From Pseudomonas sp. ACM7 (GTDB lineage Bacteria; Pseudomonadota; Gammaproteobacteria; Pseudomonadales; Pseudomonadaceae), in the NCBI RefSeq assembly GCF_004136015.1, contig NZ_CP024866.1, positions 4,224,529 to 4,288,528 of the forward strand: a stretch of 64,000 bases of DNA, in the 5' to 3' direction. Positions 1 through 64,000 of the stretch are shown piece after piece. Within the stretch, counting starts at the first letter, position 1, and every line of letters starts with the position of its first letter. A program made the translations under genes and the position numbers. A model generated the notes under the pieces. It was not told where the DNA came from. It did no database searches and was given only the letters and a program-made list of their open reading frames with translations.

Positions 1-131
1 TTGCGCAAGTTCAGGTTGACCTTGGCACCTTCGACAAAGCCTGACTCCTCGGCCAAGGCAGGCAGAGCCGTACTGGCCAGTGCAACGGCGATGAGGCTGG
101 GGAACAAGTATTGCGTGCTGGAAGGTGTCAT
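1..131 (-). CDS. OprD-family outer membrane porin, 5' end only
   Basis: Only the first 43 codons lie in the window; the gene runs off the left edge. The ATG at 129-131 (minus strand) opens a Sec signal peptide (hydrophobic core LIAVALAS, cleavage after LPALA). The mature start then reads EESGFVEGAKVNLNLRN, the conserved N-terminus of OprD-type substrate-specific porins (first strand of the 18-stranded barrel). OprD porins take up amino acids, aromatic acids or other small carboxylates across the outer membrane; the substrate cannot be judged from this fragment. The family call rests on the VEGAK.NLNLRN signature. Confidence 0.72.
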   Translation of the reverse strand, partial: MTPSSTQYLFPSLIAVALASTALPALAEESGFVEGAKVNLNLR

Positions 132-390
132 GTGTTCGGGGCTCTCTAGTATTTAGGCGTGAAACGGGGCGCTGCCGCAACGTGGGGTTGCAGACAAAAA
201 TTTGAAATCAGGGCAAAAACGAACGGGATCAGCCGGACAGGGCAGGGCGTGGGGGCATGGTGTCGAACCTGTTGTTATTGGTCTTGTGCGACGAATGGTG
301 CGGGGGATGGGCGGGGCGATTCAATTGGGGAAAGCGGGTTTTGGGCGATTATCGAACGTAAGATTGGCTCGGAATTTGTGTTGTCTGTTC

Positions 391-496
391 CGGCCTCATC
401 GCGAGCAAGCTCGCTCCCACAGTTGATCTCTGCTGGTCATCAATATTGTGTTCACCCTAGATCCCCTGTGGGAGCGAGCTTGCTCGCGATGAGGCC
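391..496. repeat. REPIN (two inverted REP sequences, GTGGGAGCGAGC family)
   Basis: Two copies of the Pseudomonas REP palindrome face each other, GCGAGCAAGCTCGCTCCCAC at 401-420 and its reverse complement near 469-488, with a roughly 50-bp spacer. The flanking CGGCCTCATC is also inverted at the far end (GATGAGGCC). The pair lies between the oprD start and the efflux operon terminator. Apart from this repeat and the terminator, the 132-570 gap holds no gene I can support; it should contain the oprD promoter, which I could not pinpoint. Confidence 0.85.
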
Positions 497-530
497 AGTC
501 CTGGCGCCACAATTTTCCTGTAGACAACAA

Positions 531-558
531 AAAGCCCACCAATCGGTGGGCTTCTTGT
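531..558 (-). terminator. Rho-independent terminator of emhABC
   Basis: A 9-bp stem (AAGCCCACC at 532-540, GGTGGGCTT at 545-553) with a 4-nt loop is followed, in minus-strand sense, by a T-rich run. It lies just after the emhC stop at 571. The T-runs on both sides mean it could also work from the other direction. Confidence 0.8.
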
Positions 559-570
559 TTTACAGCGCTA

Positions 571-2031
571 TCAGAACAACTTCAGCTTCGGCGCTTCTTC
601 TTTCAGCGGTTCGTTCTGCGCCGTCTGCTCGTTCCAGCCACCGCCCAGTGCCTTGTACAGATTGACGGCACTGACCAGTTGCGCCAGACGGTCGGTGATC
701 AGTACCTGTTGGGCACTGAACAGCTGGCGCTGGGCATCGAGGAAGGTCAGGTTGCTGTCGACACCAATGCGGTAACGACGCTCGGCCAGACGGTAGTAGT
801 CCTGGTTCGCGGTGACGAAATCACGCTGGGCCTGTAACTGATCGGTATAGGTCTGGCGGGCAGCCAGGCCATCGGCGACTTCCTGGAAGGCCGTTTGAAT
901 GGACTTCTCGTAGTTCGCCACGCCGATGTCTTTCTGGATTTTTGAATAATCCAGGCTGGCGCGCAGGCTGCCGGCGTTGAAGATCGGCAGGTTGATCTGC
1001 GGCTGGAACAACCATGTGCCCGAACCGCCCTTGAACAGACCGGACAGGTCCGGGCTCAGGGTCCCGGCGTTGGCCGTCAGGCTGATGCTCGGGAAGAACG
1101 CAGCCCGCGCCGCGCCGATGTTGGCGTTGGCGGCTTTCAGGTTGTATTCGGCCTGGAGGATGTCCGGACGACGTTGCAGCAAGTCCGATGGCAGGCCGGC
1201 CGGCACTTCGCTCAGCAGGTCGTCAGCCAATGGCTTGGCCGCTTGCAGGTTGGCCGGGACGCCGGTGCCGAGCAGCAGCACCAGGCTATTTTCATCCTGG
1301 GCAACCTGACGGGTGTACTTGGCCTGTTGCGCGCGGGCGTTTTCCACCGAGGTACGCGACTGGGCCAGGTCCAGCGCCGAGGCGACACCCACTTCGTTGC
1401 TGCGGGAGGTGAGCTTGTAGCTCTCCTCGAACGCACCCAGGGTGTCCTGGGTCAGTTTCAGCAGCTCCTTGTCAGCCTGCCAGGCCAGATAAGCATTGGC
1501 CACGCTGGCCACCAGGCTGATCTGGGTGCTGCGTCGTGCTTCTTCGGTGGCGAAGTACTTCTGCAGCGCTTCTTCGCTCAGGCTGCGAACCCGACCGAAC
1601 AGGTCGAGTTCATAGGCGCTGATGCCGACCGTGGCCGAGTAGGAACTGGTGATGTCCGCTTCGCCGGTCTGCGAGGCCCGAGCCGGGACCCGCTGACGGC
1701 TGCCGGTACCGTTGGCCGACACGGCCGGGAACAGATCGGCACGCTGGATGCGGTATTGAGCCGCAAAGGCGTCGATGTTCAGCGCTGCGACACGCAGGTC
1801 ACGGTTGTTTTCCAGGGCGACCTGGATCAGCTGTTGCAGTGCCGGGTCATGGAAAAACTGCTTCCAGCCCTGTTCGGCGGCAGCCTGGGCAGGCGCCTGG
1901 GCCGACGAATACGCCGGACCTTGCGGGTACTGACCCGCCACCGGAGCTTCAGGCTGCTGATAATCGGGAATCAGCGAGCAGCCGCCGAGCACGAAGGCGG
2001 CAACAGCCAGGGAGAGTAGCGACTTGCTCAT
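571..2031 (-). CDS. emhC: RND efflux outer membrane channel lipoprotein (OprM/TtgC/EmhC)
   Basis: This is the outer membrane factor of a tripartite resistance-nodulation-division pump; it forms the trimeric TolC-like exit duct. The 486 aa match the family length. The N-terminus is a lipoprotein signal with lipobox VLGGC (Cys18 is the lipidated residue). Two OEP repeats follow, with typical motifs such as [17 protein letters not shown] and the C-terminal [10 protein letters not shown]. The ATG overlaps the emhB stop by one base (TAATG), indicating translational coupling as the last gene of emhABC. The neighbouring TetR repressor and operator identify it with TtgC/EmhC rather than with a MexR-controlled OprM. 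The exported substrates (solvents, aromatic hydrocarbons, antibiotics) are known for the family and not visible here. Confidence 0.93.
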
Positions 2032-5000
2032 TAGCTAGCCTCTTTAGAAGGTTCAATAGCGTCGTCCTGGTCAGCGGTTTTGCGCTGCCCCATGGCCGAC
2101 ACGGTGACGAAAAACAGCGGGACCCAGAAGATCGCCAGGATCGTGGCCGTGAGCATACCGCCAATCACCCCGGTACCGATCGCATGTTGGCTACCCGAAC
2201 CTGCACCCGTGGAAATCGCCAGTGGTACCACACCGAGGACGAAAGCGAGCGAGGTCATGATGATCGGTCGCAAACGCATCCGGCAGGCTTCAATTGCCGC
2301 ATCGCGCAGGCTACGCCCTTGTTCATGCAGTTCCTTGGCAAATTCGACAATCAAAATGGCGTTTTTCGCCGCCAAACCAATGGTCGTCAACAGGCCCACC
2401 TGGAAATACACGTCGTTGGACAGGCCGCGCAGGCTGGTCGCCATCAGCGCACCGATGATCCCCAGTGGTACCACCAACATCACCGCGATCGGGATCGACC
2501 AGCTTTCGTACAGCGCCGCCAAACACAGGAACACCATCAGCAGCGACAGGGCGTACAGCGCTGGCGCTTGCGAACCGGACAACCGTTCCTCGTACGACAG
2601 ACCCGTCCAGGAAATACCGACACCGGCCGGCAGTTTCTTGGCCAGGGCTTCGACTTCGGCCATGGCTTCACCGGTGGAATAACCGGGTGCCGGAGCACCG
2701 AGGATTTCCATCGCTTCGACGCCGTTGTAACGCGACAGCTTCGGTGCACCGTAGATCCACTCACCCTTGGCGAACGCCGAGAACGGAACCATGGTGCCGG
2801 CGCTGTTGCGCACATACCATTTCTTCACGTCTTCAGGACTCATGCGCGCACCCGGCTGGCCTTGCACGTAAACCTTCTTCACCCGACCGCGGTCGATGAA
2901 GTCGTTGACGTAGCTACTGCCCAAGGCAATCGACAAGGTGTTGTTGATGTCGGTGAGGGTGATGCCCAGGGCACTGGCCTTCTCGTCATCGATTTCCAGT
3001 TGGTATTGCGGTTCGTCGTTTAGACCGTTGGGGCGCACTTGCGACAGAATCTTGCTTTGCGCCGCCATGCCGAGGAACTGGTTACGCGCTTCCATCAGCT
3101 TGTCGTGACCGATACCGGCGCGGTCTTGCAGGAACACGTCGAAACCGGTGGCGTTACCCAGTTCCAGTACCGCCGGCGGTGCGAAGGCAAACACCATGGC
3201 GTCACGGAAGGTGAAGAAGTGCTGTTGGGCACGGGCCGCGAGTTTGAACACGCTGTTTTCGGCGTTACGTTCGCCCCACGGTTTGAGCATGATGAACGCC
3301 ATACCCGAGCTTTGGCCACGGCCGGCGAAGTTGAAGCCGGTCACGGTAAACACCGAGGCCACCGCATCGCCTTCACCGCCGTCCTTGCTCGGACGCAGCA
3401 GGAATTCACGCATTTCATCCACGACCACTTGCGTGCGCTGGGCACTGGAACCGGCCGGGGTTTGCACCTGAGCAAACAATACGCCCTGGTCTTCTTCCGG
3501 CAGGAACGCCGTTGGGATGCGGGTGAACAGCCAGATCATGCCGACCAGGATGATGAGGTAGGCCAGCAAGTACGGGGCCTTGTTCGCGAGCATGTTGCCC
3601 ACGCCACGCTCGTAGCTTTTGACGCCACGGTCGAAATTGCGGTTGAACCAGCCGAAGAAGCCGCGTTTCGGCACGCCGTGCTCGCCTTTCGGAATCGCCT
3701 TGAGCATGGTTGCGCAGAGTGCCGGGGTGAAGATCAGTGCGACCAGTACCGACAGGGCCATGGCCGAGACGATGGTGATCGAGAACTGCTTGTAGATCAC
3801 ACCGGTGGAACCGCTGAAGAACGCCATCGGCAGCAGTACGGCCGACAGCACCAGGGCGATACCGACCAGTGCACCCTGGATCTGCCCCATGGATTTCTTG
3901 GTGGCCTCCTTGGGTGACAGGCCTTCTTCGCTCATGACCCGTTCGACGTTCTCCACCACGACGATGGCGTCGTCCACCAGCAAGCCGATGGCCAGCACCA
4001 TGCCGAACATGGTCAGGGTGTTGATGCTGAAGCCGAACGCCGCGAGGATCCCGAAGGTACCCAGCAATACGACTGGCACGGTCATCGTGGTGATGACGGT
4101 GGCGCGGAAGTTTTGCAGGAACAGGAACATCACCAGGAACACCAGCACGATCGCTTCGACCAGGGTTTCAACCACACCCTTGATCGACTCGGTCACCACC
4201 GGCGTGGTGTCGTACGGGAACACCACTTCCATCCCTTGCGGGAAGAACGGTTTGAGGGTTTCGATGGTCTTGCGCAGGGCTTTTGCAGTGTCGAGGGCGT
4301 TGGCACCGTTGGCCAGTTTCACTGCCAGACCGGAGGCCGGGCTGCCGTTGAACTGGGCGCTGATCGAGTAGTTTTCACCGCCCAGACCGACATCCGCCAC
4401 GTCGCCGACACGCACTTGCGAGCCGTCCTTGTTGACCTTGAGCAGGATCGCCTTGAACTGCTCGGCGGTCTGCAGGCGGGTCTTGCCGATGATCGTCGCG
4501 TTCAGCTGTTGACCGGCGACAGCAGGCAAACCACCGAGTTGACCGGACGACACCTGGACGTTCTGCGCGGCGATGGCGGTTTTCACGTCCACCGGGGTCA
4601 GGTTGAAGTTATTCAACTTGGCCGGGTCGAGCCAGATCCGCATTGCGTACTGCGCACCGAAGACCTGGAAGTCTCCGACACCGGCGGTCCGCGAGATCGG
4701 ATCCTGCATGTTCGACACGATGTAGTTGGACAGGTCGTCCTTGGTCATGCTGCCGTCGCGCGACACCACGCCGATCACCATCAGGAAGTTTTTCACTGAC
4801 TTGGTCACGCGGATACCCTGTTGCTGCACTTCTTGCGGCAGCAGCGGGGTGGCCAGGTTCAGCTTGTTCTGGACCTGAACCTGCGCGGTATCGGAGTTGG
4901 TGCCCTGCTCGAAGGTCGCGGTAATGGTCATGCTGCCGTCGGAGTTACTTTCCGAGGAGACATAACGCAGGTTATCGATACCGTTGAGCTGTTGCTCGAT

Positions 5001-5192
5001 CACCTGCACCACAGTGTCCTGCACGGTTTGTGCGGACGCGCCCGGGTAGGTCACCTGGATCGCAATGGCCGGAGGCGCAATGCTCGGGTATTGGTTGATC
5101 GGGAGTTTGAGGATCGAGAGTGCCCCGACCAGCATGATGACCAGGGCAATTACCCAGGCGAAAATCGGACGGTCGATAAAAAATCTGGACAT
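2031..5192 (-). CDS. emhB: RND multidrug efflux permease (MexB/TtgB/EmhB)
   Basis: This is the inner-membrane proton/drug antiporter of the tripartite pump, HAE1 class, with the usual length of 1053 aa. It opens with [21 protein letters not shown], the standard first transmembrane helix. The TM4 proton-relay segment [16 protein letters not shown] carries the two adjacent aspartates. A large periplasmic loop follows each half, and the second half repeats the layout ([20 protein letters not shown] near the C-terminus). It lies 3 nt after emhA and overlaps emhC by one base, so the three genes form one transcript. Regulation is expected through EmhR at the operator near 6443-6476. Confidence 0.95.
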
Positions 5193-5195
5193 GGT

Positions 5196-6353
5196 TTACT
5201 CCCCTTTGCCGCTGGAAGCCTTGTTAGCTGCCTGTGCGGGGGCCGGGTTCTTTGCGCCAACGTTAGTCGCTTCACTGGCTTTTACTTCAATGCCAGGTTT
5301 GACGTATTGCAGCCCTTCGGTGATCAGTCGATCGCCGGCCTTCAGACCGTCTTCGATCAGCCACTGGCTACCGACAGTGCGGCTGGCCTTGAGCTGACGC
5401 AGTTCGACCTTGTTGTCAGCACCGACGACCAGCGCGGTCGGGGTGCCTTTAAGGTCGCGCGTCACGCCTTGTTGCGGGGCCAGAATGGCTGCGGCGTTTA
5501 CACCGGCCTGAAGCTGGGCGTGTACGAACATGCCCGGCAGCAGGGTGTGGTCAGGGTTGGGGAACACTGCACGCAAGGTGACGGAACCGGTGGTCTGGTC
5601 AACCGAGACTTCCGAGAACTCGAGCTTGCCTTCCTGTTTGTACTGGCTTCCGTCTTCGAGGGTCAGCTTGACCGCGGCCGCGTTGTCGCCAGATTTTTGC
5701 AGACGACCGCTTTCCAGTTCGCGGCGCAGTTCCAGCAGCTCTACCGAAGACTGAGTGACGTCGACGTAGATGGGGTCCAATTGCTGAATCACTGCCATTG
5801 CGTCGACCTGGCCGCTGGTAACCAGCGCGCCTTCGGTCACGGTCGAGCGGCCGATGCGGCCGGAGAGTGGCGCGTAAACCTTGGTGTAGCGAACATTGAT
5901 CTGGGCGCTTTGCAGGGCGGCTTCCGATTGCAACCGGTTGGCCAGGGCCGTGTCGTATTCCTGACGGCTCACAGCCTGTTCGCTGACCAACTGCTTGTAG
6001 CGATCCGAGATCGATTTGGTCTGTTGCAGGCTGGCTTCGGCACTTTTCAGAGTGGCTTCATAAACGGCCGGATCGATCTGATACAGCTGCTGGCCGGCCT
6101 TGACGTCGCCGCCTTCCTTGAACAGGCGCTTGAGAATGATGCCGTTGACCTGGGGGCGAACTTCGGCGATGCGGTACGCGCTGGTACGGCCCGGAAGCTC
6201 GGAGGTCAGGGTGAAGGCTTGAGGTTGCAGAGTAACGACGCCGACCTGAGGGGGTGGTGCGGCAGGTGCCGCCTCTTCCTTTTTGCATCCGCTGAGTAGC
6301 GATGCCAAGGCGAGGGCGGTGACCAGAGCGGTAACAGCTGGCTTGAATTGCAT
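5196..6353 (-). CDS. emhA: RND efflux periplasmic adaptor lipoprotein (MexA/TtgA/EmhA)
   Basis: This is the membrane-fusion protein that joins the permease to the outer membrane channel. It has 385 aa, with a lipoprotein signal ending in lipobox LLSGC (Cys23). It then shows a split lipoyl/barrel-sandwich domain (RPQVNGIILKRLFKEGGDVKAGQ early, YTKVYAPLSGRIGRS later), an intervening alpha-hairpin (about residues 100-165), a beta-barrel, and a membrane-proximal C-terminal domain. It is the first gene of the operon, and its 5' flank is shared with the divergent repressor gene. Confidence 0.94.
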   Translation of the reverse strand: MQFKPAVTALVTALALASLLSGCKKEEAAPAAPPPQVGVVTLQPQAFTLTSELPGRTSAYRIAEVRPQVNGIILKRLFKEGGDVKAGQQLYQIDPAVYEATLKSAEASLQQTKSISDRYKQLVSEQAVSRQEYDTALANRLQSEAALQSAQINVRYTKVYAPLSGRIGRSTVTEGALVTSGQVDAMAVIQQLDPIYVDVTQSSVELLELRRELESGRLQKSGDNAAAVKLTLEDGSQYKQEGKLEFSEVSVDQTTGSVTLRAVFPNPDHTLLPGMFVHAQLQAGVNAAAILAPQQGVTRDLKGTPTALVVGADNKVELRQLKASRTVGSQWLIEDGLKAGDRLITEGLQYVKPGIEVKASEATNVGAKNPAPAQAANKASSGKGE

Positions 6354-6442
6354 GAAAATCCTCGGGTCAGGCGCGCAAATTGCGCACTAGAAATGTGGAA
6401 AGGTAAAAAATGTGCGCTGAGTAGATAAGTAGCTTGCTAAGG

Positions 6443-6476
6443 AATATACTTACGTTCATGGTTGTTTGTAAATACC
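6443..6476. promoter_or_regulatory. TtgR/EmhR operator between emhA and emhR
   Basis: On the minus strand this stretch reads TATTTACAAACAACCATG, followed by AACGTAAGTATATTCC. From memory it is almost identical to the operator bound by TtgR in front of ttgABC in P. putida. It contains the imperfect inverted repeat TTTAC(N)GTAA and lies in the 265-bp intergenic region shared by the pump operon and its repressor. It is the most likely site where EmhR blocks both promoters until an effector (antibiotic, flavonoid or similar) is bound. The match is from recall; binding was not tested here. Confidence 0.7.
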
Positions 6477-6618
6477 TTGACCGCGTATCCACACCGTTAC
6501 AAAAGCCGTTCAAGGGTTCGAATTGTAGGCCGGGGACGACGCCCAAGAACGCTCGCCCCACTTTTATTCAGCGGATGTTCAGACATCGCTGAAGCATCCT
6601 GATTGAGGTTGTACTGCC

Positions 6619-7251
6619 ATGGTCCGTCGTACCAAAGAGGAAGCTCAAGAAACCCGCAGCCAGATACTGGAAGCGGCAGAAAAAGCCTTTTACGAAAGGG
6701 GCGTGGCGCGCACGACACTGGCGGATATCGCTACCCTGGCCGGGGTCACGCGCGGCGCTATCTACTGGCATTTCAGCAACAAGGCGGACTTGGTGCAGGC
6801 CATGCTTGATACCCTGCAAGAGCCGCTGGATGAAATGGCCAAGGCCAGTGAAAGCGAAGATGAACTCGACCCCCTCGGCTGCATGCGCAAGCTGCTGATT
6901 CATTTGTTTCATCAAGTTGCCCTGGACCCGAAAACCCGACGCATCAATGAGATTCTGTTTCATAAGTGCGAATTCACCGATGAAATGTGCGACCTGCGCC
7001 AGCAGCGTCGAGAGGTCAGCCTTGATTGCAATGTGCGAATCGCCCTGGCGCTGAGTAATGCGGTCAATCGGGGGCAGTTACCGGAAAACCTCGATACGGC
7101 CCGCGCGGCCATCAGCCTGCATGCGTACATCGATGGCATCCTGTATCAGTGGCTGTTGGCGCCCGACAGCTTTGAACTGCACATCGACGCCGAGCGTTGG
7201 GCCGATGCGGGGTTGGATATGCTGCGCTTGAGCCCCAACCTGCGCAAATGA
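6619..7251 (+). CDS. emhR: TetR-family efflux repressor (TtgR/EmhR)
   Basis: This 210-aa TetR repressor has its helix-turn-helix at about residues 28-52 ([27 protein letters not shown]). A larger helical effector domain follows, with segments typical of AcrR/TtgR proteins ([18 protein letters not shown]) and the closing [12 protein letters not shown]. It is divergent from emhABC, which is the usual arrangement for a repressor of an RND pump that autoregulates from a shared operator. The ATG at 6619 gives the canonical MVRRTKEEA start. Confidence 0.93.
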
Positions 7252-7349
7252 AAAAAAATACGTAATGGGGTGCTTTTATATACGTGCGCTCGCCAGGTTG
7301 ATAGGTAGTGAACTACCTGATTTGTAGGGATTTTGTGAGTAACCGGCGC

Positions 7350-7386
7350 AAAAAAGCCCCGGCTCTTTCGAGTCGGGGCTTTTGCG
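7350..7386. terminator. Bidirectional rho-independent terminator between emhR and xenB
   Basis: The stem AAGCCCCGGCT / AGTCGGGGCTT (about 7354-7382, one internal mismatch) has a CTTTCG-type loop, with an A-run on the left and a T-run on the right. It can end transcription from xenB (minus strand, stop at 7402) and from emhR (plus strand). Confidence 0.82.
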
Positions 7387-7401
7387 TTTCAAGGGGGACG
7401 C

Positions 7402-8451
7402 TTACAACACCGGGTAGTCGATGTAGCCGACCGCGCCCTTGGAATAAAACAGCTCAGGACGTGGCTCGTTCAGCGGCGCATCGGCCTTCAAACGTGCCGG
7501 CAGGTCCGGGTTGGCAATGAACGGCACGCCGAAGGCGACTGCATCAGCCTTGCCGCTGGCCAGCCAGGCGTTGGCGCTGTCCTTGGTGAAGCGTTCGTTG
7601 ACGATATACGAGCCGCCGAACGCTTCTTTCAATTGTGGACCCAGGCTGTCGCCATCTTCTTTCTCGCGGGAGCAGATGAAGGCGATGCCACGTTTGCCCA
7701 GTTCGCGAGCGACGTAAGTGAAGGTCTCTGACAGGTTGTCGTCGCCCATGTCATGGAGATCGGCACGGGGTGACAGGTGCACACCCACGCGGCCCGCGCC
7801 CCAGACTTCGATCGCGGCATCGGTCACTTCCAGCAACAGACGCGCACGATTTTCCACGGAACCGCCGTAGTTGTCGGTGCGTTGGTTGGTGCTGGTTTGC
7901 AGGAACTGGTCGAGCAGGTAACCGTTGGCGCCGTGGATTTCCACACCGTCGAAACCAGCCGCCTTGGCGTTCTCGGCACCGACGCGGTAGGCGTCGACGA
8001 TGTCGGCGATTTCAGCGGTTTCCAGGGCGCGTGGGGTAGGGTAGTCGGCCAGTGGACGAACCAGGCTAACGTGACCTTTTTGCTGGATGGCGCTCGGTGC
8101 AACCGGCGTTTCCCCGTTGAGGTACGACTCGTGGGAAACCCGGCCAACGTGCCACAGTTGCAGTAAAATCTTGCCGCCTGCGCCGTGGATCGCTTTGGTG
8201 ACGTTAGCCCAGCCACGCACCTGATCGTTGGACCAGATACCCGGGGTGTCCGGGTAACCGACGCCCATCGGCGTGACCGAAGTGGCCTCGCTGAGGATCA
8301 GGCCGGCCGAGGCGCGTTGTACGTAGTACTCGGCCATCAGCGCGTTTGGTACGCGGCCTTCGTCGGCACGGCAACGGGTCAGCGGCGCCATGATGATGCG
8401 GTTGGCCAACTCAAGGTCGCCCAGTTTGATCGGATCGAAAATAGTCGTCAT
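7402..8451 (-). CDS. xenB: Xenobiotic reductase B, Old Yellow Enzyme family
   Basis: This is an FMN-dependent ene-reductase that uses NADPH to reduce nitro compounds and activated alkenes (N-ethylmaleimide-reductase group). It has 349 aa, a typical length, and is a complete TIM barrel. Visible features are the N-terminal MAPLTRCRA segment, the substrate-binding HGANGY motif (His and Asn for the activated carbonyl or nitro group, then Tyr), the YGGSVENRARLLLEV signature, and the FMN-phosphate region near AFGVPFIANPDLP. It resembles P. fluorescens XenB over its whole length. It is the last gene of an operon with the MFS gene (21-bp gap) and the ArsR-type regulator, suggesting induction by electrophilic or nitro compounds. 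Confidence 0.9.
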   Translation of the reverse strand: MTTIFDPIKLGDLELANRIIMAPLTRCRADEGRVPNALMAEYYVQRASAGLILSEATSVTPMGVGYPDTPGIWSNDQVRGWANVTKAIHGAGGKILLQLWHVGRVSHESYLNGETPVAPSAIQQKGHVSLVRPLADYPTPRALETAEIADIVDAYRVGAENAKAAGFDGVEIHGANGYLLDQFLQTSTNQRTDNYGGSVENRARLLLEVTDAAIEVWGAGRVGVHLSPRADLHDMGDDNLSETFTYVARELGKRGIAFICSREKEDGDSLGPQLKEAFGGSYIVNERFTKDSANAWLASGKADAVAFGVPFIANPDLPARLKADAPLNEPRPELFYSKGAVGYIDYPVL

Positions 8452-8472
8452 GAAATAGCTCTCTTGTAGAGA

Positions 8473-9639
8473 TCAGTTGGTAGCAAGGGCCAGTTCGGGA
8501 TCACCGTTCTGACGGAAAGTAATCAGGGTCACCAGCAGGGCGAGTACCGCCAGTGCGGCTGCCGCGAGAGGAACGCTGGTCAAGCCGAAACCGTGGGCGA
8601 TGACGCTGCCACCGACCCAGGCACCCAGTGCGTTGCCGATATTGAAAGCGCCGATGTTCAGGGTCGACACCAGGTTCGGTGCGGCCTTGCCGTAGGTCAC
8701 GACGTTCACTTGCAGGGCGGGCACGGCGGCAAAGCACGCGGTGGCCCAGAGGAACAGGGTGATTTCGGTCGGAATCAGCGCGACGCTGGTCCAGGTCAGT
8801 ACGGTGGAGATCACGGCCATCGAGATAAAGACGCCGATCAACGTTGCGGCCATGCTTTTGTCAGCCAGCTTGCCGCCGATGATGTTGCCGACCGTCAGGC
8901 CCAGGCCGATGAGCATCAGGGTCCAGGTCACGCCTTTGGGCGAGACGCCGGTGACATCGCCGAGCAGCGGGGCGACATAGGTGAACAGGGTGAATACGGA
9001 AGCCGCGAACAACGCGGTCATGCTCAACGACAGCCAGATCCCGGCGCCTTTGAGGGCGCGCAGTTCGGCGCGCATGTCGAGTTTCTCTTCATCGCGCTTG
9101 GCCGGCAGGAAACGGATCAGGCCGATCAACGCGATGACACCAATCACGGTCACCGCCCAGAAGGTCGAACGCCAGCCGGCTTCCTGACCGAGTGCGGTGC
9201 CCAGCGGAACGCCAAGCACGTTGGCCAGGGTCAGACCGGTGAACATCAGAGCCACGGCCGAAGCGCGCTTGTTCGCCGGAACCAGACCCGCTGCCACCAC
9301 CGAACCAATGCCGAAGAACGCACCGTGGCAGAGGGCCGTCACCACGCGGGCAAACATCAGCACGTTGTAGTCGGTCGCCATTGCGCAGAGCAAGTTGCCG
9401 ACGATGAAAATCCCCATCAACGCTACCAGCGCGGCCTTGCGCGGCAATCGAGAGGTGGCCAGTGCCATGAACGGCGCACCAATGGCCACGCCCAGGGCGT
9501 AACCGGTCACCAGCCAACCGGCGCCGGGGATCGACACACCGAGGTCCGCCGCGACATCGGGCAGCAAGCCCATGATGACGAACTCGGTGGTGCCGATGGC
9601 GAAGGCGCTCAAGGCCAGAATGAGTAGCGAGAGGGGCAT
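8473..9639 (-). CDS. MFS drug/arabinose-type exporter (DHA1, AraJ-like)
   Basis: This is a 388-aa, 12-TM major facilitator transporter that starts with the conserved DHA1 motif IGTTEFVIMGLLPDVA. Motif A-like loops follow (RLPRKAALVA), and there is a motif-C-type glycine-rich helix. AraJ/YdhP-like proteins export drugs, sugars or metabolites; no substrate can be read from the sequence. It sits 3 bp from the ArsR-type regulator and 21 bp from xenB, so the likely role is efflux of the toxicant, or its product, handled by XenB. Confidence 0.85.
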   Translation of the reverse strand: MPLSLLILALSAFAIGTTEFVIMGLLPDVAADLGVSIPGAGWLVTGYALGVAIGAPFMALATSRLPRKAALVALMGIFIVGNLLCAMATDYNVLMFARVVTALCHGAFFGIGSVVAAGLVPANKRASAVALMFTGLTLANVLGVPLGTALGQEAGWRSTFWAVTVIGVIALIGLIRFLPAKRDEEKLDMRAELRALKGAGIWLSLSMTALFAASVFTLFTYVAPLLGDVTGVSPKGVTWTLMLIGLGLTVGNIIGGKLADKSMAATLIGVFISMAVISTVLTWTSVALIPTEITLFLWATACFAAVPALQVNVVTYGKAAPNLVSTLNIGAFNIGNALGAWVGGSVIAHGFGLTSVPLAAAALAVLALLVTLITFRQNGDPELALATN

Positions 9640-9642
9640 TGT

Positions 9643-9963
9643 TTAATTCCTGGTCGGAGCGCTGAGCTCCTTGACGATGGCGTCGAGGAACGCCTGGATC
9701 ACGTCCTCGTTGCGTTTAAAGAAGTGCCATTGACCGGCTTTCTGGCTGCTGATCAGTCCCGCACGTTGCAAGTTCGCCAAATGGGCGGACACAGTCGACT
9801 GCGACAGGCCGCAGCGTTGGTCGATCTGTCCGGCGCAGATGCCGTACTCGTGGTTGTGGATCTGTTCCGGGAACTGGGCTTTGGGGTCTTTCAGCCAGAT
9901 GAGGATGTCTCGGCGTACTGGGTGTGCCAGGGCTTTTATTATTTCGTCGAGGTCGATGGTCAT
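9643..9963 (-). CDS. ArsR/SmtB-family winged-helix repressor
   Basis: This is a 106-aa single-domain winged helix. The recognition helix lies in CGLSQSTVSAHLANLQRAGLI (about residues 51-71) and is followed by the wing KAGQWHFFKRNE. The start chosen is the ATG at 9961-9963 (MTIDLDEIIKALAHPVRRDIL), because longer in-frame extensions run into the AT-rich operator region and lack family similarity. Two cysteines (43 and 51) sit close to the recognition helix; they could sense electrophiles or redox state, though that is inference. It is the first gene of the regulator-MFS-xenB operon and is divergent from acpH. Confidence 0.85.
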   Translation of the reverse strand: MTIDLDEIIKALAHPVRRDILIWLKDPKAQFPEQIHNHEYGICAGQIDQRCGLSQSTVSAHLANLQRAGLISSQKAGQWHFFKRNEDVIQAFLDAIVKELSAPTRN

Positions 9964-9989
9964 GATTTGGGCTCGTGATGAGTAAACGC

Positions 9990-10090
9990 TATATCGCGAT
10001 GGGGCGAACTTTAAATCGGTACTTCGCGATATACAAATATGATTTTGGTCTGATGACCGTGCAAATCGGTATATCGAGTTATAACGATAT
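9990..10090. promoter_or_regulatory. Operator-like array of ATATCG/CGATAT repeats upstream of the arsR-type gene
   Basis: The 153-bp gap between the ArsR-type gene and acpH holds four copies of ATATCG or its complement. TATATCGCGA at 9990-9999 is mirrored exactly by TCGCGATATA at 10024-10033. A second, tighter palindrome is ATATCG (10071-10076), 8 bp, CGATAT (10085-10090). The surroundings are GC-rich, so these AT-rich repeats stand out. ArsR-family dimers bind such short imperfect palindromes; assigning these to the adjacent repressor is inference. Confidence 0.6.
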
Positions 10091-10116
10091 GTATGACGCA
10101 GTGCTAAGCTGCGCGC

Positions 10117-10695
10117 ATGAACTATCTCGCACATCTGCACCTCGGTGGCCAGCGCCCCGGTCAATTGCTCGGCAGTCTTTATGGCGATTTCGTCAAAGGG
10201 CGGCTGCAAGGGCAGTTCGATCCGGAGATCGAAGCGGCCATCCAGCTGCATCGCAGCATCGATGTCTTTACCGACCGCCACCCGTTGGTGGACGTTTCGT
10301 TGTCACGGTTTTCCATGACCCGCCGGCGTTACGCCGGGATCGTGCTCGACGTGTTTTTCGACCATTGCCTGGCGCGTGACTGGACGCTTTACTCGGATCA
10401 GCCACTGGAACAGTTCACTTCGGGCGTGTACCGGGTGCTGTCCGCCGAGGCGCAATTGCCGGAACGTCTGGCGCAGATCGCGCCGCACATGGTGGCCAAT
10501 GACTGGTTGGGTTCTTATCGGGAATTTGCGGTGCTTGAGCAGGTGCTGCGAGGGATTTCACGGAGGCTGACGCGACCGGAGGAACTGGCCGCAGCGATGC
10601 AGGAATTGCGGGTGTTGTATGAGCCGTTGAGCGATGACTTCAGATTGTTCTATCCGCAGCTTCAAGACTTCGCGCAGAACTACCCAGCAACATAA
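10117..10695 (+). CDS. acpH: Acyl carrier protein phosphodiesterase
   Basis: This 192-aa ACP hydrolase (DUF479) removes the 4'-phosphopantetheine arm from holo-ACP in the cytoplasm. It starts with the family signature MNYLAHLHL. It then shows GSLYGDFVKG and LHRSIDVFTDRHP, HD-type metal-binding segments, followed by DVFFDHCLARDW. The length is normal. It is divergent from the ArsR-type operon and is followed by a REPIN rather than a clear T-run terminator. Confidence 0.92.
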   Translation: MNYLAHLHLGGQRPGQLLGSLYGDFVKGRLQGQFDPEIEAAIQLHRSIDVFTDRHPLVDVSLSRFSMTRRRYAGIVLDVFFDHCLARDWTLYSDQPLEQFTSGVYRVLSAEAQLPERLAQIAPHMVANDWLGSYREFAVLEQVLRGISRRLTRPEELAAAMQELRVLYEPLSDDFRLFYPQLQDFAQNYPAT

Positions 10696-10703
10696 ACCCC
10701 TTG

Positions 10704-10793
10704 AGGGAGCGGGCTTGCTCGCGAAGGCGGTGTATCAGTCAACATCAGTGTTGGATGACAGACCGCCTTCGCGAGCAAGCCCGCTCCCACAGG
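10704..10793. repeat. REPIN (GGGAGCGGGC family) between acpH and olsA
   Basis: GGGAGCGGGCTTGCTCGCGA from 10705 is repeated inverted at about 10771-10790, with AAGGCGG/CCGCCTT inner extensions. It fills the convergent gap between acpH and olsA and may act as a weak terminator or mRNA stabiliser. Confidence 0.85.
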
Positions 10794-10803
10794 GGATGTG
10801 TGT

Positions 10804-11595
10804 TTAAGCCGCGATTGCGGGGCGCAGCGGTTCCGGTTGTGCCTGCGGGATCGCCCCAAACAACGCCTTCTGCACCGCCTGCTGCGCCTCGAACGCCAGC
10901 GCTGCACGCTCGCGACCTTCACACGCGATCGGTTTGAGCAGATGGATCTCCACGTCCCCCCGATCATGGGCAAACAAGCGCATCAAGTGCGAGAGCAAAT
11001 CATCATCGCCAATGAACGGCGCCAGCGAATCGAGCTTCCCGTCGCGCAGATAACGAATCGCCACCGGCTGCAACTTCACTTCGGAGTCGATTGCCGCAGA
11101 CAGCAGGCGACCGTGGAAAGTGCGCAGCGAACGGCCGTCGGTGGTAGTGCCTTCCGGGAACATCAGCAGCGGATGTTCCTGCTCCAGATGACGGGTCATC
11201 TGTTTGCGGATCAACTGACTGTCGCCCGACCCTCGACGAATGAACAAACTGCCAGCCTTGGCCGCCAACCAGCCCGCCACCGGCCAGGTGCGCACTTCGG
11301 CCTTGGACAGGAACGACAGCGGCGTGAGCATGCCGAGCAGCGGAATGTCGGTCCATGAAACATGATTGCTGACCCAGAGCATCGGCGCCTTCGGCAATTC
11401 ACCGTGCATGGTCACGCGAAAGGGCAGGGCATTGCTCAGGCGCGCCATGAAAAATCGCGACCAGCGCTGGCGACGGACCATCGAATGAGCAATCCCCAAG
11501 CGCTCGAATAGTCCAAACACTCCAGCCATGCTCAAACCTAATGCCACCACCACCAACACTCGCGCAATCCGCGCGTATACCCGTAACCGACTCAT
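10804..11595 (-). CDS. olsA: Lyso-ornithine lipid O-acyltransferase (PlsC family)
   Basis: This protein adds the second fatty acyl chain to lyso-ornithine lipid, making the phosphorus-free membrane lipid that accumulates under phosphate limitation; PlsC-type proteins may also use lysophosphatidate. It has 263 aa from the ATG at 11593-11595, with an N-terminal hydrophobic helix, the catalytic NHVSWTD (HX4D) motif at about residues 77-83, and the substrate motif FPEGTT. The ATG overlaps the olsB stop by one base (TGATG), so the two are translationally coupled. The open frame continues upstream but overlaps olsB, so the longer start is rejected. Confidence 0.9.
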   Translation of the reverse strand: MSRLRVYARIARVLVVVALGLSMAGVFGLFERLGIAHSMVRRQRWSRFFMARLSNALPFRVTMHGELPKAPMLWVSNHVSWTDIPLLGMLTPLSFLSKAEVRTWPVAGWLAAKAGSLFIRRGSGDSQLIRKQMTRHLEQEHPLLMFPEGTTTDGRSLRTFHGRLLSAAIDSEVKLQPVAIRYLRDGKLDSLAPFIGDDDLLSHLMRLFAHDRGDVEIHLLKPIACEGRERAALAFEAQQAVQKALFGAIPQAQPEPLRPAIAA

Positions 11596-12350
11596 CACAC
11601 GGCCGCCTTGAAGTGTTTGGCATAACGCGGGCAGAGTTCGTCGCGCTTGAGCAGGATGAACACGTCGGCAACCTGGAAGTCTTCGTCCCAGCACGGCTCG
11701 CCACAGATCTTCGCGCCAAGACGCATATAGGCCTTGAGCAGCGGTGGCATTTCGGCGATGACGTTGGATGGGATGTCGAGGCTCGGCAGCGGCTTTTTCG
11801 GTTCGGCCCGCAGGTGTTCCGTACACAGATAACGTTCGCGCAGTCGCTGCATGATCGCGTGGGCCTGGATGCCGCCGTCCTGCATCGGGATGCTCGCGCA
11901 ACCCATCAAATAGCTGTAGCCGCCCTGGTTCAGCACTTCGGCCAGTTCGCCCCAGAGTACGGCGATGGTGCCGCCGTTGCGGTAGGCCGGGTCGACGCAA
12001 GTGCGGCCGATTTCCAGAATCGGGCCTTTCAGATGGACCAGGCCATGCAGGCTGAATTCTTCTTCGCTGTAGAACTTGCCCAGGCTGCTGGCGGCCGTGT
12101 GGTCGAGCAAACGGGTGGTCGCCACCAGACGTCCGGTGTTCAGGTCACGCACGCCGATGTGGGCGCAGTGAACATCATAATCATCCATGTCCAGACCCAG
12201 CTCCGCGCCTTTCAGCTTGGCGTTGAATTCGCCGCTGAACACGTTGAAGCGCAAGGCCTGGGCCTCCTGCAAGGCCTCGGCGCCCACCAGGCGTTCGGCT
12301 TGCAGGCGGCGTTCATTGCCGGTGTCGCTGATGCGGGCGATCTGAGTCAT
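11595..12350 (-). CDS. olsB: L-ornithine N-alpha-acyltransferase (3-hydroxyacyl-ACP dependent)
   Basis: This GNAT-fold enzyme transfers a 3-hydroxyacyl group from ACP to ornithine, the first step of ornithine-lipid synthesis. Its 251 aa are typical. Family motifs include [14 protein letters not shown] near the N-terminus, [17 protein letters not shown] (acyl-binding P-loop region) and the C-terminal [22 protein letters not shown]. It is the first gene of olsBA; the gene to the right is divergent and could share regulation. PhoB boxes were not recognised. Confidence 0.9.
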
Positions 12351-12504
12351 TGTGAATCTCCATACGGGCCGGTCACCCGTCTTGGGTTGCAGCCGATCGA
12401 CTTTCTTTATGCAGCCGTGTTGTGCAAAGTCAGGCTATGTAGCCCCGGTGTCATCGCCATGAAGCTTTGGTGATGCTTATATGACAGCCCACGAGGAGCC
12501 TCTT

Positions 12505-13392
12505 ATGCCCTGGCAAAACCTGCTGCGCCGCCGCGATCGTCTGCCCGCCAACCCGGACCTGGGCGAGGGGTTCGCGACCTTGTTGCACCAGTTGGGCAAC
12601 GTCACGCCGTTCGAACTGGCGGTGGCCGGCGGGCGTTTGATGTCGACGCCGGGGCTGGCGTTTCTGGTGGGCTATCAGGCGGCGTTGCGCATGCTCTGGC
12701 CGAGCGCGCCGCTGAGCCTCGGCGCCTTGTGCGCGACCGAACAGCGCAGCCTGCGGGTGGCGGACATGCGGACCCGTCTGCACGATTTGCGTCTGAGCGG
12801 GCGCAAGGATTTTGTCACCGCAGGCGATGCCGCTGATTGGCTGCTGATTGCTGCTCGCAGTGAAGCCCCTGACGAAAAACCGCGCCTGAGTCTGGCGGTG
12901 GTCTATCCCGATGAACCGGGCGTGCGTCTGGAAAAACTACCGGCGATCCTGTTGATGCCAGACATCAGCCATGGCCGGCTGTTTCTCGATAACGCTCAGT
13001 GCGAACTGTTGGCAGGGGATGGCTGGGATGCTTACATCAAACCGTTCCGCACCCTTGAAGATATCTACGTTCTGAGCGCGATGACCGCCTGGCTGTACGG
13101 CATCGGTCAGGACAGCGACTGGCCGCAAGCCTTGCAACTGCGTTTGCTGGCGTTGCTGGCCGGGTGTGCGGAAGTCAGCCGGCAGGCGCCGAATAATTCG
13201 TCCGGGCATGTATTGCTCGGTGGCTTGTTTGCGCAGTTCGATGGGCTCAAGACTGAGGTGGCTCAGGCACTGGCCGATGGCCCGCAGCATTGGGCCGCGA
13301 TGTGGCAGCGTGATCAGGGCGTGATGGATTTGGCGGCGGGTGCGCGGGGGAAGCGGTTGGCCAAGGCGCTCGCGGGATCTTCGCTGGATTGA
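12505..13392 (+). CDS. Acyl-CoA dehydrogenase-related protein (short, atypical)
   Basis: This protein has 295 aa from the ATG at 12505, chosen because GAGGAG at 12493-12498 is correctly spaced before it; an in-frame ATG at 12481 precedes that site. The middle region RLSGRKDFVTAGDAADWLLIAAR closely resembles the acyl-CoA dehydrogenase middle domain (G.K.FIT.G..AD..L.AAR). A helical C-terminal half follows, but the protein is about 90 aa shorter than real dehydrogenases and the catalytic glutamate region is not recognisable. Its enzymatic role is therefore uncertain. Its position, divergent from olsBA, hints at a link to acyl-chain metabolism, but that is inference. Confidence 0.6.
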   Translation: MPWQNLLRRRDRLPANPDLGEGFATLLHQLGNVTPFELAVAGGRLMSTPGLAFLVGYQAALRMLWPSAPLSLGALCATEQRSLRVADMRTRLHDLRLSGRKDFVTAGDAADWLLIAARSEAPDEKPRLSLAVVYPDEPGVRLEKLPAILLMPDISHGRLFLDNAQCELLAGDGWDAYIKPFRTLEDIYVLSAMTAWLYGIGQDSDWPQALQLRLLALLAGCAEVSRQAPNNSSGHVLLGGLFAQFDGLKTEVAQALADGPQHWAAMWQRDQGVMDLAAGARGKRLAKALAGSSLD

Positions 13393-13396
13393 CTGG

Positions 13397-13488
13397 CCCC
13401 TTCGCGAGCAAGTCGAATCGTCGCACCGCCGCTCCCACATTTTGAAATGCATTCCCCTGTGGGAGCGGGCTTGCTCGCGAAGGCGGCC
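13397..13488. repeat. REPIN with one interrupted arm
   Basis: The right arm (about 13455-13486) is a normal GTGGGAGCGGGCTTGCTCGCGAAGG element. The left arm (13401-13439) is the same palindrome split by about 16 extra bases (TCGAATCGTCGCACCG) between GCGAGCAAG and CGCTCCCAC. The same interrupted form recurs, inverted, at 60270-60300. Confidence 0.82.
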
Positions 13489-13564
13489 TCATTGGCAACA
13501 CAAATTCCAGAACTGTCATCAACCGCGACTAGGCTCAGCAGGTCCATCCTTCCGAGCCCCCACC

Positions 13565-14659
13565 ATGTCCAAAGGCTTGTCCCTCATTTTCCTGCTCCTG
13601 CTCAGCCTCACGGCCCACGCCGAGCATTGGCCTGCCGAACAATGGTCGACCGGCCCGACAGTCACCGGGCCGGCGCTTCAAGCCCTGGAGACTTACGCCT
13701 TTGCACCCCGTGATGAGGCCACCCGAAAAGGCATCCGCACCGACGCCTTGCTGGTGATCCGCGACGGCCAATTGATCTACGAACGCTACGCCGGCCCGAC
13801 CACCGCTGACACCCCGCACCTGACCTGGTCCATCAGCAAAAGCCTGATGGCCACGGTCCTCGGCGTGGCCTATGGCGAAGGTCTGTTCAAGCTCCAGGAC
13901 CCGGTGCAGAAATTTTATCCACCGCTGGAAAAACACCCGACGATGACCATGGCCGACCTGCTGCACTGGGCCTCGGGCCTGGACTGGCAGGAAGACTATG
14001 AATACGCGCCGTTGAAATCCTCGGTGGTCGCGATGCTCTACACCCGCGGTCACCAGGACATGGCCGCATTCACCGCCAATCACGGTCAGTACGCCAAGCC
14101 CGGTCAGGCATTCCGTTACTCCAGTGGCGACAGCAATCTGTTGTCCGCCGCGCTGAAAACCATCGTCGGTCCGAGCCGGTATCCAGACTATCCATGGACT
14201 GCTTTGTTCGAGCCTTTGGGCATTCATCACGCCGTCTGGGAAACCGACGCCACGGGAACCTTCGTCGCTTCGTCCTACACCTATCTCACCGGCCGGGACC
14301 TCGCGCGAGTCGGTCTGTTGATGGCTCGCGATGGTCGTTGGGGCGACCGGCAACTGCTGCCCAAAGACTGGGTCGCCTTCAACCGCGAACCGTTCGCCCG
14401 CTATCAAGCCCATCAGGACGACGCTGTGCCCGGCGGCCATTGGTGGCTTAACCGCGCGGTGGAAGGCGCCGCAAAACCATGGCCCGATGCACCCGCCGAC
14501 ACCTTCGCCGCGCTGGGTCATTGGGGTCAGGCGATGTACGTGATTCCCGGCGAAAACCTGGTGATCGTGCGCTACGGCGATGACCGCGACGGAAGTTACC
14601 GGCACAACGATTTGCTCAAACTCGCGCTCAAGGCATTTGCCGCGAAGGGGCAGCCATGA
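13565..14659 (+). CDS. Periplasmic serine hydrolase, beta-lactamase class C/penicillin-binding fold
   Basis: This 364-aa protein starts at the ATG at 13565, which gives a clean signal peptide (LIFLLLLSLTAHA). The serine beta-lactamase-like catalytic motifs are present: SISK (S-x-x-K, about residue 93) and RYSSGD (Y-x-S). An HWGQ segment lies near the expected third motif. Proteins of this kind include esterases, D-aminopeptidases and 6-aminohexanoate-oligomer hydrolase-like enzymes; true beta-lactamase activity is not implied. The last codons overlap the next gene by 4 bp (ATGA), so the two are co-translated. Confidence 0.83.
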   Translation: MSKGLSLIFLLLLSLTAHAEHWPAEQWSTGPTVTGPALQALETYAFAPRDEATRKGIRTDALLVIRDGQLIYERYAGPTTADTPHLTWSISKSLMATVLGVAYGEGLFKLQDPVQKFYPPLEKHPTMTMADLLHWASGLDWQEDYEYAPLKSSVVAMLYTRGHQDMAAFTANHGQYAKPGQAFRYSSGDSNLLSAALKTIVGPSRYPDYPWTALFEPLGIHHAVWETDATGTFVASSYTYLTGRDLARVGLLMARDGRWGDRQLLPKDWVAFNREPFARYQAHQDDAVPGGHWWLNRAVEGAAKPWPDAPADTFAALGHWGQAMYVIPGENLVIVRYGDDRDGSYRHNDLLKLALKAFAAKGQP

Positions 14660-14985
14660 AGCGTCGCTGCTTTGTTCGTCGTCGACCGTTCAGCACGTTG
14701 TTGTTGATCCTGCTGATCGCCTTGCTCGGCTGGATCTGGCAGGAGCGCGTGACGCTGTGGGCATTCCCGGACATCATCAGCGCCTACACCGCCAAGGAAT
14801 ATTGTTCGTGCCGTTATGTGATGAACAACCCGACCGAGTACTGCTACAGCTATGTGAAGCAGTGGCTGCCGACCAGTGGCTTTACTGATGACACCGCCAG
14901 AAAGCGCGTTACCGTCAGCGGTATGGGCCGCAGAAACAGTGCCGTGTGGGTCGGAGAACGCCAAGGCTGCCGCCTGAATCCCTGA
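14656..14985 (+). CDS. Small membrane-anchored protein of unknown function
   Basis: This 109-aa protein has one N-terminal transmembrane helix (FSTLLLILLIALLGWIW, about residues 12-28) and a short extracytoplasmic domain with five cysteines (CSCRYV, EYCYSY, QGC). Those could form disulfides in the periplasm. The ATGA overlap with the upstream hydrolase gene implies a linked role. Similar pseudomonad proteins are, as I recall, sometimes labelled amidase, but I see no amidase motif here. Confidence 0.65.
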   Translation: MKRRCFVRRRPFSTLLLILLIALLGWIWQERVTLWAFPDIISAYTAKEYCSCRYVMNNPTEYCYSYVKQWLPTSGFTDDTARKRVTVSGMGRRNSAVWVGERQGCRLNP

Positions 14986-14997
14986 GCACCACTGTCC

Positions 14998-15131
14998 TTG
15001 TAGCAGCTGGCGAAGCCTGCGTTCGGCTGCGCAGCAGTCGTGAAATCAGACACCGCGGTGTGTCTGGAGAATCTTGCATGCAGGATTTACGACTGCTTCG
15101 CAGCCGAACGCAGCCTTCGGCAGCTGCTACA
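14998..15131. repeat. Inverted REP pair, second family (GTAGCAGCTGGCGAAGCCTGCG)
   Basis: TGTAGCAGCTGGCGAAGCCTG at about 14999 continues through GCGTTCGGCTGCGCAGCAGTCG, and an inverted near-copy ends at CAGCTGCTACA (15131). Each arm is about 45 bp, longer than the GTGGGAGCG type. The pair lies in the 5' region of the yceI gene. A copy of the same family occurs at 21666-21799. Confidence 0.82.
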
Positions 15132-15193
15132 AGTTTGCAATTGGCTCACGGGCGGTTAAGGTTCGTGCAGGTTTATCTGCCCCACGAGTCTCT

Positions 15194-15784
15194 ATGTTCA
15201 ACCGCTTCCTCTGCAAAACCCTCGCCTTCCTGCTGCTGGCCGGTGCCACGCTGTCGGCCCACGCCGATTGGTATCTGGATGGCGAGTCCTCGCGGCTGTC
15301 GTTCATCAGCACCAAAAACACCAATATCTCCGAAGTGCAGCGCTTTCTGGTGCTGCACGGCAAGGTCGATCCCAAAGGCCTGGCCGAGGTGGAAGTCGAG
15401 ATGGACTCGGTCAACAGTGGCATCCCGCTGCGCGATGAACGCATGCGCAAGGACCTGTTTGAAATCCAGACTTTCCCCGAAGCACTGATCACCGCGCAGA
15501 TTGATCTACGCCCGATCAACGATCTGGCGCCCGGCGCGCAACTTGAATTGCGCCTGCCGCTGACCGTCACGCTCCATGGCAAACAACACGAATACAACGC
15601 CGAACTGCTGGCAACCCGTCTCGATGACCGGCGTTTCCAGGTGGTGACCCTCGAACCGTTGATCATCAATGCCGCGGATTTCGACCTGGCCCCCGGCCTG
15701 GAAAGTTTGCGCAAGATCGCCGGTTTGTCGGCCATCAGTTTGTCGGTGCCGGTGGGTGCGGTACTGATTTTCACGGCGCGCTGA
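15194..15784 (+). CDS. YceI-family periplasmic lipid-binding protein
   Basis: This 196-aa protein has a signal peptide (LAFLLLAGATLSAHA) and then a YceI lipocalin-like barrel opening with DWYLDGESSRLSFISTK. The typical central segment RDERMRKDLFEIQTFPEA is present. YceI proteins bind polyisoprenoid-type lipids in the periplasm. The ATG at 15194 is chosen because it directly precedes the signal peptide; the open frame extends into the upstream repeat. It is followed after one base by the cardiolipin synthase gene, so an operon is very likely. Confidence 0.87.
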   Translation: MFNRFLCKTLAFLLLAGATLSAHADWYLDGESSRLSFISTKNTNISEVQRFLVLHGKVDPKGLAEVEVEMDSVNSGIPLRDERMRKDLFEIQTFPEALITAQIDLRPINDLAPGAQLELRLPLTVTLHGKQHEYNAELLATRLDDRRFQVVTLEPLIINAADFDLAPGLESLRKIAGLSAISLSVPVGAVLIFTAR

Positions 15785-15785
15785 C

Positions 15786-16943
15786 ATGGCCGGCGCGATT
15801 TTCCCCTGGCGTGAAGGCAACCGTTTTGAACTGCTGATCGACGGTCCGCAATTTTTTCCACGGATGTTGGTCGCAATTGCCCGCGCCGAAGAGCAGGTCG
15901 AGCTGGAGTTGTACCTGGTGGAGGCGGGTGCCTGTGCCGAGGCGATGGTTCAGGCGTTGGTCCAGGCTGCCGAACGTGGCGTGCGCGTGCGCTGCCTGTT
16001 CGATGATTACGGCAGCCTCGCGTTCACCCTGACCTTGCGCCAGCGATTGATGGCGGCGGGCGTGGAGCTGCGTTTTTACAATCGCCTGAGCTGGCGGCGT
16101 TGGGTGGGCAACTTCTACCGCGATCACCGCAAGCTGTTGCTGGTCGATCAGAGCATGGCCGTGGTGGGCGGCACTGGGGTGACCGATGAGTTCTGGACAC
16201 CGGGTGACGACACCAGCGAATGGCACGAGGTGATGGTGGAAATCACCGGCCCCTTGGTCATCGACTGGCAGTTGCTGTTCGACCGCCAATGGATCGCCAA
16301 CCGCCATCGACGCGCCTGGAAACCCGCTTCGCATTTCGGCCGGCCGCGTCTGCCACGCGTGCCGTCCATGGGCGAGGGCATGGGCCGGGTCGCCTATGCC
16401 GACGCCCGCCAGCACCGGGACATCCTGCAATCATTGATTCGCGCGCTGAACAGCGGCCAGCGGCGGATCTGGCTGGCGACGCCGTATTTTCTGCCGACCT
16501 GGAAAGTCCGCCGCTCACTGCGCCGGGCTGCCGCCCGAGGCGTCGACGTGCGCTTGCTGCTGACCGGGCCACGCACCGATCACCCGTCGGTACGCTACGC
16601 CGGGCATCGCTACTACCCGCGATTGCTTAAGGGCGGAGTGAAAATCTTCGAATATCAGCCGTGTTTCCTGCACCTGAAAATGGTCCTGGTCGATGACTGG
16701 GTGAGCATCGGCTCGTGCAATTTCGATCACTGGAATTTGCGCTTCAACCTGGAAGCCAACCTTGAGGCGCTGGACCCAGGGTTGACGCGAGCGGTGGCGG
16801 CAAGTTTCGAGAGGGACTTTGCGCAGAGCCAGGAAGTCAGCCTGGAGGCATGGCAACGCCGGCCGCTGTGGCGGCGAGTGAAGCAAAGGATTTGGGGATG
16901 GGTGGATCGGCTGGTGGTGAATCTGCTGGATCGGCGGGGGTAG
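15786..16943 (+). CDS. clsB: Cardiolipin synthase B-type phospholipase D family enzyme
   Basis: This 385-aa PLD-superfamily protein has two HKD motifs, HRKLLLVD (HxKxxxxD, about residues 114-121) and HLKMVLVDD (about residues 299-307). Each is followed by conserved GGTGVTDEF or GSCNFDHWN segments. Without N-terminal transmembrane helices, it fits the ClsB group that joins two phospholipids, or phosphatidylglycerol with phosphatidylethanolamine, to make cardiolipin. The ATG starts one base after the yceI stop. A membrane-lipid theme links this block to the nearby ols genes. Confidence 0.88.
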   Translation: MAGAIFPWREGNRFELLIDGPQFFPRMLVAIARAEEQVELELYLVEAGACAEAMVQALVQAAERGVRVRCLFDDYGSLAFTLTLRQRLMAAGVELRFYNRLSWRRWVGNFYRDHRKLLLVDQSMAVVGGTGVTDEFWTPGDDTSEWHEVMVEITGPLVIDWQLLFDRQWIANRHRRAWKPASHFGRPRLPRVPSMGEGMGRVAYADARQHRDILQSLIRALNSGQRRIWLATPYFLPTWKVRRSLRRAAARGVDVRLLLTGPRTDHPSVRYAGHRYYPRLLKGGVKIFEYQPCFLHLKMVLVDDWVSIGSCNFDHWNLRFNLEANLEALDPGLTRAVAASFERDFAQSQEVSLEAWQRRPLWRRVKQRIWGWVDRLVVNLLDRRG

Positions 16944-16951
16944 GGCAAGAT

Positions 16952-17031
16952 CAAAAGATCGCAGCCTGCGGCAGCTCCTACATTGGGATGATGTACACCT
17001 TGTAGGAGCTGCCGCAGGCTGCGATCTTTTG
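16952..17031. repeat. Inverted REP pair, third family (AAAAGATCGCAGCCTGCGGCAGCTCCTACA)
   Basis: CAAAAGATCGCAGCCTGCGG at 16952 faces its exact inverted copy ending at GCGATCTTTTG (about 17031). The spacer is about 20 bp, and both arms extend through GCAGCTCCTACA. It occupies the convergent gap between clsB and bglX and could serve as the terminator for both. Confidence 0.85.
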
Positions 17032-17040
17032 CTTTAAGGG

Positions 17041-19332
17041 TTACAGCAATTCGAAGCTCTGCTGTGTCACGTCCTGTGAATCCAGGCCGATCTCCACGTT
17101 GAACTTGCCCGGCTCGGCAGCGAACTTGAGCTGGGTGTTGAAGAACTTCAAGTCATCCTCGGTGATGGTGAAGTGCACGACTTTCTGTTCACCGGCCTTC
17201 AGCGTGATTTTCTGGAAGTTCTTCAGTTCCTTGATCGGTCGGATCATCGAGCCGGTCACGTCCTGGATGTACAACTGCACCACGGTTTCGCCGTCACGCT
17301 TGCCGGTGTTTTTCACCATGACGCTGGCGTCGAGTTTGCCGGTTTTGTTCAGCGTGGTCGACGACAGCGCCATGTCGCTCAGGCTGAAATCGGTGTAGCT
17401 CAGGCCGAAGCCGAACGGGAACAGAGGACCTGTGGTGTCATCGAAATACTGCGAGGTGTAGTTGCCCGGTTTGCCCGGCGTGAATGGCCGGCCAATGCTC
17501 AGGTGGTTGTAGTAGGTCGGAATCTGGCCTACCGAGCGCGGGAAGGTGATCGGCAATTTGCCCGACGGGTTGTAGTCGCCGAACAGCACGTCGGCGATGG
17601 CGTTGCCGCCTTCGGTGCCGCTGAACCAGGTCTCCAGAATCGCGTCAGCCTGTTCCTTCTCTTCGAGAATCGACAGCGGACGACCGTTCATCAGCACCAG
17701 CACCAGCGGTTTGCCGGTGGCCTTCAGGGCCTTGATCAAATCGCGCTGGTTGGCCGGGATGTTCAGGTCGGTGCGGCTCGACGATTCGTGGGACATGCCA
17801 CGGGACTCGCCCACCGCTGCCACCACCACATCGGCATCCTTGGCGGCTTTCACGGCTTCGTCGATCAGTACTTGGGCCGAACGCGGATCGTCCACCACTT
17901 CCGGTGCGTCGAAGTTGAGGAAGTTCAGGTAATCCAGCACCTTCTTGTCGCTAGTGATGTTGGCGCCGCGAGCGTAGATCAGCGTCGATTGCGCGCCCAG
18001 TGCGTTGGTCATGCCGTCGAGCAGCGTCACCGATTGCGCCGGTTTGCCGGCGGCGGCCCAGCTGCCCATCATGTCGATCGGTGCCTTGGCCAGCGGGCCG
18101 ACCAAGGCGATTTTCGCGGTTTTCTTCAGCGGCAGGGTTTCGCCCTGGTTCTTCAGCAACACCATGCTGCGGCGCGCGACGTCACGGGCTTCGGTGCGGT
18201 GCAGACGGCTTTCGGCGTAAGTGTCGGCCGGATCATCCTCAGCCTTGCCGATGCGCAGGTACGGGTCCTTGAACAGGCCCATGTCGTACTTGGCGGCGAG
18301 CACTTCACGCACGGCGTTGTCGATGTCGCTTTGCTGGATCTCACCCGCCTTCAACAGCCCCGGCAGCTCTTTACCGTAGAGGGTGTCGTTCATGCTCATG
18401 TCGATGCCGGCCTTGATCGCCAGCTTCGCGGCTTCGCGACCGTCACGGGCGACGCCGTGTTTGATCAGCTCGAAAATCGCCCCGTGGTCGCTGACGGCCA
18501 GGCCCTTGAAGCCCCATTGCTTGCGCAACAGGTCGTTCATCAGCCAGGTGTTGGCGGTGGCTGGCACGCCGTTGATCGAGTTCAGCGCAACCATCACCCC
18601 GCCAGCACCGGCGTCGATGGCGGCGCGGTATGGTGGCAGGTAGTCCTGGAACATCTTGACCGGGCTCATGTCGACGACGTTGTAGTCGCGACCGCCCTCG
18701 ACCGCGCCGTACAGGGCAAAGTGCTTGACGCTGGCCATGATGCTGTCGGCCGCGTTCGCGCCCGTGCCCTGGAAGGCTTTGACCATGACGCCGGCAATGC
18801 GCGATACCAGGTAAGTGTCTTCACCGAAGCCTTCGGAAGTCCGGCCCCAGCGCGGATCACGGGAGATGTCGACCATCGGCGCGAAGGTGATGTCGAGGCT
18901 GTCCGCCGCGGCTTCCTTGGCGGCGATGCGCCCGGACAGGCCGATGGCGTCCATGTCCCAACTCGAGGCCAGGGCTATCGGGATCGGGAAAATGGTGCGG
19001 TGGCCGTGGATCACGTCATAGGCGAAGAACATCGGGATCTTCAACCGGCTGCGCATGGCCGCGTCCTGCATCGGACGGTTTTCCGGGCGGGTAATCGAGT
19101 TGAACGTGCCACCGATGTTGCCGGCTGCGATTTCCTTGCGGATCAGCTCCCGAGGCATTTCCGGGCCGATGCTGATCAGGCGCAGCTGGCCGATTTTTTC
19201 ATCGAGGGTCATCTGCTTCATCAGGTTGCTGACGAACGCGTCCTTATTTTCCAGAGGTGCGGGCGTCGTGGCGGCCAATACGGTATGACTGGCCAGGCTG
19301 ACGAACAGGCCCAGCAAACACAGCTTCTTCAT
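17041..19332 (-). CDS. bglX: Periplasmic beta-glucosidase, glycoside hydrolase family 3
   Basis: This 763-aa enzyme hydrolyses beta-glucosides in the periplasm. A signal peptide (LCLLGLFVSLASHTVLA) is followed by the GH3 N-terminal barrel with KIPMFFAYDVIHGHRTIFP and SVKHFALYGAVEGGRDYN. The nucleophile segment GLAVSDHGAI supplies the catalytic aspartate. A GH3 C-terminal domain (VVAAVGESRGMSHESSSRTDL) and a fibronectin-III-like tail complete the BglX architecture. I start at the ATG at 19332; a TTG five codons upstream is possible but gives a less usual leader. Confidence 0.92.
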   Translation of the reverse strand: MKKLCLLGLFVSLASHTVLAATTPAPLENKDAFVSNLMKQMTLDEKIGQLRLISIGPEMPRELIRKEIAAGNIGGTFNSITRPENRPMQDAAMRSRLKIPMFFAYDVIHGHRTIFPIPIALASSWDMDAIGLSGRIAAKEAAADSLDITFAPMVDISRDPRWGRTSEGFGEDTYLVSRIAGVMVKAFQGTGANAADSIMASVKHFALYGAVEGGRDYNVVDMSPVKMFQDYLPPYRAAIDAGAGGVMVALNSINGVPATANTWLMNDLLRKQWGFKGLAVSDHGAIFELIKHGVARDGREAAKLAIKAGIDMSMNDTLYGKELPGLLKAGEIQQSDIDNAVREVLAAKYDMGLFKDPYLRIGKAEDDPADTYAESRLHRTEARDVARRSMVLLKNQGETLPLKKTAKIALVGPLAKAPIDMMGSWAAAGKPAQSVTLLDGMTNALGAQSTLIYARGANITSDKKVLDYLNFLNFDAPEVVDDPRSAQVLIDEAVKAAKDADVVVAAVGESRGMSHESSSRTDLNIPANQRDLIKALKATGKPLVLVLMNGRPLSILEEKEQADAILETWFSGTEGGNAIADVLFGDYNPSGKLPITFPRSVGQIPTYYNHLSIGRPFTPGKPGNYTSQYFDDTTGPLFPFGFGLSYTDFSLSDMALSSTTLNKTGKLDASVMVKNTGKRDGETVVQLYIQDVTGSMIRPIKELKNFQKITLKAGEQKVVHFTITEDDLKFFNTQLKFAAEPGKFNVEIGLDSQDVTQQSFELL

Positions 19333-19568
19333 GAATAGTTTTCTCAAAAGCCTAAACGGCAGTGAATACGCGCCGGTCAGCCAAAATTTAGGGAGCGACT
19401 ATTGTTGTTCAGGTAAATGCAGCACACTTCTGCGTGTTTTCGCGCTGGGGCATCTTTTAGCCCATTGGCTCGATGCAATCCAGTGGCGGCGGCAGATTAT
19501 GCCCCAAGAGCCGGTTTCAAAGTTCGTAGGTTGTTTTTCAACGGAATGTGCAAGGGAGCATCAACCAG

Positions 19569-20180
19569 ATGAATGTACGACACCACTATCGGTCGAGCCT
19601 GCAGGTTGCAGCCTTGATGTTGCTGACCACGCTGCTGGCCGGCTGCGGCATCAACACGATCCCGACCCTCGACGAACAGGCCAAGGCCGCCTGGGGCCAG
19701 GTGCAGAACCAGTACCAGCGCCGCGCCGACCTGATTCCCAACCTGGTGGAAACCGTCAAGGGCTACGCCAAGCACGAAGAAGAAACCCTGACCGCCGTGA
19801 TTGAAGCCCGGGCCAAGGCCACTTCGATCCAGGTCGATGCCAAGACCCTGGATAACCCGGAAAAACTCAAACAGTTCCAGCAGGCCCAGGATCAGCTGAC
19901 CGGTGCCTTGAGCCGTTTGATGGTGGTGTCCGAGCGTTACCCGGACCTCAAGGCCAACCAGAATTTCCTGGCCCTGCAATCGCAACTTGAAGGCACCGAG
20001 AACCGCATTGCCGTGGCGCGTCGGGACTTCATCCTCGCCGTGCAGAAATACAACACGGAAATCCGTACGTTCCCTGGTCGCCTGTGGCACACCGTGATGT
20101 ACAGCGATTTGCCGATCCGCGAAACTTTCGAGGCTACCAGCCCCGATGCGGAAAAAGCGCCGCAAGTGAAGTTCCAGTAA
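19569..20180 (+). CDS. LemA-family lipoprotein
   Basis: This 203-aa protein has a lipobox at LLAGC (Cys26), then the LemA core: WGQVQNQYQRRADLIPNLVETVKGYAKHEEETL, a long coiled-coil-like helix, and the RFPGRLWH.VMY-type end (TFPGRLWHTVMYSDLPIRETF). The ATG at 19569 is preceded by AAGGGAGC. LemA proteins are membrane-tethered four-helix bundles of unclear function that almost always sit beside TPM-domain genes, as here (next gene 43 bp downstream). Confidence 0.9.
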   Translation: MNVRHHYRSSLQVAALMLLTTLLAGCGINTIPTLDEQAKAAWGQVQNQYQRRADLIPNLVETVKGYAKHEEETLTAVIEARAKATSIQVDAKTLDNPEKLKQFQQAQDQLTGALSRLMVVSERYPDLKANQNFLALQSQLEGTENRIAVARRDFILAVQKYNTEIRTFPGRLWHTVMYSDLPIRETFEATSPDAEKAPQVKFQ

Positions 20181-20223
20181 GCGCCGGGACGGATTTGAAG
20201 CGTCACCACGGATGAGGTTGCCC

Positions 20224-20979
20224 ATGCGCGTGTTGAAAATTGGCCTGGTGCTGTTGCTCTGGGTGTTTGCCCTGACGGCCCAGGCTGCGTTGAAGTTTCC
20301 GGAACTGACCGGGCGGGTGGTCGATAACGCCCAGATGATCGAGCCTGCGGTGCGTGAGCAGCTGACGCAACAGCTTCAGGCCCATGAAAAAGCCACCGGC
20401 GAGCAGCTGGTGGTGGTCACGTTGCCGGATTTACAGGGCACCGACATTGCGGACTTCGGTTATCAACTGGGGCGTTACTGGGGCATCGGCCAGAAGGACA
20501 AGAACACTGGCGCGCTGCTGATCGTTGCGCGTGACGATCGCAAGCTGCGGATTGAAGTCGGTTATGGCCTGGAAGACCGGCTGACCGATGCGCAAAGCTC
20601 GGTGATCATCAATCAGGTGATCACCCCGGCGTTCAAGACCGGTAACTTCAGCAAGGGCATCAGCGACGGGGTCGCGGCGATGCTCGTGGTATTGGGCGGC
20701 AATCCGCTGGATGAGCCTTCCACGGTGTATGACTCTGGCGGCAATCAGGAAAGCGACTTCGTCTCACGGCATCCGGGGATCTTCGTGTTTCTGGTGATGC
20801 TGTTCATCCTGACGATGTTTGTCTGCCAGATGCTCGGGATCCTACCTAGCGGCGGCGGTGGTCGAGGCGGTTCGAGCGGCGGGTTCGGCGGTGGAGGGTT
20901 TGGTGGCGGCGGTGGAGGCGGGGGCTTCAGCGGTGGCGGGGGCAGTTTCGGGGGCGGTGGTTCCTCGGGCGGCTGGTGA
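20224..20979 (+). CDS. TPM-domain membrane protein with Gly-rich tail (YgcG-like)
   Basis: This 251-aa protein has a signal peptide (LVLLLWVFALTAQA) and then the TPM domain: GRVVDNAQMI, KATGEQLVVVTLPDL, DDRKLRIEVGYGLEDRLTD. One transmembrane helix follows near residues 178-200 (IFVFLVMLFILTMFVC), and the C-terminal tail is almost entirely Gly/Ser/Phe. The tail is typical of YgcG-type proteins. It is co-transcribed with the LemA gene and a second TPM protein. The ATG at 20224 is used; an ATG 12 bp upstream is less well placed for the signal peptide. Confidence 0.88.
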   Translation: MRVLKIGLVLLLWVFALTAQAALKFPELTGRVVDNAQMIEPAVREQLTQQLQAHEKATGEQLVVVTLPDLQGTDIADFGYQLGRYWGIGQKDKNTGALLIVARDDRKLRIEVGYGLEDRLTDAQSSVIINQVITPAFKTGNFSKGISDGVAAMLVVLGGNPLDEPSTVYDSGGNQESDFVSRHPGIFVFLVMLFILTMFVCQMLGILPSGGGGRGGSSGGFGGGGFGGGGGGGGFSGGGGSFGGGGSSGGW

Positions 20980-21022
20980 TAACACTGCAGTTAATAACAA
21001 TAGCGAACGGGCATTGGTGAAC

Positions 21023-21640
21023 ATGGCTTTATTGACTGAACACGAACAACGCAAAGTTGCCGAGGCGATAGCCCGGGTCGAGCGCGACACCGACGCCGAA
21101 CTGGTGACCGTGCTCGCGGCCCGCGCCGACGACTACGCGTACATCCCGCTGCTCTGGGCCAGCCTGCTGGCGCTGGTGGTGCCGGGTATCGTGCATTACC
21201 TCACGGGCTGGCTGACCCTGCACAGTTTGCTGCTGGTGCAATGGATTACGTTCATCGTGCTGTGCCTAGTGTTCCGCATTCCGAAAGTCACCACGCACCT
21301 GATTCCGCGCTCGGTGCGTCACTGGCGTGCATCCAATCTGGCGCGTCGGCAGTTTCTAGAGCAAAACCTGCACCACACGGTGGGCAGCACCGGCATGCTG
21401 ATCTTTGTCTGCGAAGCCGAGCGCTATGTGGAAATCCTGGTGGATGAAGGGATTTCCAAACGGCTGGACAACAAGAGCTGGGATGGGATTGTTGCGGCGT
21501 TTACTGAGCAAGTGAAGCAGGGGCAGACGTTGCAAGGATTTGTGACGTGTGTGGAGGCGTGTGGCGAGTTGCTCAAGGTGCATGTGCCGGTGACGCATGT
21601 GAGGAATGAGTTGCCGAATCGGTTGGTGGTGTTGGGCTAA
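21023..21640 (+). CDS. Second TPM-domain membrane protein of the LemA operon
   Basis: This 205-aa protein has a TPM domain split around two transmembrane helices (IPLLWASLLALVVPGIVHYL and LLLVQWITFIVLCLVF, about residues 36-86). The later TPM motifs are GMLIFVCEAERYVEILVDEGI and SWDGIVAAF. Unlike the preceding gene it lacks a signal peptide and a Gly-rich tail. The ATG at 21023 is used; a GTG at 21017 is an alternative. Encoded 43 bp after the first TPM gene, it completes the LemA-TPM-TPM operon. Confidence 0.85.
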   Translation: MALLTEHEQRKVAEAIARVERDTDAELVTVLAARADDYAYIPLLWASLLALVVPGIVHYLTGWLTLHSLLLVQWITFIVLCLVFRIPKVTTHLIPRSVRHWRASNLARRQFLEQNLHHTVGSTGMLIFVCEAERYVEILVDEGISKRLDNKSWDGIVAAFTEQVKQGQTLQGFVTCVEACGELLKVHVPVTHVRNELPNRLVVLG

Positions 21641-21665
21641 AAGCCCTCGGCAACGACTCGTACTT

Positions 21666-21799
21666 TGTAGCAGCTGGCGCAGCCTGCGTTCGGCTGCGAA
21701 GCAGTCGTGAATTCAGGCGCTGCGGTCAATCAGGCAAACCATGCATACCGATTTTGCGACTGCTGCGCAGCCGAACGCAGGCTGCGCCAGCTGCTACAG
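21666..21799. repeat. Inverted REP pair, second family
   Basis: GTAGCAGCTGGCGCAGCCTG at 21667 has an inverted partner ending CAGCTGCTACA at 21799, and each arm also carries CGTTCGGCTGCG and CAGTCG. It is the same family as 14998-15131. It separates the LemA operon from the methyltransferase gene. Confidence 0.83.
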
Positions 21800-21895
21800 A
21801 TCGCACCGTTCGGGAAATTACCCGTGCCCTGCATCCACATCCCCCCTAAAATACCCGCCATTCCCCGATCCGTACCGCCCGAGGCCGTTTTTCCC

Positions 21896-23113
21896 ATGTC
21901 TGTCACCGCCACTCCCGCCAGCCTCTCGCCGGATCACCACGCCCAGTTCATCGACCTGCTGCAATCCAGCCTTGACCAGAACGCCTTCATCAAACTGGTG
22001 CTGGCCAAGTACGTCGGCACTGAAGCGGACTTGCAGCGGCTGATCATCAAGCAGCTGACAGTCAAGGATCAGCCCTGCCTGTCCTTCGTCTACCGCTACA
22101 AGACGCGCGACATCACCAAGAATTTGCCGATTGCCGAGGGTGTAGCGACCATCGCCGCACTCTTGCCAGCATCGTTCAAAAATGCACATTTGCTGTCGCT
22201 GACTGATGAAGCTCAGCTGGAATACAGCAAAAAGGGCAAGTCTTCGCTGTTCAAGAGCAAACCTCAGCAATTGCGTGAAGTGCCATCCGCCGAGCATAAC
22301 CGCGAGAAGAACCGCTTTCTCGACCTGAGCCGGCCGTTCCTGGCCGACCTTGGTGTGACGAACAGCAAGCACGAGCTGATCCCGGCGATGTCGCGCAAGT
22401 GGAAGCAGATCAACAAGTTCATCGAAGTCTTCAGCCACGCGCTGACCACCTCACCCCTGGCGCTGGACAAACCGGTTCAGGTGGCGGACTTCGGCTCGGG
22501 TAAGGGTTATCTGACGTTCGCGATCCATGACTATCTGCGCAACACCTTGAAGGCCCAAGGCGTTGTGACCGGCGTCGAGCTGCGTGAAGAGATGGTAGAT
22601 TTGTGCAATGCCGCGGCCGCAAAGCTCGAGCATCCGGGGCTGGTGTTCAAGTGCGGCGATGTGCGCAGCGTCGCGCCGAGCGAGCTGGACGTGATGATCG
22701 CGCTGCATGCCTGTGACATTGCCACCGACTATGCGATTCACACCGGCATTCGTTCCGGCGCCTCGATCATCATGTGCTCGCCGTGCTGCCACAAGCAGAT
22801 CCGCCTGCAAATCCAGAGCCCGGCGCTGCTCAAGCCGATGCTGCAATACGGTCTGCATTTGGGCCAGCAAGCGGAAATGGTCACCGACAGTTTGCGCGCG
22901 TTGTTCCTTGAAGCCTGCGGTTACGAGACCAAGGTGTTCGAGTTCATCTCACTGGACCACACCAACAAGAACAAGATGATCCTGGCGGTCAAACGTGCCG
23001 AGCCGGTTGATCCGGCCCAGCTGTTGGTGAAGATTCAGGAACTGAAGGATTTCTACCACATCAGCGAACATTGCCTCGAAACGCTGCTGCGTTCCGACGG
23101 TTATTTGGGTTAA
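21896..23113 (+). CDS. SAM-dependent methyltransferase, METTL25/RRNAD1-like
   Basis: This 405-aa protein carries a class I methyltransferase domain in its second half: motif I is VADFGSGKGYLTFAIHDYL (about residues 198-216), then VTGVELREEMVDLCN and DVMIALHACDIATDYAI. A CSPCCHKQI cysteine cluster follows. The arrangement fits the Methyltransf_32 family. The N-terminal 190 aa are a family-specific extension with many charged residues. The substrate is unknown; RNA or protein are both plausible. The ATG at 21896 begins MSVTATPASLSPDH; the open frame extends upstream only into the repeat. Confidence 0.82.
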   Translation: MSVTATPASLSPDHHAQFIDLLQSSLDQNAFIKLVLAKYVGTEADLQRLIIKQLTVKDQPCLSFVYRYKTRDITKNLPIAEGVATIAALLPASFKNAHLLSLTDEAQLEYSKKGKSSLFKSKPQQLREVPSAEHNREKNRFLDLSRPFLADLGVTNSKHELIPAMSRKWKQINKFIEVFSHALTTSPLALDKPVQVADFGSGKGYLTFAIHDYLRNTLKAQGVVTGVELREEMVDLCNAAAAKLEHPGLVFKCGDVRSVAPSELDVMIALHACDIATDYAIHTGIRSGASIIMCSPCCHKQIRLQIQSPALLKPMLQYGLHLGQQAEMVTDSLRALFLEACGYETKVFEFISLDHTNKNKMILAVKRAEPVDPAQLLVKIQELKDFYHISEHCLETLLRSDGYLG

Positions 23114-23116
23114 CGG

Positions 23117-23196
23117 CAAAAGATCGCAGCCTTCGGCAGCTCCTACATTTGGACGGCGTACGCCCTGTAGGAGCTGCCGAAGGCTGCGATCTTTTG
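23117..23196. repeat. Inverted REP pair, third family
   Basis: CAAAAGATCGCAGCCTTCGG at 23117 is mirrored by CCGAAGGCTGCGATCTTTTG ending at 23196. It sits in the 92-bp convergent gap between the methyltransferase and EamA genes and probably doubles as a terminator. Confidence 0.85.
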
Positions 23197-23205
23197 ATTT
23201 TATTT

Positions 23206-24096
23206 TCAGGCTGTAGCCACTCGTGCTGGCTTCACGGCGGTCTTGCGTCCCAACATCACGGTCACGATCACCCCGGCGGCAAACAGCCAGGTGATCGGCT
23301 CAATGTGTTCGCCGAAGAACAGTGCCGAAAAGGCGATGGTGAAGAAGATCTGTAGCAATTGGATCTGACTGACCCGGGCAATGCCGCCCATCGCCAGCCC
23401 GGCGTACCAGGCAAAGAAACCGATGAATTGCGAAAACAGCGAGACGTAACCGAAGGCCCACCAGGTCTTGGCCGAAATCTCGCCCTGATGTTGCAGCCCC
23501 AGGTACACCACCGGCCCGATCAGCAACGGCGTCGACAACACCAACGCCCAGCAGATCACCTGCCAACCGCCCATCTCCTTGGCCAATCGGCCGCCCTCGG
23601 CGTATCCCAAACCGCCCACGGCAATCGCGCCGAGCATCAGCAAATCACCGGCCTGAATGCTGCCGGCCCCGCTGATCAGCGCATAACCCAGCACCAGCGC
23701 GCTGCCCAGCGCAGCGCAGGCCCAGAAGGCTTTCGACGGTCGTTCGTGGGACAACCACGCGGCGTACAGCGCCACGCACAGCGGTTGCAGGCCGTTGACC
23801 AGTGCGCCGTGGGACGCCGGCAAGGTTTGCATGGCCCAGGCCGACAACACCGGGAAGCCGAGGATCACCCCGGCAATCACCAGGGTCAGGCCTTTGACCT
23901 GTTTCCACGTCGGCCACGTCTCCCGGCGCCACAGCAACAGCAACGCCGCCGGAACCGCCGCGAACAGCGCACGACCCAGGCCGTTGAGCAGCGGATGCAG
24001 TTCCTGCACGACGATCCGTGTGAAGGGCAGGGTGAGGCTGAAGATCACAACGCCGAGCAGGCCGAGGGCCATGCCGGTGTTTTCGCGCGAGGACAT
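23206..24096 (-). CDS. EamA/DMT-family inner membrane transporter
   Basis: This 296-aa protein has ten predicted transmembrane helices in two EamA repeats: VIFSLTLPFTRIVVQELHPLLNGLGRALFAAVPAALLLL in the first, and AVGGLGYAEGGRLAKEMGGWQVICWALVLSTPLL opening the second. Such RhaT/YdcZ-like exporters move amino acids, nucleotides or drugs; the substrate is not evident. It is a single-gene unit, with its promoter probably in the 24097-24426 gap. Confidence 0.85.
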   Translation of the reverse strand: MSSRENTGMALGLLGVVIFSLTLPFTRIVVQELHPLLNGLGRALFAAVPAALLLLWRRETWPTWKQVKGLTLVIAGVILGFPVLSAWAMQTLPASHGALVNGLQPLCVALYAAWLSHERPSKAFWACAALGSALVLGYALISGAGSIQAGDLLMLGAIAVGGLGYAEGGRLAKEMGGWQVICWALVLSTPLLIGPVVYLGLQHQGEISAKTWWAFGYVSLFSQFIGFFAWYAGLAMGGIARVSQIQLLQIFFTIAFSALFFGEHIEPITWLFAAGVIVTVMLGRKTAVKPARVATA

Positions 24097-24213
24097 GATG
24101 GCAACCAGAATCGAGGGTGGCGGGAAGAGTCTTCATCTAGCCATAAACCGGAGGCGTTGCTCTGTTACAGCTAGGTGCAGAGTTATCCGTACAGTTGCGA
24201 GTAATGCTCGCAA

Positions 24214-24305
24214 CGTAGGAGCTGCCGAAGGCTGCGATCTTTTGAACTTGATCTTCAACAATCTTCGAAATCGCTTAAAGATCGCAGGCTTCGCCAGCTC
24301 CTACA
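24214..24305. repeat. Two REP sequences of the third family in outward orientation
   Basis: GTAGGAGCTGCCGAAGGCTG at 24215 and AAGATCGCAGGCTTCGCCAG near 24278 belong to the third family, but their order is reversed relative to the other pairs: here the GTAGGAG ends are outermost. The rest of the 24097-24426 gap holds the divergent promoters for the EamA and PfpI genes; I saw no additional gene. Confidence 0.72.
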
Positions 24306-24426
24306 CTGACCGCGTACAACCATCAACTATAGGTTGTCGTAGTAGCTGGTTATTACCCGACTCGCTGGATAAGGACTACCTTGAATACTCCTGCAGGCCC
24401 ACGTATTTCCCAGAGGAGTCCTCCCC

Positions 24427-25008
24427 ATGGCGGCTAAAAAAATTCTGATGCTGGTCGGCGATTACGTCGAAGACTACGAAGTGATGGTGCCGTTTCAGGC
24501 GCTGCTGATGGTTGGCCACACGGTGCACGCCGTTTGCCCGGACAAAACCGCCGGTCAGACCGTGCGCACGGCCATCCATGACTTCGAAGGCGACCAGACC
24601 TACAGCGAAAAACCCGGTCACCTGTTTGCCCTGAACTTCGACTTCGCCAAGGTCAAGTCCGAGGACTACGACGCCCTGCTGGTGCCGGGCGGTCGTGCGC
24701 CGGAGTACCTGCGCCTGAACGAAAAAGTCCTGGAACTGGTGCGCGCGTTCGACAATGCCGGCAAACCGATCGCCGCTGTGTGTCACGGTGCTCAATTGCT
24801 GGCGGCCGCGGGCATTCTCGAAGGTCGCGAGTGCAGCGCCTACCCGGCCTGTGCCCCGGAAGTGCGCCAGGCCGGCGGTACGTTCATCGATATCCCGGTG
24901 ACGGAAGGTCACGTACAAGGCAATCTGGCCACTGCGCCAGCCTGGCCGGCGCACCCGAGCTGGCTCGCCGGTTTCCTCGGGTTGCTGGGCACTAAAATCA
25001 CGCTGTAA
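24427..25008 (+). CDS. DJ-1/PfpI-family protein
   Basis: This 193-aa protein has the class I glutamine-amidotransferase-like fold. It contains [17 protein letters not shown] near the N-terminus, [15 protein letters not shown], and the nucleophile elbow [14 protein letters not shown] with the reactive cysteine followed by His. PfpI/YhbO-like proteins are proposed glyoxalases, deglycases or chaperone-like stress proteins, and which of these applies is debated. It is separated by 14 bp from the downstream ribbon-helix-helix gene. Confidence 0.87.
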
Positions 25009-25022
25009 CGAGGGACCTGTCC

Positions 25023-25322
25023 ATGTGCGAGCTCTACGTCAAAGCCGATCCGATTTTCTACGAATCGCGCTCCCGCTCGCTGCGCATCTGCGGGGTGGTC
25101 ACCACCCTGCGGCTGGAGAATCAGTTCTGGGACATCCTCAGCGAAATCGCCGAGGCCGACGGCATGACCACCAACCAGTTGATCGCCAAGCTGTATGAAG
25201 AGGTGATGGACTACCGTGGCGAGGTGGTGAATTTCGCCTCGTTTTTGCGGGTCAGTTGTACGCGCTATCTGAGTCAGCGACGGATTGCTCCTCCACAGAT
25301 GAGCGTGGTGCGGTCGGCCTGA
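25023..25322 (+). CDS. Ribbon-helix-helix domain protein
   Basis: This 99-aa protein has a ribbon (RSLRICGVVTTLRLENQFWDIL, about residues 18-40) and then a helix-turn-helix pair (ADGMTTNQLIAKLYEEVMDYR). The layout matches the stand-alone RHH_4 domain common in proteobacteria. It probably binds DNA as a dimer, but a DNA target is unknown. It lies 14 bp after the pfpI-like gene and so probably shares its promoter. Confidence 0.8.
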   Translation: MCELYVKADPIFYESRSRSLRICGVVTTLRLENQFWDILSEIAEADGMTTNQLIAKLYEEVMDYRGEVVNFASFLRVSCTRYLSQRRIAPPQMSVVRSA

Positions 25323-25326
25323 ACAT

Positions 25327-25405
25327 CAAAAGATCGCAGGCTTCGCCAGCTCCTACAGAGGTACGCGATCCCATGTAGGAGCTGGCGAAGCCTGCGATCT
25401 TTTGA
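25327..25405. repeat. Inverted REP pair, third family
   Basis: CAAAAGATCGCAGGCTTCGC near 25326 and its inverted copy ending GCGATCTTTTG (25405) form a long near-perfect hairpin downstream of the RHH gene. Confidence 0.84.
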
Positions 25406-25469
25406 TCTTGCGGTTGAGGTGGTCTTTACTCTGAAGCGCGAAACCTCTCAATTGCCAAGGAGAAACAGC

Positions 25470-25814
25470 ATGTCTGGATGGTATGAAGTGAGCAAAAGCA
25501 GCAATGGTCAGTTCAAATTTGTGCTGAAGGCCGCCAACGCGGAAACCATTCTGACCAGCGAGCTATACACCACCCGCGCTGCCGCTGACAAAGGCATCGC
25601 GTCGGTTCAGAGCAACAGCCCGAAGGATGAACGCTACGAGAAGAAAACCACCAAGGATGGCCATCCTTACTTCAACCTCAAGGCCGGTAACCACGAGATC
25701 ATCGGTAGCAGCGAGGCTTACACCTCCGCTGCCGCGATGGATAAAGGCATCGCCAGCGTGAAGGCCAACGGGCCGACCACGATGATCAAGGACAAGACCT
25801 TGCCGGTGCTCTAA
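25470..25814 (+). CDS. YegP-family protein (two DUF1508 repeats)
   Basis: This small 114-aa protein consists of two tandem DUF1508 repeats. Each has the pattern of GQFKFVLKAANAETILTSELYTTRAAADKGIASVQ and HPYFNLKAGNHEIIGSSEAYTSAAAMDKGIASV. AAGGAGA lies 8 bp before the ATG at 25470. The function is unknown; these proteins are often stress- or stationary-phase-expressed in pseudomonads. Confidence 0.88.
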   Translation: MSGWYEVSKSSNGQFKFVLKAANAETILTSELYTTRAAADKGIASVQSNSPKDERYEKKTTKDGHPYFNLKAGNHEIIGSSEAYTSAAAMDKGIASVKANGPTTMIKDKTLPVL

Positions 25815-25877
25815 ATCCTCCCTTCAAGTCCTACCATACAAGCGAACCTGCTCGCGAAGGCGTCAGCGGCGTCGCCG

Positions 25878-26897
25878 CTAAACCTCAACCGGGACTGTGA
25901 GCTTCGGACTGCCGAGCGAATGCGTCTTCGAATCAAAAAACCGCAACTCACTCCCGGTTCCTTCAAAAACCTTCGCGTAGTGCCGCTTCTGGTGCTGAAT
26001 GAACGCCTTGCTGCGAGGATAAATCGAGATCGCCACCACCTGCGGTTTCGCCTGGCGCAAGGCGTGAATGATGTGGCTGTCCTGCTCACCCAATGCATGA
26101 CCGAACAGGCACAACCCGTCGCCATGGCCAAGTAACTGGTCGTAGCAGAATGACAGATAGTCCGAGCTGCGAATGGTCTTGAGCTTGTCCTGCGCCGGAC
26201 CTTCATTGACGAACAGCGGCACGTCGTCGAGGGTCTTGATCGAGTTGTTGATCGCGAAACTGCCGAGCAACGTGCCCTCGGTCGACATCAGTTTGCGCGC
26301 CGTGCCGTCCTGATTCCGCACCAGATGCAACCCGCCATGCAGGTAAAGCAGGCGGGTTTTATCGGTCGCCGTGGCGCTCAGATCGAAGCTCGGCTCTGCC
26401 CCCTGAAACAGGTCGCTGATCGCATCAGGCTGGTGCTGGAGCGCCCAGGAATTGAGCAGGTCGTAGTTGGTGGTGAACACGGTCCGGTAGCAGCCCAGTT
26501 CCTGATTGATCGTCGCCAGCGTCGAAGGCACCACCAGCCGCCACGGGATGTGCACCGCGTGCACGGTGTTGATCAGCGCTTCCTTGATCGCGTAGTAACG
26601 ATTGCGCGGCGCGGCGGAACTCACAGCCAGGGCCTTGTTGACCCGGCTGGTGGTTTTCAGTGCGCTGAGCACCTGCTCGAAGCTGCGCGTCTGCATGGCG
26701 TCGAACACGCTCAGCTCGGACTGGCTCAGGGGTTTTTCTTCTACGGTACGGGCGTTTTCGAACAGCGAGTCGTAGCCGAAGTCATCCCACACGGCGCGAC
26801 TGGCGCCGTTGCCCACCAGCAGGCCGCTGAACGAGGCGGTGGCGCGCAAGGCGTTCCAGTCTTCAAGTTGGGCATCAACATCCTGGAAATCGGTCAT
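25878..26897 (-). CDS. DUF4917 family protein, SIR2-like fold
   Basis: This 339-aa protein starts at the ATG at 26895-26897 (MTDFQDVDAQLEDW); the longer frame adds a weak leader. It carries SIR2-like nucleotide-binding motifs in order: LLVGNGASRAVW (GxGxS), YRTVFTTNYDLLNSWAL (TTNYD) and RLLYLHGGLHLV (LHGG), followed by LCLFGHALGEQDSHII. SIR2-like proteins in bacteria often degrade NAD+ in phage defence, but no partner effector gene is adjacent. Activity is therefore unproven and the defence idea is inference. Confidence 0.72.
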   Translation of the reverse strand: MTDFQDVDAQLEDWNALRATASFSGLLVGNGASRAVWDDFGYDSLFENARTVEEKPLSQSELSVFDAMQTRSFEQVLSALKTTSRVNKALAVSSAAPRNRYYAIKEALINTVHAVHIPWRLVVPSTLATINQELGCYRTVFTTNYDLLNSWALQHQPDAISDLFQGAEPSFDLSATATDKTRLLYLHGGLHLVRNQDGTARKLMSTEGTLLGSFAINNSIKTLDDVPLFVNEGPAQDKLKTIRSSDYLSFCYDQLLGHGDGLCLFGHALGEQDSHIIHALRQAKPQVVAISIYPRSKAFIQHQKRHYAKVFEGTGSELRFFDSKTHSLGSPKLTVPVEV

Positions 26898-27054
26898 TGC
26901 GGTCAAAGTCTCAAAGCAAAAGGTCTTGATGGGCGGCGACTTTATCACGACCAAGACTTGAGCCAGATCAAGTTACTGCGTGACTGATAGGTCGATCCTG
27001 TGGGTACCCGCTGGATCGGCGCTGCCGATTCGGCCTCAGCCAGGAGACTCGCTC

Positions 27055-28203
27055 ATGAGCAGCACGTTTTTCATCCCCTCCGTGAACATCATGGGCATCG
27101 GTTGCCTCGACGAAGCCATGGACGCCATTCGCAAGTACGGTTTTCGCAAGGCGCTGATCGTCACCGACGCCGGGCTGGCCAAGGCGGGTGTAGCGAAGAT
27201 GATTGCCGAGAAACTGGCGATGCAGGACATCGATTCGGTGATTTTCGACGGCGCCAAGCCTAACCCGAGCATCGCCAACGTCGAGAGCGGTCTGGGGCTG
27301 CTGAAAGAAACCCGCTGTGACTTCGTGGTGTCCCTGGGCGGCGGTTCGCCCCATGACTGCGCCAAAGGCATCGCGTTATGCGCAACCAACGGCGGGCAAA
27401 TACGCGATTACGAAGGCGTCGATCAATCCACCCAGCCGCAACTGCCGCTGATCGCCATCAACACCACCGCCGGCACCGCCAGCGAGATGACCCGTTTCTG
27501 CATCATCACCGACGAATCCCGTCACGTAAAAATGGCCATTGTCGATCGCAATGTCACGCCGCTGCTGTCGGTCAACGACCCGGCGTTGATGGTCGCCATG
27601 CCCAAGGGCCTGACGGCTGCCACTGGCATGGACGCACTGACCCACGCCATCGAAGCCTACGTTTCCACGGCGGCCAATCCGATCACCGATGCCTGCGCAC
27701 TGAAGGCGATCACGTTGATCAGCAACAACCTGCGCCTGGCCGTCCGCGACGGCAGTGACCTGGCCGCGCGGGAAAACATGGCGTACGCGCAGTTCCTCGC
27801 CGGCATGGCGTTCAATAACGCATCCCTGGGTTATGTCCACGCCATGGCTCACCAGTTGGGCGGGTTCTACGACTTGCCGCATGGTGTGTGCAACGCGATC
27901 CTGCTGCCTCACGTACAAAGCTTCAACGCGCTGGTTTGCGCCGATCGCCTCACCGATGTCGCCCTTGCGATGGGCGCCGATGTTCACGGTTTCACCCCGG
28001 AAGCGGGCGCCCAGGCGGCCATCGTGGCGATCCGCAGTCTGTCCAAAGACGTGGAAATTCCCGCCGGTTTGCGTGAGCTCGGCGCCAAGCTCAACGACAT
28101 CCCGATCCTCGCCACCAATGCCTTGAAAGATGCGTGTGGCCTGACCAACCCTCGCGTAGCGGATCAGCGTCAGATCGAGGAGATTTTCCGCAGCGCCTTT
28201 TAG
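27055..28203 (+). CDS. Iron-containing alcohol dehydrogenase
   Basis: This 382-aa group III dehydrogenase has an N-terminal NAD(P)-binding part with [18 protein letters not shown]. Metal ligands are offered by the segment [18 protein letters not shown] and by [24 protein letters not shown] (family metal-binding histidines). AdhB/YiaY-like enzymes reduce aldehydes or oxidise short alcohols. The ATG at 27055 follows CAGGAGA; a longer frame is not supported. Its stop overlaps the stop of the convergent MFS gene by 3 bp. Confidence 0.9.
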
Positions 28204-29366
28204 GAAGTTTTACGACCGGGCGCGAGCATCACGCAGAGCATCGCGCCCAACGCCAGCAAGGTACACAGCAGTGAAAGCGGCCATGCTTGCGGGCTCGCGA
28301 TCAAACTGGCGATCCCGCCGATAACCGCGGCCATCAGTTGATGAATGAAACCGCTCAACGCCATCGCATACGCACCGCCGACCGGCGAACCGTCATTGGC
28401 CAGGGACAGGCTGATCGGATAAGTCAAAGACTGGCCGAAAACCGCCACGCAATAGGGCAACCAGAACAGCAGCGCCACTGAAGTGCCCGCCAAACTCCCC
28501 AGCAACATCACCGCGCTGCCGGCCAGCACCAGCCCCACACCCGCCGTCATCAACCCGCGTTGACCGGTGCGAAGTACAAAGCTATTGACCGCCAAAGCCC
28601 CCAGAAAATAGGCCGCGCTGATCGGCCAGCCCAACACCCCGTATTCCACGGCCGACCAGTTGAACGGTCCTTGCAGAATCAGCGGCGCTGCGGTGTTGAA
28701 CGCGACAATCACCCCGTACCCAAGGCCGCCGGTGAGGGCCGGCAACAGAAAGGCGCGATGACGCAAAATGCGCCAGTAACTCGGCCAGGCGGATGACGGG
28801 GCATTCTCCTCGGCCAGCACCGGGAACGTAACCCGAGCCACGACCAGCCCCATCATCAGACTCACAGCACCCAACAGGTAGAAAATCGCTGGCCAGCCCA
28901 GCGCCACCTGGATGATCGACCCCAGGTATTGGCCGATCCCCAGCGCCACCACAAAGGAAATCGAAATCCAGGACAACGCCTTGGCCAGCAGGTCGCCGCG
29001 GAAACTGTCGCGGATCAGCACCCGGGCCATGACCGAAATGCCGCTGGCGCCAATGCCCTGAACCAGTCGAAACGCCAGGAACGATTCAAGCGTCTGGCTC
29101 AGGGGCAAGGCCAGATTGCCCAGCCCGTAGATGCCCAGCGCGGCGAGCAGCACCGGTTTTCGGCCGATGCGCTGGCCCAGGCTGCCCCAGAACAACATCG
29201 GCAACGCCATGCCGATCAGATACACCGCCAGCCCCCAGGAAACCTGCGAGGCGTCGGCGGACAGATCACGGGCCATGTCCGGCAGCGCCGGCAGGTAAAT
29301 GCTCATGCCTAATTGGGCGAGAAAAACCGTGCAGCAGGTGACGAGGAGGGTGGTGCTGCTCTTCAT
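28200..29366 (-). CDS. MFS transporter, DHA1/Bcr-CflA type
   Basis: This 388-aa, 12-TM transporter contains [15 protein letters not shown], the motif A segment [25 protein letters not shown], and the motif-C-like region [23 protein letters not shown]. It resembles drug exporters of the YajR/Bcr group. It follows the PLP-dependent oxoamine synthase gene by 21 bp on the same strand, so it probably exports the product of that enzyme. The TAA stop overlaps the convergent alcohol dehydrogenase stop. Confidence 0.85.
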
Positions 29367-29387
29367 TGAATCTTCCCTGATTTCAGT

Positions 29388-30623
29388 TCAACAGCCGATG
29401 TCCCGGCCTTGAGTGCGTAAAAGCTCGGTAATGAGTTCACAAAAGTGGCGGATCAGCGTCGGCTCCATGTCGGCGCGCAGGGTGATTCTGATGGCCGCCT
29501 TGCCTTGTGCGACCACCGGAAAAAACACGGCCGAGGTGAAGAAGCCGTGATTGGCCAGTTCCATGGCGATGTTGTTGGCCAACGCTGCTTCGCCGCAGTT
29601 GACCAGTCGAATGGCCATGTTGCTGTTGTGTTGATCGGTGCGTATGAGGCTGTCGAACAGCCGGATATTAACCTGAAGTTTTTCCTGCAACGCGGCAAAT
29701 TCCGGTGTGCGATGAAGCAGGATGGACGCTCTGCCCGCGCCAATGGCTGCACTGTTCAGGCTTTGCGACCAATTGCTGGGGCCGCCGTAACGGGCAATGA
29801 CCTTCTTCTGCCGTTCATTGCCCAGCATTACCAGACCACCGCTGGCGCCAAACGACTTGGCCAACGAGGCGACGATCAGGCAGTCATCCTCCAGTGCGTG
29901 CAACCTGGGGCGCACGAGGCCAGCGCCCATTGTCCCGACGGCGGACAGCGCGTGGGAATCGTCCAGGTAGAGAAACAACCCATAGCGGTCCTTCAGATAC
30001 AAAAGACTGTCCAGGTCTGCGACCCCGCCCATGCTGTAGGCGCCGTCTGCGACATACGCGACGGTGCGGTGCTGCTGGCACTGCTTCTCGAGAAAATCCA
30101 TGTCGTTATGAGGGCAGGTCACGACCGTGGTTTCATCCGCGCAGGCGGCTTTGAGGTGATTCATCGAGTAATGCGCCAACCGGTCGAAGACCATCACGGG
30201 AGGGCGGTTTTCCGTGAACACGCCGCTGGCCAGCAACGGCAGGATTCCGGCACTCGCAGCACTGCACGACAAGGTGCTCAGGCAACTGGCGCCGAACAAC
30301 TCGGACAGTTCGGTTTCGTACTGTTCCAGAATTGCCAGCTTGCAGCGGTTCTTAGAGTTGGCGACGCGAAGGGTGCCGGTTTCCCACAGGGTATTCATGG
30401 CGCCGTCGAGAATATCGGGATGGTGATCCAGGCCCAGGTACGACGTCGTGCAGAAATGATGAAACGCGCGCCCGTGCTGATCGAGCATTCGGTTGGCACT
30501 TTTGATTTCGACGTTAAGCCCCGAAATTTTCCCGGCTTCAGAGCTCTCCCAATCGTGATCGGCCAACGCGATGACTTTGCGGTAGTTGGTGTAGCGGTTT
30601 GCCGCCTGTGCTGTCTGGTCCAT
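29388..30623 (-). CDS. PLP-dependent aminotransferase class I/II, alpha-oxoamine-synthase-like
   Basis: This 411-aa fold-type I PLP enzyme is related to BioF, KBL and CqsA. The PLP lysine is in VASLAKSFGASGG (Lys256), and LYLDDSHALSAVG supplies the PLP-pyridine aspartate and His (Asp221, His224). The segment around residues 83-110 (TGTLRVANSKNRCKLAILEQ onward) deviates from the usual GTxxxHxxLE motif, which normally contributes a conserved His; here it is Lys/Cys-rich. That suggests a distinct subfamily. Oxoamine synthases join an amino acid to an acyl-CoA or acyl-ACP with decarboxylation. With the adjacent MFS gene it could make and export a small signal or secondary metabolite, but the product is unknown. 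Confidence 0.75.
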   Translation of the reverse strand: MDQTAQAANRYTNYRKVIALADHDWESSEAGKISGLNVEIKSANRMLDQHGRAFHHFCTTSYLGLDHHPDILDGAMNTLWETGTLRVANSKNRCKLAILEQYETELSELFGASCLSTLSCSAASAGILPLLASGVFTENRPPVMVFDRLAHYSMNHLKAACADETTVVTCPHNDMDFLEKQCQQHRTVAYVADGAYSMGGVADLDSLLYLKDRYGLFLYLDDSHALSAVGTMGAGLVRPRLHALEDDCLIVASLAKSFGASGGLVMLGNERQKKVIARYGGPSNWSQSLNSAAIGAGRASILLHRTPEFAALQEKLQVNIRLFDSLIRTDQHNSNMAIRLVNCGEAALANNIAMELANHGFFTSAVFFPVVAQGKAAIRITLRADMEPTLIRHFCELITELLRTQGRDIGC

Positions 30624-30862
30624 ATGAAAATGACTTTCCTTGAGTGAAACGATCCATGGAATTGTTGCAGTTCGTGTGTGTTTCCAGACTTTACAGAGCG
30701 CGGCGGAGGCTTTGAATCGGCTGTTTCCGGTACGGCTGAGTGTTACAAGAGATTTATGTGTAGGGCGATGCCTCGTGATGTTGTGGGCAATTTGCTTTGC
30801 CGAGTCGCGTAGAAACCGGGCTATCCTGCCGACTCAGTCGAACAGAAGTCATCGAGCCCTCC

Positions 30863-31771
30863 ATGCTGGAAAAAAGCCTGATCCGCCGCCTCGACCTGAT
30901 CACTCTCCAGCTGTTTGTCGCCGTTCATGAGGAGGGCACGCTGACCCGTGCCGCCGCGCGTGAAGCCATCGCCGTGTCGGCGGCCAGCAAGCGGCTGATG
31001 GAGCTGGAAGTAGCGCTGGGCATCAGCCTGTTCGTGCGCCAGGCCAAGGGCATGACCCTGACGCCGGCCGGTGAAACCTTGTTGCACCATGCTCGGCAGA
31101 TGCTGTTCAACGTCGAGAAAATGGGGCTCGAACTGGGCGAACACAGCCACGGTATCCGCGGCTATGTGCGGATGCTCGCCAACCTGTCGGCGATCATTCA
31201 GTTTCTGCCCGAAGACCTGCGGGACTTTTCCGAGCGTCATCCTCAGGTCAAGACCGACCTCGAAGAACGCCCCAGCAGCGGGGTGATTCAGGGTGTGCTC
31301 GATGGCGTGGCGGACCTTGGGATCTGCTCCAGTGACAGCGACGTCAAAGGTCTGCACAGCGTGCTTTATCGACAGGACAAGCTGATGGTGTTGATGCTGC
31401 CCGATCATCCGTTGGCGAGTCGTTCCAGCCTGGCCTTTGCCGATACGCTGGGCAGCGATTACGTCGGTCTGCATTCCGCCAGTTCGATCAATATGCGTAC
31501 CCACGCAGCCGCGCGCGAGGCCGGCAAAGTGCTGCGGCTGCGGATTCATGTACCGGGTTTCGACGCCATGTGCCGGATGGTCCAGGCCAACATGGGCATC
31601 GGCATCCTGCCGAAAAAGGCCTATGAATTATTTGGCCGGGCGTTGGGGTTGCACGCGGTGCCGTTGACGGATGACTGGTCGGATCGCGCGTTGGTTTTGG
31701 TGGTGCGCGATGAAGCGGCGTTGTCGCCGGTGAGCCGGATGTTGTTCGAGCATTTGCGCGGAATGGATTGA
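30863..31771 (+). CDS. LysR-family transcriptional regulator
   Basis: This 302-aa protein has an N-terminal winged helix (LQLFVAVHEEGTLTRAAAREAIAVSAASKRLMELEVALGISLFVR) and a type 2 periplasmic-binding-like effector domain. The ATG at 30863 begins MLEKSLIRRLDL. It lies just upstream, on the same strand, of the CoA-transferase/lyase genes and divergent from the oxoamine synthase. It may regulate either or both; the 239-bp gap at 30624-30862 holds the divergent promoters. A strong hairpin covers its stop codon. Confidence 0.87.
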   Translation: MLEKSLIRRLDLITLQLFVAVHEEGTLTRAAAREAIAVSAASKRLMELEVALGISLFVRQAKGMTLTPAGETLLHHARQMLFNVEKMGLELGEHSHGIRGYVRMLANLSAIIQFLPEDLRDFSERHPQVKTDLEERPSSGVIQGVLDGVADLGICSSDSDVKGLHSVLYRQDKLMVLMLPDHPLASRSSLAFADTLGSDYVGLHSASSINMRTHAAAREAGKVLRLRIHVPGFDAMCRMVQANMGIGILPKKAYELFGRALGLHAVPLTDDWSDRALVLVVRDEAALSPVSRMLFEHLRGMD

Positions 31772-31794
31772 GCGTTCGCGTTTCGCGAACGCTC
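31770..31794. terminator. Perfect 11-bp hairpin overlapping the lysR stop
   Basis: GAGCGTTCGCG, a TTT loop and CGCGAACGCTC form a perfect stem that begins at the lysR TGA. No T-run follows (GTTGCC), so it is not a classical terminator. It could be an RNA processing or stability signal, a factor-dependent pause, or a protein-binding palindrome 83 bp before the CoA-transferase start. Confidence 0.5.
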
Positions 31795-31877
31795 GTTGCC
31801 AACTGAAGGTTGGATTCCAGGCCCCGTGGTCCTCTAGCCTTGGCACATATTCCAAGAACAACATGAGGTACCCCGCG

Positions 31878-33071
31878 ATGACTGCCCCCTTGAGTGCAAT
31901 CAAAGTGATCGAGATCGGCACGCTGATCGCCGCGCCGTTCGCCGCGCGCATGCTTGCCGAGTTCGGCGCTGAAGTGATCAAGATCGAAGCCATGGGTCAG
32001 GGCGACCCGCTGCGCAAATGGCGCAAGCTGCACGAAGGCACGTCGCTGTGGTGGTACCTGCAATCGCGAAACAAGAAGTCCCTGGCGCTGAATCTCAAAT
32101 CCCCCGAAGGCATTGAGCTGGTCAAGCAACTGGCGACCAGCGCCGACGTCCTGATCGAAAACCTGCGCCCCGGCGCCCTGGAGAAACTCGGTCTGGGCTG
32201 GGACGTGTTACACGCCCTCAATCCTAACCTGACGCTGGTGCGTATTTCCGGTTATGGGCAGACCGGCCCGTACCGCGATCGTCCTGGGTTCGGCGCCATC
32301 GGCGAGGCCATGGGCGGGATCCGCTACACCACCGGCACACCCGGTTCACCACCGGCCCGGGTGGGCGTCAGCCTCGGCGATTCCCTGGCTTCGCTGCATG
32401 CGGTGATCGGTGCCTTGATGTCGCTGCTGCGGGTCAAGACCGGGCAGGGCGGTGGGCAAGTGGTCGATGTGTCCCTGGCTGAAAGTGTGTTCAACGTCAT
32501 GGAAAGCCTGGTGCCGGAATACGACATGCTCGGCCATGTTCGTGAGCGCAGCGGCGGGGCCTTGCCGGGCATCGCGCCCTCCAACACCTATCTGACGGCC
32601 GATGGCGCCTACGTGGTGATCGCCGGCAACAGCGACCCGATCTACAAGCGCTTGATGGACGTCATCGGTCGCCGTGATCTGGCCGATGCGCCGGAGTTTG
32701 CCCATAACGACGGGCGTGCCGCCAAGAGCAACGTGCTCGATGCGGCGATCACTCACTGGACCAGCAGCCTGCCCATTGATGAGGTGTTGTCTGCTCTCGA
32801 AGCCGCCGAAGTCCCAGCCGGGCGCATCTATTCAGTCGCCGACATCGTCGCCGATCCGCACTATCAGGCGCGGGACATGTTGCTCAACGCCGACCTGCCC
32901 GGCGGCGCCACGGTGAAGATGCCCGGCATTGTGCCGAAAATGTCCGAGACTCCCGGTGGCGTGAACTGGTCCGGACCTACATTGGGCCAGCACACCGACG
33001 GCATTCTCGCGGGACTGGGCCTTACCGGTTCGGACATCGAACGGCTGAAAGCTCAAGGGGTGGTGCAATGA
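31878..33071 (+). CDS. Family III (CaiB/BaiF) CoA-transferase
   Basis: This 397-aa enzyme starts with LSAIKVIEIGTLIAAPFAARMLAEFGAEVIKIEAMGQGD, the N-terminal signature of formyl-CoA/succinyl-CoA transferases; the conserved catalytic Asp lies further in (VGVSLGDSLASLH region). It moves CoA between an acyl-CoA donor and a carboxylate. The ATG at 31878 is preceded by GAGG with proper spacing; an ATG at 31863 is less likely. It overlaps the next gene by 4 bp (ATGA). With the lyase next door it probably activates the substrate that the lyase then cleaves. Confidence 0.9.
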   Translation: MTAPLSAIKVIEIGTLIAAPFAARMLAEFGAEVIKIEAMGQGDPLRKWRKLHEGTSLWWYLQSRNKKSLALNLKSPEGIELVKQLATSADVLIENLRPGALEKLGLGWDVLHALNPNLTLVRISGYGQTGPYRDRPGFGAIGEAMGGIRYTTGTPGSPPARVGVSLGDSLASLHAVIGALMSLLRVKTGQGGGQVVDVSLAESVFNVMESLVPEYDMLGHVRERSGGALPGIAPSNTYLTADGAYVVIAGNSDPIYKRLMDVIGRRDLADAPEFAHNDGRAAKSNVLDAAITHWTSSLPIDEVLSALEAAEVPAGRIYSVADIVADPHYQARDMLLNADLPGGATVKMPGIVPKMSETPGGVNWSGPTLGQHTDGILAGLGLTGSDIERLKAQGVVQ

Positions 33072-33994
33072 TCACTGATTTTTCCGAGACCCTGATTGTT
33101 CAGGAAGTCTCCCCTCGCGACGGCTTGCAGATCGAGCCGACCTGGGTCGAAACCGTCGACAAGATTGCATTGATCGATCAGCTGTCGCTGGCTGGTTTCA
33201 GCCGCATCGAAGCAGGCTCGTTCGTTTCCCCCAAGGCGATTCCGGCGCTGCGCGATGGTGAGCTGGTGTTCAAGGGCATCATCCGGCAACCGGGGGTGAT
33301 TTACGTCGCGTTGATCCCCAACCTGAAAGGCGCGCAACGGGCGCTGGCGACGAGGGCCGACGAGTTGAATCTGGTGATGTCCGCCAGCCAGACCCACAAC
33401 CTGGCCAACATGCGCATGCGTTGCGAAGCCTCATTGGCTGCGTTCGGCGAGATCGTGCAATACGTTCTCGGGACGACGGTGCGACTCAACGCCAGCATCG
33501 CCACTACCTTCGGCTGTCCGTTTGAAGGCAAGATCGACGAGGATCGCGTGCTGCAAATCGTCGAGGCTTATCAGGAACTCGGGATCCAGGGCATTACCCT
33601 GGCCGACACCACAGGCATGGCTAATCCGCGGCAGGTTGATCGTCTGGTGCGGCGGGTCTTGCAGCGAGTTTCACCCACTGACTTGACCCTGCATTTCCAC
33701 AACACTCGCGGGCTCGGTCTGTGCAACGTACTGGCCGCCTATGAGGCCGGTGCCCGACGCTTCGACGCGGCACTGGGCGGGCTCGGCGGATGCCCGTTCG
33801 CGCCGGGTGCCTCCGGCAATATCTGCACCGAAGACCTGGTTAACCTGTGCGATGAGATCGGCATTCACACCGGCATCGATCTGCCGCTGTTGCTGCAATT
33901 GTCGCGTGGATTACCCGCGCTGCTGGGCCACGAAGTGCCCGGTCAGCTGGCCAAGGCCGGACGCAATTGCGATCTGCATCCAAGCCCTTCCTGA
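33068..33994 (+). CDS. HMG-CoA-lyase-like (DRE-TIM metallolyase) enzyme
   Basis: This 308-aa TIM-barrel lyase carries the start motif VQEVSPRDGLQIEP (variant of DRE/PRDGLQ), SxFVSPKAIP, ITLADTTGMANP, the metal-ligand segment LHFHNTRGLGLCNVLAAYEAG, and the C-terminal loop GGLGGCPFAPGASGNICTEDL with the catalytic Cys. These are the hallmarks of 3-hydroxy-3-methylglutaryl-CoA lyase and citramalyl-CoA-type lyases, producing acetoacetate or pyruvate plus acetyl-CoA. It is translationally coupled to the CoA-transferase. Whether the natural substrate is HMG-CoA or a relative is not decided by sequence. Confidence 0.87.
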   Translation: MITDFSETLIVQEVSPRDGLQIEPTWVETVDKIALIDQLSLAGFSRIEAGSFVSPKAIPALRDGELVFKGIIRQPGVIYVALIPNLKGAQRALATRADELNLVMSASQTHNLANMRMRCEASLAAFGEIVQYVLGTTVRLNASIATTFGCPFEGKIDEDRVLQIVEAYQELGIQGITLADTTGMANPRQVDRLVRRVLQRVSPTDLTLHFHNTRGLGLCNVLAAYEAGARRFDAALGGLGGCPFAPGASGNICTEDLVNLCDEIGIHTGIDLPLLLQLSRGLPALLGHEVPGQLAKAGRNCDLHPSPS

Positions 33995-34005
33995 CCACCC
34001 CGAAT

Positions 34006-34100
34006 CCCCTGTGGGAGCGGGCTTGCTCGCGAATGCGGTTTGACATTCAGCATTGATGTCGACTGACACGCCGCCTTCGCGAGCAAGCCCGCTCCCACAG
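34006..34100. repeat. REPIN (GTGGGAGCGGGC family)
   Basis: CCCCTGTGGGAGCGGGCTTG begins at 34006 and its inverted partner ends with CCCGCTCCCACAG at 34100; the spacer is about 45 bp. It lies between the lyase and MFS genes and may uncouple their expression. Confidence 0.85.
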
Positions 34101-34181
34101 TAAAAGCGTTCACACCCGAATATCTCAACCAGACAACAAAAACAATCGGACACCCACGGGCAGTCCGCCTGGAGAACCATC

Positions 34182-35513
34182 ATGAGCCTTAATGTACTGG
34201 AGGCGGGCGCAAGCCCTTCCGTTAGCCACGACGAAGAAAAAGCCCTGGTCAGCAAAGTCGCCTGGCGACTGATGCCGCTGATCATGGTCTGCTACCTGTT
34301 CGCGTTTTTCGACCGCATCAACATCAGCTTCGCCAAGTTCCAATTGCAGACCGACCTGAGCCTGAGCGACACCGCTTACGGCCTCGGCGCCGGGCTGTTC
34401 GTGGTTGGTTACGTGATCTTCGAAGTGCCGAGCAACATGATGCTCTACAAGGTCGGCGCCCGGCGCTGGATCGCCCGGATCATGATGTCCTGGGGCCTCG
34501 CCACCGCGGCCATGGTCTTCGTCAATAGCGAATGGCAGTTCTACGCGCTGCGCTTCGTCATTGGTGCGATGGAAGCAGGTTTCGCCCCAGGCGTGCTGTA
34601 TTACCTGACGCTGTGGTTCCCGCAGCACTATCGCGGACGCATCACTTCGATGTTGTTTCTGTCGTCGGCATTTGCAGGTCTGGTCGGCGCACCGATCTCC
34701 GGGCTGGTGCTGCAGCACCTCGACGGTTTTATGGATATGCGCGGCTGGCACTGGCTGTTTCTGCTGGGCGGCGTGCCTTGCATTGGCCTCGGCTTGCTGG
34801 TGCTGACGTTGCTCAAGGACCGCATCGAAGACGCTCACTGGCTGACACCGTCAGAGAAGACGCTGCTGGCCAGCCGTATCGCGCACCATGAACCGCACAA
34901 GAGCGGTGGCTCGTTGCTCGCCGCACTGCGGATTCCGGGTTTCCTGACCCTCGGGCTGATCTACTTCCTGATTCAGGTGGCGTCCTACGGCTTGAACTTC
35001 TGGGCCCCGCAACTGATTCGCAGCGCCGGCACCGAGAGCCCGGTGATGATCGGTTTGCTGACCGCCATCCCTTACATCTGCGGCGCCATCAGCATGGTGG
35101 TGATCGGGCGGTTGTCCGACTCGACTGGCGAGCGGCGCAAGTTTGTCGCAGGTCTGGTTGCGGTGGGCGCGGTAGGGTTCTTCTGTGCGGGTATCTTCGC
35201 TAACCACACGACCTTCCTGATTGCCGCGCTGGGCTTGCTCGGTGCCGGGATCATCGCCTCCATCCCGAGCTTCTGGACCCTGCCGCCCAAACTGCTGGCC
35301 GGTGCTGGCGCAGGGGCTGCTGGCGGGATCGCGGTGATCAACACCCTCGGCCAGTTCGGCGGCATCGTCAGCCCGGTGATGGTGGGGCGGATCAAAGACC
35401 TGACGGGCAGCACCACGCCGGCACTGTATGTCATCGGCGTCGCTGCGCTGATCGCCGTCGCGCTGCTGCTGTGGGGGTTGCCGCAGAAGCTGCGCACGCT
35501 CGACAAGTTTTAA
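34182..35513 (+). CDS. MFS organic-acid importer (anion:cation symporter family)
   Basis: This 443-aa, 12-TM protein has ACS-family marks: FAFFDRINISFAKFQLQTDLSLSDTAYGLGAGLFVVGYVIFEVPSN in the first half, and RITSMLFLSSAFAGLVGAPISG. ACS members (phthalate, tartrate, galactarate, 4-hydroxyphenylacetate permeases) import organic anions with protons. Placed after a CoA-transferase and an HMG-CoA-lyase-like gene on the same strand, it probably brings in the carboxylate these enzymes degrade. Confidence 0.87.
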   Translation: MSLNVLEAGASPSVSHDEEKALVSKVAWRLMPLIMVCYLFAFFDRINISFAKFQLQTDLSLSDTAYGLGAGLFVVGYVIFEVPSNMMLYKVGARRWIARIMMSWGLATAAMVFVNSEWQFYALRFVIGAMEAGFAPGVLYYLTLWFPQHYRGRITSMLFLSSAFAGLVGAPISGLVLQHLDGFMDMRGWHWLFLLGGVPCIGLGLLVLTLLKDRIEDAHWLTPSEKTLLASRIAHHEPHKSGGSLLAALRIPGFLTLGLIYFLIQVASYGLNFWAPQLIRSAGTESPVMIGLLTAIPYICGAISMVVIGRLSDSTGERRKFVAGLVAVGAVGFFCAGIFANHTTFLIAALGLLGAGIIASIPSFWTLPPKLLAGAGAGAAGGIAVINTLGQFGGIVSPVMVGRIKDLTGSTTPALYVIGVAALIAVALLLWGLPQKLRTLDKF

Positions 35514-35515
35514 AA

Positions 35516-35586
35516 GTTTCGCAGGCTACGCCAGTTTCTGCATCGACCACGCATCGCTGCAGGCGCTGGCGAAGGCTGCGATCAAG
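35516..35586. repeat. Degenerate REP pair, third family
   Basis: TTTCGCAGGCTACGCCAGTTTCTGC and GCGCTGGCGAAGGCTGCGATC keep the third-family core in inverted order with many substitutions. It overlaps the end of the convergent YdcZ-type gene by a few bases, so the last residues of that protein come from repeat DNA. Confidence 0.5.
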
Positions 35587-36070
35587 ACGTTGCTGTTATC
35601 GCTTTTTCCAATGTGCCACCGAACTGAATCAACACCACTCCAGCCATTAACAACACCGCCCCAAACACCCGCGGTACTGTCATCTCCCGCTCCACCAACC
35701 CAAACCACCCGAAGTGATCCAGCACTAGCGACGCCACCACCTGTCCCGCCAGCGCCAAAGCAATAAACCCCGATGCCCCGAGTTTGGGCAGCAACATCAG
35801 CGCCAGCGAGATGAAGCACACCCCAAACGCACCACCGGCCCACATCCACAGTGGCGCCTTGCTGATGAACGCCAGCGACGGCAACGGCAAACGCAGCGCC
35901 AACATAACCGGCAACAACACCACAATACTCACCAACAACGACGCGAGGGTTGCCCACAACGGATGACCCAAGCCGCGACCGAGGTTGGCGTTGATCGCGC
36001 TTTGAAAAGGCACCACCGCCCCGGCTATCACGGCCAGCAGCAACAGCCCGGCCCAATGCAACGTACTCAT
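35582..36070 (-). CDS. DMT-family inner membrane exporter, YdcZ type
   Basis: This 162-aa protein with five predicted transmembrane helices matches YdcZ-family (DUF606) proteins: AGAVVPFQSAINANLGRGLGHPLWATL near the start, APLWMWAGGAFGVCFISLALMLLPKLGASGFIAL centrally, and AVLLMAGVVLIQFGG at the end. It is a half-size DMT protein likely to dimerise. It is divergent from the following LysR gene, the usual arrangement for a regulator and its exporter target. Confidence 0.83.
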   Translation of the reverse strand: MSTLHWAGLLLLAVIAGAVVPFQSAINANLGRGLGHPLWATLASLLVSIVVLLPVMLALRLPLPSLAFISKAPLWMWAGGAFGVCFISLALMLLPKLGASGFIALALAGQVVASLVLDHFGWFGLVEREMTVPRVFGAVLLMAGVVLIQFGGTLEKAITATS

Positions 36071-36147
36071 GATAAATCTCCAACAGGTTTTGCTGGACTC
36101 TAGAGTATTCGTCGCGCAGATTTAAATTCCAAATAGCTATCAAGAAC

Positions 36148-37059
36148 ATGCATCAGATGAATGATCTGCGCCGTGTCGACCTCAATTTGCTGGTGATCCT
36201 CGACGCCTTGCTCAGCGAGCAACACGTGACCCGTGCCGCCGAGCGCTTGCACCTGAGTCAGCCGGCCGTCAGTCATGCCTTGGCGCGACTACGTGATCTG
36301 CTTGGCGATCCTTTACTGGTGCGGGCGGGCGCAAGTCTTGTACCAACCCCACGAGCCCTGGAGTTGATGGCACCTTTGGCCGAAGCCCTGGCTCAGGTGC
36401 AATCGCTGCTGGCACCGAATACTTTCGATCCGGCCACCGCCAAGCGCACGTTTCGACTGGCGATGTCCGACTATGGCGCTGCAATCGTCCTGCCGGGGTT
36501 GATACGGACCTTGCGCCGGGAAGCGCCGGGCATCGATCTGCAAATCAGCCATGCCAGCCGCGAAGGCATGCTCGAGGGGGTGCTCAACGGCGACATCGAC
36601 GTGGCGGCAGGCGTCTTTCCAGAATTGCCGAACGAGTTGCGCAGCACTCCGCTGTTCGAAGAGCACTACGCCTGTCTGGTAGACCGCAACAGCCTGCCCA
36701 CCGATGGCGTGCTCGACCTGCCGACCTACCTCGCCCGCCCCCATGTCCTGCTGGAAATGCGCGGCAGCGGCACCCCGGAAATCGAACGGGCCCTGACAGC
36801 CCTGCGTGAACGCCGTCGCGTGGCGATCAGCCTGCCGCACTGGAGCGTCGCCCCGGAGTTCATCAGCGGCACTGATCTGATTCTTACTGTTGCTTCCCGA
36901 GGGTTGCTGAACATCGATGAGCAGTCGTTGATCGTGGTCCCGCCGCCGTTTCACATTCCGTCGTTTACGTTTGTGTTGGTTTGGCACAAGCGGCGGGGTG
37001 GGGATCAGGCGTTGAACTGGTTGAATGGGCGGATTGAGGAGGGGATTGGACGCGGTTGA
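36148..37059 (+). CDS. LysR-family regulator, NodD-like
   Basis: This 303-aa protein has MNDLRRVDLNLLVILDALLSEQHVTRAAERLHLSQPAVSHALARLRD, the NodD/LeuO-type N-terminus, and a C-terminal effector domain. An ATG at 36157 is an alternative start. It is divergent from the YdcZ-type exporter gene with a 77-bp shared control region that must contain both promoters, which suggests it controls that exporter. Confidence 0.87.
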   Translation: MHQMNDLRRVDLNLLVILDALLSEQHVTRAAERLHLSQPAVSHALARLRDLLGDPLLVRAGASLVPTPRALELMAPLAEALAQVQSLLAPNTFDPATAKRTFRLAMSDYGAAIVLPGLIRTLRREAPGIDLQISHASREGMLEGVLNGDIDVAAGVFPELPNELRSTPLFEEHYACLVDRNSLPTDGVLDLPTYLARPHVLLEMRGSGTPEIERALTALRERRRVAISLPHWSVAPEFISGTDLILTVASRGLLNIDEQSLIVVPPPFHIPSFTFVLVWHKRRGGDQALNWLNGRIEEGIGRG

Positions 37060-37218
37060 TGACGCAATACTGTTCACTTAAACGTGGTATTTCAGGTATG
37101 CCTGCATTTGTGGCAAGGGGGCTTATCGGAATGCCACAGATTTCTCGCTCGCCTCAAGATTTTCTTAAGCGAACAGCATTGTGGTTGATGACGAGCATTT
37201 TGGTTTGAAAGCGGCGCA

Positions 37219-37329
37219 TCAGCTGATGTTTGTCACCCACTTGCTTAAAACCGCTTTCATTTCTTTTGGACTCGCGAAATCACCGCTATCCGCTTCACTC
37301 AGCGCTTGCTGGATTTCGTCGAACATCAA
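37219..37329 (-). pseudogene. Remnant of a ribbon-helix-helix antitoxin (C-terminal part)
   Basis: On the minus strand an open stretch reads MFDEIQQALSEADSGDFASP, then KEMKAVLSKWVTNIS and a stop. The pattern (AL.EAD.GDFAS..E..AV..KW) resembles the C-terminus of CopG/ParD-type antitoxins. No N-terminal ribbon-helix-helix and no adjacent RelE/ParE toxin could be assembled in any frame, so this looks like a deletion relic. The rest of the 37060-37464 gap shows nothing further except the fosA ribosome binding site. Confidence 0.4.
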
Positions 37330-37464
37330 GGTCTGGTGTGCTGAGTGTCTGTGCGATATGTCTGTTGTATGAAACGCATCGCTGTGTCTTTTGGTTTTAG
37401 GCTTTTCCACTGCTTTTACGCTCCAGATACCGTTGGTTCAGAAAATACCCTCGAGGAAATAAAA

Positions 37465-37881
37465 TTGCTAACAGGCCTCAACCACCTGACCCTCGCCGTC
37501 ACCAACTTGAACCGCAGCGTGGCGTTCTATCACGATCTGCTGCAACTTCAGCTTGAAGCCACGTGGGACACCGGCGCCTATCTCTCGCTGCCGGGTCTAT
37601 GGTTGTGCCTTTCCCTCGATCCACTGCGCAACTCCGAATCCGCCGCCGATTACACCCATTTCGCCTTTAGCATTAACGCAACAGACTTCCCGCTCTTCGT
37701 CGAACGCCTGCGATCCGCCGACGTCCAGGAATGGCGTGATAATCGGAGCGAAGGCGCGTCCTTCTATTTCCTCGACCCGGATGGGCACAAGCTCGAAGCC
37801 CATGTCGGTAATCTCGAATCGCGTCTGGCAGCCTGTCGGCAGCGGCCCTATGCGGGAATGAAGTTCTTCGACGATCAGTAA
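37465..37881 (+). CDS. fosA: Fosfomycin:glutathione transferase FosA
   Basis: This is a 138-aa glyoxalase-superfamily Mn2+ enzyme that opens the fosfomycin epoxide with glutathione. The start is TTG at 37465, chosen because GAGGAA lies 6 bp upstream and because it restores the family N-terminus [12 protein letters not shown], putting the metal ligand at His7. The other ligands are His65 (ADYTHFAF) and Glu111 ([10 protein letters not shown]). The segment [15 protein letters not shown] matches the K+/substrate loop. Chromosomal fosA is typical of pseudomonads and gives intrinsic fosfomycin tolerance. It is followed 62 bp downstream by a LysE-family gene. Confidence 0.92.
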
Positions 37882-37943
37882 GTCGGGTCCCGGAGACCTG
37901 AGATAGACTTGCGTGCATTCACCCCGGCTCAACAGGACTTCCA

Positions 37944-38582
37944 ATGACCCCATCGCTGCTAATGGCTGTTCTCGCCTCGGGCTTTATCTACGGCATCACG
38001 CCGGGGCCGGGTGTGTTGGCGGTGTTCGGCATCGGTGCGGCGCGTGGTCGGCGGGCTGGGGCGGGGTTTCTCTGCGGGCATTTGCTGGGGGATGTGGTCT
38101 GGTGCAGCACTGCGCTGATCGCAATTGTTGGTGCACGGGAAATCGGCAGTACCGCGTTCGATGTGCTGGGTGTGCTCAGCGGGTTGTATCTGTTTTGGCT
38201 CGGTCTGCGTGCGGTTCGCGCTCGTCGCAGCAGTGTCGAAGCCCCTCAAGGCCCGGCGCGGCAGCCGTTCTGGCACGGCATTCTGTTTGGCCTGACCAAT
38301 CCGAAGGCTTACCCGGTGGCGGTAGCGACTTTTACGGCGCTGCTGTCCAGTCGTGCCGAATTGCTGCACTGGTCGATGCTGCCGTGGCTGATTGTCCTGA
38401 GCTTCGTCGGTGGCCTCATGGCCTACGCTATCCTCATTGGCATTGTCGGTGCGCGGCAGGTGCGCATGTTGTACCAGCGCCATGAGCTGTTGATCACCCG
38501 GTTGTGTGGGGTGATGTTTATCGGATTCGCCATCAATGCCCTGGCGCATGCATTGCCGGGGCTGGTGACGAACAAGGCGTGA
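37944..38582 (+). CDS. LysE-family amino acid/metabolite exporter
   Basis: This 212-aa protein with six predicted helices has the LysE/RhtB N-terminus: LASGFIYGITPGPGVLAVFGIGAARGRRAGAGFLCGHLLGD, with the conserved PGP. The central motif NPKAYPVAVATF corresponds to the usual NPK. The substrate is unknown. It probably forms a unit with fosA or is expressed independently from the 62-bp gap. Confidence 0.87.
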   Translation: MTPSLLMAVLASGFIYGITPGPGVLAVFGIGAARGRRAGAGFLCGHLLGDVVWCSTALIAIVGAREIGSTAFDVLGVLSGLYLFWLGLRAVRARRSSVEAPQGPARQPFWHGILFGLTNPKAYPVAVATFTALLSSRAELLHWSMLPWLIVLSFVGGLMAYAILIGIVGARQVRMLYQRHELLITRLCGVMFIGFAINALAHALPGLVTNKA

Positions 38583-38667
38583 GGCTGATTGCAAGGAGGC
38601 GTCAGTTGTACTGATGGGTCAGGGAGGGTTCTTTATTGCTGCATTGGCCGGACACGCTCACCGCACT

Positions 38668-40017
38668 ATGGCAACCAGAAATTCCGCGCCGTTGGCGAGC
38701 TTCATCGATCTCTTGCTGGACGCCGTCTGTGCGGTCGACAAACAAGGTCGCTTCGTATTTGTCAGCGCGGCGTGCGAGCGTATTTTCGGTTATACCCCCG
38801 AAGAGCTGATCGGCCAGCCGATGATCGACCTGGTGCATCCCGCCGATCGTCAGCGCACCCTCGATGCCGCGCGGGAGATCATGGGTGGCGACCCCAAGCT
38901 CAATTTCGAAAACCGCTACCTGCGTAAAGATGGCCGAGTGGCGCACATCCTCTGGTCGGCGCGCTGGTCGGAGGTCGACCAACTGCGCATCGCCGTGGCA
39001 CGCGACATCACTGAGCGCAAGCAGGCCGAATCCCGACAAGCGGCGTTGTATGCGATTTCCGAAGCGGCCCACGCGGCGGAAGATTTACTGGCGCTGTTCA
39101 AACGCATCCATTTGATTATCGGAGAATGGCTGCCGGCGCTGAATTTCTCCGTGGCGCTGTATGACGAACACTGTGCACAGCTGAATTTCCCTTATCACGT
39201 GGACGACCTGGAGCTGCAACCTGAGCAGCCCGGAACGATCACCGGACGTCTCTGCGCCGAGGTGATTCGCAGCGGTCAGCCGATTCTACTGACCCCGGAT
39301 CAGGACAATTTGCCGGAAGGGTTTGAGGCGCTGGTCGCGGGCCAGCATTCGCCTTGCTGGCTGGGTGTGCCGTTGAGTTCACAAAACGGCACCATCGGTG
39401 CGCTGATCGTTAAAAGCGTGCCCGGTGGTGAGCGCTACACCGAACAGGACAAGGAGCTGCTGCAATACGTTTGCGCCCAGGTCGCCACAGCGATTGAGCG
39501 CAAGCAATTGCATGCCAGACTGCAGCGCATGGCCCAGTACGACCAACTGACTCAACTGCCCAACCGAGAGTTACTCCGTGACCGGCTTAAAGACTCACTG
39601 ACGCTGGCGCGGGCGGATTCCGGGCGTATGGCATTGCTGTATGTCGACCTCGACCGTTTCAAAGAAGTCAACGACACCCACGGCCATGCGGTCGGCGACA
39701 TGCTGCTGCAAGCGGTCGCCAATCGGCTCAAAGGCTGCGTGCGCGAAACTGACACGGTGGCGCGCATTGGCGGTGACGAGTTCGTGGTGTTGTTGCACAG
39801 CATCCGCGCCTCGGAAGACGCCGACAGCGTGGCGGGAAAAATCCGACAGGTCCTGGCTCAACCCCTGCGTCTGGACGGCCACAGTCTGAGCATCCAGATG
39901 AGCATCGGCGTTGCGCGATACCCCGACCATGGCACTGAAGAAAAGCAGTTGTTCCGGCATGCCGATGAGGCCATGTACGCCGCCAAGCGCCAACATCACC
40001 AGCGCCTCGGGGCTTGA
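38668..40017 (+). CDS. PAS-GAF-GGDEF diguanylate cyclase
   Basis: This soluble protein makes c-di-GMP. It has 449 aa from the ATG at 38668; an ATG at 38614 adds 18 residues and has AAGGAGG 14 bp upstream, so either start is possible. Domain order is PAS (FIDLLLDAVCAVDKQGRFVFVSAACERIFGY, ending RDITERKQ, about residues 12-130), GAF (about 145-290), then GGDEF with ARIGGDEFVVLL. The RETD motif five residues before GGDEF is the product-inhibition I-site. The catalytic loop is intact, so it is probably active. Confidence 0.88.
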   Translation: MATRNSAPLASFIDLLLDAVCAVDKQGRFVFVSAACERIFGYTPEELIGQPMIDLVHPADRQRTLDAAREIMGGDPKLNFENRYLRKDGRVAHILWSARWSEVDQLRIAVARDITERKQAESRQAALYAISEAAHAAEDLLALFKRIHLIIGEWLPALNFSVALYDEHCAQLNFPYHVDDLELQPEQPGTITGRLCAEVIRSGQPILLTPDQDNLPEGFEALVAGQHSPCWLGVPLSSQNGTIGALIVKSVPGGERYTEQDKELLQYVCAQVATAIERKQLHARLQRMAQYDQLTQLPNRELLRDRLKDSLTLARADSGRMALLYVDLDRFKEVNDTHGHAVGDMLLQAVANRLKGCVRETDTVARIGGDEFVVLLHSIRASEDADSVAGKIRQVLAQPLRLDGHSLSIQMSIGVARYPDHGTEEKQLFRHADEAMYAAKRQHHQRLGA

Positions 40018-40134
40018 AAAATCTGCCACCGTTCGTCGCGGCGATTTCAACTTTTCTAAACCTTTGCGGCGATCGAAATTCTGATTCTATGCGGGCTCCT
40101 GCTCGCCGCGATCATCACCAAGAGGTAGAGAATC

Positions 40135-40293
40135 ATGCCTAATTCAAGAAACTCGAACTCGGGAAACTTCGCCAACGATCGAACGAAGGCGTCTGAAACC
40201 GGTCGCAAAGGTGGGAAAACTACCACCACGACTGTCGATAAAGACCCTGTGAAACCCGACATGGGCCGCAAAGGTGGTCAGAAATCGAAATAG
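40135..40293 (+). CDS. KGG-motif stress-induced small protein
   Basis: This 52-aa hydrophilic protein begins MPNSRNSNSGNFANDRTKAS and has two KGG repeats, GRKGGKTTT and GRKGGQKSK, the signature of the stress-induced KGG family (PF10685). AGAGGTAGAGA lies upstream of the ATG at 40135. A hairpin terminator follows its stop by 26 bp. Family members are usually induced in stationary phase or by acid and heat stress; the molecular role is unknown. Confidence 0.8.
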   Translation: MPNSRNSNSGNFANDRTKASETGRKGGKTTTTTVDKDPVKPDMGRKGGQKSK

Positions 40294-40319
40294 CGGTGAA
40301 GGTAGTTTTGATTGAGAGG

Positions 40320-40347
40320 CGGGAGCGTAAGCTCCCGTTTGAATTTT
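40320..40347 (+). terminator. Hairpin terminator after the KGG gene
   Basis: CGGGAGC, a GTAA loop and GCTCCCG (40320-40337) are followed by TTTGAATTTTTT. The A-poor, T-rich tail suits termination of the KGG transcript, and the DUF4142 gene begins 30 bp downstream. Confidence 0.75.
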
Positions 40348-40366
40348 TTACGAGGAGGGCGCGACC

Positions 40367-40870
40367 ATGAGCCGGATGGCCACCCGATTACGCAATGCCA
40401 GTTTTGCTATGTTACTGGGCCTGTGTGCCAGCAGTGCCTTTGCCCAGTCCCCCGCCGAATTCATCAACGAAGCATCGGCCAAAGGCATGGCCGATATAGA
40501 AGCCAGCCGCCTGGCGCATCAGAAAACCGAATCCAAAGAGGTCAAGGACTACACCATCGTCGTTATCAACGACCGCACCACCGCCAACCAGCATCTGGCG
40601 AAAATCGCCAAGCAACTGGATTTACCGGTGGCCCCGCGCGAAGAGGTCGTTGATAAAGCCAAAGCCTTGATGCCGGACGTGAAGGACGGCGCGAGCTTCG
40701 ACCAGGCCTACGCGGCCAGCCAGGTGAAAACCACCCAGGAAGCCATCGAACAGCTTCAACAGGAAGCGCAGACCACCGACGTGCCTGAAATCAAAGCCTT
40801 CGCCGAAGAAATGTTGCCAAAACTGCAGAACCATCTGCAAATGGCCAAGGCGCTGCAAGCCAGTCGATAG
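40367..40870 (+). CDS. DUF4142 periplasmic protein
   Basis: This 167-aa protein has a signal peptide (FAMLLGLCASSAFA) and then a ferritin-like four-helix DUF4142 domain: SPAEFINEASAKGMADIEASRLA, SKEVKDYTIVVINDRTTANQHLAKIAKQLDLPV and VPEIKAFAEEMLPKLQNHLQMAK. The ATG at 40367 follows GAGGAGG. The role of DUF4142 is unknown; it is often found with stress genes, as with the KGG gene here. Confidence 0.88.
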   Translation: MSRMATRLRNASFAMLLGLCASSAFAQSPAEFINEASAKGMADIEASRLAHQKTESKEVKDYTIVVINDRTTANQHLAKIAKQLDLPVAPREEVVDKAKALMPDVKDGASFDQAYAASQVKTTQEAIEQLQQEAQTTDVPEIKAFAEEMLPKLQNHLQMAKALQASR

Positions 40871-40915
40871 CTGTCAGGTTGCGCGGGTGACCTCGGGCCG
40901 CCCGCGATCCTCCAA

Positions 40916-41326
40916 TCAGCTTTGATTCAAATCCTGCTTACCTTTTTCCTGGACGACGGTGCCGTCCAGGGAAATCGTTTCGCCCTCGCCAAGTTTCCGA
41001 TACTGCTTTCTCAGCGCTTCCAGCTGCTTTAGGTCCAATGCCTCAAGCCCCAGCATCGCGTTCTGCGCCTCCTTCGTCACCCGCAGCAACTCATCGACCT
41101 TCAAGTGCAAAATGTCCGTGTCGCGGTTCTGGGTGTTCTGGATCAGGAACACCATCAGGAAGGTGATGATGGTGGTCGACGTATTGATGATCAGCTGCCA
41201 GGTGTCGTTGAAGTGAAAAATCGGCCCACTCAGACCCCACAGAAAAATCAGAATGATCGCCCCCATGAACGTCTTGGGGCTGCCCGCCCACAGGGCAAGT
41301 TTCTGAGCGACTTTTGCGAATTTCAT
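40916..41326 (-). CDS. Low-affinity iron permease-like membrane protein
   Basis: This 136-aa protein has two transmembrane helices (FMGAIILIFLWGLSGPIF and LIINTSTTIITFLMVFLIQNTQNRD). They are followed by a cytoplasmic helix (DTDILHLKVDELLRVTKEAQNAMLGLEALDLKQLEALRKQY). This is the whole PF04120 domain. The name comes from yeast Fet4, but iron transport has not been shown for bacterial members. AAGGAAC precedes the ATG at 41326. The 300-bp gap to the next gene holds a degenerate third-family REP half-site (about 41440-41475) and presumably a promoter. Confidence 0.83.
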   Translation of the reverse strand: MKFAKVAQKLALWAGSPKTFMGAIILIFLWGLSGPIFHFNDTWQLIINTSTTIITFLMVFLIQNTQNRDTDILHLKVDELLRVTKEAQNAMLGLEALDLKQLEALRKQYRKLGEGETISLDGTVVQEKGKQDLNQS

Positions 41327-41626
41327 TGCCGTGTTCCTTATAGGGATGCGCCTGATTTTCAGACAGCACGGGCATGATGAAAATTCTGATTAAATTCTGG
41401 ATTCAATGAAAAGCCGGTAGCTAGTACCTCGGTATTTTGGAGGAGCTGCCGGGACTACGATCTGGCGATCTTGTAGGACGAATTGAACCGGATATGGATG
41501 GAAGAAATCTCTGTTGTTCCCAATTCTTGGTTGGATTCTTTCTTTGTGCCGGTTTGTGTCTAGTATCAAAGGCAATCAATTTGCCAGCATGCAAACACAC
41601 GGATCGAACCAGATAAGAGGCCACTC

Positions 41627-42712
41627 ATGGAATTCTTCGAAAAGTTAGCAAGCTTAGCCGCCAAAGTTCGTTTGCAAGGCGCTGCCATTAAGACGGAAGA
41701 AGCGACCAAGAACGCGTTTGTCATGCCATTTATCAGCACGGTGCTGGGCTACGATGTCTTCGATCCGACGGAAGTAACTCCCGAATTCGTTTGCGATATT
41801 GGAACGAAAAAGGGTGAAAAAATTGATTACGCAATCATGAAGGGAGGAGACGTTCAAATCCTCATCGAGTGCAAAAAAATTGGTGAGTCGTTGCACATCA
41901 ATCACGCCTCTCAATTGTTTCGCTATTTCCACGTCACCAGCGCCCGAATCTCTATCCTTACCAACGGTCAGGTCTACAAGTTTTTCACCGACCTGGATGC
42001 GCCCAACAAGATGGACGAGAAGCCATTTCTTGAACTCGACCTTCTGGATATCGACGAGTATTCCGTCCCCGAATTGGTCAAGCTCACCAAGTCAGCCTTC
42101 GATGTGGATTCGATCATCAGCGCCGCAGGTGAGCTGAAGTACGTCAGCCAAATCAAAAAGGTCATTGCTTCGCAGGTCAGCAAGCCTGATGACGACTTTG
42201 TGAAAGTGTTCGCTTCGCGTGTATACGAAGGTGTGATTACTCAGAAGGTCCGTGAGCAGTTCCATGAGCTAACGAGAAAAGCCGTGGTGCAGTTTCTCAA
42301 CGACCAAATCAACGACAGGCTCAAGTCGGCCATGAGCGGCGCCATTCAACCCGCGTTGGCCTCTTTACCGGTTTCTTCCAGTGGTGCTGAGCAGCCGGAT
42401 TTGCGAGACGAGTCAGAGGACAAGGTTCTGACCACCTTGGAAGAGCTGGAGGGATATCACATCGTCCGTGCCGTCGTTCGGTCTGTTGTCGATGCGAAGC
42501 GGATTGTTCAGCGCGACACCCAGAGTTACTTCGGCATTTTGCTCGACGACAACAACCGCAAACCGATCTGTCGTCTGCACTTCAATCGTTCACAGAAGTA
42601 CATCGGTATTTTTGACGAAGAAAAGAATGAAACCCGGCACGCAATAAATTCGATAGACGATATCTACGAATACTCGGATCACTTGAAGAAGACTGTTGGA
42701 TATTACGACTAA
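41627..42712 (+). CDS. Stand-alone HsdR-N-type nuclease
   Basis: This 361-aa protein has an N-terminal PD-(D/E)xK fold as in type I restriction R subunits. Glu25 lies in TEEATKNAFVMPFIST, then GEKIDYAIMKGGDVQILIECKK gives Asp67, Glu81 and Lys83, followed by HASQLFRYFH (the QxxxY-like motif). No helicase domain and no hsdM or hsdS gene is nearby, so it is an orphan. The C-terminal 120 aa are unfamiliar. Base composition is lower in GC than neighbouring genes, which suggests acquisition. A role in defence or DNA repair is inference. Confidence 0.78.
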   Translation: MEFFEKLASLAAKVRLQGAAIKTEEATKNAFVMPFISTVLGYDVFDPTEVTPEFVCDIGTKKGEKIDYAIMKGGDVQILIECKKIGESLHINHASQLFRYFHVTSARISILTNGQVYKFFTDLDAPNKMDEKPFLELDLLDIDEYSVPELVKLTKSAFDVDSIISAAGELKYVSQIKKVIASQVSKPDDDFVKVFASRVYEGVITQKVREQFHELTRKAVVQFLNDQINDRLKSAMSGAIQPALASLPVSSSGAEQPDLRDESEDKVLTTLEELEGYHIVRAVVRSVVDAKRIVQRDTQSYFGILLDDNNRKPICRLHFNRSQKYIGIFDEEKNETRHAINSIDDIYEYSDHLKKTVGYYD

Positions 42713-42749
42713 CCGAGCTTGCTCGGCGCGAAAAAAAACCGGCCATCGC

Positions 42750-43906
42750 GGCTAATGCCAGTCAGTTAAGCTGACTGGCATTTTTGTTTTTTATCGGATA
42801 CTTCGGGGATTTAAGCCTGATAGCCCGGGGATAAACGCGCTCCTCTCGTCGATGAGGCAGAACGTAATGCAGGGCTGAAGCATGCAGCTCGGCCAGGTAT
42901 GTGGGGATGTTCCCGGAACGGTCGGCCGAGACGCTGTTGATAAAGCCGAGGATCGCCCAGGTGCAGGCGGTAAAACTCATTTCACATGGGTAAATTCCGG
43001 GACAATGGCGGCTCATTTCCACCATCTGATAGCGCAACAAGTTGTAGCCCAACAACACACCCCACAACTCCTGCTCGATCATCTCGGGCGTCTTGCTGCG
43101 CAGCGTGTAACTGCTGTTGAGCAGTGTCTGTTTCATTTCCAGAAAGCCTAATTCGATCTCCCATCGCTGGCTGTAAAGGTCAACGATTTCGTCGGACGGG
43201 AAGCGCAGTGGGTCGACCATCGAGGTCAGTATCTGACACACCTTGCCCTTGACGGTTTTACTTAAGAGTCGTGCGGTCAGGCGCTCCGGCAGCCCCGGCC
43301 ATTGCTTGCGGGCCTGCGGCGAAGTGCTTAAAGAGGAAAACCGGTGTCGCCATGCTGGTTGCTGGCGGAGTCATAGCGCGCCCGATTTTCCGGCGTGTCG
43401 GGCGTGCGCCAGACGACGCCATCGACGCCCAACAAACGCAGACCGGCCCAAGTCGGATGACCGGCCGCCTCATGCTAACTTTTCTGGGGCAGATCGAAGA
43501 CTTGTCGTACAGCTTCGCTGCCTAATCTCTGGCGGGCCTGGACTACGGCGCTGGGGGCGACCAACGGGCGCTGGCCCGGCAGCATGATGTTCATGCGACT
43601 GACCACATCCCAGGCCGACATGCGCCGGAAGAACGCCATGGAGATCACGCACCAGAGCATCATTTCCAGCGGCAAACGGCGCTTGCGCAGCGTCGCCACA
43701 CCGGCCTGTTCAAGCGCCTGCTCGACCAAAGAAGGATCGAGTAAGGAATCCAATCCCTCGATGGCGTTGGGGGTAGAGGCGATGTTGTGGGTCAGTTCCA
43801 GTGCCCGAGCGAGACGCATAAAAAATCCGATGCCAGTACAGGCATCGGATTTTGATTTCTTGCGGCCAAAGGTCAAGCGAGAAGGCTTAACTGATCGGCA
43901 TTAGCC
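42750..43906 (-). mobile_element. IS4-family insertion sequence, internally deleted
   Basis: The ends form 22-bp imperfect inverted repeats: GGCTAATGCCAGTCAGTTAAGC at 42750-42771, and the mirrored GCTTAACTGATCGGCATTAGCC at 43885-43906. The 1157-bp element carries a transposase pseudogene on the minus strand. No clear target-site duplication is visible; the flanks are the two halves of a terminator loop. An intact relative would be about 1.4-1.5 kb by my recollection of the transposase length. Confidence 0.8.
42762..43876 (-). pseudogene. IS4-family transposase, broken
   Basis: The N-terminal part (from 43876) includes EGLDSLLDPSLVEQALEQAG and runs to an in-frame TAG at 43475-43477, where a Trp codon (TGG) is expected (QKS-W-HEAAGHPTW). 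The frame then continues through LLGVDGVVW with the first catalytic Asp. A deletion of roughly 100 codons near 43335 removes the second Asp, and reading resumes out of frame with TSPQARKQWPGLPERLTARL. The C-terminal part holds the Y-2-R-3-E signature YSQRWEIELGFLEMK. The enzyme cannot be active. Confidence 0.85.
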
Positions 43907-43933
43907 CTTGAGGCCGGTTTTTTAGGCGTCCAT

Positions 43934-44476
43934 TCACTCCGCCAACTTCACGTCCACCGACCAACTGAAGTACCCCAATGCCTCGCAACTTTTATTGATC
44001 AACATGAATTTCAGTTCGCACGACGCCACCCCAGCCGCCAATTGCGTGCAGTGCCAGTAATGATCATCGGCCGTATGGCTGCCCGGTTGGGTTGGGTTTT
44101 CGGGGTCGGGTGCGGGGACTGTCAGGTCTGTGTGGACCACCAATTCAGGCGGTGAAAGGACCCCGGCATTACCTACATGTATCTCGTAGAACACCACGCT
44201 GTGTTCGGCGAGCAAGCTGACGGTCCTGCCACGGATTTGGAAGTTCTTTCCGTTATTGGCGGTAAGCGTCATTAAGCTGTCATTAATTGTACTTTGTGTT
44301 GGTTTTGTGCCGCTGATGGCAAAGATGAAGCCTTCTTCAATCTCGGTCGGGTTTTGCGGCTCAAGACTGGGTTGTGGATAACGTGAAAGCAGTGATTCGG
44401 CATCGACGATCAGCAGCACATTATTGGCTGGCGCGATACTCGCCGAGGGGGAGGCAATCGGTTCGGAAGTCATCAT
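43934..44476 (-). CDS. AidA/PixA-family inclusion body protein (copy 1)
   Basis: This 180-aa soluble protein matches the AidA/PixA inclusion-body family: VLLIVDAESLLSRYP near the N-terminus, DDHYWHCTQLAAGVASCELKFMLIN, and the C-terminal LGYFSWSVDVKL. An ATG at 44473 is an alternative start. It is preceded by a paralogue on the same strand (121-bp gap) and followed by the split terminator. PixA builds inclusions in Xenorhabdus, and AidA is quorum-regulated and host-related in Burkholderia. The function here is unknown. Confidence 0.82.
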   Translation of the reverse strand: MMTSEPIASPSASIAPANNVLLIVDAESLLSRYPQPSLEPQNPTEIEEGFIFAISGTKPTQSTINDSLMTLTANNGKNFQIRGRTVSLLAEHSVVFYEIHVGNAGVLSPPELVVHTDLTVPAPDPENPTQPGSHTADDHYWHCTQLAAGVASCELKFMLINKSCEALGYFSWSVDVKLAE

Positions 44477-44597
44477 GGATTCCTTTCATGATGTTGATTC
44501 AAGACGGCAGCCGCATCGGTTCAAGCAAGGCATCCCGTCCCGGCCGAAGCGGCAACGAACTCGGTAGACCCCTCGTCGCCAAGGGGCCTGGTCATCG

Positions 44598-45101
44598 TCA
44601 GTTACGGATGGTAATGAACGGATCCCACGAGCAGCAGCCTACGATCTTGCAGTCGCGATCAACGATCAGGAAATGGAAGTGGTAGGTCACGCTACCGCAC
44701 GAAAGTGTTTCCGAAGACCAGTAATGGTTATCAACTTTCTGGCAGCTTGGAACCGACGGGTTGCTGGTGTTGGGAACGGCAACGCACGCTGTAGCCTTGC
44801 GGGGCGTGGGTGTGGAGATCAACTCGTTGCCGACGTTGCCAACAAACTTGTAGAAAATCACTGCAGTCTCGAAACTCTGCGACAGACTGGTTTCACGCCA
44901 GCGAATCAAGTCGCCTACCTGGGCTTTTAAGTTAAGTTCGCCACCGGCCTGGCCGCTGACCACGTTGTTCTGATTGGTCACCATGTACACATGATTGACG
45001 TCGATTAACGTCGGCGAGGCAGGGTTTTTGCTGATGTTCGGGTAGTTTTTCAGAATGGTTTCAGTGTCGATTGAAACAAGTACATCCGTGACTCGAGACA
45101 T
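44598..45101 (-). CDS. AidA/PixA-family inclusion body protein (copy 2)
   Basis: This 167-aa paralogue of the downstream gene shares the layout: VLVSIDTETILKNYP, VDNHYWSSETLSCGSVTYHFHFLIVD, and the terminal GCCSWDPFITI. It is rich in cysteines (six). AAGGAGC lies 7 bp before the ATG at 45101. A sigma70-like promoter and a leader of about 170 nt precede it, so the two copies are probably one transcript. Confidence 0.82.
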   Translation of the reverse strand: MSRVTDVLVSIDTETILKNYPNISKNPASPTLIDVNHVYMVTNQNNVVSGQAGGELNLKAQVGDLIRWRETSLSQSFETAVIFYKFVGNVGNELISTPTPRKATACVAVPNTSNPSVPSCQKVDNHYWSSETLSCGSVTYHFHFLIVDRDCKIVGCCSWDPFITIRN

Positions 45102-45280
45102 AGTAAAGCTCCTTGTTCATAGTGAATGCTTGGCATCTTCCAGGCACAACAACGCTTGCTTGCCTTACGGCCGTTGCGAACACACTACGGGCGGAACCCA
45201 CCTGTCACGGGCATGAGCTGGCCTTGCTCCTTGCGTGCAAACTAACGGGTTCGGGTTCCTTCCGACGGGCCGCGATAGGA

Positions 45281-45308
45281 CTATAGATGTGAATTTTAGG
45301 CTGTCAAA
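45281..45308 (-). promoter_or_regulatory. Sigma70-type promoter for the AidA tandem
   Basis: On the minus strand TTGACA (45303-45308), a 16-bp spacer and TATAGT (45281-45286) give a near-consensus promoter. Transcription would start near 45274, leaving a leader of about 170 nt to the ATG at 45101. The leader contains three AAGGA motifs (complements at 45258-45262, 45228-45232 and 45110-45114), possible RsmA sites. The rest of the 45102-45546 gap shows no gene. Confidence 0.6.
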
Positions 45309-45546
45309 ATTGCTTGGCTTCTAGTTCGACGAACGGTCGATTTGGTTATGACTTCAGAAGATTTTGCGATAGAAATGCTCATTCAAATCCTCTTTGTGCG
45401 TTTGGTCCCGTGGGTATCGCAACGAGGGGTTGGGTTACCTGACACCTTTCGCCATAGGTCGGATAGGGCAGAGCGCACCGGTCGAGGTATCGTAGCGAAC
45501 CGGTTTTCCGCCTCTTGCTACAACAACGCACCGACAGGAGAACGCA

Positions 45547-46317
45547 ATGAGTTGGTCCTCCAAACAATACGTCGCCTTTGAAGATGAACGCACACGCCCC
45601 GCGCGTGACCTGCTGGCCGCGATCCCTGCTGTGGACGCGCGCTCGGCAATCGACATCGGTTGCGGCCCCGGTAATTCGACCGAGTTGTTGGTTGAGCGCT
45701 TCGCCAATGCCACGGTACGTGGCTTGGACAGTTCGACCGATATGATCGACGCCGCCCGCAAGCGCTTGCCGCAGGTGCAATTCGATACGGCTGATATTGA
45801 TACCTGGAACGAAAACGGCCCGTTTGATGTGATTTTCGCTAACGCGGTGTTGCAGTGGGTTCCCGACCACGCGAAGTTGCTACCTGCACTGGCGAGCAAG
45901 CTGGCCCCTGGTGGCAGCCTGGCGATCCAGATGCCGGACAATCTCAACGAACCTTCGCATCGCTTGATGCGCGAAGTTGCAGCCGATGGCCCATGGGTTG
46001 GGAAACTGGCGGGCGCCGCCGGGCAGCGGACAGAGATGGCAGACGCCAGTGGTTATTACTCGATGCTGCGAGCCCACTGTTCCCGTGTCGATGTGTGGCG
46101 CACGACTTACCATCATCCACTGGCTGGCGGCGCGTCTGGTGTGGTCGAGTGGTTCAAGGGCAGCGGTTTGCGGCCGTTTCTCGATCCGCTGGATGCGGCG
46201 GAGCGGGCGCAGTATCTCAAGCAGTATCAAGCGGCAATCGAACTGGCCTATCCGCCGTTGGCCGATGGTTCAGTGCTGCTGCCGTTCCCACGGTTGTTTA
46301 TCGTTGCGACGCGCTGA
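45547..46317 (+). CDS. tam: Trans-aconitate 2-methyltransferase
   Basis: This 256-aa SAM-dependent methyltransferase esterifies and detoxifies trans-aconitate, a by-product of aconitase. Motif I is AIDIGCGPGNSTELLVERF, followed by VRGLDSSTDMIDAAR, and FANAVLQWVPDH, which is characteristic of Tam. The length is exactly the family's. AGGAGA lies 5 bp before the ATG at 45547. A strong hairpin terminator follows. Confidence 0.92.
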   Translation: MSWSSKQYVAFEDERTRPARDLLAAIPAVDARSAIDIGCGPGNSTELLVERFANATVRGLDSSTDMIDAARKRLPQVQFDTADIDTWNENGPFDVIFANAVLQWVPDHAKLLPALASKLAPGGSLAIQMPDNLNEPSHRLMREVAADGPWVGKLAGAAGQRTEMADASGYYSMLRAHCSRVDVWRTTYHHPLAGGASGVVEWFKGSGLRPFLDPLDAAERAQYLKQYQAAIELAYPPLADGSVLLPFPRLFIVATR

Positions 46318-46327
46318 TGCGTTAATG

Positions 46328-46366
46328 AAAAAGGGACAGATCCCGCTCTTTTCGTCTGTCCCTTTC
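46328..46366. terminator. Bidirectional terminator after tam
   Basis: AAAAGGGACAGA (46328-46340) pairs with TCTGTCCCTTT (46354-46364) across a 13-nt loop, with A-rich and T-rich flanks. It separates tam from the convergent small gene at 46397. Confidence 0.8.
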
Positions 46367-46396
46367 GCGTACCAATGGCCGAGAATTCCGTCGTAG

Positions 46397-46738
46397 CTAG
46401 GCGTCAATCAGCTGATCAATCAAAACCGCGTTGCTATAGATCAAGCTTCCATCACTCGCGCGATGCCCGACCAGATGGAACTGACCACGTTCGTTGTGTA
46501 TATAGACGCGCATCTGGCAGTCGGACAAGGGGGCGTATCCCTCCGGCAATTGCAACTCCAGTGTGTCCATGTCGACATCCACCATGGCTTCACGCTCATG
46601 GGTCTTCTGCAGGCGTTCTTCTGCTTGCTCCAGACCCAGATGGAGGGGGCCATCGACGTAAAAATGGATTTCACCCATCGGGGTCGACTTTTGTTCTCCG
46701 TTGACTTTGCACCAGCCTTCGATCGTCAAGGCACTCAT
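46397..46738 (-). CDS. Uncharacterised small protein
   Basis: This 113-aa soluble protein has no family I can name. It is acidic and beta-rich in appearance, with MSALTIEGWCKVNGEQKS at the start and a Glu-rich helix (LEQAEERLQKTHEREAM, about residues 36-52). A downstream segment reads QMRVYIHNERGQFHLVGHR. GGAGA precedes the ATG at 46738 with good spacing, supporting a real gene. It is isolated between tam and the oxidase operon. Confidence 0.6.
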   Translation of the reverse strand: MSALTIEGWCKVNGEQKSTPMGEIHFYVDGPLHLGLEQAEERLQKTHEREAMVDVDMDTLELQLPEGYAPLSDCQMRVYIHNERGQFHLVGHRASDGSLIYSNAVLIDQLIDA

Positions 46739-47034
46739 GACGAAATCTCCGTTGTGGACGGCTGGACGCTATCGCCCTTGGCCGTCTTGTCTGACCGCTA
46801 TGCATAGGCGAGGATCTTTGCGGGCGCTTTTAGCCGATCTTTGCCTTCCGTAATCAGACCTAATTATAGCTGGCAACCGGACCTCGCTTGCTCGACGTGT
46901 CGTCCAGACGAGATGTGTTGCTGAATAGTTACAGCTATATATAGCGAATAGGTTTCAAGTAATGAAGTTGGTGCTGAGGTTGGAATATCCAGGCAACACG
47001 GCTTTTCAGGAAAAGCGCTTGTTCCGGCCATGAA

Positions 47035-47042
47035 CTATACTT
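47035..47042 (+). promoter_or_regulatory. RpoS-like -10 element upstream of the oxidase operon
   Basis: CTATACTT matches the extended -10 favoured by sigma S (C at -13, then TATACT), about 130 bp before coxB. P. aeruginosa aa3-type oxidase is known to depend on RpoS, so this is plausible, but no -35 is clear. The remaining 46739-47177 gap is AT-rich relative to its surroundings and holds no gene I can support. Confidence 0.35.
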
Positions 47043-47177
47043 CCTGCGGACTTTGCCACGAAGATAGGTGGTATTTGTCTAGCCTGTTTTGGCGTCAGAT
47101 TAGTATTGATTTGACGATGTTGTTCTGTGGCGATGTTTATGCATACCGATGAGTAACAGGAATAGGATGAAAGCAAA

Positions 47178-48650
47178 ATGGCAATGGCAATTATTCTTGT
47201 ACTAATCGTTATTGCATCTGTGCTGTTCCATATACTTGCGCCTTGGCATGCGACACCGGCAGCTTCCAACTGGGGGTCAATAGACAGCACCCTGTTCATC
47301 ACCCTGATCATTAGCGGAATATTTTTCATCGCCGTCACCCTCTTCATGGCGGTGGCCGTGATACGTTTCCGTCACAAGGAAGGTGCCAGGGCGGCCTACC
47401 AGCCAGAAAATAAAAAGTTGGAAACATGGTTAATTATCGTGACCTCGGTAGGTATTGCCGCGATGTTGGCGCCAGGTCTGGTTGTTTACAGTGACTTTGT
47501 CCGGGTGCCGAATAATGCTTATGAACTTGAAGTGGTCGCCCAGCAGTGGCAGTGGGCCTTTCGTTTTCCCGGCCAGGACGGGAAACTGGGCAAGTCGGAT
47601 ATTAAGTTTGTTGATTCCGTCAATCCCTTTGGCCTTGATCCCAAGGATCCTGTTGGGCGAGACGATGTACTTATAATAAACAATGAAGTTCGCCTTCCGC
47701 TCGATAAGCCGGTAAAAGTTTTACTGCGCTCTAAAGATGTGCTGCACGATTTCTATGTACCACAAATGCGCAGCAAGATGGACATGGTGCCAGGGATGGT
47801 GTCGTATTTTTGGTTTACACCGACTAAAACCGGAAAGTATGAAGTCCTTTGCGCTGAATATTGTGGCGTAGGTCATTACAACATGCGCGGTCATATGATC
47901 GTGGAGGAACAGGACGCCTTCGATCAATGGCTGAACAGCCAACCGACTTTTGCGCAGACATTAACGACAGCTGCCAAGCCCAGTCGGGACAGCGTGCTGG
48001 AAAAAGGTCGGCTGTTGGTCGAAAAATACGGCTGCGGTGCCTGCCATAGCCAGGATGGCAGTGCCAGTCTCGGCCCGGGATGGAAGGGTCTGTACGGCCG
48101 CACTGAACAGTTTGCCGATGGCACCAGTGCGCTGGTCGATGAGGCCTACGTGAAAGAGTCGATCCTCGATCCGAAGGCCCGACTGGTACAGGGCTACCCG
48201 CCAGTCATGGTGGCCTATACTCTCACTGACGATGAGCTGGGCGCACTTGTAGCCCTGATCAAATCACTGGGTGCCGCGCAGCAAGACAATGAACCTTCTG
48301 CCAGCGAAGCGTCGGGCCCAGGTGACGACTTGGCGGCGCAGGGACAGCGGCTGGCTCAGTCGCTCGGCTGCCTGGCCTGCCACAGTGTCGATGGCAGCAA
48401 GGGTGTCGGCCCCAGTTGGCAGGGCCTGTATGGCAAGACAGAAGCCCTTGCCGACGGTACAAGTATCAAGGCCGACGAGGGCTATATAAAAGATTCGGTT
48501 CTTAATCCCGGAGCCAAAATCGTCAAGGGCTATGCAGCCGTCATGCCGCCCTTTACTCCGAGCGACAAGGACCTGAACGCACTGATCGCTTTTATCAAAT
48601 CCAAAGCGAATGCTGACGCTGACACGAGCAAGGCTGAGCCAGGGAAATAG
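47178..48650 (+). CDS. coxB: Cytochrome c oxidase subunit II fused to two cytochrome c domains
   Basis: This 490-aa fusion is the electron-entry subunit of a caa3-like oxidase. Three hydrophobic segments (about residues 3-20, 36-63, 84-104) precede the periplasmic CuA domain. The ligands are His190 (VLHDFY), and Cys225, Glu227, Cys229, His233 and Met236 in CAEYCGVGHYNM. Two c-type heme domains follow, CGACH (286-290) and CLACH (398-402), so the subunit is diheme instead of the usual monoheme caa3 form. It is first in a five-gene operon, 49 bp before subunit I. The gene is somewhat lower in GC than its surroundings. Confidence 0.9.
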   Translation: MAMAIILVLIVIASVLFHILAPWHATPAASNWGSIDSTLFITLIISGIFFIAVTLFMAVAVIRFRHKEGARAAYQPENKKLETWLIIVTSVGIAAMLAPGLVVYSDFVRVPNNAYELEVVAQQWQWAFRFPGQDGKLGKSDIKFVDSVNPFGLDPKDPVGRDDVLIINNEVRLPLDKPVKVLLRSKDVLHDFYVPQMRSKMDMVPGMVSYFWFTPTKTGKYEVLCAEYCGVGHYNMRGHMIVEEQDAFDQWLNSQPTFAQTLTTAAKPSRDSVLEKGRLLVEKYGCGACHSQDGSASLGPGWKGLYGRTEQFADGTSALVDEAYVKESILDPKARLVQGYPPVMVAYTLTDDELGALVALIKSLGAAQQDNEPSASEASGPGDDLAAQGQRLAQSLGCLACHSVDGSKGVGPSWQGLYGKTEALADGTSIKADEGYIKDSVLNPGAKIVKGYAAVMPPFTPSDKDLNALIAFIKSKANADADTSKAEPGK

Positions 48651-48699
48651 CCGTAAAGCAGCCAGAAATACACTGAAACTTCGGCAGGAGGATGACGTG

Positions 48700-50475
48700 A
48701 TGGCCTATGCGGAGCAAGCCGAAACAGAAGCACTGCACGAACCCAGAAGTTTCCTGACCAAATATATCTGGAGTCAGGACCACAAGGTCATAGCCATTCA
48801 ATATTCCTTGACGGCTCTGTTCGTGGGGCTTATCGCCATCGTGTTGTCTGACTTGATGCGCATACAGATAGGCTTCCCCGGTAGTTTGGCGTTCATGGAC
48901 GCCAGTACTTACTATCAGGCGATGACCATGCACGGCATGATCATGGTCATTTATTTGCTGACGGCCTTGTTTCTGGGGGGCTTCGGCAATTATCTGATCC
49001 CGCTGATGGTGGGCGCCCGCGACATGGTCTTCCCCTATGTCAACATGCTGAGTTACTGGTTCTACCTGCTGGCGGTACTCGTGCTGCTCTCCAGTTTCTT
49101 TGTCCCTGGCGGCCCCACCGGTGCGGGCTGGACGCTCTATCCGCCACAGTCCATTTCTCAGGGGACACCGGGGGTCGAGTGGGGCATCGTCCTGATGCTC
49201 GTCTCACTGGCGATTTTTATTGTCGCAGCCACCATGGGCGGGTTGAACTACGTCACCACGGTGTTGCAGGCGCGCACGCACGGCATGACATTGTTTCGCA
49301 TGCCGCTCTCCGTATGGGGAATCTTCATGGCCTCGATCATGGCCTTGCTGGCGTTCCCGGCGTTGTTCGTCAGTGCGGTCATGATGCTGTTTGACAAGCT
49401 GTTGGGCACCAGCTTCTTTATGCCGGCGATGATCTCGCTGGGGCAGCAGCTCGATCACCAGGGTGGCAGCCCGATCTTATTCCAGCACCTGTTCTGGTTC
49501 TTCGGCCACCCGGAGGTCTACATCGTTGCTCTCCCGGCGTTTGGTCTGGTCTCCGATTTGATCAGCACGCATGCGCGTAAAAATATCTTCGGCTACCGAA
49601 TGATGGTGTGGGCCATTATTGCGATTGGCGTACTCAGCTTTGTGGTCTGGGCGCACCATATGTATGTCAGCGGAATGAACCCGTACTTTGGCTTTTTCTT
49701 CGCCGTCACCACCTTGGTCATCGCGGTGCCGACTGCACTGAAAGTCTACAACTGGGTGCTGACCCTGTGGCGCGGCGACATCCATCTGACCGTGCCGATG
49801 CTGTTTGCCCTGGCCTTTATCGTCACTTTCCTGGTCGGCGGTCTGACCGGCTTGTTTCTGGGCAATGTGATCGTGGATATTCCGCTCTCGGACACCTATT
49901 TCGTCGTAGCCCATTTTCATATGGTCATGGGGGTTGCACCGGTACTGGTGGTGTTCGGTGGCATTTATCATTGGTTCCCGAAAGTCACCGGGCGCATGTT
50001 GAACGACACCCTGGGCAAGTTGCATTTCTGGATTACCTTTCTGGGCACCTACGCCATCTTCTTCCCCATGCACTACCTGGGTTTCCAGGGCATGCCACGT
50101 CGCTACTACGCCTATGAAAACTACGCGTTCATCCCGCAGTCGGCGCAAGAGTTGAATGCCTTCATTACGGTGATCGCATTGACCGTCGGCGTTTCCCAGT
50201 TGCTGTTCCTGTTTAACCTGGCCTGGAGTGTGTTTAAGGGCAGGCCCGCAGGCAGTAATCCCTGGGGCGCGGCCAGTCTGGAATGGCAAACGCCGAACAC
50301 CCCGCCGATACACGGTAACTGGGGAGCGAAGCTGCCGGTCGTGCATCGCTGGGCCTATGACTACAGTGTGCCGGGGATAGAACAGGATTTCGTTCCGCAA
50401 ACAATCTCCGCCGAGGAGCTGGAGCACATGCGGCAACTGAGTGCCGGAACCAAGATAGCGGACGTTAAAACATGA
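48700..50475 (+). CDS. coxA: Cytochrome c oxidase subunit I (heme-copper, A1 type)
   Basis: This 591-aa, 12-TM catalytic subunit reduces O2 to water and pumps protons. The active-site segment is FGHPEVYIVALP (His270, the Glu272 of the A1 family, Tyr274 for the His-Tyr cross-link). AHHMY gives the CuB histidines (319-320) and VVAHFHMVMG the heme a3 and low-spin heme ligands (405 and 407). Lys348 in PTALKVYNW marks the K-channel. AGGAGG lies 8 bp before the ATG at 48700 (a GTG one codon earlier is possible). It overlaps the next gene by 4 bp. Confidence 0.93.
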   Translation: MAYAEQAETEALHEPRSFLTKYIWSQDHKVIAIQYSLTALFVGLIAIVLSDLMRIQIGFPGSLAFMDASTYYQAMTMHGMIMVIYLLTALFLGGFGNYLIPLMVGARDMVFPYVNMLSYWFYLLAVLVLLSSFFVPGGPTGAGWTLYPPQSISQGTPGVEWGIVLMLVSLAIFIVAATMGGLNYVTTVLQARTHGMTLFRMPLSVWGIFMASIMALLAFPALFVSAVMMLFDKLLGTSFFMPAMISLGQQLDHQGGSPILFQHLFWFFGHPEVYIVALPAFGLVSDLISTHARKNIFGYRMMVWAIIAIGVLSFVVWAHHMYVSGMNPYFGFFFAVTTLVIAVPTALKVYNWVLTLWRGDIHLTVPMLFALAFIVTFLVGGLTGLFLGNVIVDIPLSDTYFVVAHFHMVMGVAPVLVVFGGIYHWFPKVTGRMLNDTLGKLHFWITFLGTYAIFFPMHYLGFQGMPRRYYAYENYAFIPQSAQELNAFITVIALTVGVSQLLFLFNLAWSVFKGRPAGSNPWGAASLEWQTPNTPPIHGNWGAKLPVVHRWAYDYSVPGIEQDFVPQTISAEELEHMRQLSAGTKIADVKT

Positions 50476-51158
50476 GCCGAATGCTATTGAGAAACGCCGA
50501 TGGCGCTGACCCCGGCGGCAGTTGGAGTCGCGATCCTGAAGGTATTCAGGCCGCCGCTGATAGAAGCAAAACTGCAAGAATAGGCCTGCGCTTGTTTCTG
50601 GCCGTGGTGAGTTCGTTATTCTTTCTCTTCCTGCTCGCCTTTATCGCCCGCTCACAAATGGCCGACTGGCTACCCCTGACAGACCCCTTGGCCCCGTTAG
50701 CCAATCCATGGCCGCTGTGGGTGAATTCGGCTTTTCTGGTATTCAGTTGCATCGCACTGCAGTGGTCGCGCATGGCCGCGCGACAGGCTCGACTGGACGC
50801 AACGGTCATTGGCTTTGTATTGGGGGGCGTATTTGCAATTGCCTTTCTGGTGGGACAATTCTGGGTCTGGCAGCAGTTTGTCGCCTGGGGCTACTTTGTC
50901 GCCAGCAATCCGGCCAACAGCTTCTTCTACCTGTTGACCGGTGTGCATGGACTCCACCTGCTGGGCGGGTTGATCGCCTGGGGCAGAACCGTCGCCAAAT
51001 TCCTGCGTCATGTGCCGTTGCCGCAACTCAGCGCCAGCGTAGAACTCTGTACCATCTATTGGCATTACTTACTGGGTCTTTGGTTCGTGCTATTCGCTCT
51101 GCTGACCAGCACGCCGCAAACCTATGAAGCCATCGCCAGATTCTGCGGCCTGAGGTGA
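50472..51158 (+). CDS. Cytochrome c oxidase subunit III-like protein (first copy)
   Basis: This 228-aa protein has six hydrophobic segments and the COX3 signature HGLHLLGGLIAWG and YWHYLLGLWFVLFALL. It starts within the coxA stop (ATGA overlap) and is followed 6 bp later by a second COX3 protein. Two subunit III-like proteins in one operon is the arrangement also seen in some SoxM/caa3 clusters. Confidence 0.85.
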   Translation: MSRMLLRNADGADPGGSWSRDPEGIQAAADRSKTARIGLRLFLAVVSSLFFLFLLAFIARSQMADWLPLTDPLAPLANPWPLWVNSAFLVFSCIALQWSRMAARQARLDATVIGFVLGGVFAIAFLVGQFWVWQQFVAWGYFVASNPANSFFYLLTGVHGLHLLGGLIAWGRTVAKFLRHVPLPQLSASVELCTIYWHYLLGLWFVLFALLTSTPQTYEAIARFCGLR

Positions 51159-51164
51159 AAAGCC

Positions 51165-51878
51165 ATGGCATCGCATTCACCCGCCCCAGGCGAGTCCAGT
51201 TCATCCAATCCACCCAGCTTGCCGCCTACAGCAGGATGGCAGGGCATCGCCAGCGACTGGTCCTCGGATAAGGAGGCTTTCAAGCAGGTCCCTTGGGGCA
51301 AGGCGATGATGTGGATATTCCTGCTCAGCGATACGTTTATATTCACCTGTTTTTTAACCGGCTACATGTCGGTACGCATGACCATCACTACCGCCTGGCC
51401 GAACCCCAGTGAAGTGTTCGCATTGACGATCGGCGGTAGAGAAATCCCGCTTATTCTGATCGCCATCATGACCTTTGTGCTGATCAGCAGCAGTGGCACC
51501 ATGGCCATGGCAGTCAATTTCGCCTATCGCCGTGATCGTGCGAAAACCTCTGCCCTGATGCTGGCGACCGCTGCCTTGGGTGTGACCTTCGTCAGCATGC
51601 AGGCATTCGAATGGAGCAAGCTCATCGCAGAAGGGGTGCGTCCTTGGGGGAACCCTATGGGGGCGGCGCAGTTTGGTGCGAGCTTTTTCATGATTACCGG
51701 TTTCCACGGACTGCATGTGTCAATCGGCGCCATTTATCTCAGCATTGTGGCGATGAAAGTAATGCGGGGAGATTATGAGCGCTCCGGGAACTATCAGAAC
51801 GTCGAGATAGCCGGGCTTTACTGGCACTTCGTGGATTTGGTGTGGGTGTTTATTTTTGCTTTCTTCTATTTATGGTAG
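51165..51878 (+). CDS. coxC: Cytochrome c oxidase subunit III (second copy)
   Basis: This 237-aa COX3 protein has the classical motifs: WGKAMMWIFLLSDTFIFTCFLTGYM, FASFFMITGFHGLHVSIGAIYL (read as GASFFMITGFHGLH) and the closing GLYWHFVDLVWVFIFAFFYL. These are much closer to the standard subunit III than the preceding gene, so this is the principal one. It is tightly spaced in the operon. Confidence 0.88.
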   Translation: MASHSPAPGESSSSNPPSLPPTAGWQGIASDWSSDKEAFKQVPWGKAMMWIFLLSDTFIFTCFLTGYMSVRMTITTAWPNPSEVFALTIGGREIPLILIAIMTFVLISSSGTMAMAVNFAYRRDRAKTSALMLATAALGVTFVSMQAFEWSKLIAEGVRPWGNPMGAAQFGASFFMITGFHGLHVSIGAIYLSIVAMKVMRGDYERSGNYQNVEIAGLYWHFVDLVWVFIFAFFYLW

Positions 51879-51891
51879 AGGAGCACGGGTG

Positions 51892-52209
51892 ATGGCACAT
51901 GCTCAGGGTCAGCAACATCCGATCAGCTTGTACCTTAAAATCTGGGGGCTGTTGTTCGTCCTCAGTACGATGTCGTATCTGGTCGACTACTTTCACTTCC
52001 ATGGTTACCTTCGTTGGGCCCTGATTATTACTTTCATGTTGTTGAAGGCAGGTTTAATTGTCTCCATCTTCATGCATATGGCCTGGGAACGGTTGGCCAT
52101 GGTCTACGCCATACTGGTGCCACCGTTGTGTTTGCTGGTACTCGTCGGACTGATGGCCACCGAGGCGGACTATGTTTTCCTCAGTCGGGTCATTTCCTTC
52201 GGCCAATAA
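51892..52209 (+). CDS. coxD: Cytochrome c oxidase subunit IV (prokaryotic, COX4_pro)
   Basis: This 105-aa protein has three transmembrane helices: ISLYLKIWGLLFVLSTMSYLVDYF, ALIITFMLLKAGLIVSIFMHM and VYAILVPPLCLLVLVGLMAT. The FMLLKAGLIVSIFMHM segment is the family signature. GAG..GAG before the ATG at 51892 gives a reasonable ribosome binding site. It closes the operon; no heme A synthase or CtaG-type assembly gene follows. Confidence 0.83.
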   Translation: MAHAQGQQHPISLYLKIWGLLFVLSTMSYLVDYFHFHGYLRWALIITFMLLKAGLIVSIFMHMAWERLAMVYAILVPPLCLLVLVGLMATEADYVFLSRVISFGQ

Positions 52210-52241
52210 GCAGCTTCCGGATGGCCTTCAGTCTCCAGGGG

Positions 52242-52802
52242 CTAACCCGATATCACTCGCTTGAACTGATGCCATTTGTGCTGCCAGGCGACTGTCCAGT
52301 GGGGGGCTGCCGTTCCCGTACCGGCGATCTCCAGCATTGGATGATGTTCGATAACCCCGTCCAATACCGACTCCTGATTCGGCTCGACATCTACGAAGAA
52401 AATATGTTTTCCCTCTGCTACCACCTGTTTAAAACTGCGGAAGTGAGTGTTTGGCACCTGGATACCAAAAAAACCGCCTTCCCAGATGCAGAAGCCACAT
52501 ACAACAATGGCAAGAAAGATGAAAGGCATCCAGCCTGCGGCGGATTCGGTCCAGCCCAGCCAATAGGCGCCGCCAAGAACCAGCGCCGCGAGTGGCACAC
52601 CGATCACTGCACCAATTTCGCCAGAGTGGACAACATCCTGTTCCATTAACGAGTTAACTTCGTGAAGGTGATGTTGTTCAACATCGGCAACGTGCTCACT
52701 GAGCACATGAATTTGTTCGGAATTGATGCCGCTGGCTTCCAGCTCATTTTCAACGGCTTCAAGATCGTCGAGATTGTTGCTGATGTAATAGTGTCGATTC
52801 AT
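52242..52802 (-). CDS. Membrane protein of unknown function with N-terminal alpha/beta domain
   Basis: This 186-aa protein has GGGAGG 6 bp before the ATG at 52802. The N-terminus MNRHYYISNNLDDLEAVENELEASGINSEQIHVLS resembles the small alpha/beta domain of heat- or stress-induced membrane proteins. Two transmembrane helices follow (IGAVIGVPLAALVLGGAYWLGW and FIFLAIVVCGFCIWEGGFFG), then a cytoplasmic part repeating the alpha/beta motif (FFVDVEPNQESVLDGVIEHHPMLEIAGTG). The family is not certain. It is convergent with the oxidase operon. Confidence 0.6.
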   Translation of the reverse strand: MNRHYYISNNLDDLEAVENELEASGINSEQIHVLSEHVADVEQHHLHEVNSLMEQDVVHSGEIGAVIGVPLAALVLGGAYWLGWTESAAGWMPFIFLAIVVCGFCIWEGGFFGIQVPNTHFRSFKQVVAEGKHIFFVDVEPNQESVLDGVIEHHPMLEIAGTGTAAPHWTVAWQHKWHQFKRVISG

Positions 52803-53009
52803 GCCAAACCTCCCATCTCGTGCTTGCCGTAGACCTCCTTTGTCTTGCAGCTGCCAGTCGAGATTTACAGTCGGTATCAGTACCCGTGGGCACGTTGCGC
52901 GCTTCATTCAAACCATAAAAAAGTATAGCACTGCATATCATTCCGGCATGGGGACGGAAGCATGCCGTCTGATCTCCCGGCAGGTTCCCCGGCACCCCAA
53001 ATCCTGGAC

Positions 53010-53045
53010 ACAAAAAAACCGCTCACAACGGACCGGTTTTTGTGT
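53010..53045 (-). terminator. Terminator of the tRNA-Gly transcript
   Basis: On the minus strand AAAACCG, a 12-nt loop and CGGTTTT are followed by a T-run. It lies about 50 bp beyond the tRNA 3' end. The rest of 52803-53092 is empty of genes. Confidence 0.75.
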
Positions 53046-53092
53046 TCCTGCATCTCCCGTCAAAACCCGCCTGACGTGAGATCAAATTCGAT

Positions 53093-53166
53093 TGGAGCGG
53101 GTGAAGGGAATCGAACCCTCGTTATCAGCTTGGGAAGCTGGAGTAATGCCATTATACGACACCCGC
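53093..53166 (-). tRNA. tRNA-Gly (anticodon CCC)
   Basis: The 74-nt tRNA has the acceptor stem GCGGGTG/CACCCGC and an encoded TCCA end. The D-arm has GG in its loop, the anticodon loop is TTCCCAA (anticodon CCC), and the T-arm is GAGGGTTCGATTCCCTT. It reads GGG codons and closely resembles E. coli glyU. The mature ends are 53166 (5') and 53093 (3'). No integrase or attachment-site duplication was seen beside it. Confidence 0.93.
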
Positions 53167-53263
53167 TCAGAGCGGCTGACTTTGTACCAGATGTGGGCGT
53201 GGAAATGAAGTTTTTCTTTGCGTGGGACGGCTTTAGCGCAGGTGAAACAAGACACAGACCGGG

Positions 53264-53336
53264 TGGCGGTCTATCGCGGGCAAGCCTTGCTCCTACAGGA
53301 ATGCATTCAACACTGTAGGGCGGGGCCTGCTCGCGA
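53264..53336. repeat. Degenerate REP pair between tRNA-Gly and phaG
   Basis: TCGCGGGCAAGCCTTGCTCCTAC and GTAGGGCGGGGCCTGCTCGCGATG are inverted and related to the first REP family, with several substitutions. It sits within 53167-53346, which otherwise holds no gene. Confidence 0.5.
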
Positions 53337-53346
53337 TGACGCTGTT

Positions 53347-54231
53347 TCAGATGGCCAATGCATGTTGGTCCTGGACGTAGTGATAACGCGGTCGACTTTC
53401 GTGTTGCGAAGGTTTCAGAAAGCCCAGCAATGCGTTGCGGCTATCTCGGCAAGCAGCTTTGTGTTCCATGTCGAGAAAGTGGCCGGTGGCCTGCAGGGTG
53501 GTGAAAGTAGCGTGTTGCACATGGTTGGCGAACAGTTGAGCGCCGTCGGCAGCGGTGTACTCGTCCCATTCGCCGTTCATGAACAGCACCGGCACGTTGA
53601 TTTTCTCCGCGGCTTTGAAGAAGCACTGGCGATCACTGTGCAGCAGATCGCTGATGTGGAAGTGCATCTGTCCGTACTCATGCTCGGCCAGGGAACTGAC
53701 GTGCCGATAATTGAAGCGCTTGAACAGTGTCGGCAGGTGTTTGCCGATGGTGCTGTTCACCAGGTTGCCGACCCGGTCACCGTCCCGGCTGCCGAGGTAA
53801 TCGATGCCGCGCTCGAGGTAGTCGAGCATGTGCGCGTTGATCTCCGGAGAGAACGAGCTGATCACGGCTTTCTCGATGCGTCGTGGCTGGTGGGCCAGGG
53901 CGACCAGGGTCGCGGCGCCACCCCAGGAAAACGACAGCACGTGTTCGGCGGCGAAGTGGTCGATCAGCTCCAGGAGGATCTGCCCTTCGATTTCCTTGGT
54001 CAGCAATTTCTCGTGCAGGTTGTGGGCTTTCGACTTGCCCGCGTAGGGCTGGTCGTAGCAAACCACATTGAACTGCGGGTGAAGGTTTTTCACGGTTTGT
54101 GCAAACGACGCAGTCGTGGCCATCGAGCCGTTGACCAGAATAATGGTCTTCTCTGCGGCGTCTGCGCGATAGAACTCCGTGTAAACCCGATACTGACCCT
54201 GTATATCCAGCACAGCGATTTCTGGCCTCAT
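53347..54231 (-). CDS. phaG: (R)-3-hydroxyacyl-ACP thioesterase/transacylase PhaG
   Basis: This 294-aa alpha/beta-hydrolase diverts 3-hydroxyacyl-ACP from fatty acid synthesis to medium-chain polyhydroxyalkanoate. It starts MRPEIAVLDIQGQYRVYTEFYRA, which matches PhaG rather than RhlA. The catalytic serine is in SFSWGGAAT, and the His in ATGHFLDMEHK. The family shares its fold with RhlA, but the N-terminus and the SSFSPEIN segment favour PhaG. It is a single gene; the 54232-54543 gap upstream holds its promoter, not resolved, and nothing else I can support. Confidence 0.9.
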   Translation of the reverse strand: MRPEIAVLDIQGQYRVYTEFYRADAAEKTIILVNGSMATTASFAQTVKNLHPQFNVVCYDQPYAGKSKAHNLHEKLLTKEIEGQILLELIDHFAAEHVLSFSWGGAATLVALAHQPRRIEKAVISSFSPEINAHMLDYLERGIDYLGSRDGDRVGNLVNSTIGKHLPTLFKRFNYRHVSSLAEHEYGQMHFHISDLLHSDRQCFFKAAEKINVPVLFMNGEWDEYTAADGAQLFANHVQHATFTTLQATGHFLDMEHKAACRDSRNALLGFLKPSQHESRPRYHYVQDQHALAI

Positions 54232-54543
54232 GTCATAAGACTCCTGGCAAGCGGGTATGCGTGCAAATCAGATTGCACGAGCTTTGTGACAGGTAGGCAT
54301 ACGCCTGGAATTTGAGAGGCCCATGTCGATCCATTGCAGTCCGGTCGACGGGTATTGTTATTGGCGGGCAGTCTGCCGGGGGAAGGCGGAACCTGAGGGT
54401 TCTCTACCGGCAAAAAGTTTCTTAGAAGTATATTGTGACTCGTCGGTCACATTTCGGCCGACGTCCTGATTCAAGCAGGGGTCACGTCATCACGCAAGTA
54501 TCTTTGCAAATTGTTCGACAACTTCTGCTGAGCGGTCGAGTGC

Positions 54544-55236
54544 TTAGATCAATTGAATCTCTTCGGTGCGTAATGCGCGGTACTCGCCCGGTTTCAGGGC
54601 ACTGTCGAGCACCAGCGGGCCCATGCTTTCACGGTGCAGGCGCAGCACCTTGTTGTCGAAATGGCCGAACATCCGCTTCACCTGGTGATAACGGCCCTCG
54701 ACGATGCTCAGTCGTGCGGAGTTTGGCCCGAGTACGGCCAGCTCGGCGGGTTGGGTGGTGAGGTCTTCGAAGGCGAAGTACAGGCCTTCGGTGAATTTCG
54801 AAGCGTATTCCGGGCCAATCTCTTGCTCGGTCTCTACGTAGTAGACCTTGGGCAGTTTGGTTTGCGGCTGGGTCAGGCGTCGCGACCAGCCGCCATCATT
54901 GGTGATCAGCATCAGGCCGGTGGTGTTGAAGTCCAGGCGCCCGGCGATGTGCAGGTCCTCCTTGTCCGGTTCATGGATCAGGTCGAGCACGGTCGGGTGT
55001 TGCGGATCGCGGGTGGCACTGACGCAGCCGGGCGGCTTGTGCAGCATGAAGTAGCGTGCAGGCTTGCCGACTTGCAGCTGCTCATCGTCGACTTCCACGC
55101 GGCTGAATTCCAGTACGTCGGCGTGAGGGTCGCTGACGACTTTTCCGTCGATCCTGACGCGCTTTCCCACCAGCAACAGACGCACCTGCTTACGGTTGAA
55201 GCGCGGCAGGTTGCTGAGGAAACGGTCAATGCGCAT
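54544..55236 (-). CDS. rsuA: 16S rRNA pseudouridine(516) synthase
   Basis: This 230-aa enzyme isomerises U516 of 16S rRNA. It has an N-terminal S4 RNA-binding domain (MRIDRFLSNLPRFNRKQVRLLLVGKRVRIDG) and then the catalytic domain with AGRLDFNTTGLMLITNDG, where Asp in GRLD is the nucleophile. The end motif is EGRYHQVKRMFGHF. The ATG at 55236 is the family start; longer frames are not supported. Confidence 0.93.
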   Translation of the reverse strand: MRIDRFLSNLPRFNRKQVRLLLVGKRVRIDGKVVSDPHADVLEFSRVEVDDEQLQVGKPARYFMLHKPPGCVSATRDPQHPTVLDLIHEPDKEDLHIAGRLDFNTTGLMLITNDGGWSRRLTQPQTKLPKVYYVETEQEIGPEYASKFTEGLYFAFEDLTTQPAELAVLGPNSARLSIVEGRYHQVKRMFGHFDNKVLRLHRESMGPLVLDSALKPGEYRALRTEEIQLI

Positions 55237-55292
55237 GACGAGGGATCGGTAGGAAAGGGGGGCGTATCTTACGTGATCGGTTGTGCGGTTGC

Positions 55293-55487
55293 TTACAGCT
55301 GCGCCTCGACTTGCGCGCAGCGTGGGCACAAACAGGATTTGTCGCGCAGTTCGGGCGGCAGTGCTTCGAGCACTGCCGGGTCGATGCTGACGCCGTAGCA
55401 CCAGCAGGCCCGATCGGCGGTTCGCGGGTCGGCCAGAGTGCAGTCGTTGGAGGCGCCGCAGGCCGGGCAGAAATCTGGCTTATTCAT
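55293..55487 (-). CDS. Cysteine-rich CWC-family small protein
   Basis: This 64-aa protein has eight cysteines arranged as CPAC, a single Cys, CWC, and CLCPRC, which can hold one or two zinc ions. This is the PF14375 CWC pattern. The ATG at 55487 is 6 bp after the stop of the upstream diguanylate cyclase, so the two are co-transcribed. The function is unknown. Confidence 0.85.
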   Translation of the reverse strand: MNKPDFCPACGASNDCTLADPRTADRACWCYGVSIDPAVLEALPPELRDKSCLCPRCAQVEAQL

Positions 55488-55493
55488 TTAGGG

Positions 55494-56981
55494 TTATGCA
55501 TAACTGGAGTGAGGCATTTCCACGCAGGTGCGGTTACGGCCGGCTTGCTCGGCCCGGTACATCGCATGATCCGCTCTCGAGAGCAGCGTGTGCAAGGTGT
55601 CATCGGTCTGCAGGGTGGTCAGGCCGATGCTCACGGTCAGCTGCAAGGCCTTATCGTTGTAGGCATAACGCTGTTGCTCGACATGCTGACGAATTTTCTC
55701 GGCGACCATCAGACCGGTCTCACCATCAGTGTCCTTGAGCAGCACGATAAATTCCTCCCCGCCCCAACGGCAGACGATGTCGGAGTGCCGCAGGCAACTC
55801 TCCAGATCCCGTGCAAAGCCGATCAGCACCTGATCGCCGGCAAGATGACCGTAGGTGTCGTTCAAGGCCTTGAAATGGTCCAGATCCAGCAGCAACGCGG
55901 TCAGCGGTTTGGGCTCGCGCTGGGCTTCGTGCATGGCTTGCGCCGCCAACAGGTCGAAACCGCGGCGGTTCGGCAACTCGGTCAGGCTGTCGAGGATCGC
56001 CTGGGCCTGGATCTTGCCCTGGTAGCGCTTGATCACCCGGTTGAGCAGGGCCAGCACAATCAGCGTGACGATCAGGCAGATCAAGAGGTTGAGGTACAGC
56101 GACTGGCGGATTTCACTGAGGGCACCGTCTTCGCGTTTGTCGACGAACAAGTACCAGTTCAGCTCCGGAATGAAACGCACATTGAGGAAATGTCCCTGGC
56201 CCCGGACGGAATATTCGTAGCTACCGCTGTGAGGTTTGGGCAGTTGGCTGACCAGGTCCTTCATGCTGTCGAGCTCGCCGAGGGTCCGCCCGATCCGCGC
56301 GCCTTCTGGGCCACCCTCGGCGCCCGTAAGCGCCAGGCGCCCGAAGTTGTCGACGAAAAACACGCTGCGTTGATAACGCTGCTGGTACTTGTCGATCAGC
56401 TTGATCACCGCATCGACTGTCAGACCGACGCCAGCCGCGCCAATGAAACGGTTGTTGTAGTCGTAGACCTTGTAGTTGATGAAGAAGGTCAGGTTGTCCT
56501 TGTTGGCAAGGTCCGGGGCGACATTGATTTCGTAGGGATCGGCCATGTCTCGTACGCGGAAATACCATGCATCGCGGGGTTCAGTGGCTTTGACCTGTTT
56601 GAGTACCCCGTTGGCGTGGTAGTAGGTGAGGCTGGTGTTGGAGACGAAAAATGCGGTGTAGGCCCCGTAGTGGGTCATGACCTCGTTGAGGTAACGGGTC
56701 ATTTTTTCGGGATCTTGCTCGCCGTTTACCACCCAGTCACGCATGAAGGTGTCGCGGGACATCATCGAGGAAATCAGGATCGGTCTGACGAGGTCTTTCT
56801 GGATTTCCGAGTAGACCGTGTCCGACGTCAGCGGCAGTTCGGTGTTGATGATGTTGTCGCGGATCGACGCTCGCGAGGCGTAGTAACTGAGGAAGGACGT
56901 GGCGAGAAAACCTGCGCTCAGCAACGCGATCAGCGTGAGGACCAACGAACGTTGCGAATACAGCGGCGAGCGAAGCGGCAT
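55494..56981 (-). CDS. Membrane diguanylate cyclase with Cache sensor domain
   Basis: This 495-aa protein has a TM helix (LVLTLIALLSAGFLATSF, about residues 13-30), a large periplasmic dCACHE-type sensor (about 35-285), and a second TM (LNLLICLIVTLIVLALLNRVI, about 290-312). A cytoplasmic GGDEF domain follows with CRWGGEEFIVLL. RHSD five residues upstream of GGEEF is the I-site. The residues needed for c-di-GMP synthesis are intact. It is coupled to the downstream CWC gene. Confidence 0.9.
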   Translation of the reverse strand: MPLRSPLYSQRSLVLTLIALLSAGFLATSFLSYYASRASIRDNIINTELPLTSDTVYSEIQKDLVRPILISSMMSRDTFMRDWVVNGEQDPEKMTRYLNEVMTHYGAYTAFFVSNTSLTYYHANGVLKQVKATEPRDAWYFRVRDMADPYEINVAPDLANKDNLTFFINYKVYDYNNRFIGAAGVGLTVDAVIKLIDKYQQRYQRSVFFVDNFGRLALTGAEGGPEGARIGRTLGELDSMKDLVSQLPKPHSGSYEYSVRGQGHFLNVRFIPELNWYLFVDKREDGALSEIRQSLYLNLLICLIVTLIVLALLNRVIKRYQGKIQAQAILDSLTELPNRRGFDLLAAQAMHEAQREPKPLTALLLDLDHFKALNDTYGHLAGDQVLIGFARDLESCLRHSDIVCRWGGEEFIVLLKDTDGETGLMVAEKIRQHVEQQRYAYNDKALQLTVSIGLTTLQTDDTLHTLLSRADHAMYRAEQAGRNRTCVEMPHSSYA

Positions 56982-57098
56982 GACGATTCCGTTGGCAGTG
57001 ATCCGATGGCAGGCATTCTAATGGCACCGCCGGGAAATAACTGTTCTATGTGCAAGGCGAATGATGGCTCCCGCACTCCATGCAGGTTGCACCCGGAC

Positions 57099-57192
57099 CC
57101 TGTGGGAGCGAGCTTGCTCGCGATAGCGGACTGTCAGACAACATGGTTTTTGCCTGTTAGACCGTCATCGCGAGCAAGCTCGCTCCCACAGG
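57099..57192. repeat. REPIN (GTGGGAGCGAGC family)
   Basis: CTGTGGGAGCGAGCTTGCTC from 57100 and its inverted partner ending CGCTCCCACAGG (57192) leave a spacer of about 45 bp. It lies downstream of the allophanate hydrolase gene and upstream of the cyclase gene. Confidence 0.85.
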
Positions 57193-57205
57193 TTCCTGCG
57201 TGCTG

Positions 57206-58984
57206 TCAGACAAGGCTTCTCAGATACGCACGCCATCCGCCCAGATGGCTGATATTGGCTGCCCCCTCCAACCCATACGCCTCACAAATAAACCCACTCT
57301 CCCAACGCCCATTCGCCAATTGCACTTTGCCCAACCCTAGTGGCGCCGGAATACCGGTCAAAAACGAGCCCAACTCACGGCTCGGCAATTCCCAAACCTC
57401 CACTGCAATCGCCACACCCCCGTCCTTCACGCGAACCATCCCGGGACGAAACGGCGGGCCGCCAGCCAGGGCATACAGTTGATAGTCCGGCGAGCTGAAC
57501 GTCGTCTCGACCCGTCGAGCCCCGCGCTGCTTGAGCTGCCAGTTCAGCGCCAGCCCATCCAGATGCGCGCCACACACCACCAATCGCGCCCGGTCATTAC
57601 GTGCGACAGCCGACGGAAGCGGTGTCGCCAAACCTTGCTGGCGCTGCAACGCATCCGCCACACCCAACAAATACTGATCAGTAAACGCCCGTCCGAACAA
57701 CGTCACGCCCCAAGGCAAACCATTGCCCATGAAGCCGCTGGGCACGGCGACGGCGGCGTAATCGAGCAGGTTCATGAAGTTGGTGTAGTAGCCCAGTTCC
57801 GAATTGCGCAGCACCGGTTCGGCATCCAGTTCCGCCCGCGTGACGGGGCGGCCGATGGTGGGTGTGAGCACGCAGTCGAGGCCTTCCAGCGCCTGGTCGC
57901 ACAGGGCTTTCAGCGCTTGCAGCCGGTACTGGGCGCGGAAGGTTTGCACACCGTTCACCGCTGGAGCCTTGGCCAGCACCGCGCGAATCACCGGCAGCAC
58001 AGCTTCTGGATTTTTCTCCATCAACTCACCGGCCACGCTGTAGCGCTCAGCCACCCAAGGCCCTTCATAGAGCAACCGCGCCGCTTCGAGAAATGGCGAC
58101 AAATCCAGTTCCACGGCTTCACCGCCCAAAGCCTTGAGCTGATCGATGGCATCACCAAACAACAACGGGCCTTCAGGGCAGCCGAAGAACTTCAGATCCT
58201 GAGCACGCGGCACGCCGAAGCGGAAGGGGCGTGGTGCACCAAACGCCGAGCCGTCATTCCACAGCGGATTACTGCGGCTGTATTCATCAAGGGGATCAAG
58301 GTGCGCAGTGAGCGCGAGCAACTGACTGGCTTCCCGAGCAGTCGCGGTAAACGTGGTCACGCAATCGAGGGTGCGGCAGGCCGGAACCACACCCGCTGTA
58401 GAGATCAATCCTTTAGTGGCTTTCAACCCCACCAGATTGTTCAGCGCCGCCGGCACGCGCCCGGAACCCGCCGTGTCAGTGCCCAGGGAAAAACTCGCCA
58501 CGCCGAGCGCCACCGCCAGCGAAGAGCCGGCACTGGAACCGCCCGACGGATACTCCGGCAACACGCTGTTCGGGCACGCGCCATACGGTGAGCGACTGCC
58601 GTTAAGCCCGGTGGCGAATTGATCAAGATTGGTCTTGCCCAACGGAATCGCACCCAGCGCCAGCAATTGCTCGACGATGGTCGCCGAACGTTCCGGCACG
58701 TAGGCAAACGCCGGGCACGCCGCGGTCGTCGGAATGCCCGTCAGGTCGATGTTGTCCTTGATCGCGAACGGCACGCCGAACAGCGGCAAGCTGTCGGGGT
58801 CGCGACCGTCGAGCGCGGCAAGGTACGGTTCCAGTTCTTCAACACTGAGCAAGTGGATGAACAGGTGATAATCCGGGTTCAGCGCAGCGGCTTTGTCGCG
58901 CAGGTTCAGGAGCAGTTGCCGAGGTGTGATGCTGGCGTCGCGATAGGCGTTGCGCAGGGCATCGAGTTGCAGATTGATGTTCAT
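57206..58984 (-). CDS. atzF: Allophanate hydrolase
   Basis: This 592-aa enzyme hydrolyses allophanate to ammonia and CO2. The N-terminal amidase-signature domain has FAIKDNIDLTG (catalytic Lys), GGSSAGSSLAVALG and LGTDTAGSGRVPAALNNLVGLK (the Ser-cisSer pair and oxyanion loop). A separate C-terminal domain of about 150 aa (RLVVCGAHLDGLALNWQL onward) is the one that handles the N-carboxylated intermediate. AAGGA precedes the ATG at 58984; an ATG at 59005 and a TTG at 59017 overlap the upstream stop region. It is the last gene of the carboxylase operon. Confidence 0.9.
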   Translation of the reverse strand: MNINLQLDALRNAYRDASITPRQLLLNLRDKAAALNPDYHLFIHLLSVEELEPYLAALDGRDPDSLPLFGVPFAIKDNIDLTGIPTTAACPAFAYVPERSATIVEQLLALGAIPLGKTNLDQFATGLNGSRSPYGACPNSVLPEYPSGGSSAGSSLAVALGVASFSLGTDTAGSGRVPAALNNLVGLKATKGLISTAGVVPACRTLDCVTTFTATAREASQLLALTAHLDPLDEYSRSNPLWNDGSAFGAPRPFRFGVPRAQDLKFFGCPEGPLLFGDAIDQLKALGGEAVELDLSPFLEAARLLYEGPWVAERYSVAGELMEKNPEAVLPVIRAVLAKAPAVNGVQTFRAQYRLQALKALCDQALEGLDCVLTPTIGRPVTRAELDAEPVLRNSELGYYTNFMNLLDYAAVAVPSGFMGNGLPWGVTLFGRAFTDQYLLGVADALQRQQGLATPLPSAVARNDRARLVVCGAHLDGLALNWQLKQRGARRVETTFSSPDYQLYALAGGPPFRPGMVRVKDGGVAIAVEVWELPSRELGSFLTGIPAPLGLGKVQLANGRWESGFICEAYGLEGAANISHLGGWRAYLRSLV

Positions 58985-59009
58985 CGCGTTAATCCTTTTC
59001 AACATGGGT

Positions 59010-62000
59010 TCACTCAAGTTCCAGCACCACGACGCGCTGTCCGGCGCGCACTGCCGAACCCGGTTGCACGCGAATCTCGCGCACCACCCCGGCCATAGGC
59101 GCGAGCAGCGGGATTTCCATCTTCATCGACTCCAGAATCACCAGCACATCACCCGCGGCAACCCGGCTACCGGTTTCAACCTGAACCTGCCAAAGGTTGC
59201 CGGCGATGTGGCTGTCGACGCTCTGTTGACCGCTGGCCAACGGCGCGTCTTCGGTCACCTCCGGGGTCAGCTCTTCACTGTCGAAATGCGCCTGGCCACT
59301 GGCGATCCAGCGCTCGCGCTCGGCGTTGAATGCACCTTTTTGCTGATCGCGAAACGCGGCAATGCTCTCGGCTTCCTTCGTCAGGAAGGCTTGGTAATCC
59401 GCCAGATTCAGCTGACTGTGCTCGATATTCAGATCGAAGCGCCCGAGTGGGAAATCCCGTCGAATGCGCAGCAGTTCATCGGCACTGACCGGGTAGAACC
59501 GGATCTGATCGAAGAAGCGCAGCAGCCACGGTTTGCCATCGAATGCGGCGACCTCGCGATAGCGATTCCACATCTGCAAAGTGCGGCCGACGAACTGATA
59601 ACCGCCAGGGCCTTCCATGCCGTACACGCACATGTAAGCACCACCGATGCCCACCGAGTTTTCCGCGGTCCAGGTGCGGGCCGGGTTGTACTTGGTGGTC
59701 ACCAGGCGATGCCGCGGGTCGAGCGGCGTGGCCACCGGCGCACCGAGGTAGACATCGCCCAGGCCCATCACCAGGTAGCTGGCGTCGAATACGGTGCGCT
59801 GCACTTCGTCGAGGTTTGGCAGGTCGTTGATGCGGCGGATGAACTCCAAGTTGCTTGGGCACCACGGGGCGTCCTTGCGCACGGTGGTCATGTATTTTTC
59901 GATTGCCAACTGACAGGCCGGGTCGTCCCAGGACAACGGCAGATGGACGATGCGCGAGGGCACTTGCAGGTCCCTTGCGGCGCACACAGCGTCCCATTCG
60001 CCGGCGACGATGCCGAGCAGATCGGCCAGCGGCAGTTGTTCGGGTTGGTAGTGCACTTGCAGCGAGCGGATGCCGGGTGTCAGGTCGATGACGCCGTGCA
60101 GGTTTTGGCTTTCCAAGGCTTGCATCAGGGCGTGGGCGCGGAAGCGCAGGACGAGGTCGAGTTCGGGGGCGCCGATTTCCAGCAGCAGATGAGTGTCCCC
60201 CGACAATCTCGCGACCAGCCGTGTATCGTCCTGACCAATATCCAACACCACCGGCGACACAATCCCCTGTGGGAGTGGCGGTGCTACGATTCGACTTGCT
60301 CGCGAAGAGGGCGTGTCAGTCGACATTGATGTGTCTGACATACCGCTTTCGCGAGCAAGCCCGCTCCCACAGGGGGTATTCCATTTCAAGGCGAGGTTGC
60401 GGGCGGTTTTGAGATCGACCGGTTGGAACTGCACTTTATCCCCAGCCTTGAGCTGCCCAAGCTGCCAGAGGTCAGCTTCGATCACCGTCACCGGGCAGAC
60501 AAACCCGCCGAGACTAGGGCCGTCGGGGCCGAGGATCACCGGCATGTCACCGGTAAAATCCACCGCCCCAATGGCGTACGGATTGTCATGAATATTCGAC
60601 GGATGCAGACCCGCCTCGCCACCATCGGCACGCACCCATTCAGGCTTCGGCCCAATCAACCGCACACCGGTTCGGCTGGAGTTGAAATGCACTTCCCAAT
60701 GAGTGGCGAAGAAGGTGCCGATGTAGTTTTCGGTGAAGTATTCCGGTGCGCCATGAGGGCCGTAGATCACCCGGATCTGCCGCAGAACGGGCAACTCGGT
60801 GACCTGTTCTTCAGCCAGTTGTTGACCGGCACTGCGGTCGTTCAAAGCAGGGAGATGCAACACGTCGCCGGCTCGCAACGCACGACCACCATGCCCACCA
60901 AACTGGCCGAGGGTGAAGGTGCTTTTGCTGCCCAGATAGTCTGGAACCTGAAGGCCACCGCGCAGGCACAAATAACTGCGAGCGCCTGCTCCAGCAATCG
61001 TGCCGAGGCTCAAAGTCGCCCCCGCCGGAACCAGCAGTGCGGTGTTCATCGGTACGGTTTCACCGTTTAGCGCCAATGGAATCATCGTGCCTGTGACCGC
61101 CACCACCGCGTCGCAATTGAAGCGCAGCAGCGGCCCGCTCATGGTGATTTCCAGCGCCGCTGCACCTTCATCGTTGCCCAGCAGACGATTGCCAAAACGC
61201 AACGCGCGACTGTCCATTGGCCCTGACGGCGGCACGCCCACTGCCCAATACCCAAGACGACCCGGATAGTCCTGAACGCTGGTCTGAGTCCCGGCACTGA
61301 GCACTTCAAACGTGTTGGTCTGATACACCAAACCTTCCAGGCAACGGGTCCACGGCTGACCGCTGGCGAAGGGCACATCGAGCAGAATCTGCCGCAAATA
61401 GTTGCGGTTGGTTTCCACTCCGTAGAGCAGGCTGTCGCCCAACGCCTGATGCAGATCGGCAGCGGCTTCTTCACGGGTCGGCGCCCAACTGATGACTTTG
61501 GCGATCATCGGATCGAAGTACGGTGGGATCTCGCAACCGGCTTCAACCCACGTGTCGATACGCAAGTGTTTGCCATCGGCGGCAGGGAAGTTCACGGCGG
61601 TCAGCAAGCCGGGGCTTGGCTGAAAATCGCGGCCCGGATCTTCGGCATAGAGCCGTGCTTGAATCGCATGACCATCGGCTTTCAAACCTTGGCTCAACGT
61701 GCTCAACGGTGGCAAATCACCCGCCGCCAGTTCGACCATCCAGCGCACCAGATCCACACTCCAGACTTGCTCGGTGACGCCGTGCTCCACCTGCAAACGG
61801 GTGTTCACTTCGAGAAAGTAGAAACGCTGATCCTCGCTGTCGAAAACGAATTCAACGGTGCCGGCGCTGCGGTAATTCACCGCTCTCGCCAGTTTGATCG
61901 CCGCCGCACACAGCGCCTCGGCCATGCCCTCGGGCAGGCTCGGCGCCGGGGTTTCTTCGAGGACTTTCTGGTTGCGGCGCTGAACCGAGCAGTCGCGCAC

Positions 62001-62672
62001 GCCGAGGGCAATCACTTCGCCCCGGCCGTCGCCGAACACCTGCACTTCCAGATGTCGGGCGCGCTGGATGTACTTCTCGATGAACACCCCGGCGTCGCTG
62101 AAGTTGTTCTGGCCGAGGCGCTTGACGGCCTCAAAGGATTCGCTCAACTCGGCCGCACTGCGACACACGCGCATGCCGATGCCACCACCACCAGCGGTGC
62201 TTTTGAGCATCACCGGGTAGCCGACCTGTTCGCCGGCAATCAGCGCCGCGTCGAGGCTGTCGAGCAACTCGGTGCCTTCGAGCATCGGCACGCCGTGTTG
62301 CTTGGCCAAGGCGCGCGCGGTGTGCTTGAGACCGAACACTCGCAGCTGCTCTGGCGTCGGGCCGATGAAGGCGATGTTGGCGGCTTCGCACGCTTCGGCG
62401 AACGCGGCGTTTTCCGAGAGAAAACCGTAGCCGGGATGGATCGCCGTGGCGCCGGTGGATTTGGCGATGGCGAGGATTTTTTCGACGGCCAGATAGGTGC
62501 CGGCGGCTGCGCCTTCACCGAGACTGTGGGCTTCATCGGCTTGCAGGATGTGCAAACTGGCGGCATCGGCTTCGGAGTAAACGGCAACGCCCTGGACCTG
62601 CAACTCACGCAGGGTGCGCAGGATGCGACAGGCAATGGCGCCACGGTTGGCAATCAGGACTTTTTCGAACAT
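59010..62672 (-). CDS. Biotin-dependent urea/guanidine carboxylase
   Basis: This 1220-aa multidomain enzyme carboxylates urea or guanidine with ATP and bicarbonate. The domains are biotin carboxylase (about 1-450; MLKSTAGGGGIGMRV loop), carboxyltransferase A/B (about 470-760; TSVQDYPGRLGYWAVGVPP), carboxyltransferase C/D (about 805-1080), and biotinyl carrier (about 1150-1220; ILESMKMEI, biotin Lys). Residues about 766-803 are REPIN-derived and fall at the linker between the carboxyltransferase halves; the frame is kept, with no stop. The two DUF1989 genes upstream favour guanidine as substrate. Because linkers tolerate length changes, the enzyme could remain active. Confidence 0.9.
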   Translation of the reverse strand: MFEKVLIANRGAIACRILRTLRELQVQGVAVYSEADAASLHILQADEAHSLGEGAAAGTYLAVEKILAIAKSTGATAIHPGYGFLSENAAFAEACEAANIAFIGPTPEQLRVFGLKHTARALAKQHGVPMLEGTELLDSLDAALIAGEQVGYPVMLKSTAGGGGIGMRVCRSAAELSESFEAVKRLGQNNFSDAGVFIEKYIQRARHLEVQVFGDGRGEVIALGVRDCSVQRRNQKVLEETPAPSLPEGMAEALCAAAIKLARAVNYRSAGTVEFVFDSEDQRFYFLEVNTRLQVEHGVTEQVWSVDLVRWMVELAAGDLPPLSTLSQGLKADGHAIQARLYAEDPGRDFQPSPGLLTAVNFPAADGKHLRIDTWVEAGCEIPPYFDPMIAKVISWAPTREEAAADLHQALGDSLLYGVETNRNYLRQILLDVPFASGQPWTRCLEGLVYQTNTFEVLSAGTQTSVQDYPGRLGYWAVGVPPSGPMDSRALRFGNRLLGNDEGAAALEITMSGPLLRFNCDAVVAVTGTMIPLALNGETVPMNTALLVPAGATLSLGTIAGAGARSYLCLRGGLQVPDYLGSKSTFTLGQFGGHGGRALRAGDVLHLPALNDRSAGQQLAEEQVTELPVLRQIRVIYGPHGAPEYFTENYIGTFFATHWEVHFNSSRTGVRLIGPKPEWVRADGGEAGLHPSNIHDNPYAIGAVDFTGDMPVILGPDGPSLGGFVCPVTVIEADLWQLGQLKAGDKVQFQPVDLKTARNLALKWNTPCGSGLARESGMSDTSMSTDTPSSRASRIVAPPLPQGIVSPVVLDIGQDDTRLVARLSGDTHLLLEIGAPELDLVLRFRAHALMQALESQNLHGVIDLTPGIRSLQVHYQPEQLPLADLLGIVAGEWDAVCAARDLQVPSRIVHLPLSWDDPACQLAIEKYMTTVRKDAPWCPSNLEFIRRINDLPNLDEVQRTVFDASYLVMGLGDVYLGAPVATPLDPRHRLVTTKYNPARTWTAENSVGIGGAYMCVYGMEGPGGYQFVGRTLQMWNRYREVAAFDGKPWLLRFFDQIRFYPVSADELLRIRRDFPLGRFDLNIEHSQLNLADYQAFLTKEAESIAAFRDQQKGAFNAERERWIASGQAHFDSEELTPEVTEDAPLASGQQSVDSHIAGNLWQVQVETGSRVAAGDVLVILESMKMEIPLLAPMAGVVREIRVQPGSAVRAGQRVVVLELE
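60264..60376. repeat. REPIN inside the carboxylase coding sequence
   Basis: CCCCTGTGGGAGTGGCGGTG begins the left arm, which carries the same 16-bp interruption as at 13397-13488. The right arm is the normal GCGAGCAAGCCCGCTCCCAC ending at 60376. On the minus strand it is translated in frame as GSGLARESG...PPLPQG, the peptide expected from REP DNA. Confidence 0.85.
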
Positions 62673-62798
62673 GGCATAACCCCTGGAGGCGATAACGCAT
62701 CAGCCTCGACCTGGGATGCGGGCCGTCCCGCAGTTTTTCGATAGGCGCCAGGGTCGTCCCCGACGGCAAAAACAGTTCGCTTCAAACCACCGCGTAAC

Positions 62799-62891
62799 CC
62801 TGTGGGAGCGGGCTTGCTCGCGAAGGCGGAGTGTCAGTCGACATTAATGTTGAATGTGACGGCCCCTTCGCGAGCAAGCCCGCTCCCACAG
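62799..62891. repeat. REPIN (GTGGGAGCGGGC family) upstream of the carboxylase
   Basis: CTGTGGGAGCGGGCTTGCTC from 62800 and the inverted GCGAGCAAGCCCGCTCCCAC ending at 62891 sit inside the 306-bp gap between the DUF1989 gene and the carboxylase gene. The gap has no other gene. The hairpin could lower read-through from the upstream genes. Confidence 0.85.
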
Positions 62892-62978
62892 TAGATTTAG
62901 GGTGTTCTTACTGTTTGATGCACTGGCCTGAACGGGCCTGGCACAGGGCAAACAACCATCGACGTAACCGCACGAATT

Positions 62979-63620
62979 TCAGTTCCATACCAGCAGCTCC
63001 GCAGGGGTGGGGTTATAGGCATTGCATGGATTGTTCAGTTGCGGGCAGTTGGAGATCAGCACGATCACGTCCATCTCGGCCCGCAAGTCGGCGTATTTGC
63101 CCGGCGCCGAAATCCCGTCTTCAAACGTCAGCCCGCCATCCACCGTGACCGGTACGTTCATGAAGAAGTTGATGTTCGGCCCGATGTCGCCCTTGCCCAG
63201 TCGTCCATCGTGAACGCAGGCCCGCAGGTAGTTGTCGCGGCAGCTGTGCATGTAGCGTTTCTCCAACGCGTAACGCACGGTGTTGCTCTCTTGTGCGCAG
63301 GCGCCGCCGAGGGTGTCGTGACGGCCGCAGGTGTCGGCGACGATGGTCAGCATCGGCTTGCCGAGGTTGGAATAAAGCACGCTGCCGGTGCTCAGGTAGA
63401 CGCTGTTCTGTCGGCGCAACGTGCGTTGCACGTCGTAGCGCTCCTTTGGGTTGGCAACGCTGTAGAACAACGTGTCGACAGCCTGATTGCCTTCCAGATC
63501 GAGGATGCGCAAAGTCTGGCCAGCCTTGACTTCCATCAGCCACGGTTCGCCGGCCGGGATGGTGGCGCGGTAGACCGCAGCTTCTGGATGCTTTTGAGCG
63601 TTAGCGATTGCGAGTGACAT
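62979..63620 (-). CDS. cgdB: DUF1989 protein, urea amidolyase-associated protein 2 / carboxyguanidine deiminase subunit
   Basis: This 213-aa DUF1989 protein contains [47 protein letters not shown] with likely metal-binding Cys and His, and [21 protein letters not shown]. Members of this family next to urea carboxylase genes were later shown to form a carboxyguanidine deiminase (CgdAB). The gene is 11 bp after the second DUF1989 gene, so the pair is one unit. The A/B label follows gene order and is tentative. Confidence 0.8.
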
Positions 63621-63631
63621 GGCAGCGATCC

Positions 63632-64000
63632 TCAGGCGAACAGACGGTCGGTGTTGATGAAGCCGCGCTCGTTTTCCGGGCGCGAGGTGCGGCAGTGTTC
63701 GGCGACGCTGGCGTCAGCGTTCATCCAGCTCAACTTCAATGGTTTTGGCGCGTATTCAGGCGAAGGGTCCATCGGATGTTGCAGGGCGGTGAGCACCACC
63801 AGCGTGTCCATCGGCGCATACAACTCGATGTAGTCGCCGGCCCTGGAATTGCCTTCGACGAAGTGGAAATGCCCGGCCTCATCGACGTTCACCCGGCTAA
63901 ACAAATTGAGCGTCATCAGCAGGTCGGAAAGGCCCAGCCCCCACTTGCCCAGCTCCACCAACAAGTTGTCGGTGCCGTTGCGGAAGAAGCCGTTGCGCAG
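63632..64000 (-). CDS. cgdA: DUF1989 protein, urea amidolyase-associated protein 1 (3' part)
   Basis: The C-terminal 122 codons are in the window and the reading frame stays open to the right edge. Visible motifs are [56 protein letters not shown], and [19 protein letters not shown] at the end. The sequence [16 protein letters not shown] is typical of UAAP1. It is likely the heteromer partner of the following DUF1989 gene. Confidence 0.82.

Follow-up and report, generated by a model that had tools for sequence, protein, structure and literature searches.

Small palindromic repeats probably harboured and exchanged in a coding linker of the Pseudomonas guanidine/urea carboxylase

The REPINs of SBW25 consist of two inverted REPs and a loop, are associated with RAYTs and reach a high copy number, and they are primarily extragenic (Bertels and Rainey 2011; extracts of PMC3116915). 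The window, by which we mean the whole stretch of 64,000 nucleotides that was analysed, contains a 113-bp element that is likewise built of two inverted REPs and a loop and lies in coding sequence: positions 60264-60376 are read in frame as predicted residues 766-803 of a 1220-aa carboxylase. This raises the question of how such an element came to lie within an enzyme gene, and whether its presence is a peculiarity of this one gene or a property of the site.

The host gene matches its family over the full length and in the expected domain order, with 1888.8 bits against the TIGR02712 urea_carbox model (cut-off 1303.85). The gene, its two carboxyltransferase domains and its neighbours are the following:

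59010..62672, minus strand: guanidine/urea carboxylase of 1220 aa (biotin carboxylase, CT_A_B, CT_C_D, biotin carrier), from the open reading frame, TIGR02712 and Pfam
60420..61241, minus strand: CT_A_B domain, residues 478-751 (Pfam PF02626)
59550..60209, minus strand: CT_C_D domain, residues 822-1041 (Pfam PF02682)
62718..62765, minus strand: Guanidine-II riboswitch a short way upstream of the carboxylase (46.3 bits to Rfam RF01068, against a gathering score of 32)
57206..58987, minus strand: allophanate hydrolase, the next gene downstream (TIGR02713, Pfam Amidase and AH_C)
62979..63620, minus strand: DUF1989 / urea amidolyase associated protein UAAP2, upstream (PF09347, TIGR03424)

Given the riboswitch and the allophanate hydrolase and DUF1989 neighbours, guanidine carboxylase is the likely function, and this sequence context suggests guanidine rather than urea as the substrate. 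The database name of the product is urea carboxylase.

The sequence-only reading described a complete paired REP, free of stops, at a domain linker of this protein. An outer inverted repeat (arms 60264-60285 and 60354-60375) is indeed nested with an inner one (arms 60295-60319 and 60335-60359), the frame 59010-62672(-) runs uninterrupted through both over its 1220 codons, and the translated repeat occupies the linker that leads from CT_A_B to CT_C_D. One correction is that one of the two arms is a longer variant. The parts of the element are:

60264..60376, minus strand: REPIN, in frame, residues 766-803 (from the inverted repeats, the dispersed copies and the position between CT_A_B and CT_C_D)
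60349..60375, minus strand: 5' REP arm with respect to the coding strand, family A (GTGGGAGCGGGCTTGCTCGCGA, 0 mismatches at 60349-60370)
60319..60336, minus strand: loop between the two inner arms, limits approximate (from the inverted repeats)
60264..60318, minus strand: 3' REP arm with respect to the coding strand, a variant longer by 15 nt; the arm is of the ordinary kind in the related locus L061 (from comparison with this relative)

The family A arm is present in the window's genome in 536 and 550 copies with at most two mismatches, together 1086 arms, and the reversed control yields 0. The best other full-length copy of the window REPIN is 91% identical over 107 bp (40 of 709 candidates scored). 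By structure and copy number the element is a REPIN, one arm of which is the longer variant, and it is found in an unusual place, inside a TIGR02712 gene instead of the usual extragenic location. Five other paired REPs occur in the window (399-489, 10703-10790, 34011-34098, 57102-57189 and 62802-62889), as does a single REP arm at 13459-13480. Three Y1_Tnp matches were found in the genome, one of them inside an open frame of 164 aa with family A REPs on either side. This Y1-transposase match, in L269 (about 1501-1752), is a candidate RAYT for the family A REPINs, and its frame could provide the enzyme for an exchange of repeats.

The first alignment of the carboxylase showed other REP translations at the same place in relatives, and in a collection with one genome per species such translations at this site were also found in P. 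frederiksbergensis, P. mandelii, P. lini, P. kilonensis, P. syringae and P. avellanae. We searched 249 genomes, an even sample of the genus Pseudomonas, for orthologs, using as query the stretch downstream of the linker because a query containing the insert would bias the search. An ortholog is present in 132 genomes, the window's own included, and the linker is readable in 130 of these. Outside this set are G058, whose linker was not caught by the pattern and is plain by eye, and G196, in which a break of the frame inside its linker splits the gene into two frames (L233). At least one of 14 palindromic motif groups is found in 108 of the 130 linkers. The motif groups were compiled from these very linkers, and therefore control windows elsewhere in the same genes matter; the same rule labels 1 of 1039 of them. 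A test that makes no use of families, requiring a score of at least 13 for the best inverted repeat, is passed by 84 of the 130 linkers and by 0 of 1298 control windows. Chance palindromes are rejected by both comparisons. A lone insertion in the window's gene is rejected as well: relatives carry repeats in their linkers too, and the site is recurrently occupied, with its content exchanged, in much of the genus, which the sequence-only reading had missed.

The linkers without a motif tend to be shorter. Between the anchors there are 57-87 residues (median 73.5) in the 22 unlabelled linkers, among them a clade of ten that are all short, 78-355 (median 93) in the 108 labelled linkers, and 99 in the linker of the window. 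The expectation that close relatives would show a gap of about 38 residues holds only in part, given that the insert is not extra to all of them and most orthologs carry repeat motifs of their own. What would have spoken against an insertion, repeat-free relatives with a native linker of equal length, is not seen among the unlabelled Pseudomonas linkers. Beyond the genus the length comparison is closer, as distant homologs with linkers that are plain by eye reach 79-87 residues; these are L049-L052, four sequences from other families within the order, and L057-L059, three paralog-like ones that are 52-53% identical. Some linkers in the genus hold half-elements (G159 and G223) or what resemble collapsed stubs (G032 and G163). 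In six loci (L211, L239, L251, L253, L256 and L260) we observed another palindrome, translated as ...PSPQPSP..., whose stems are unlike REPIN arms. A member of the short-linker clade of ten, G009 (L054), has 1365 family C arms in its genome and a linker without a repeat match.

The repeats that occupy the site belong to several types. One REP type is represented by groups A, A2, B, C and their kin, which differ little from one another; the stems of groups I and J are unlike that type, and group E agrees with the GIII core of SBW25, GAGGGAGCTTGCTCCC (extracts of PMC3116915). Changes were counted on a quick maximum-likelihood tree built from the flanks alone, in which 38 of 127 branches are open. 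Presence of a repeat requires 9 changes (18-22 in 100 shuffles), and all labels together require 67 (87-99). Motif group changes 61 times over the 108 occupied rows, against 70-82 when shuffled, so that its phylogenetic signal is only partial; in this count several of the 14 groups are close variants, and mixed elements are labelled by their first arm. Among the 11 closest occupied pairs, whose flanks are at most 6% apart, the motif group differs in 8 and agrees in 3; differing pairs include G034/G118 (C and B), G253/G103 (A and E) and G222/G083 (I and J). In the pair alignment of G103, the apparent right end of an older REPIN remains behind the family E element. The locus L061 and the window share the 5' arm and the loop with 2 differences, and the 3' arms differ, being ordinary in L061; of the 29 other REPINs that match best in the window's genome, 21 have the longer arm as well. 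One asymmetric loop is found in both orientations (17 versus 9 linkers), with 7 changes on the tree, and the REPINs in the linkers are read in several phases. Because phase and loop orientation vary, no peptide is conserved, and selection for a particular peptide is rejected, the motif groups varying too.

If residents are replaced from within the same genome, then the family in the linker should tend to be one that is abundant elsewhere in that genome. We counted the arms of four of the 14 motif groups (A, C, B and I) over 80 genomes chosen to span the linker types; the reversed control was 0 throughout. Genomes with a family A linker have a median of 612 family A arms versus 1 in the rest (Mann-Whitney p 4e-6), and the corresponding medians are 725 versus 0 for family B (p 1e-7) and 295 versus 0 for family C (p 2e-6). 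Within the 42 fluorescens-type genomes alone the association persists (p 4e-5, 8e-5 and 2e-5 for A, B and C). Family I arms number 28-137 in all six genomes with a family I linker, and are also found in 9 genomes without one. The linker family is usually abundant in its own genome for the four families counted, yet it tops the A, B and C arm counts in only 21 of 28 genomes. In G234 (L174) the linker has two perfect family C arms and the genome as a whole has 3, so that this is possibly an imported or relict element. For the window's element the best copy in its own genome scores 149 bits and the best copy in 19 relatives 146 bits (G120); an intragenomic source of this particular element is therefore not proved.

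The repeats found in the linker are largely those that leave the protein readable. Under one REPIN rule applied to 75 named loci and the window, 38 of 40 REPINs in linkers fall into one length class, which was taken from the linkers, and leave the used frame open, versus 20 of 55 elsewhere (Fisher p 1.8e-9). Downstream of linkers as different in length as those of G212 and G114 (176 and 355 aa), the two genes differ at 5 first, 4 second and 44 third positions over 300 codons. Third positions differ about five times as often as the first or second, or more, in each of the eight pairs that were compared (lowest ratio 52 to 11). This excess indicates that the downstream half is kept by selection, most simply as one read through the linker, and the protein downstream of the linker is under purifying selection in these pairs. 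The claim that a coding REPIN is unusual holds up. Among the 30 best-matching REPINs of the genome, 2 lie in open frames of at least 50 codons on both sides; these are the linker copy and L026, where the frame seems to come from wrongly extending a gene at its 5' end. Outside the linker, 5 of 55 REPINs have at least 80 open codons on both sides, and by eye these five look antisense or spurious; REPINs close to the edges of genes would escape both counts. In SBW25, 14 of 1067 REP 16-mers overlap genes (extracts of PMC3116915).

In the P. syringae group the linker contains tandem in-frame REPINs, about eight units in G114 and five in G232. Among 120 matches listed of 8000 in a protein search, proteins of 1260, 1296, 1332, 1368, 1404 and 1476 aa hold 2, 3, 4, 5, 6 and 8 units, a step of exactly 36 residues per unit among these matches, where other length series with other offsets are present as well. 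The arrays in L230 (G114), L220 (G232), L228 (G212) and several of P0136-P0217 constitute a length-variable coding repeat. Some of the long forms, with extra Pfam hits to PF14162 or PF13412, carry the name 5-oxoprolinase/urea amidolyase family protein.

We consider it likely that the linker between CT_A_B and CT_C_D is a coding harbour for REPINs and small palindromic repeats, whose content is exchanged in place. The linker would tolerate almost any sequence, so that in-frame arrivals would not be removed, and the reading frame of the enzyme would act as a sieve on arriving repeats; the effect of the insert on the enzyme is most likely close to neutral. A structure model of residues 455-1076, built with 23 sequences, is poor (mean pLDDT 55.7) and gives a hint that the linker is disordered: residues 765-800, one of several low stretches, have a pLDDT of about 28 and no predicted secondary structure, whereas the blocks preceding them are at 80 and 73 and those following them at 80 and 84. 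From the tree it appears that a resident REPIN would raise the odds of the next change, and the end products point to possible routes, namely insertion of a REPIN into a REP, exchange of an arm with genome copies through gene conversion, and tandem copying. A further step, which we offer as a tentative reading and hold with rather less assurance, is that the linker has become a self-renewing landing pad, in which the resident REPIN serves as target and template for whichever family is currently active, and which in the P. syringae group has turned into a growing coding minisatellite with as many as eight REPIN units.

Could the insert instead be kept because its hairpin is useful, slowing ribosomes or shielding the mRNA between separately folding domains? 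The sequence-only reading had raised an effect on mRNA folding, and the predicted hairpin has a very high stability (-64.4 kcal/mol); its z is -8.5, where two stretches elsewhere in the gene have z 0.5 and 1.2. Long palindromes in 84 linkers, the conservation of presence on the tree and the replacement of palindromes by others with unlike stems all agree with a useful hairpin. However, REPINs are hairpins anyway and conserved hairpins are therefore expected without selection; moreover, the 22 linkers that match no repeat motif, including the entire short-linker clade, speak against it, as do the half-elements and apparent collapsed stubs. We regard this explanation as unlikely. We think it unlikely, too, that the switching of families reflects short allele tracts imported from other species through homologous recombination in the flanks. 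Import would account for the linker family of G234 that is almost absent from its genome, and copies of the window element in relatives are about as similar as those in its own genome; on the other hand, the linker family tracks abundance in the own genome, L061 and the window keep one arm and the loop where the other arm differs, and the element in G103 seems to have remains of an older one beside it.

Drift of a single ancestral REPIN by point mutation is very improbable. The ends TGTRGGAG...CTCCYACA and the insertion point are common to many linkers of the fluorescens group, as such descent would predict, but the unlike stems of groups E, I, J and F at the site, the occurrence of both loop orientations and of tandem arrays, and the agreement of the linker families with the abundant families of each genome all argue against it. 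We give least credence to an artefact of assembly or annotation. Repeats are commonly misassembled, and the broken frame in G196 might be taken as an example; against this, the window's genome was assembled as one contig, the same pattern recurs in 108 of 130 genomes, and neither the filtering by frame nor the purifying selection downstream fits an artefact.

A coding harbour for exchangeable repeats has partial precedents. Rickettsia palindromic elements (RPEs), too, are small palindromic repeats in frame within genes of working proteins (extracts of PMC3733652), with the difference that RPEs are found in many Rickettsia genes, whereas here one linker accommodates many families within one genus. 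RPEs carry a CGTC tag at one end (extracts of PMC3733652). The window's element does not have the RPE sequence; its ends are CCCCTGTGGGAG...CTCCCACAGGGG and its arms match Pseudomonas family A, so that it behaves as RPEs do without belonging to them. Closer in kind are the GTAG/CGTC REPs, which also lie inside coding regions and for which positions in loops or flexible linkers have been suggested; for recB, Di Nocera et al. (2013) describe different REPs at about the same site in X. campestris and X. oryzae (extracts of PMC3733652). Two species are concerned there, in contrast to the 108 of 130 orthologs here, with switching, arrays and apparent scars. The main text of PMC3733652 has no match for carboxylase, urea or allophanate, and its supplementary gene list could include the gene. 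The enterobacterial RU elements are likewise small mobile repeats, whose open frames have been fused into annotated genes, but as separate cases in different genes and not at one recurrent site (Delihas 2007; extracts of PMC2759123). Within the terms tried in the open-access literature, we found no paper on REPs in this carboxylase, and a coding site that many families recycle in most of the orthologs of a genus, with arrays and apparent scars, was not found in the literature searched. In-frame palindromes in genes are known; a single coding site recycled in much of a genus would, as far as this literature goes, be new.

In our view the turnover of REPINs is hard to follow because most copies are intergenic and align poorly between species. 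The carboxylase linker is one orthologous site whose flanks are firm and which lies in a reading frame, and it appears to record arrival, exchange, change of arms, amplification and loss; with this record across the genus, models of REPIN turnover and of RAYT specificity therefore become directly testable. At this site a conserved enzyme receives protein sequence from selfish DNA, although no peptide is fixed, and the P. syringae group gains a strain-variable coding repeat. If the linker is indeed a self-renewing landing pad, then part of a conserved metabolic enzyme would be repeatedly overwritten by mobile DNA.
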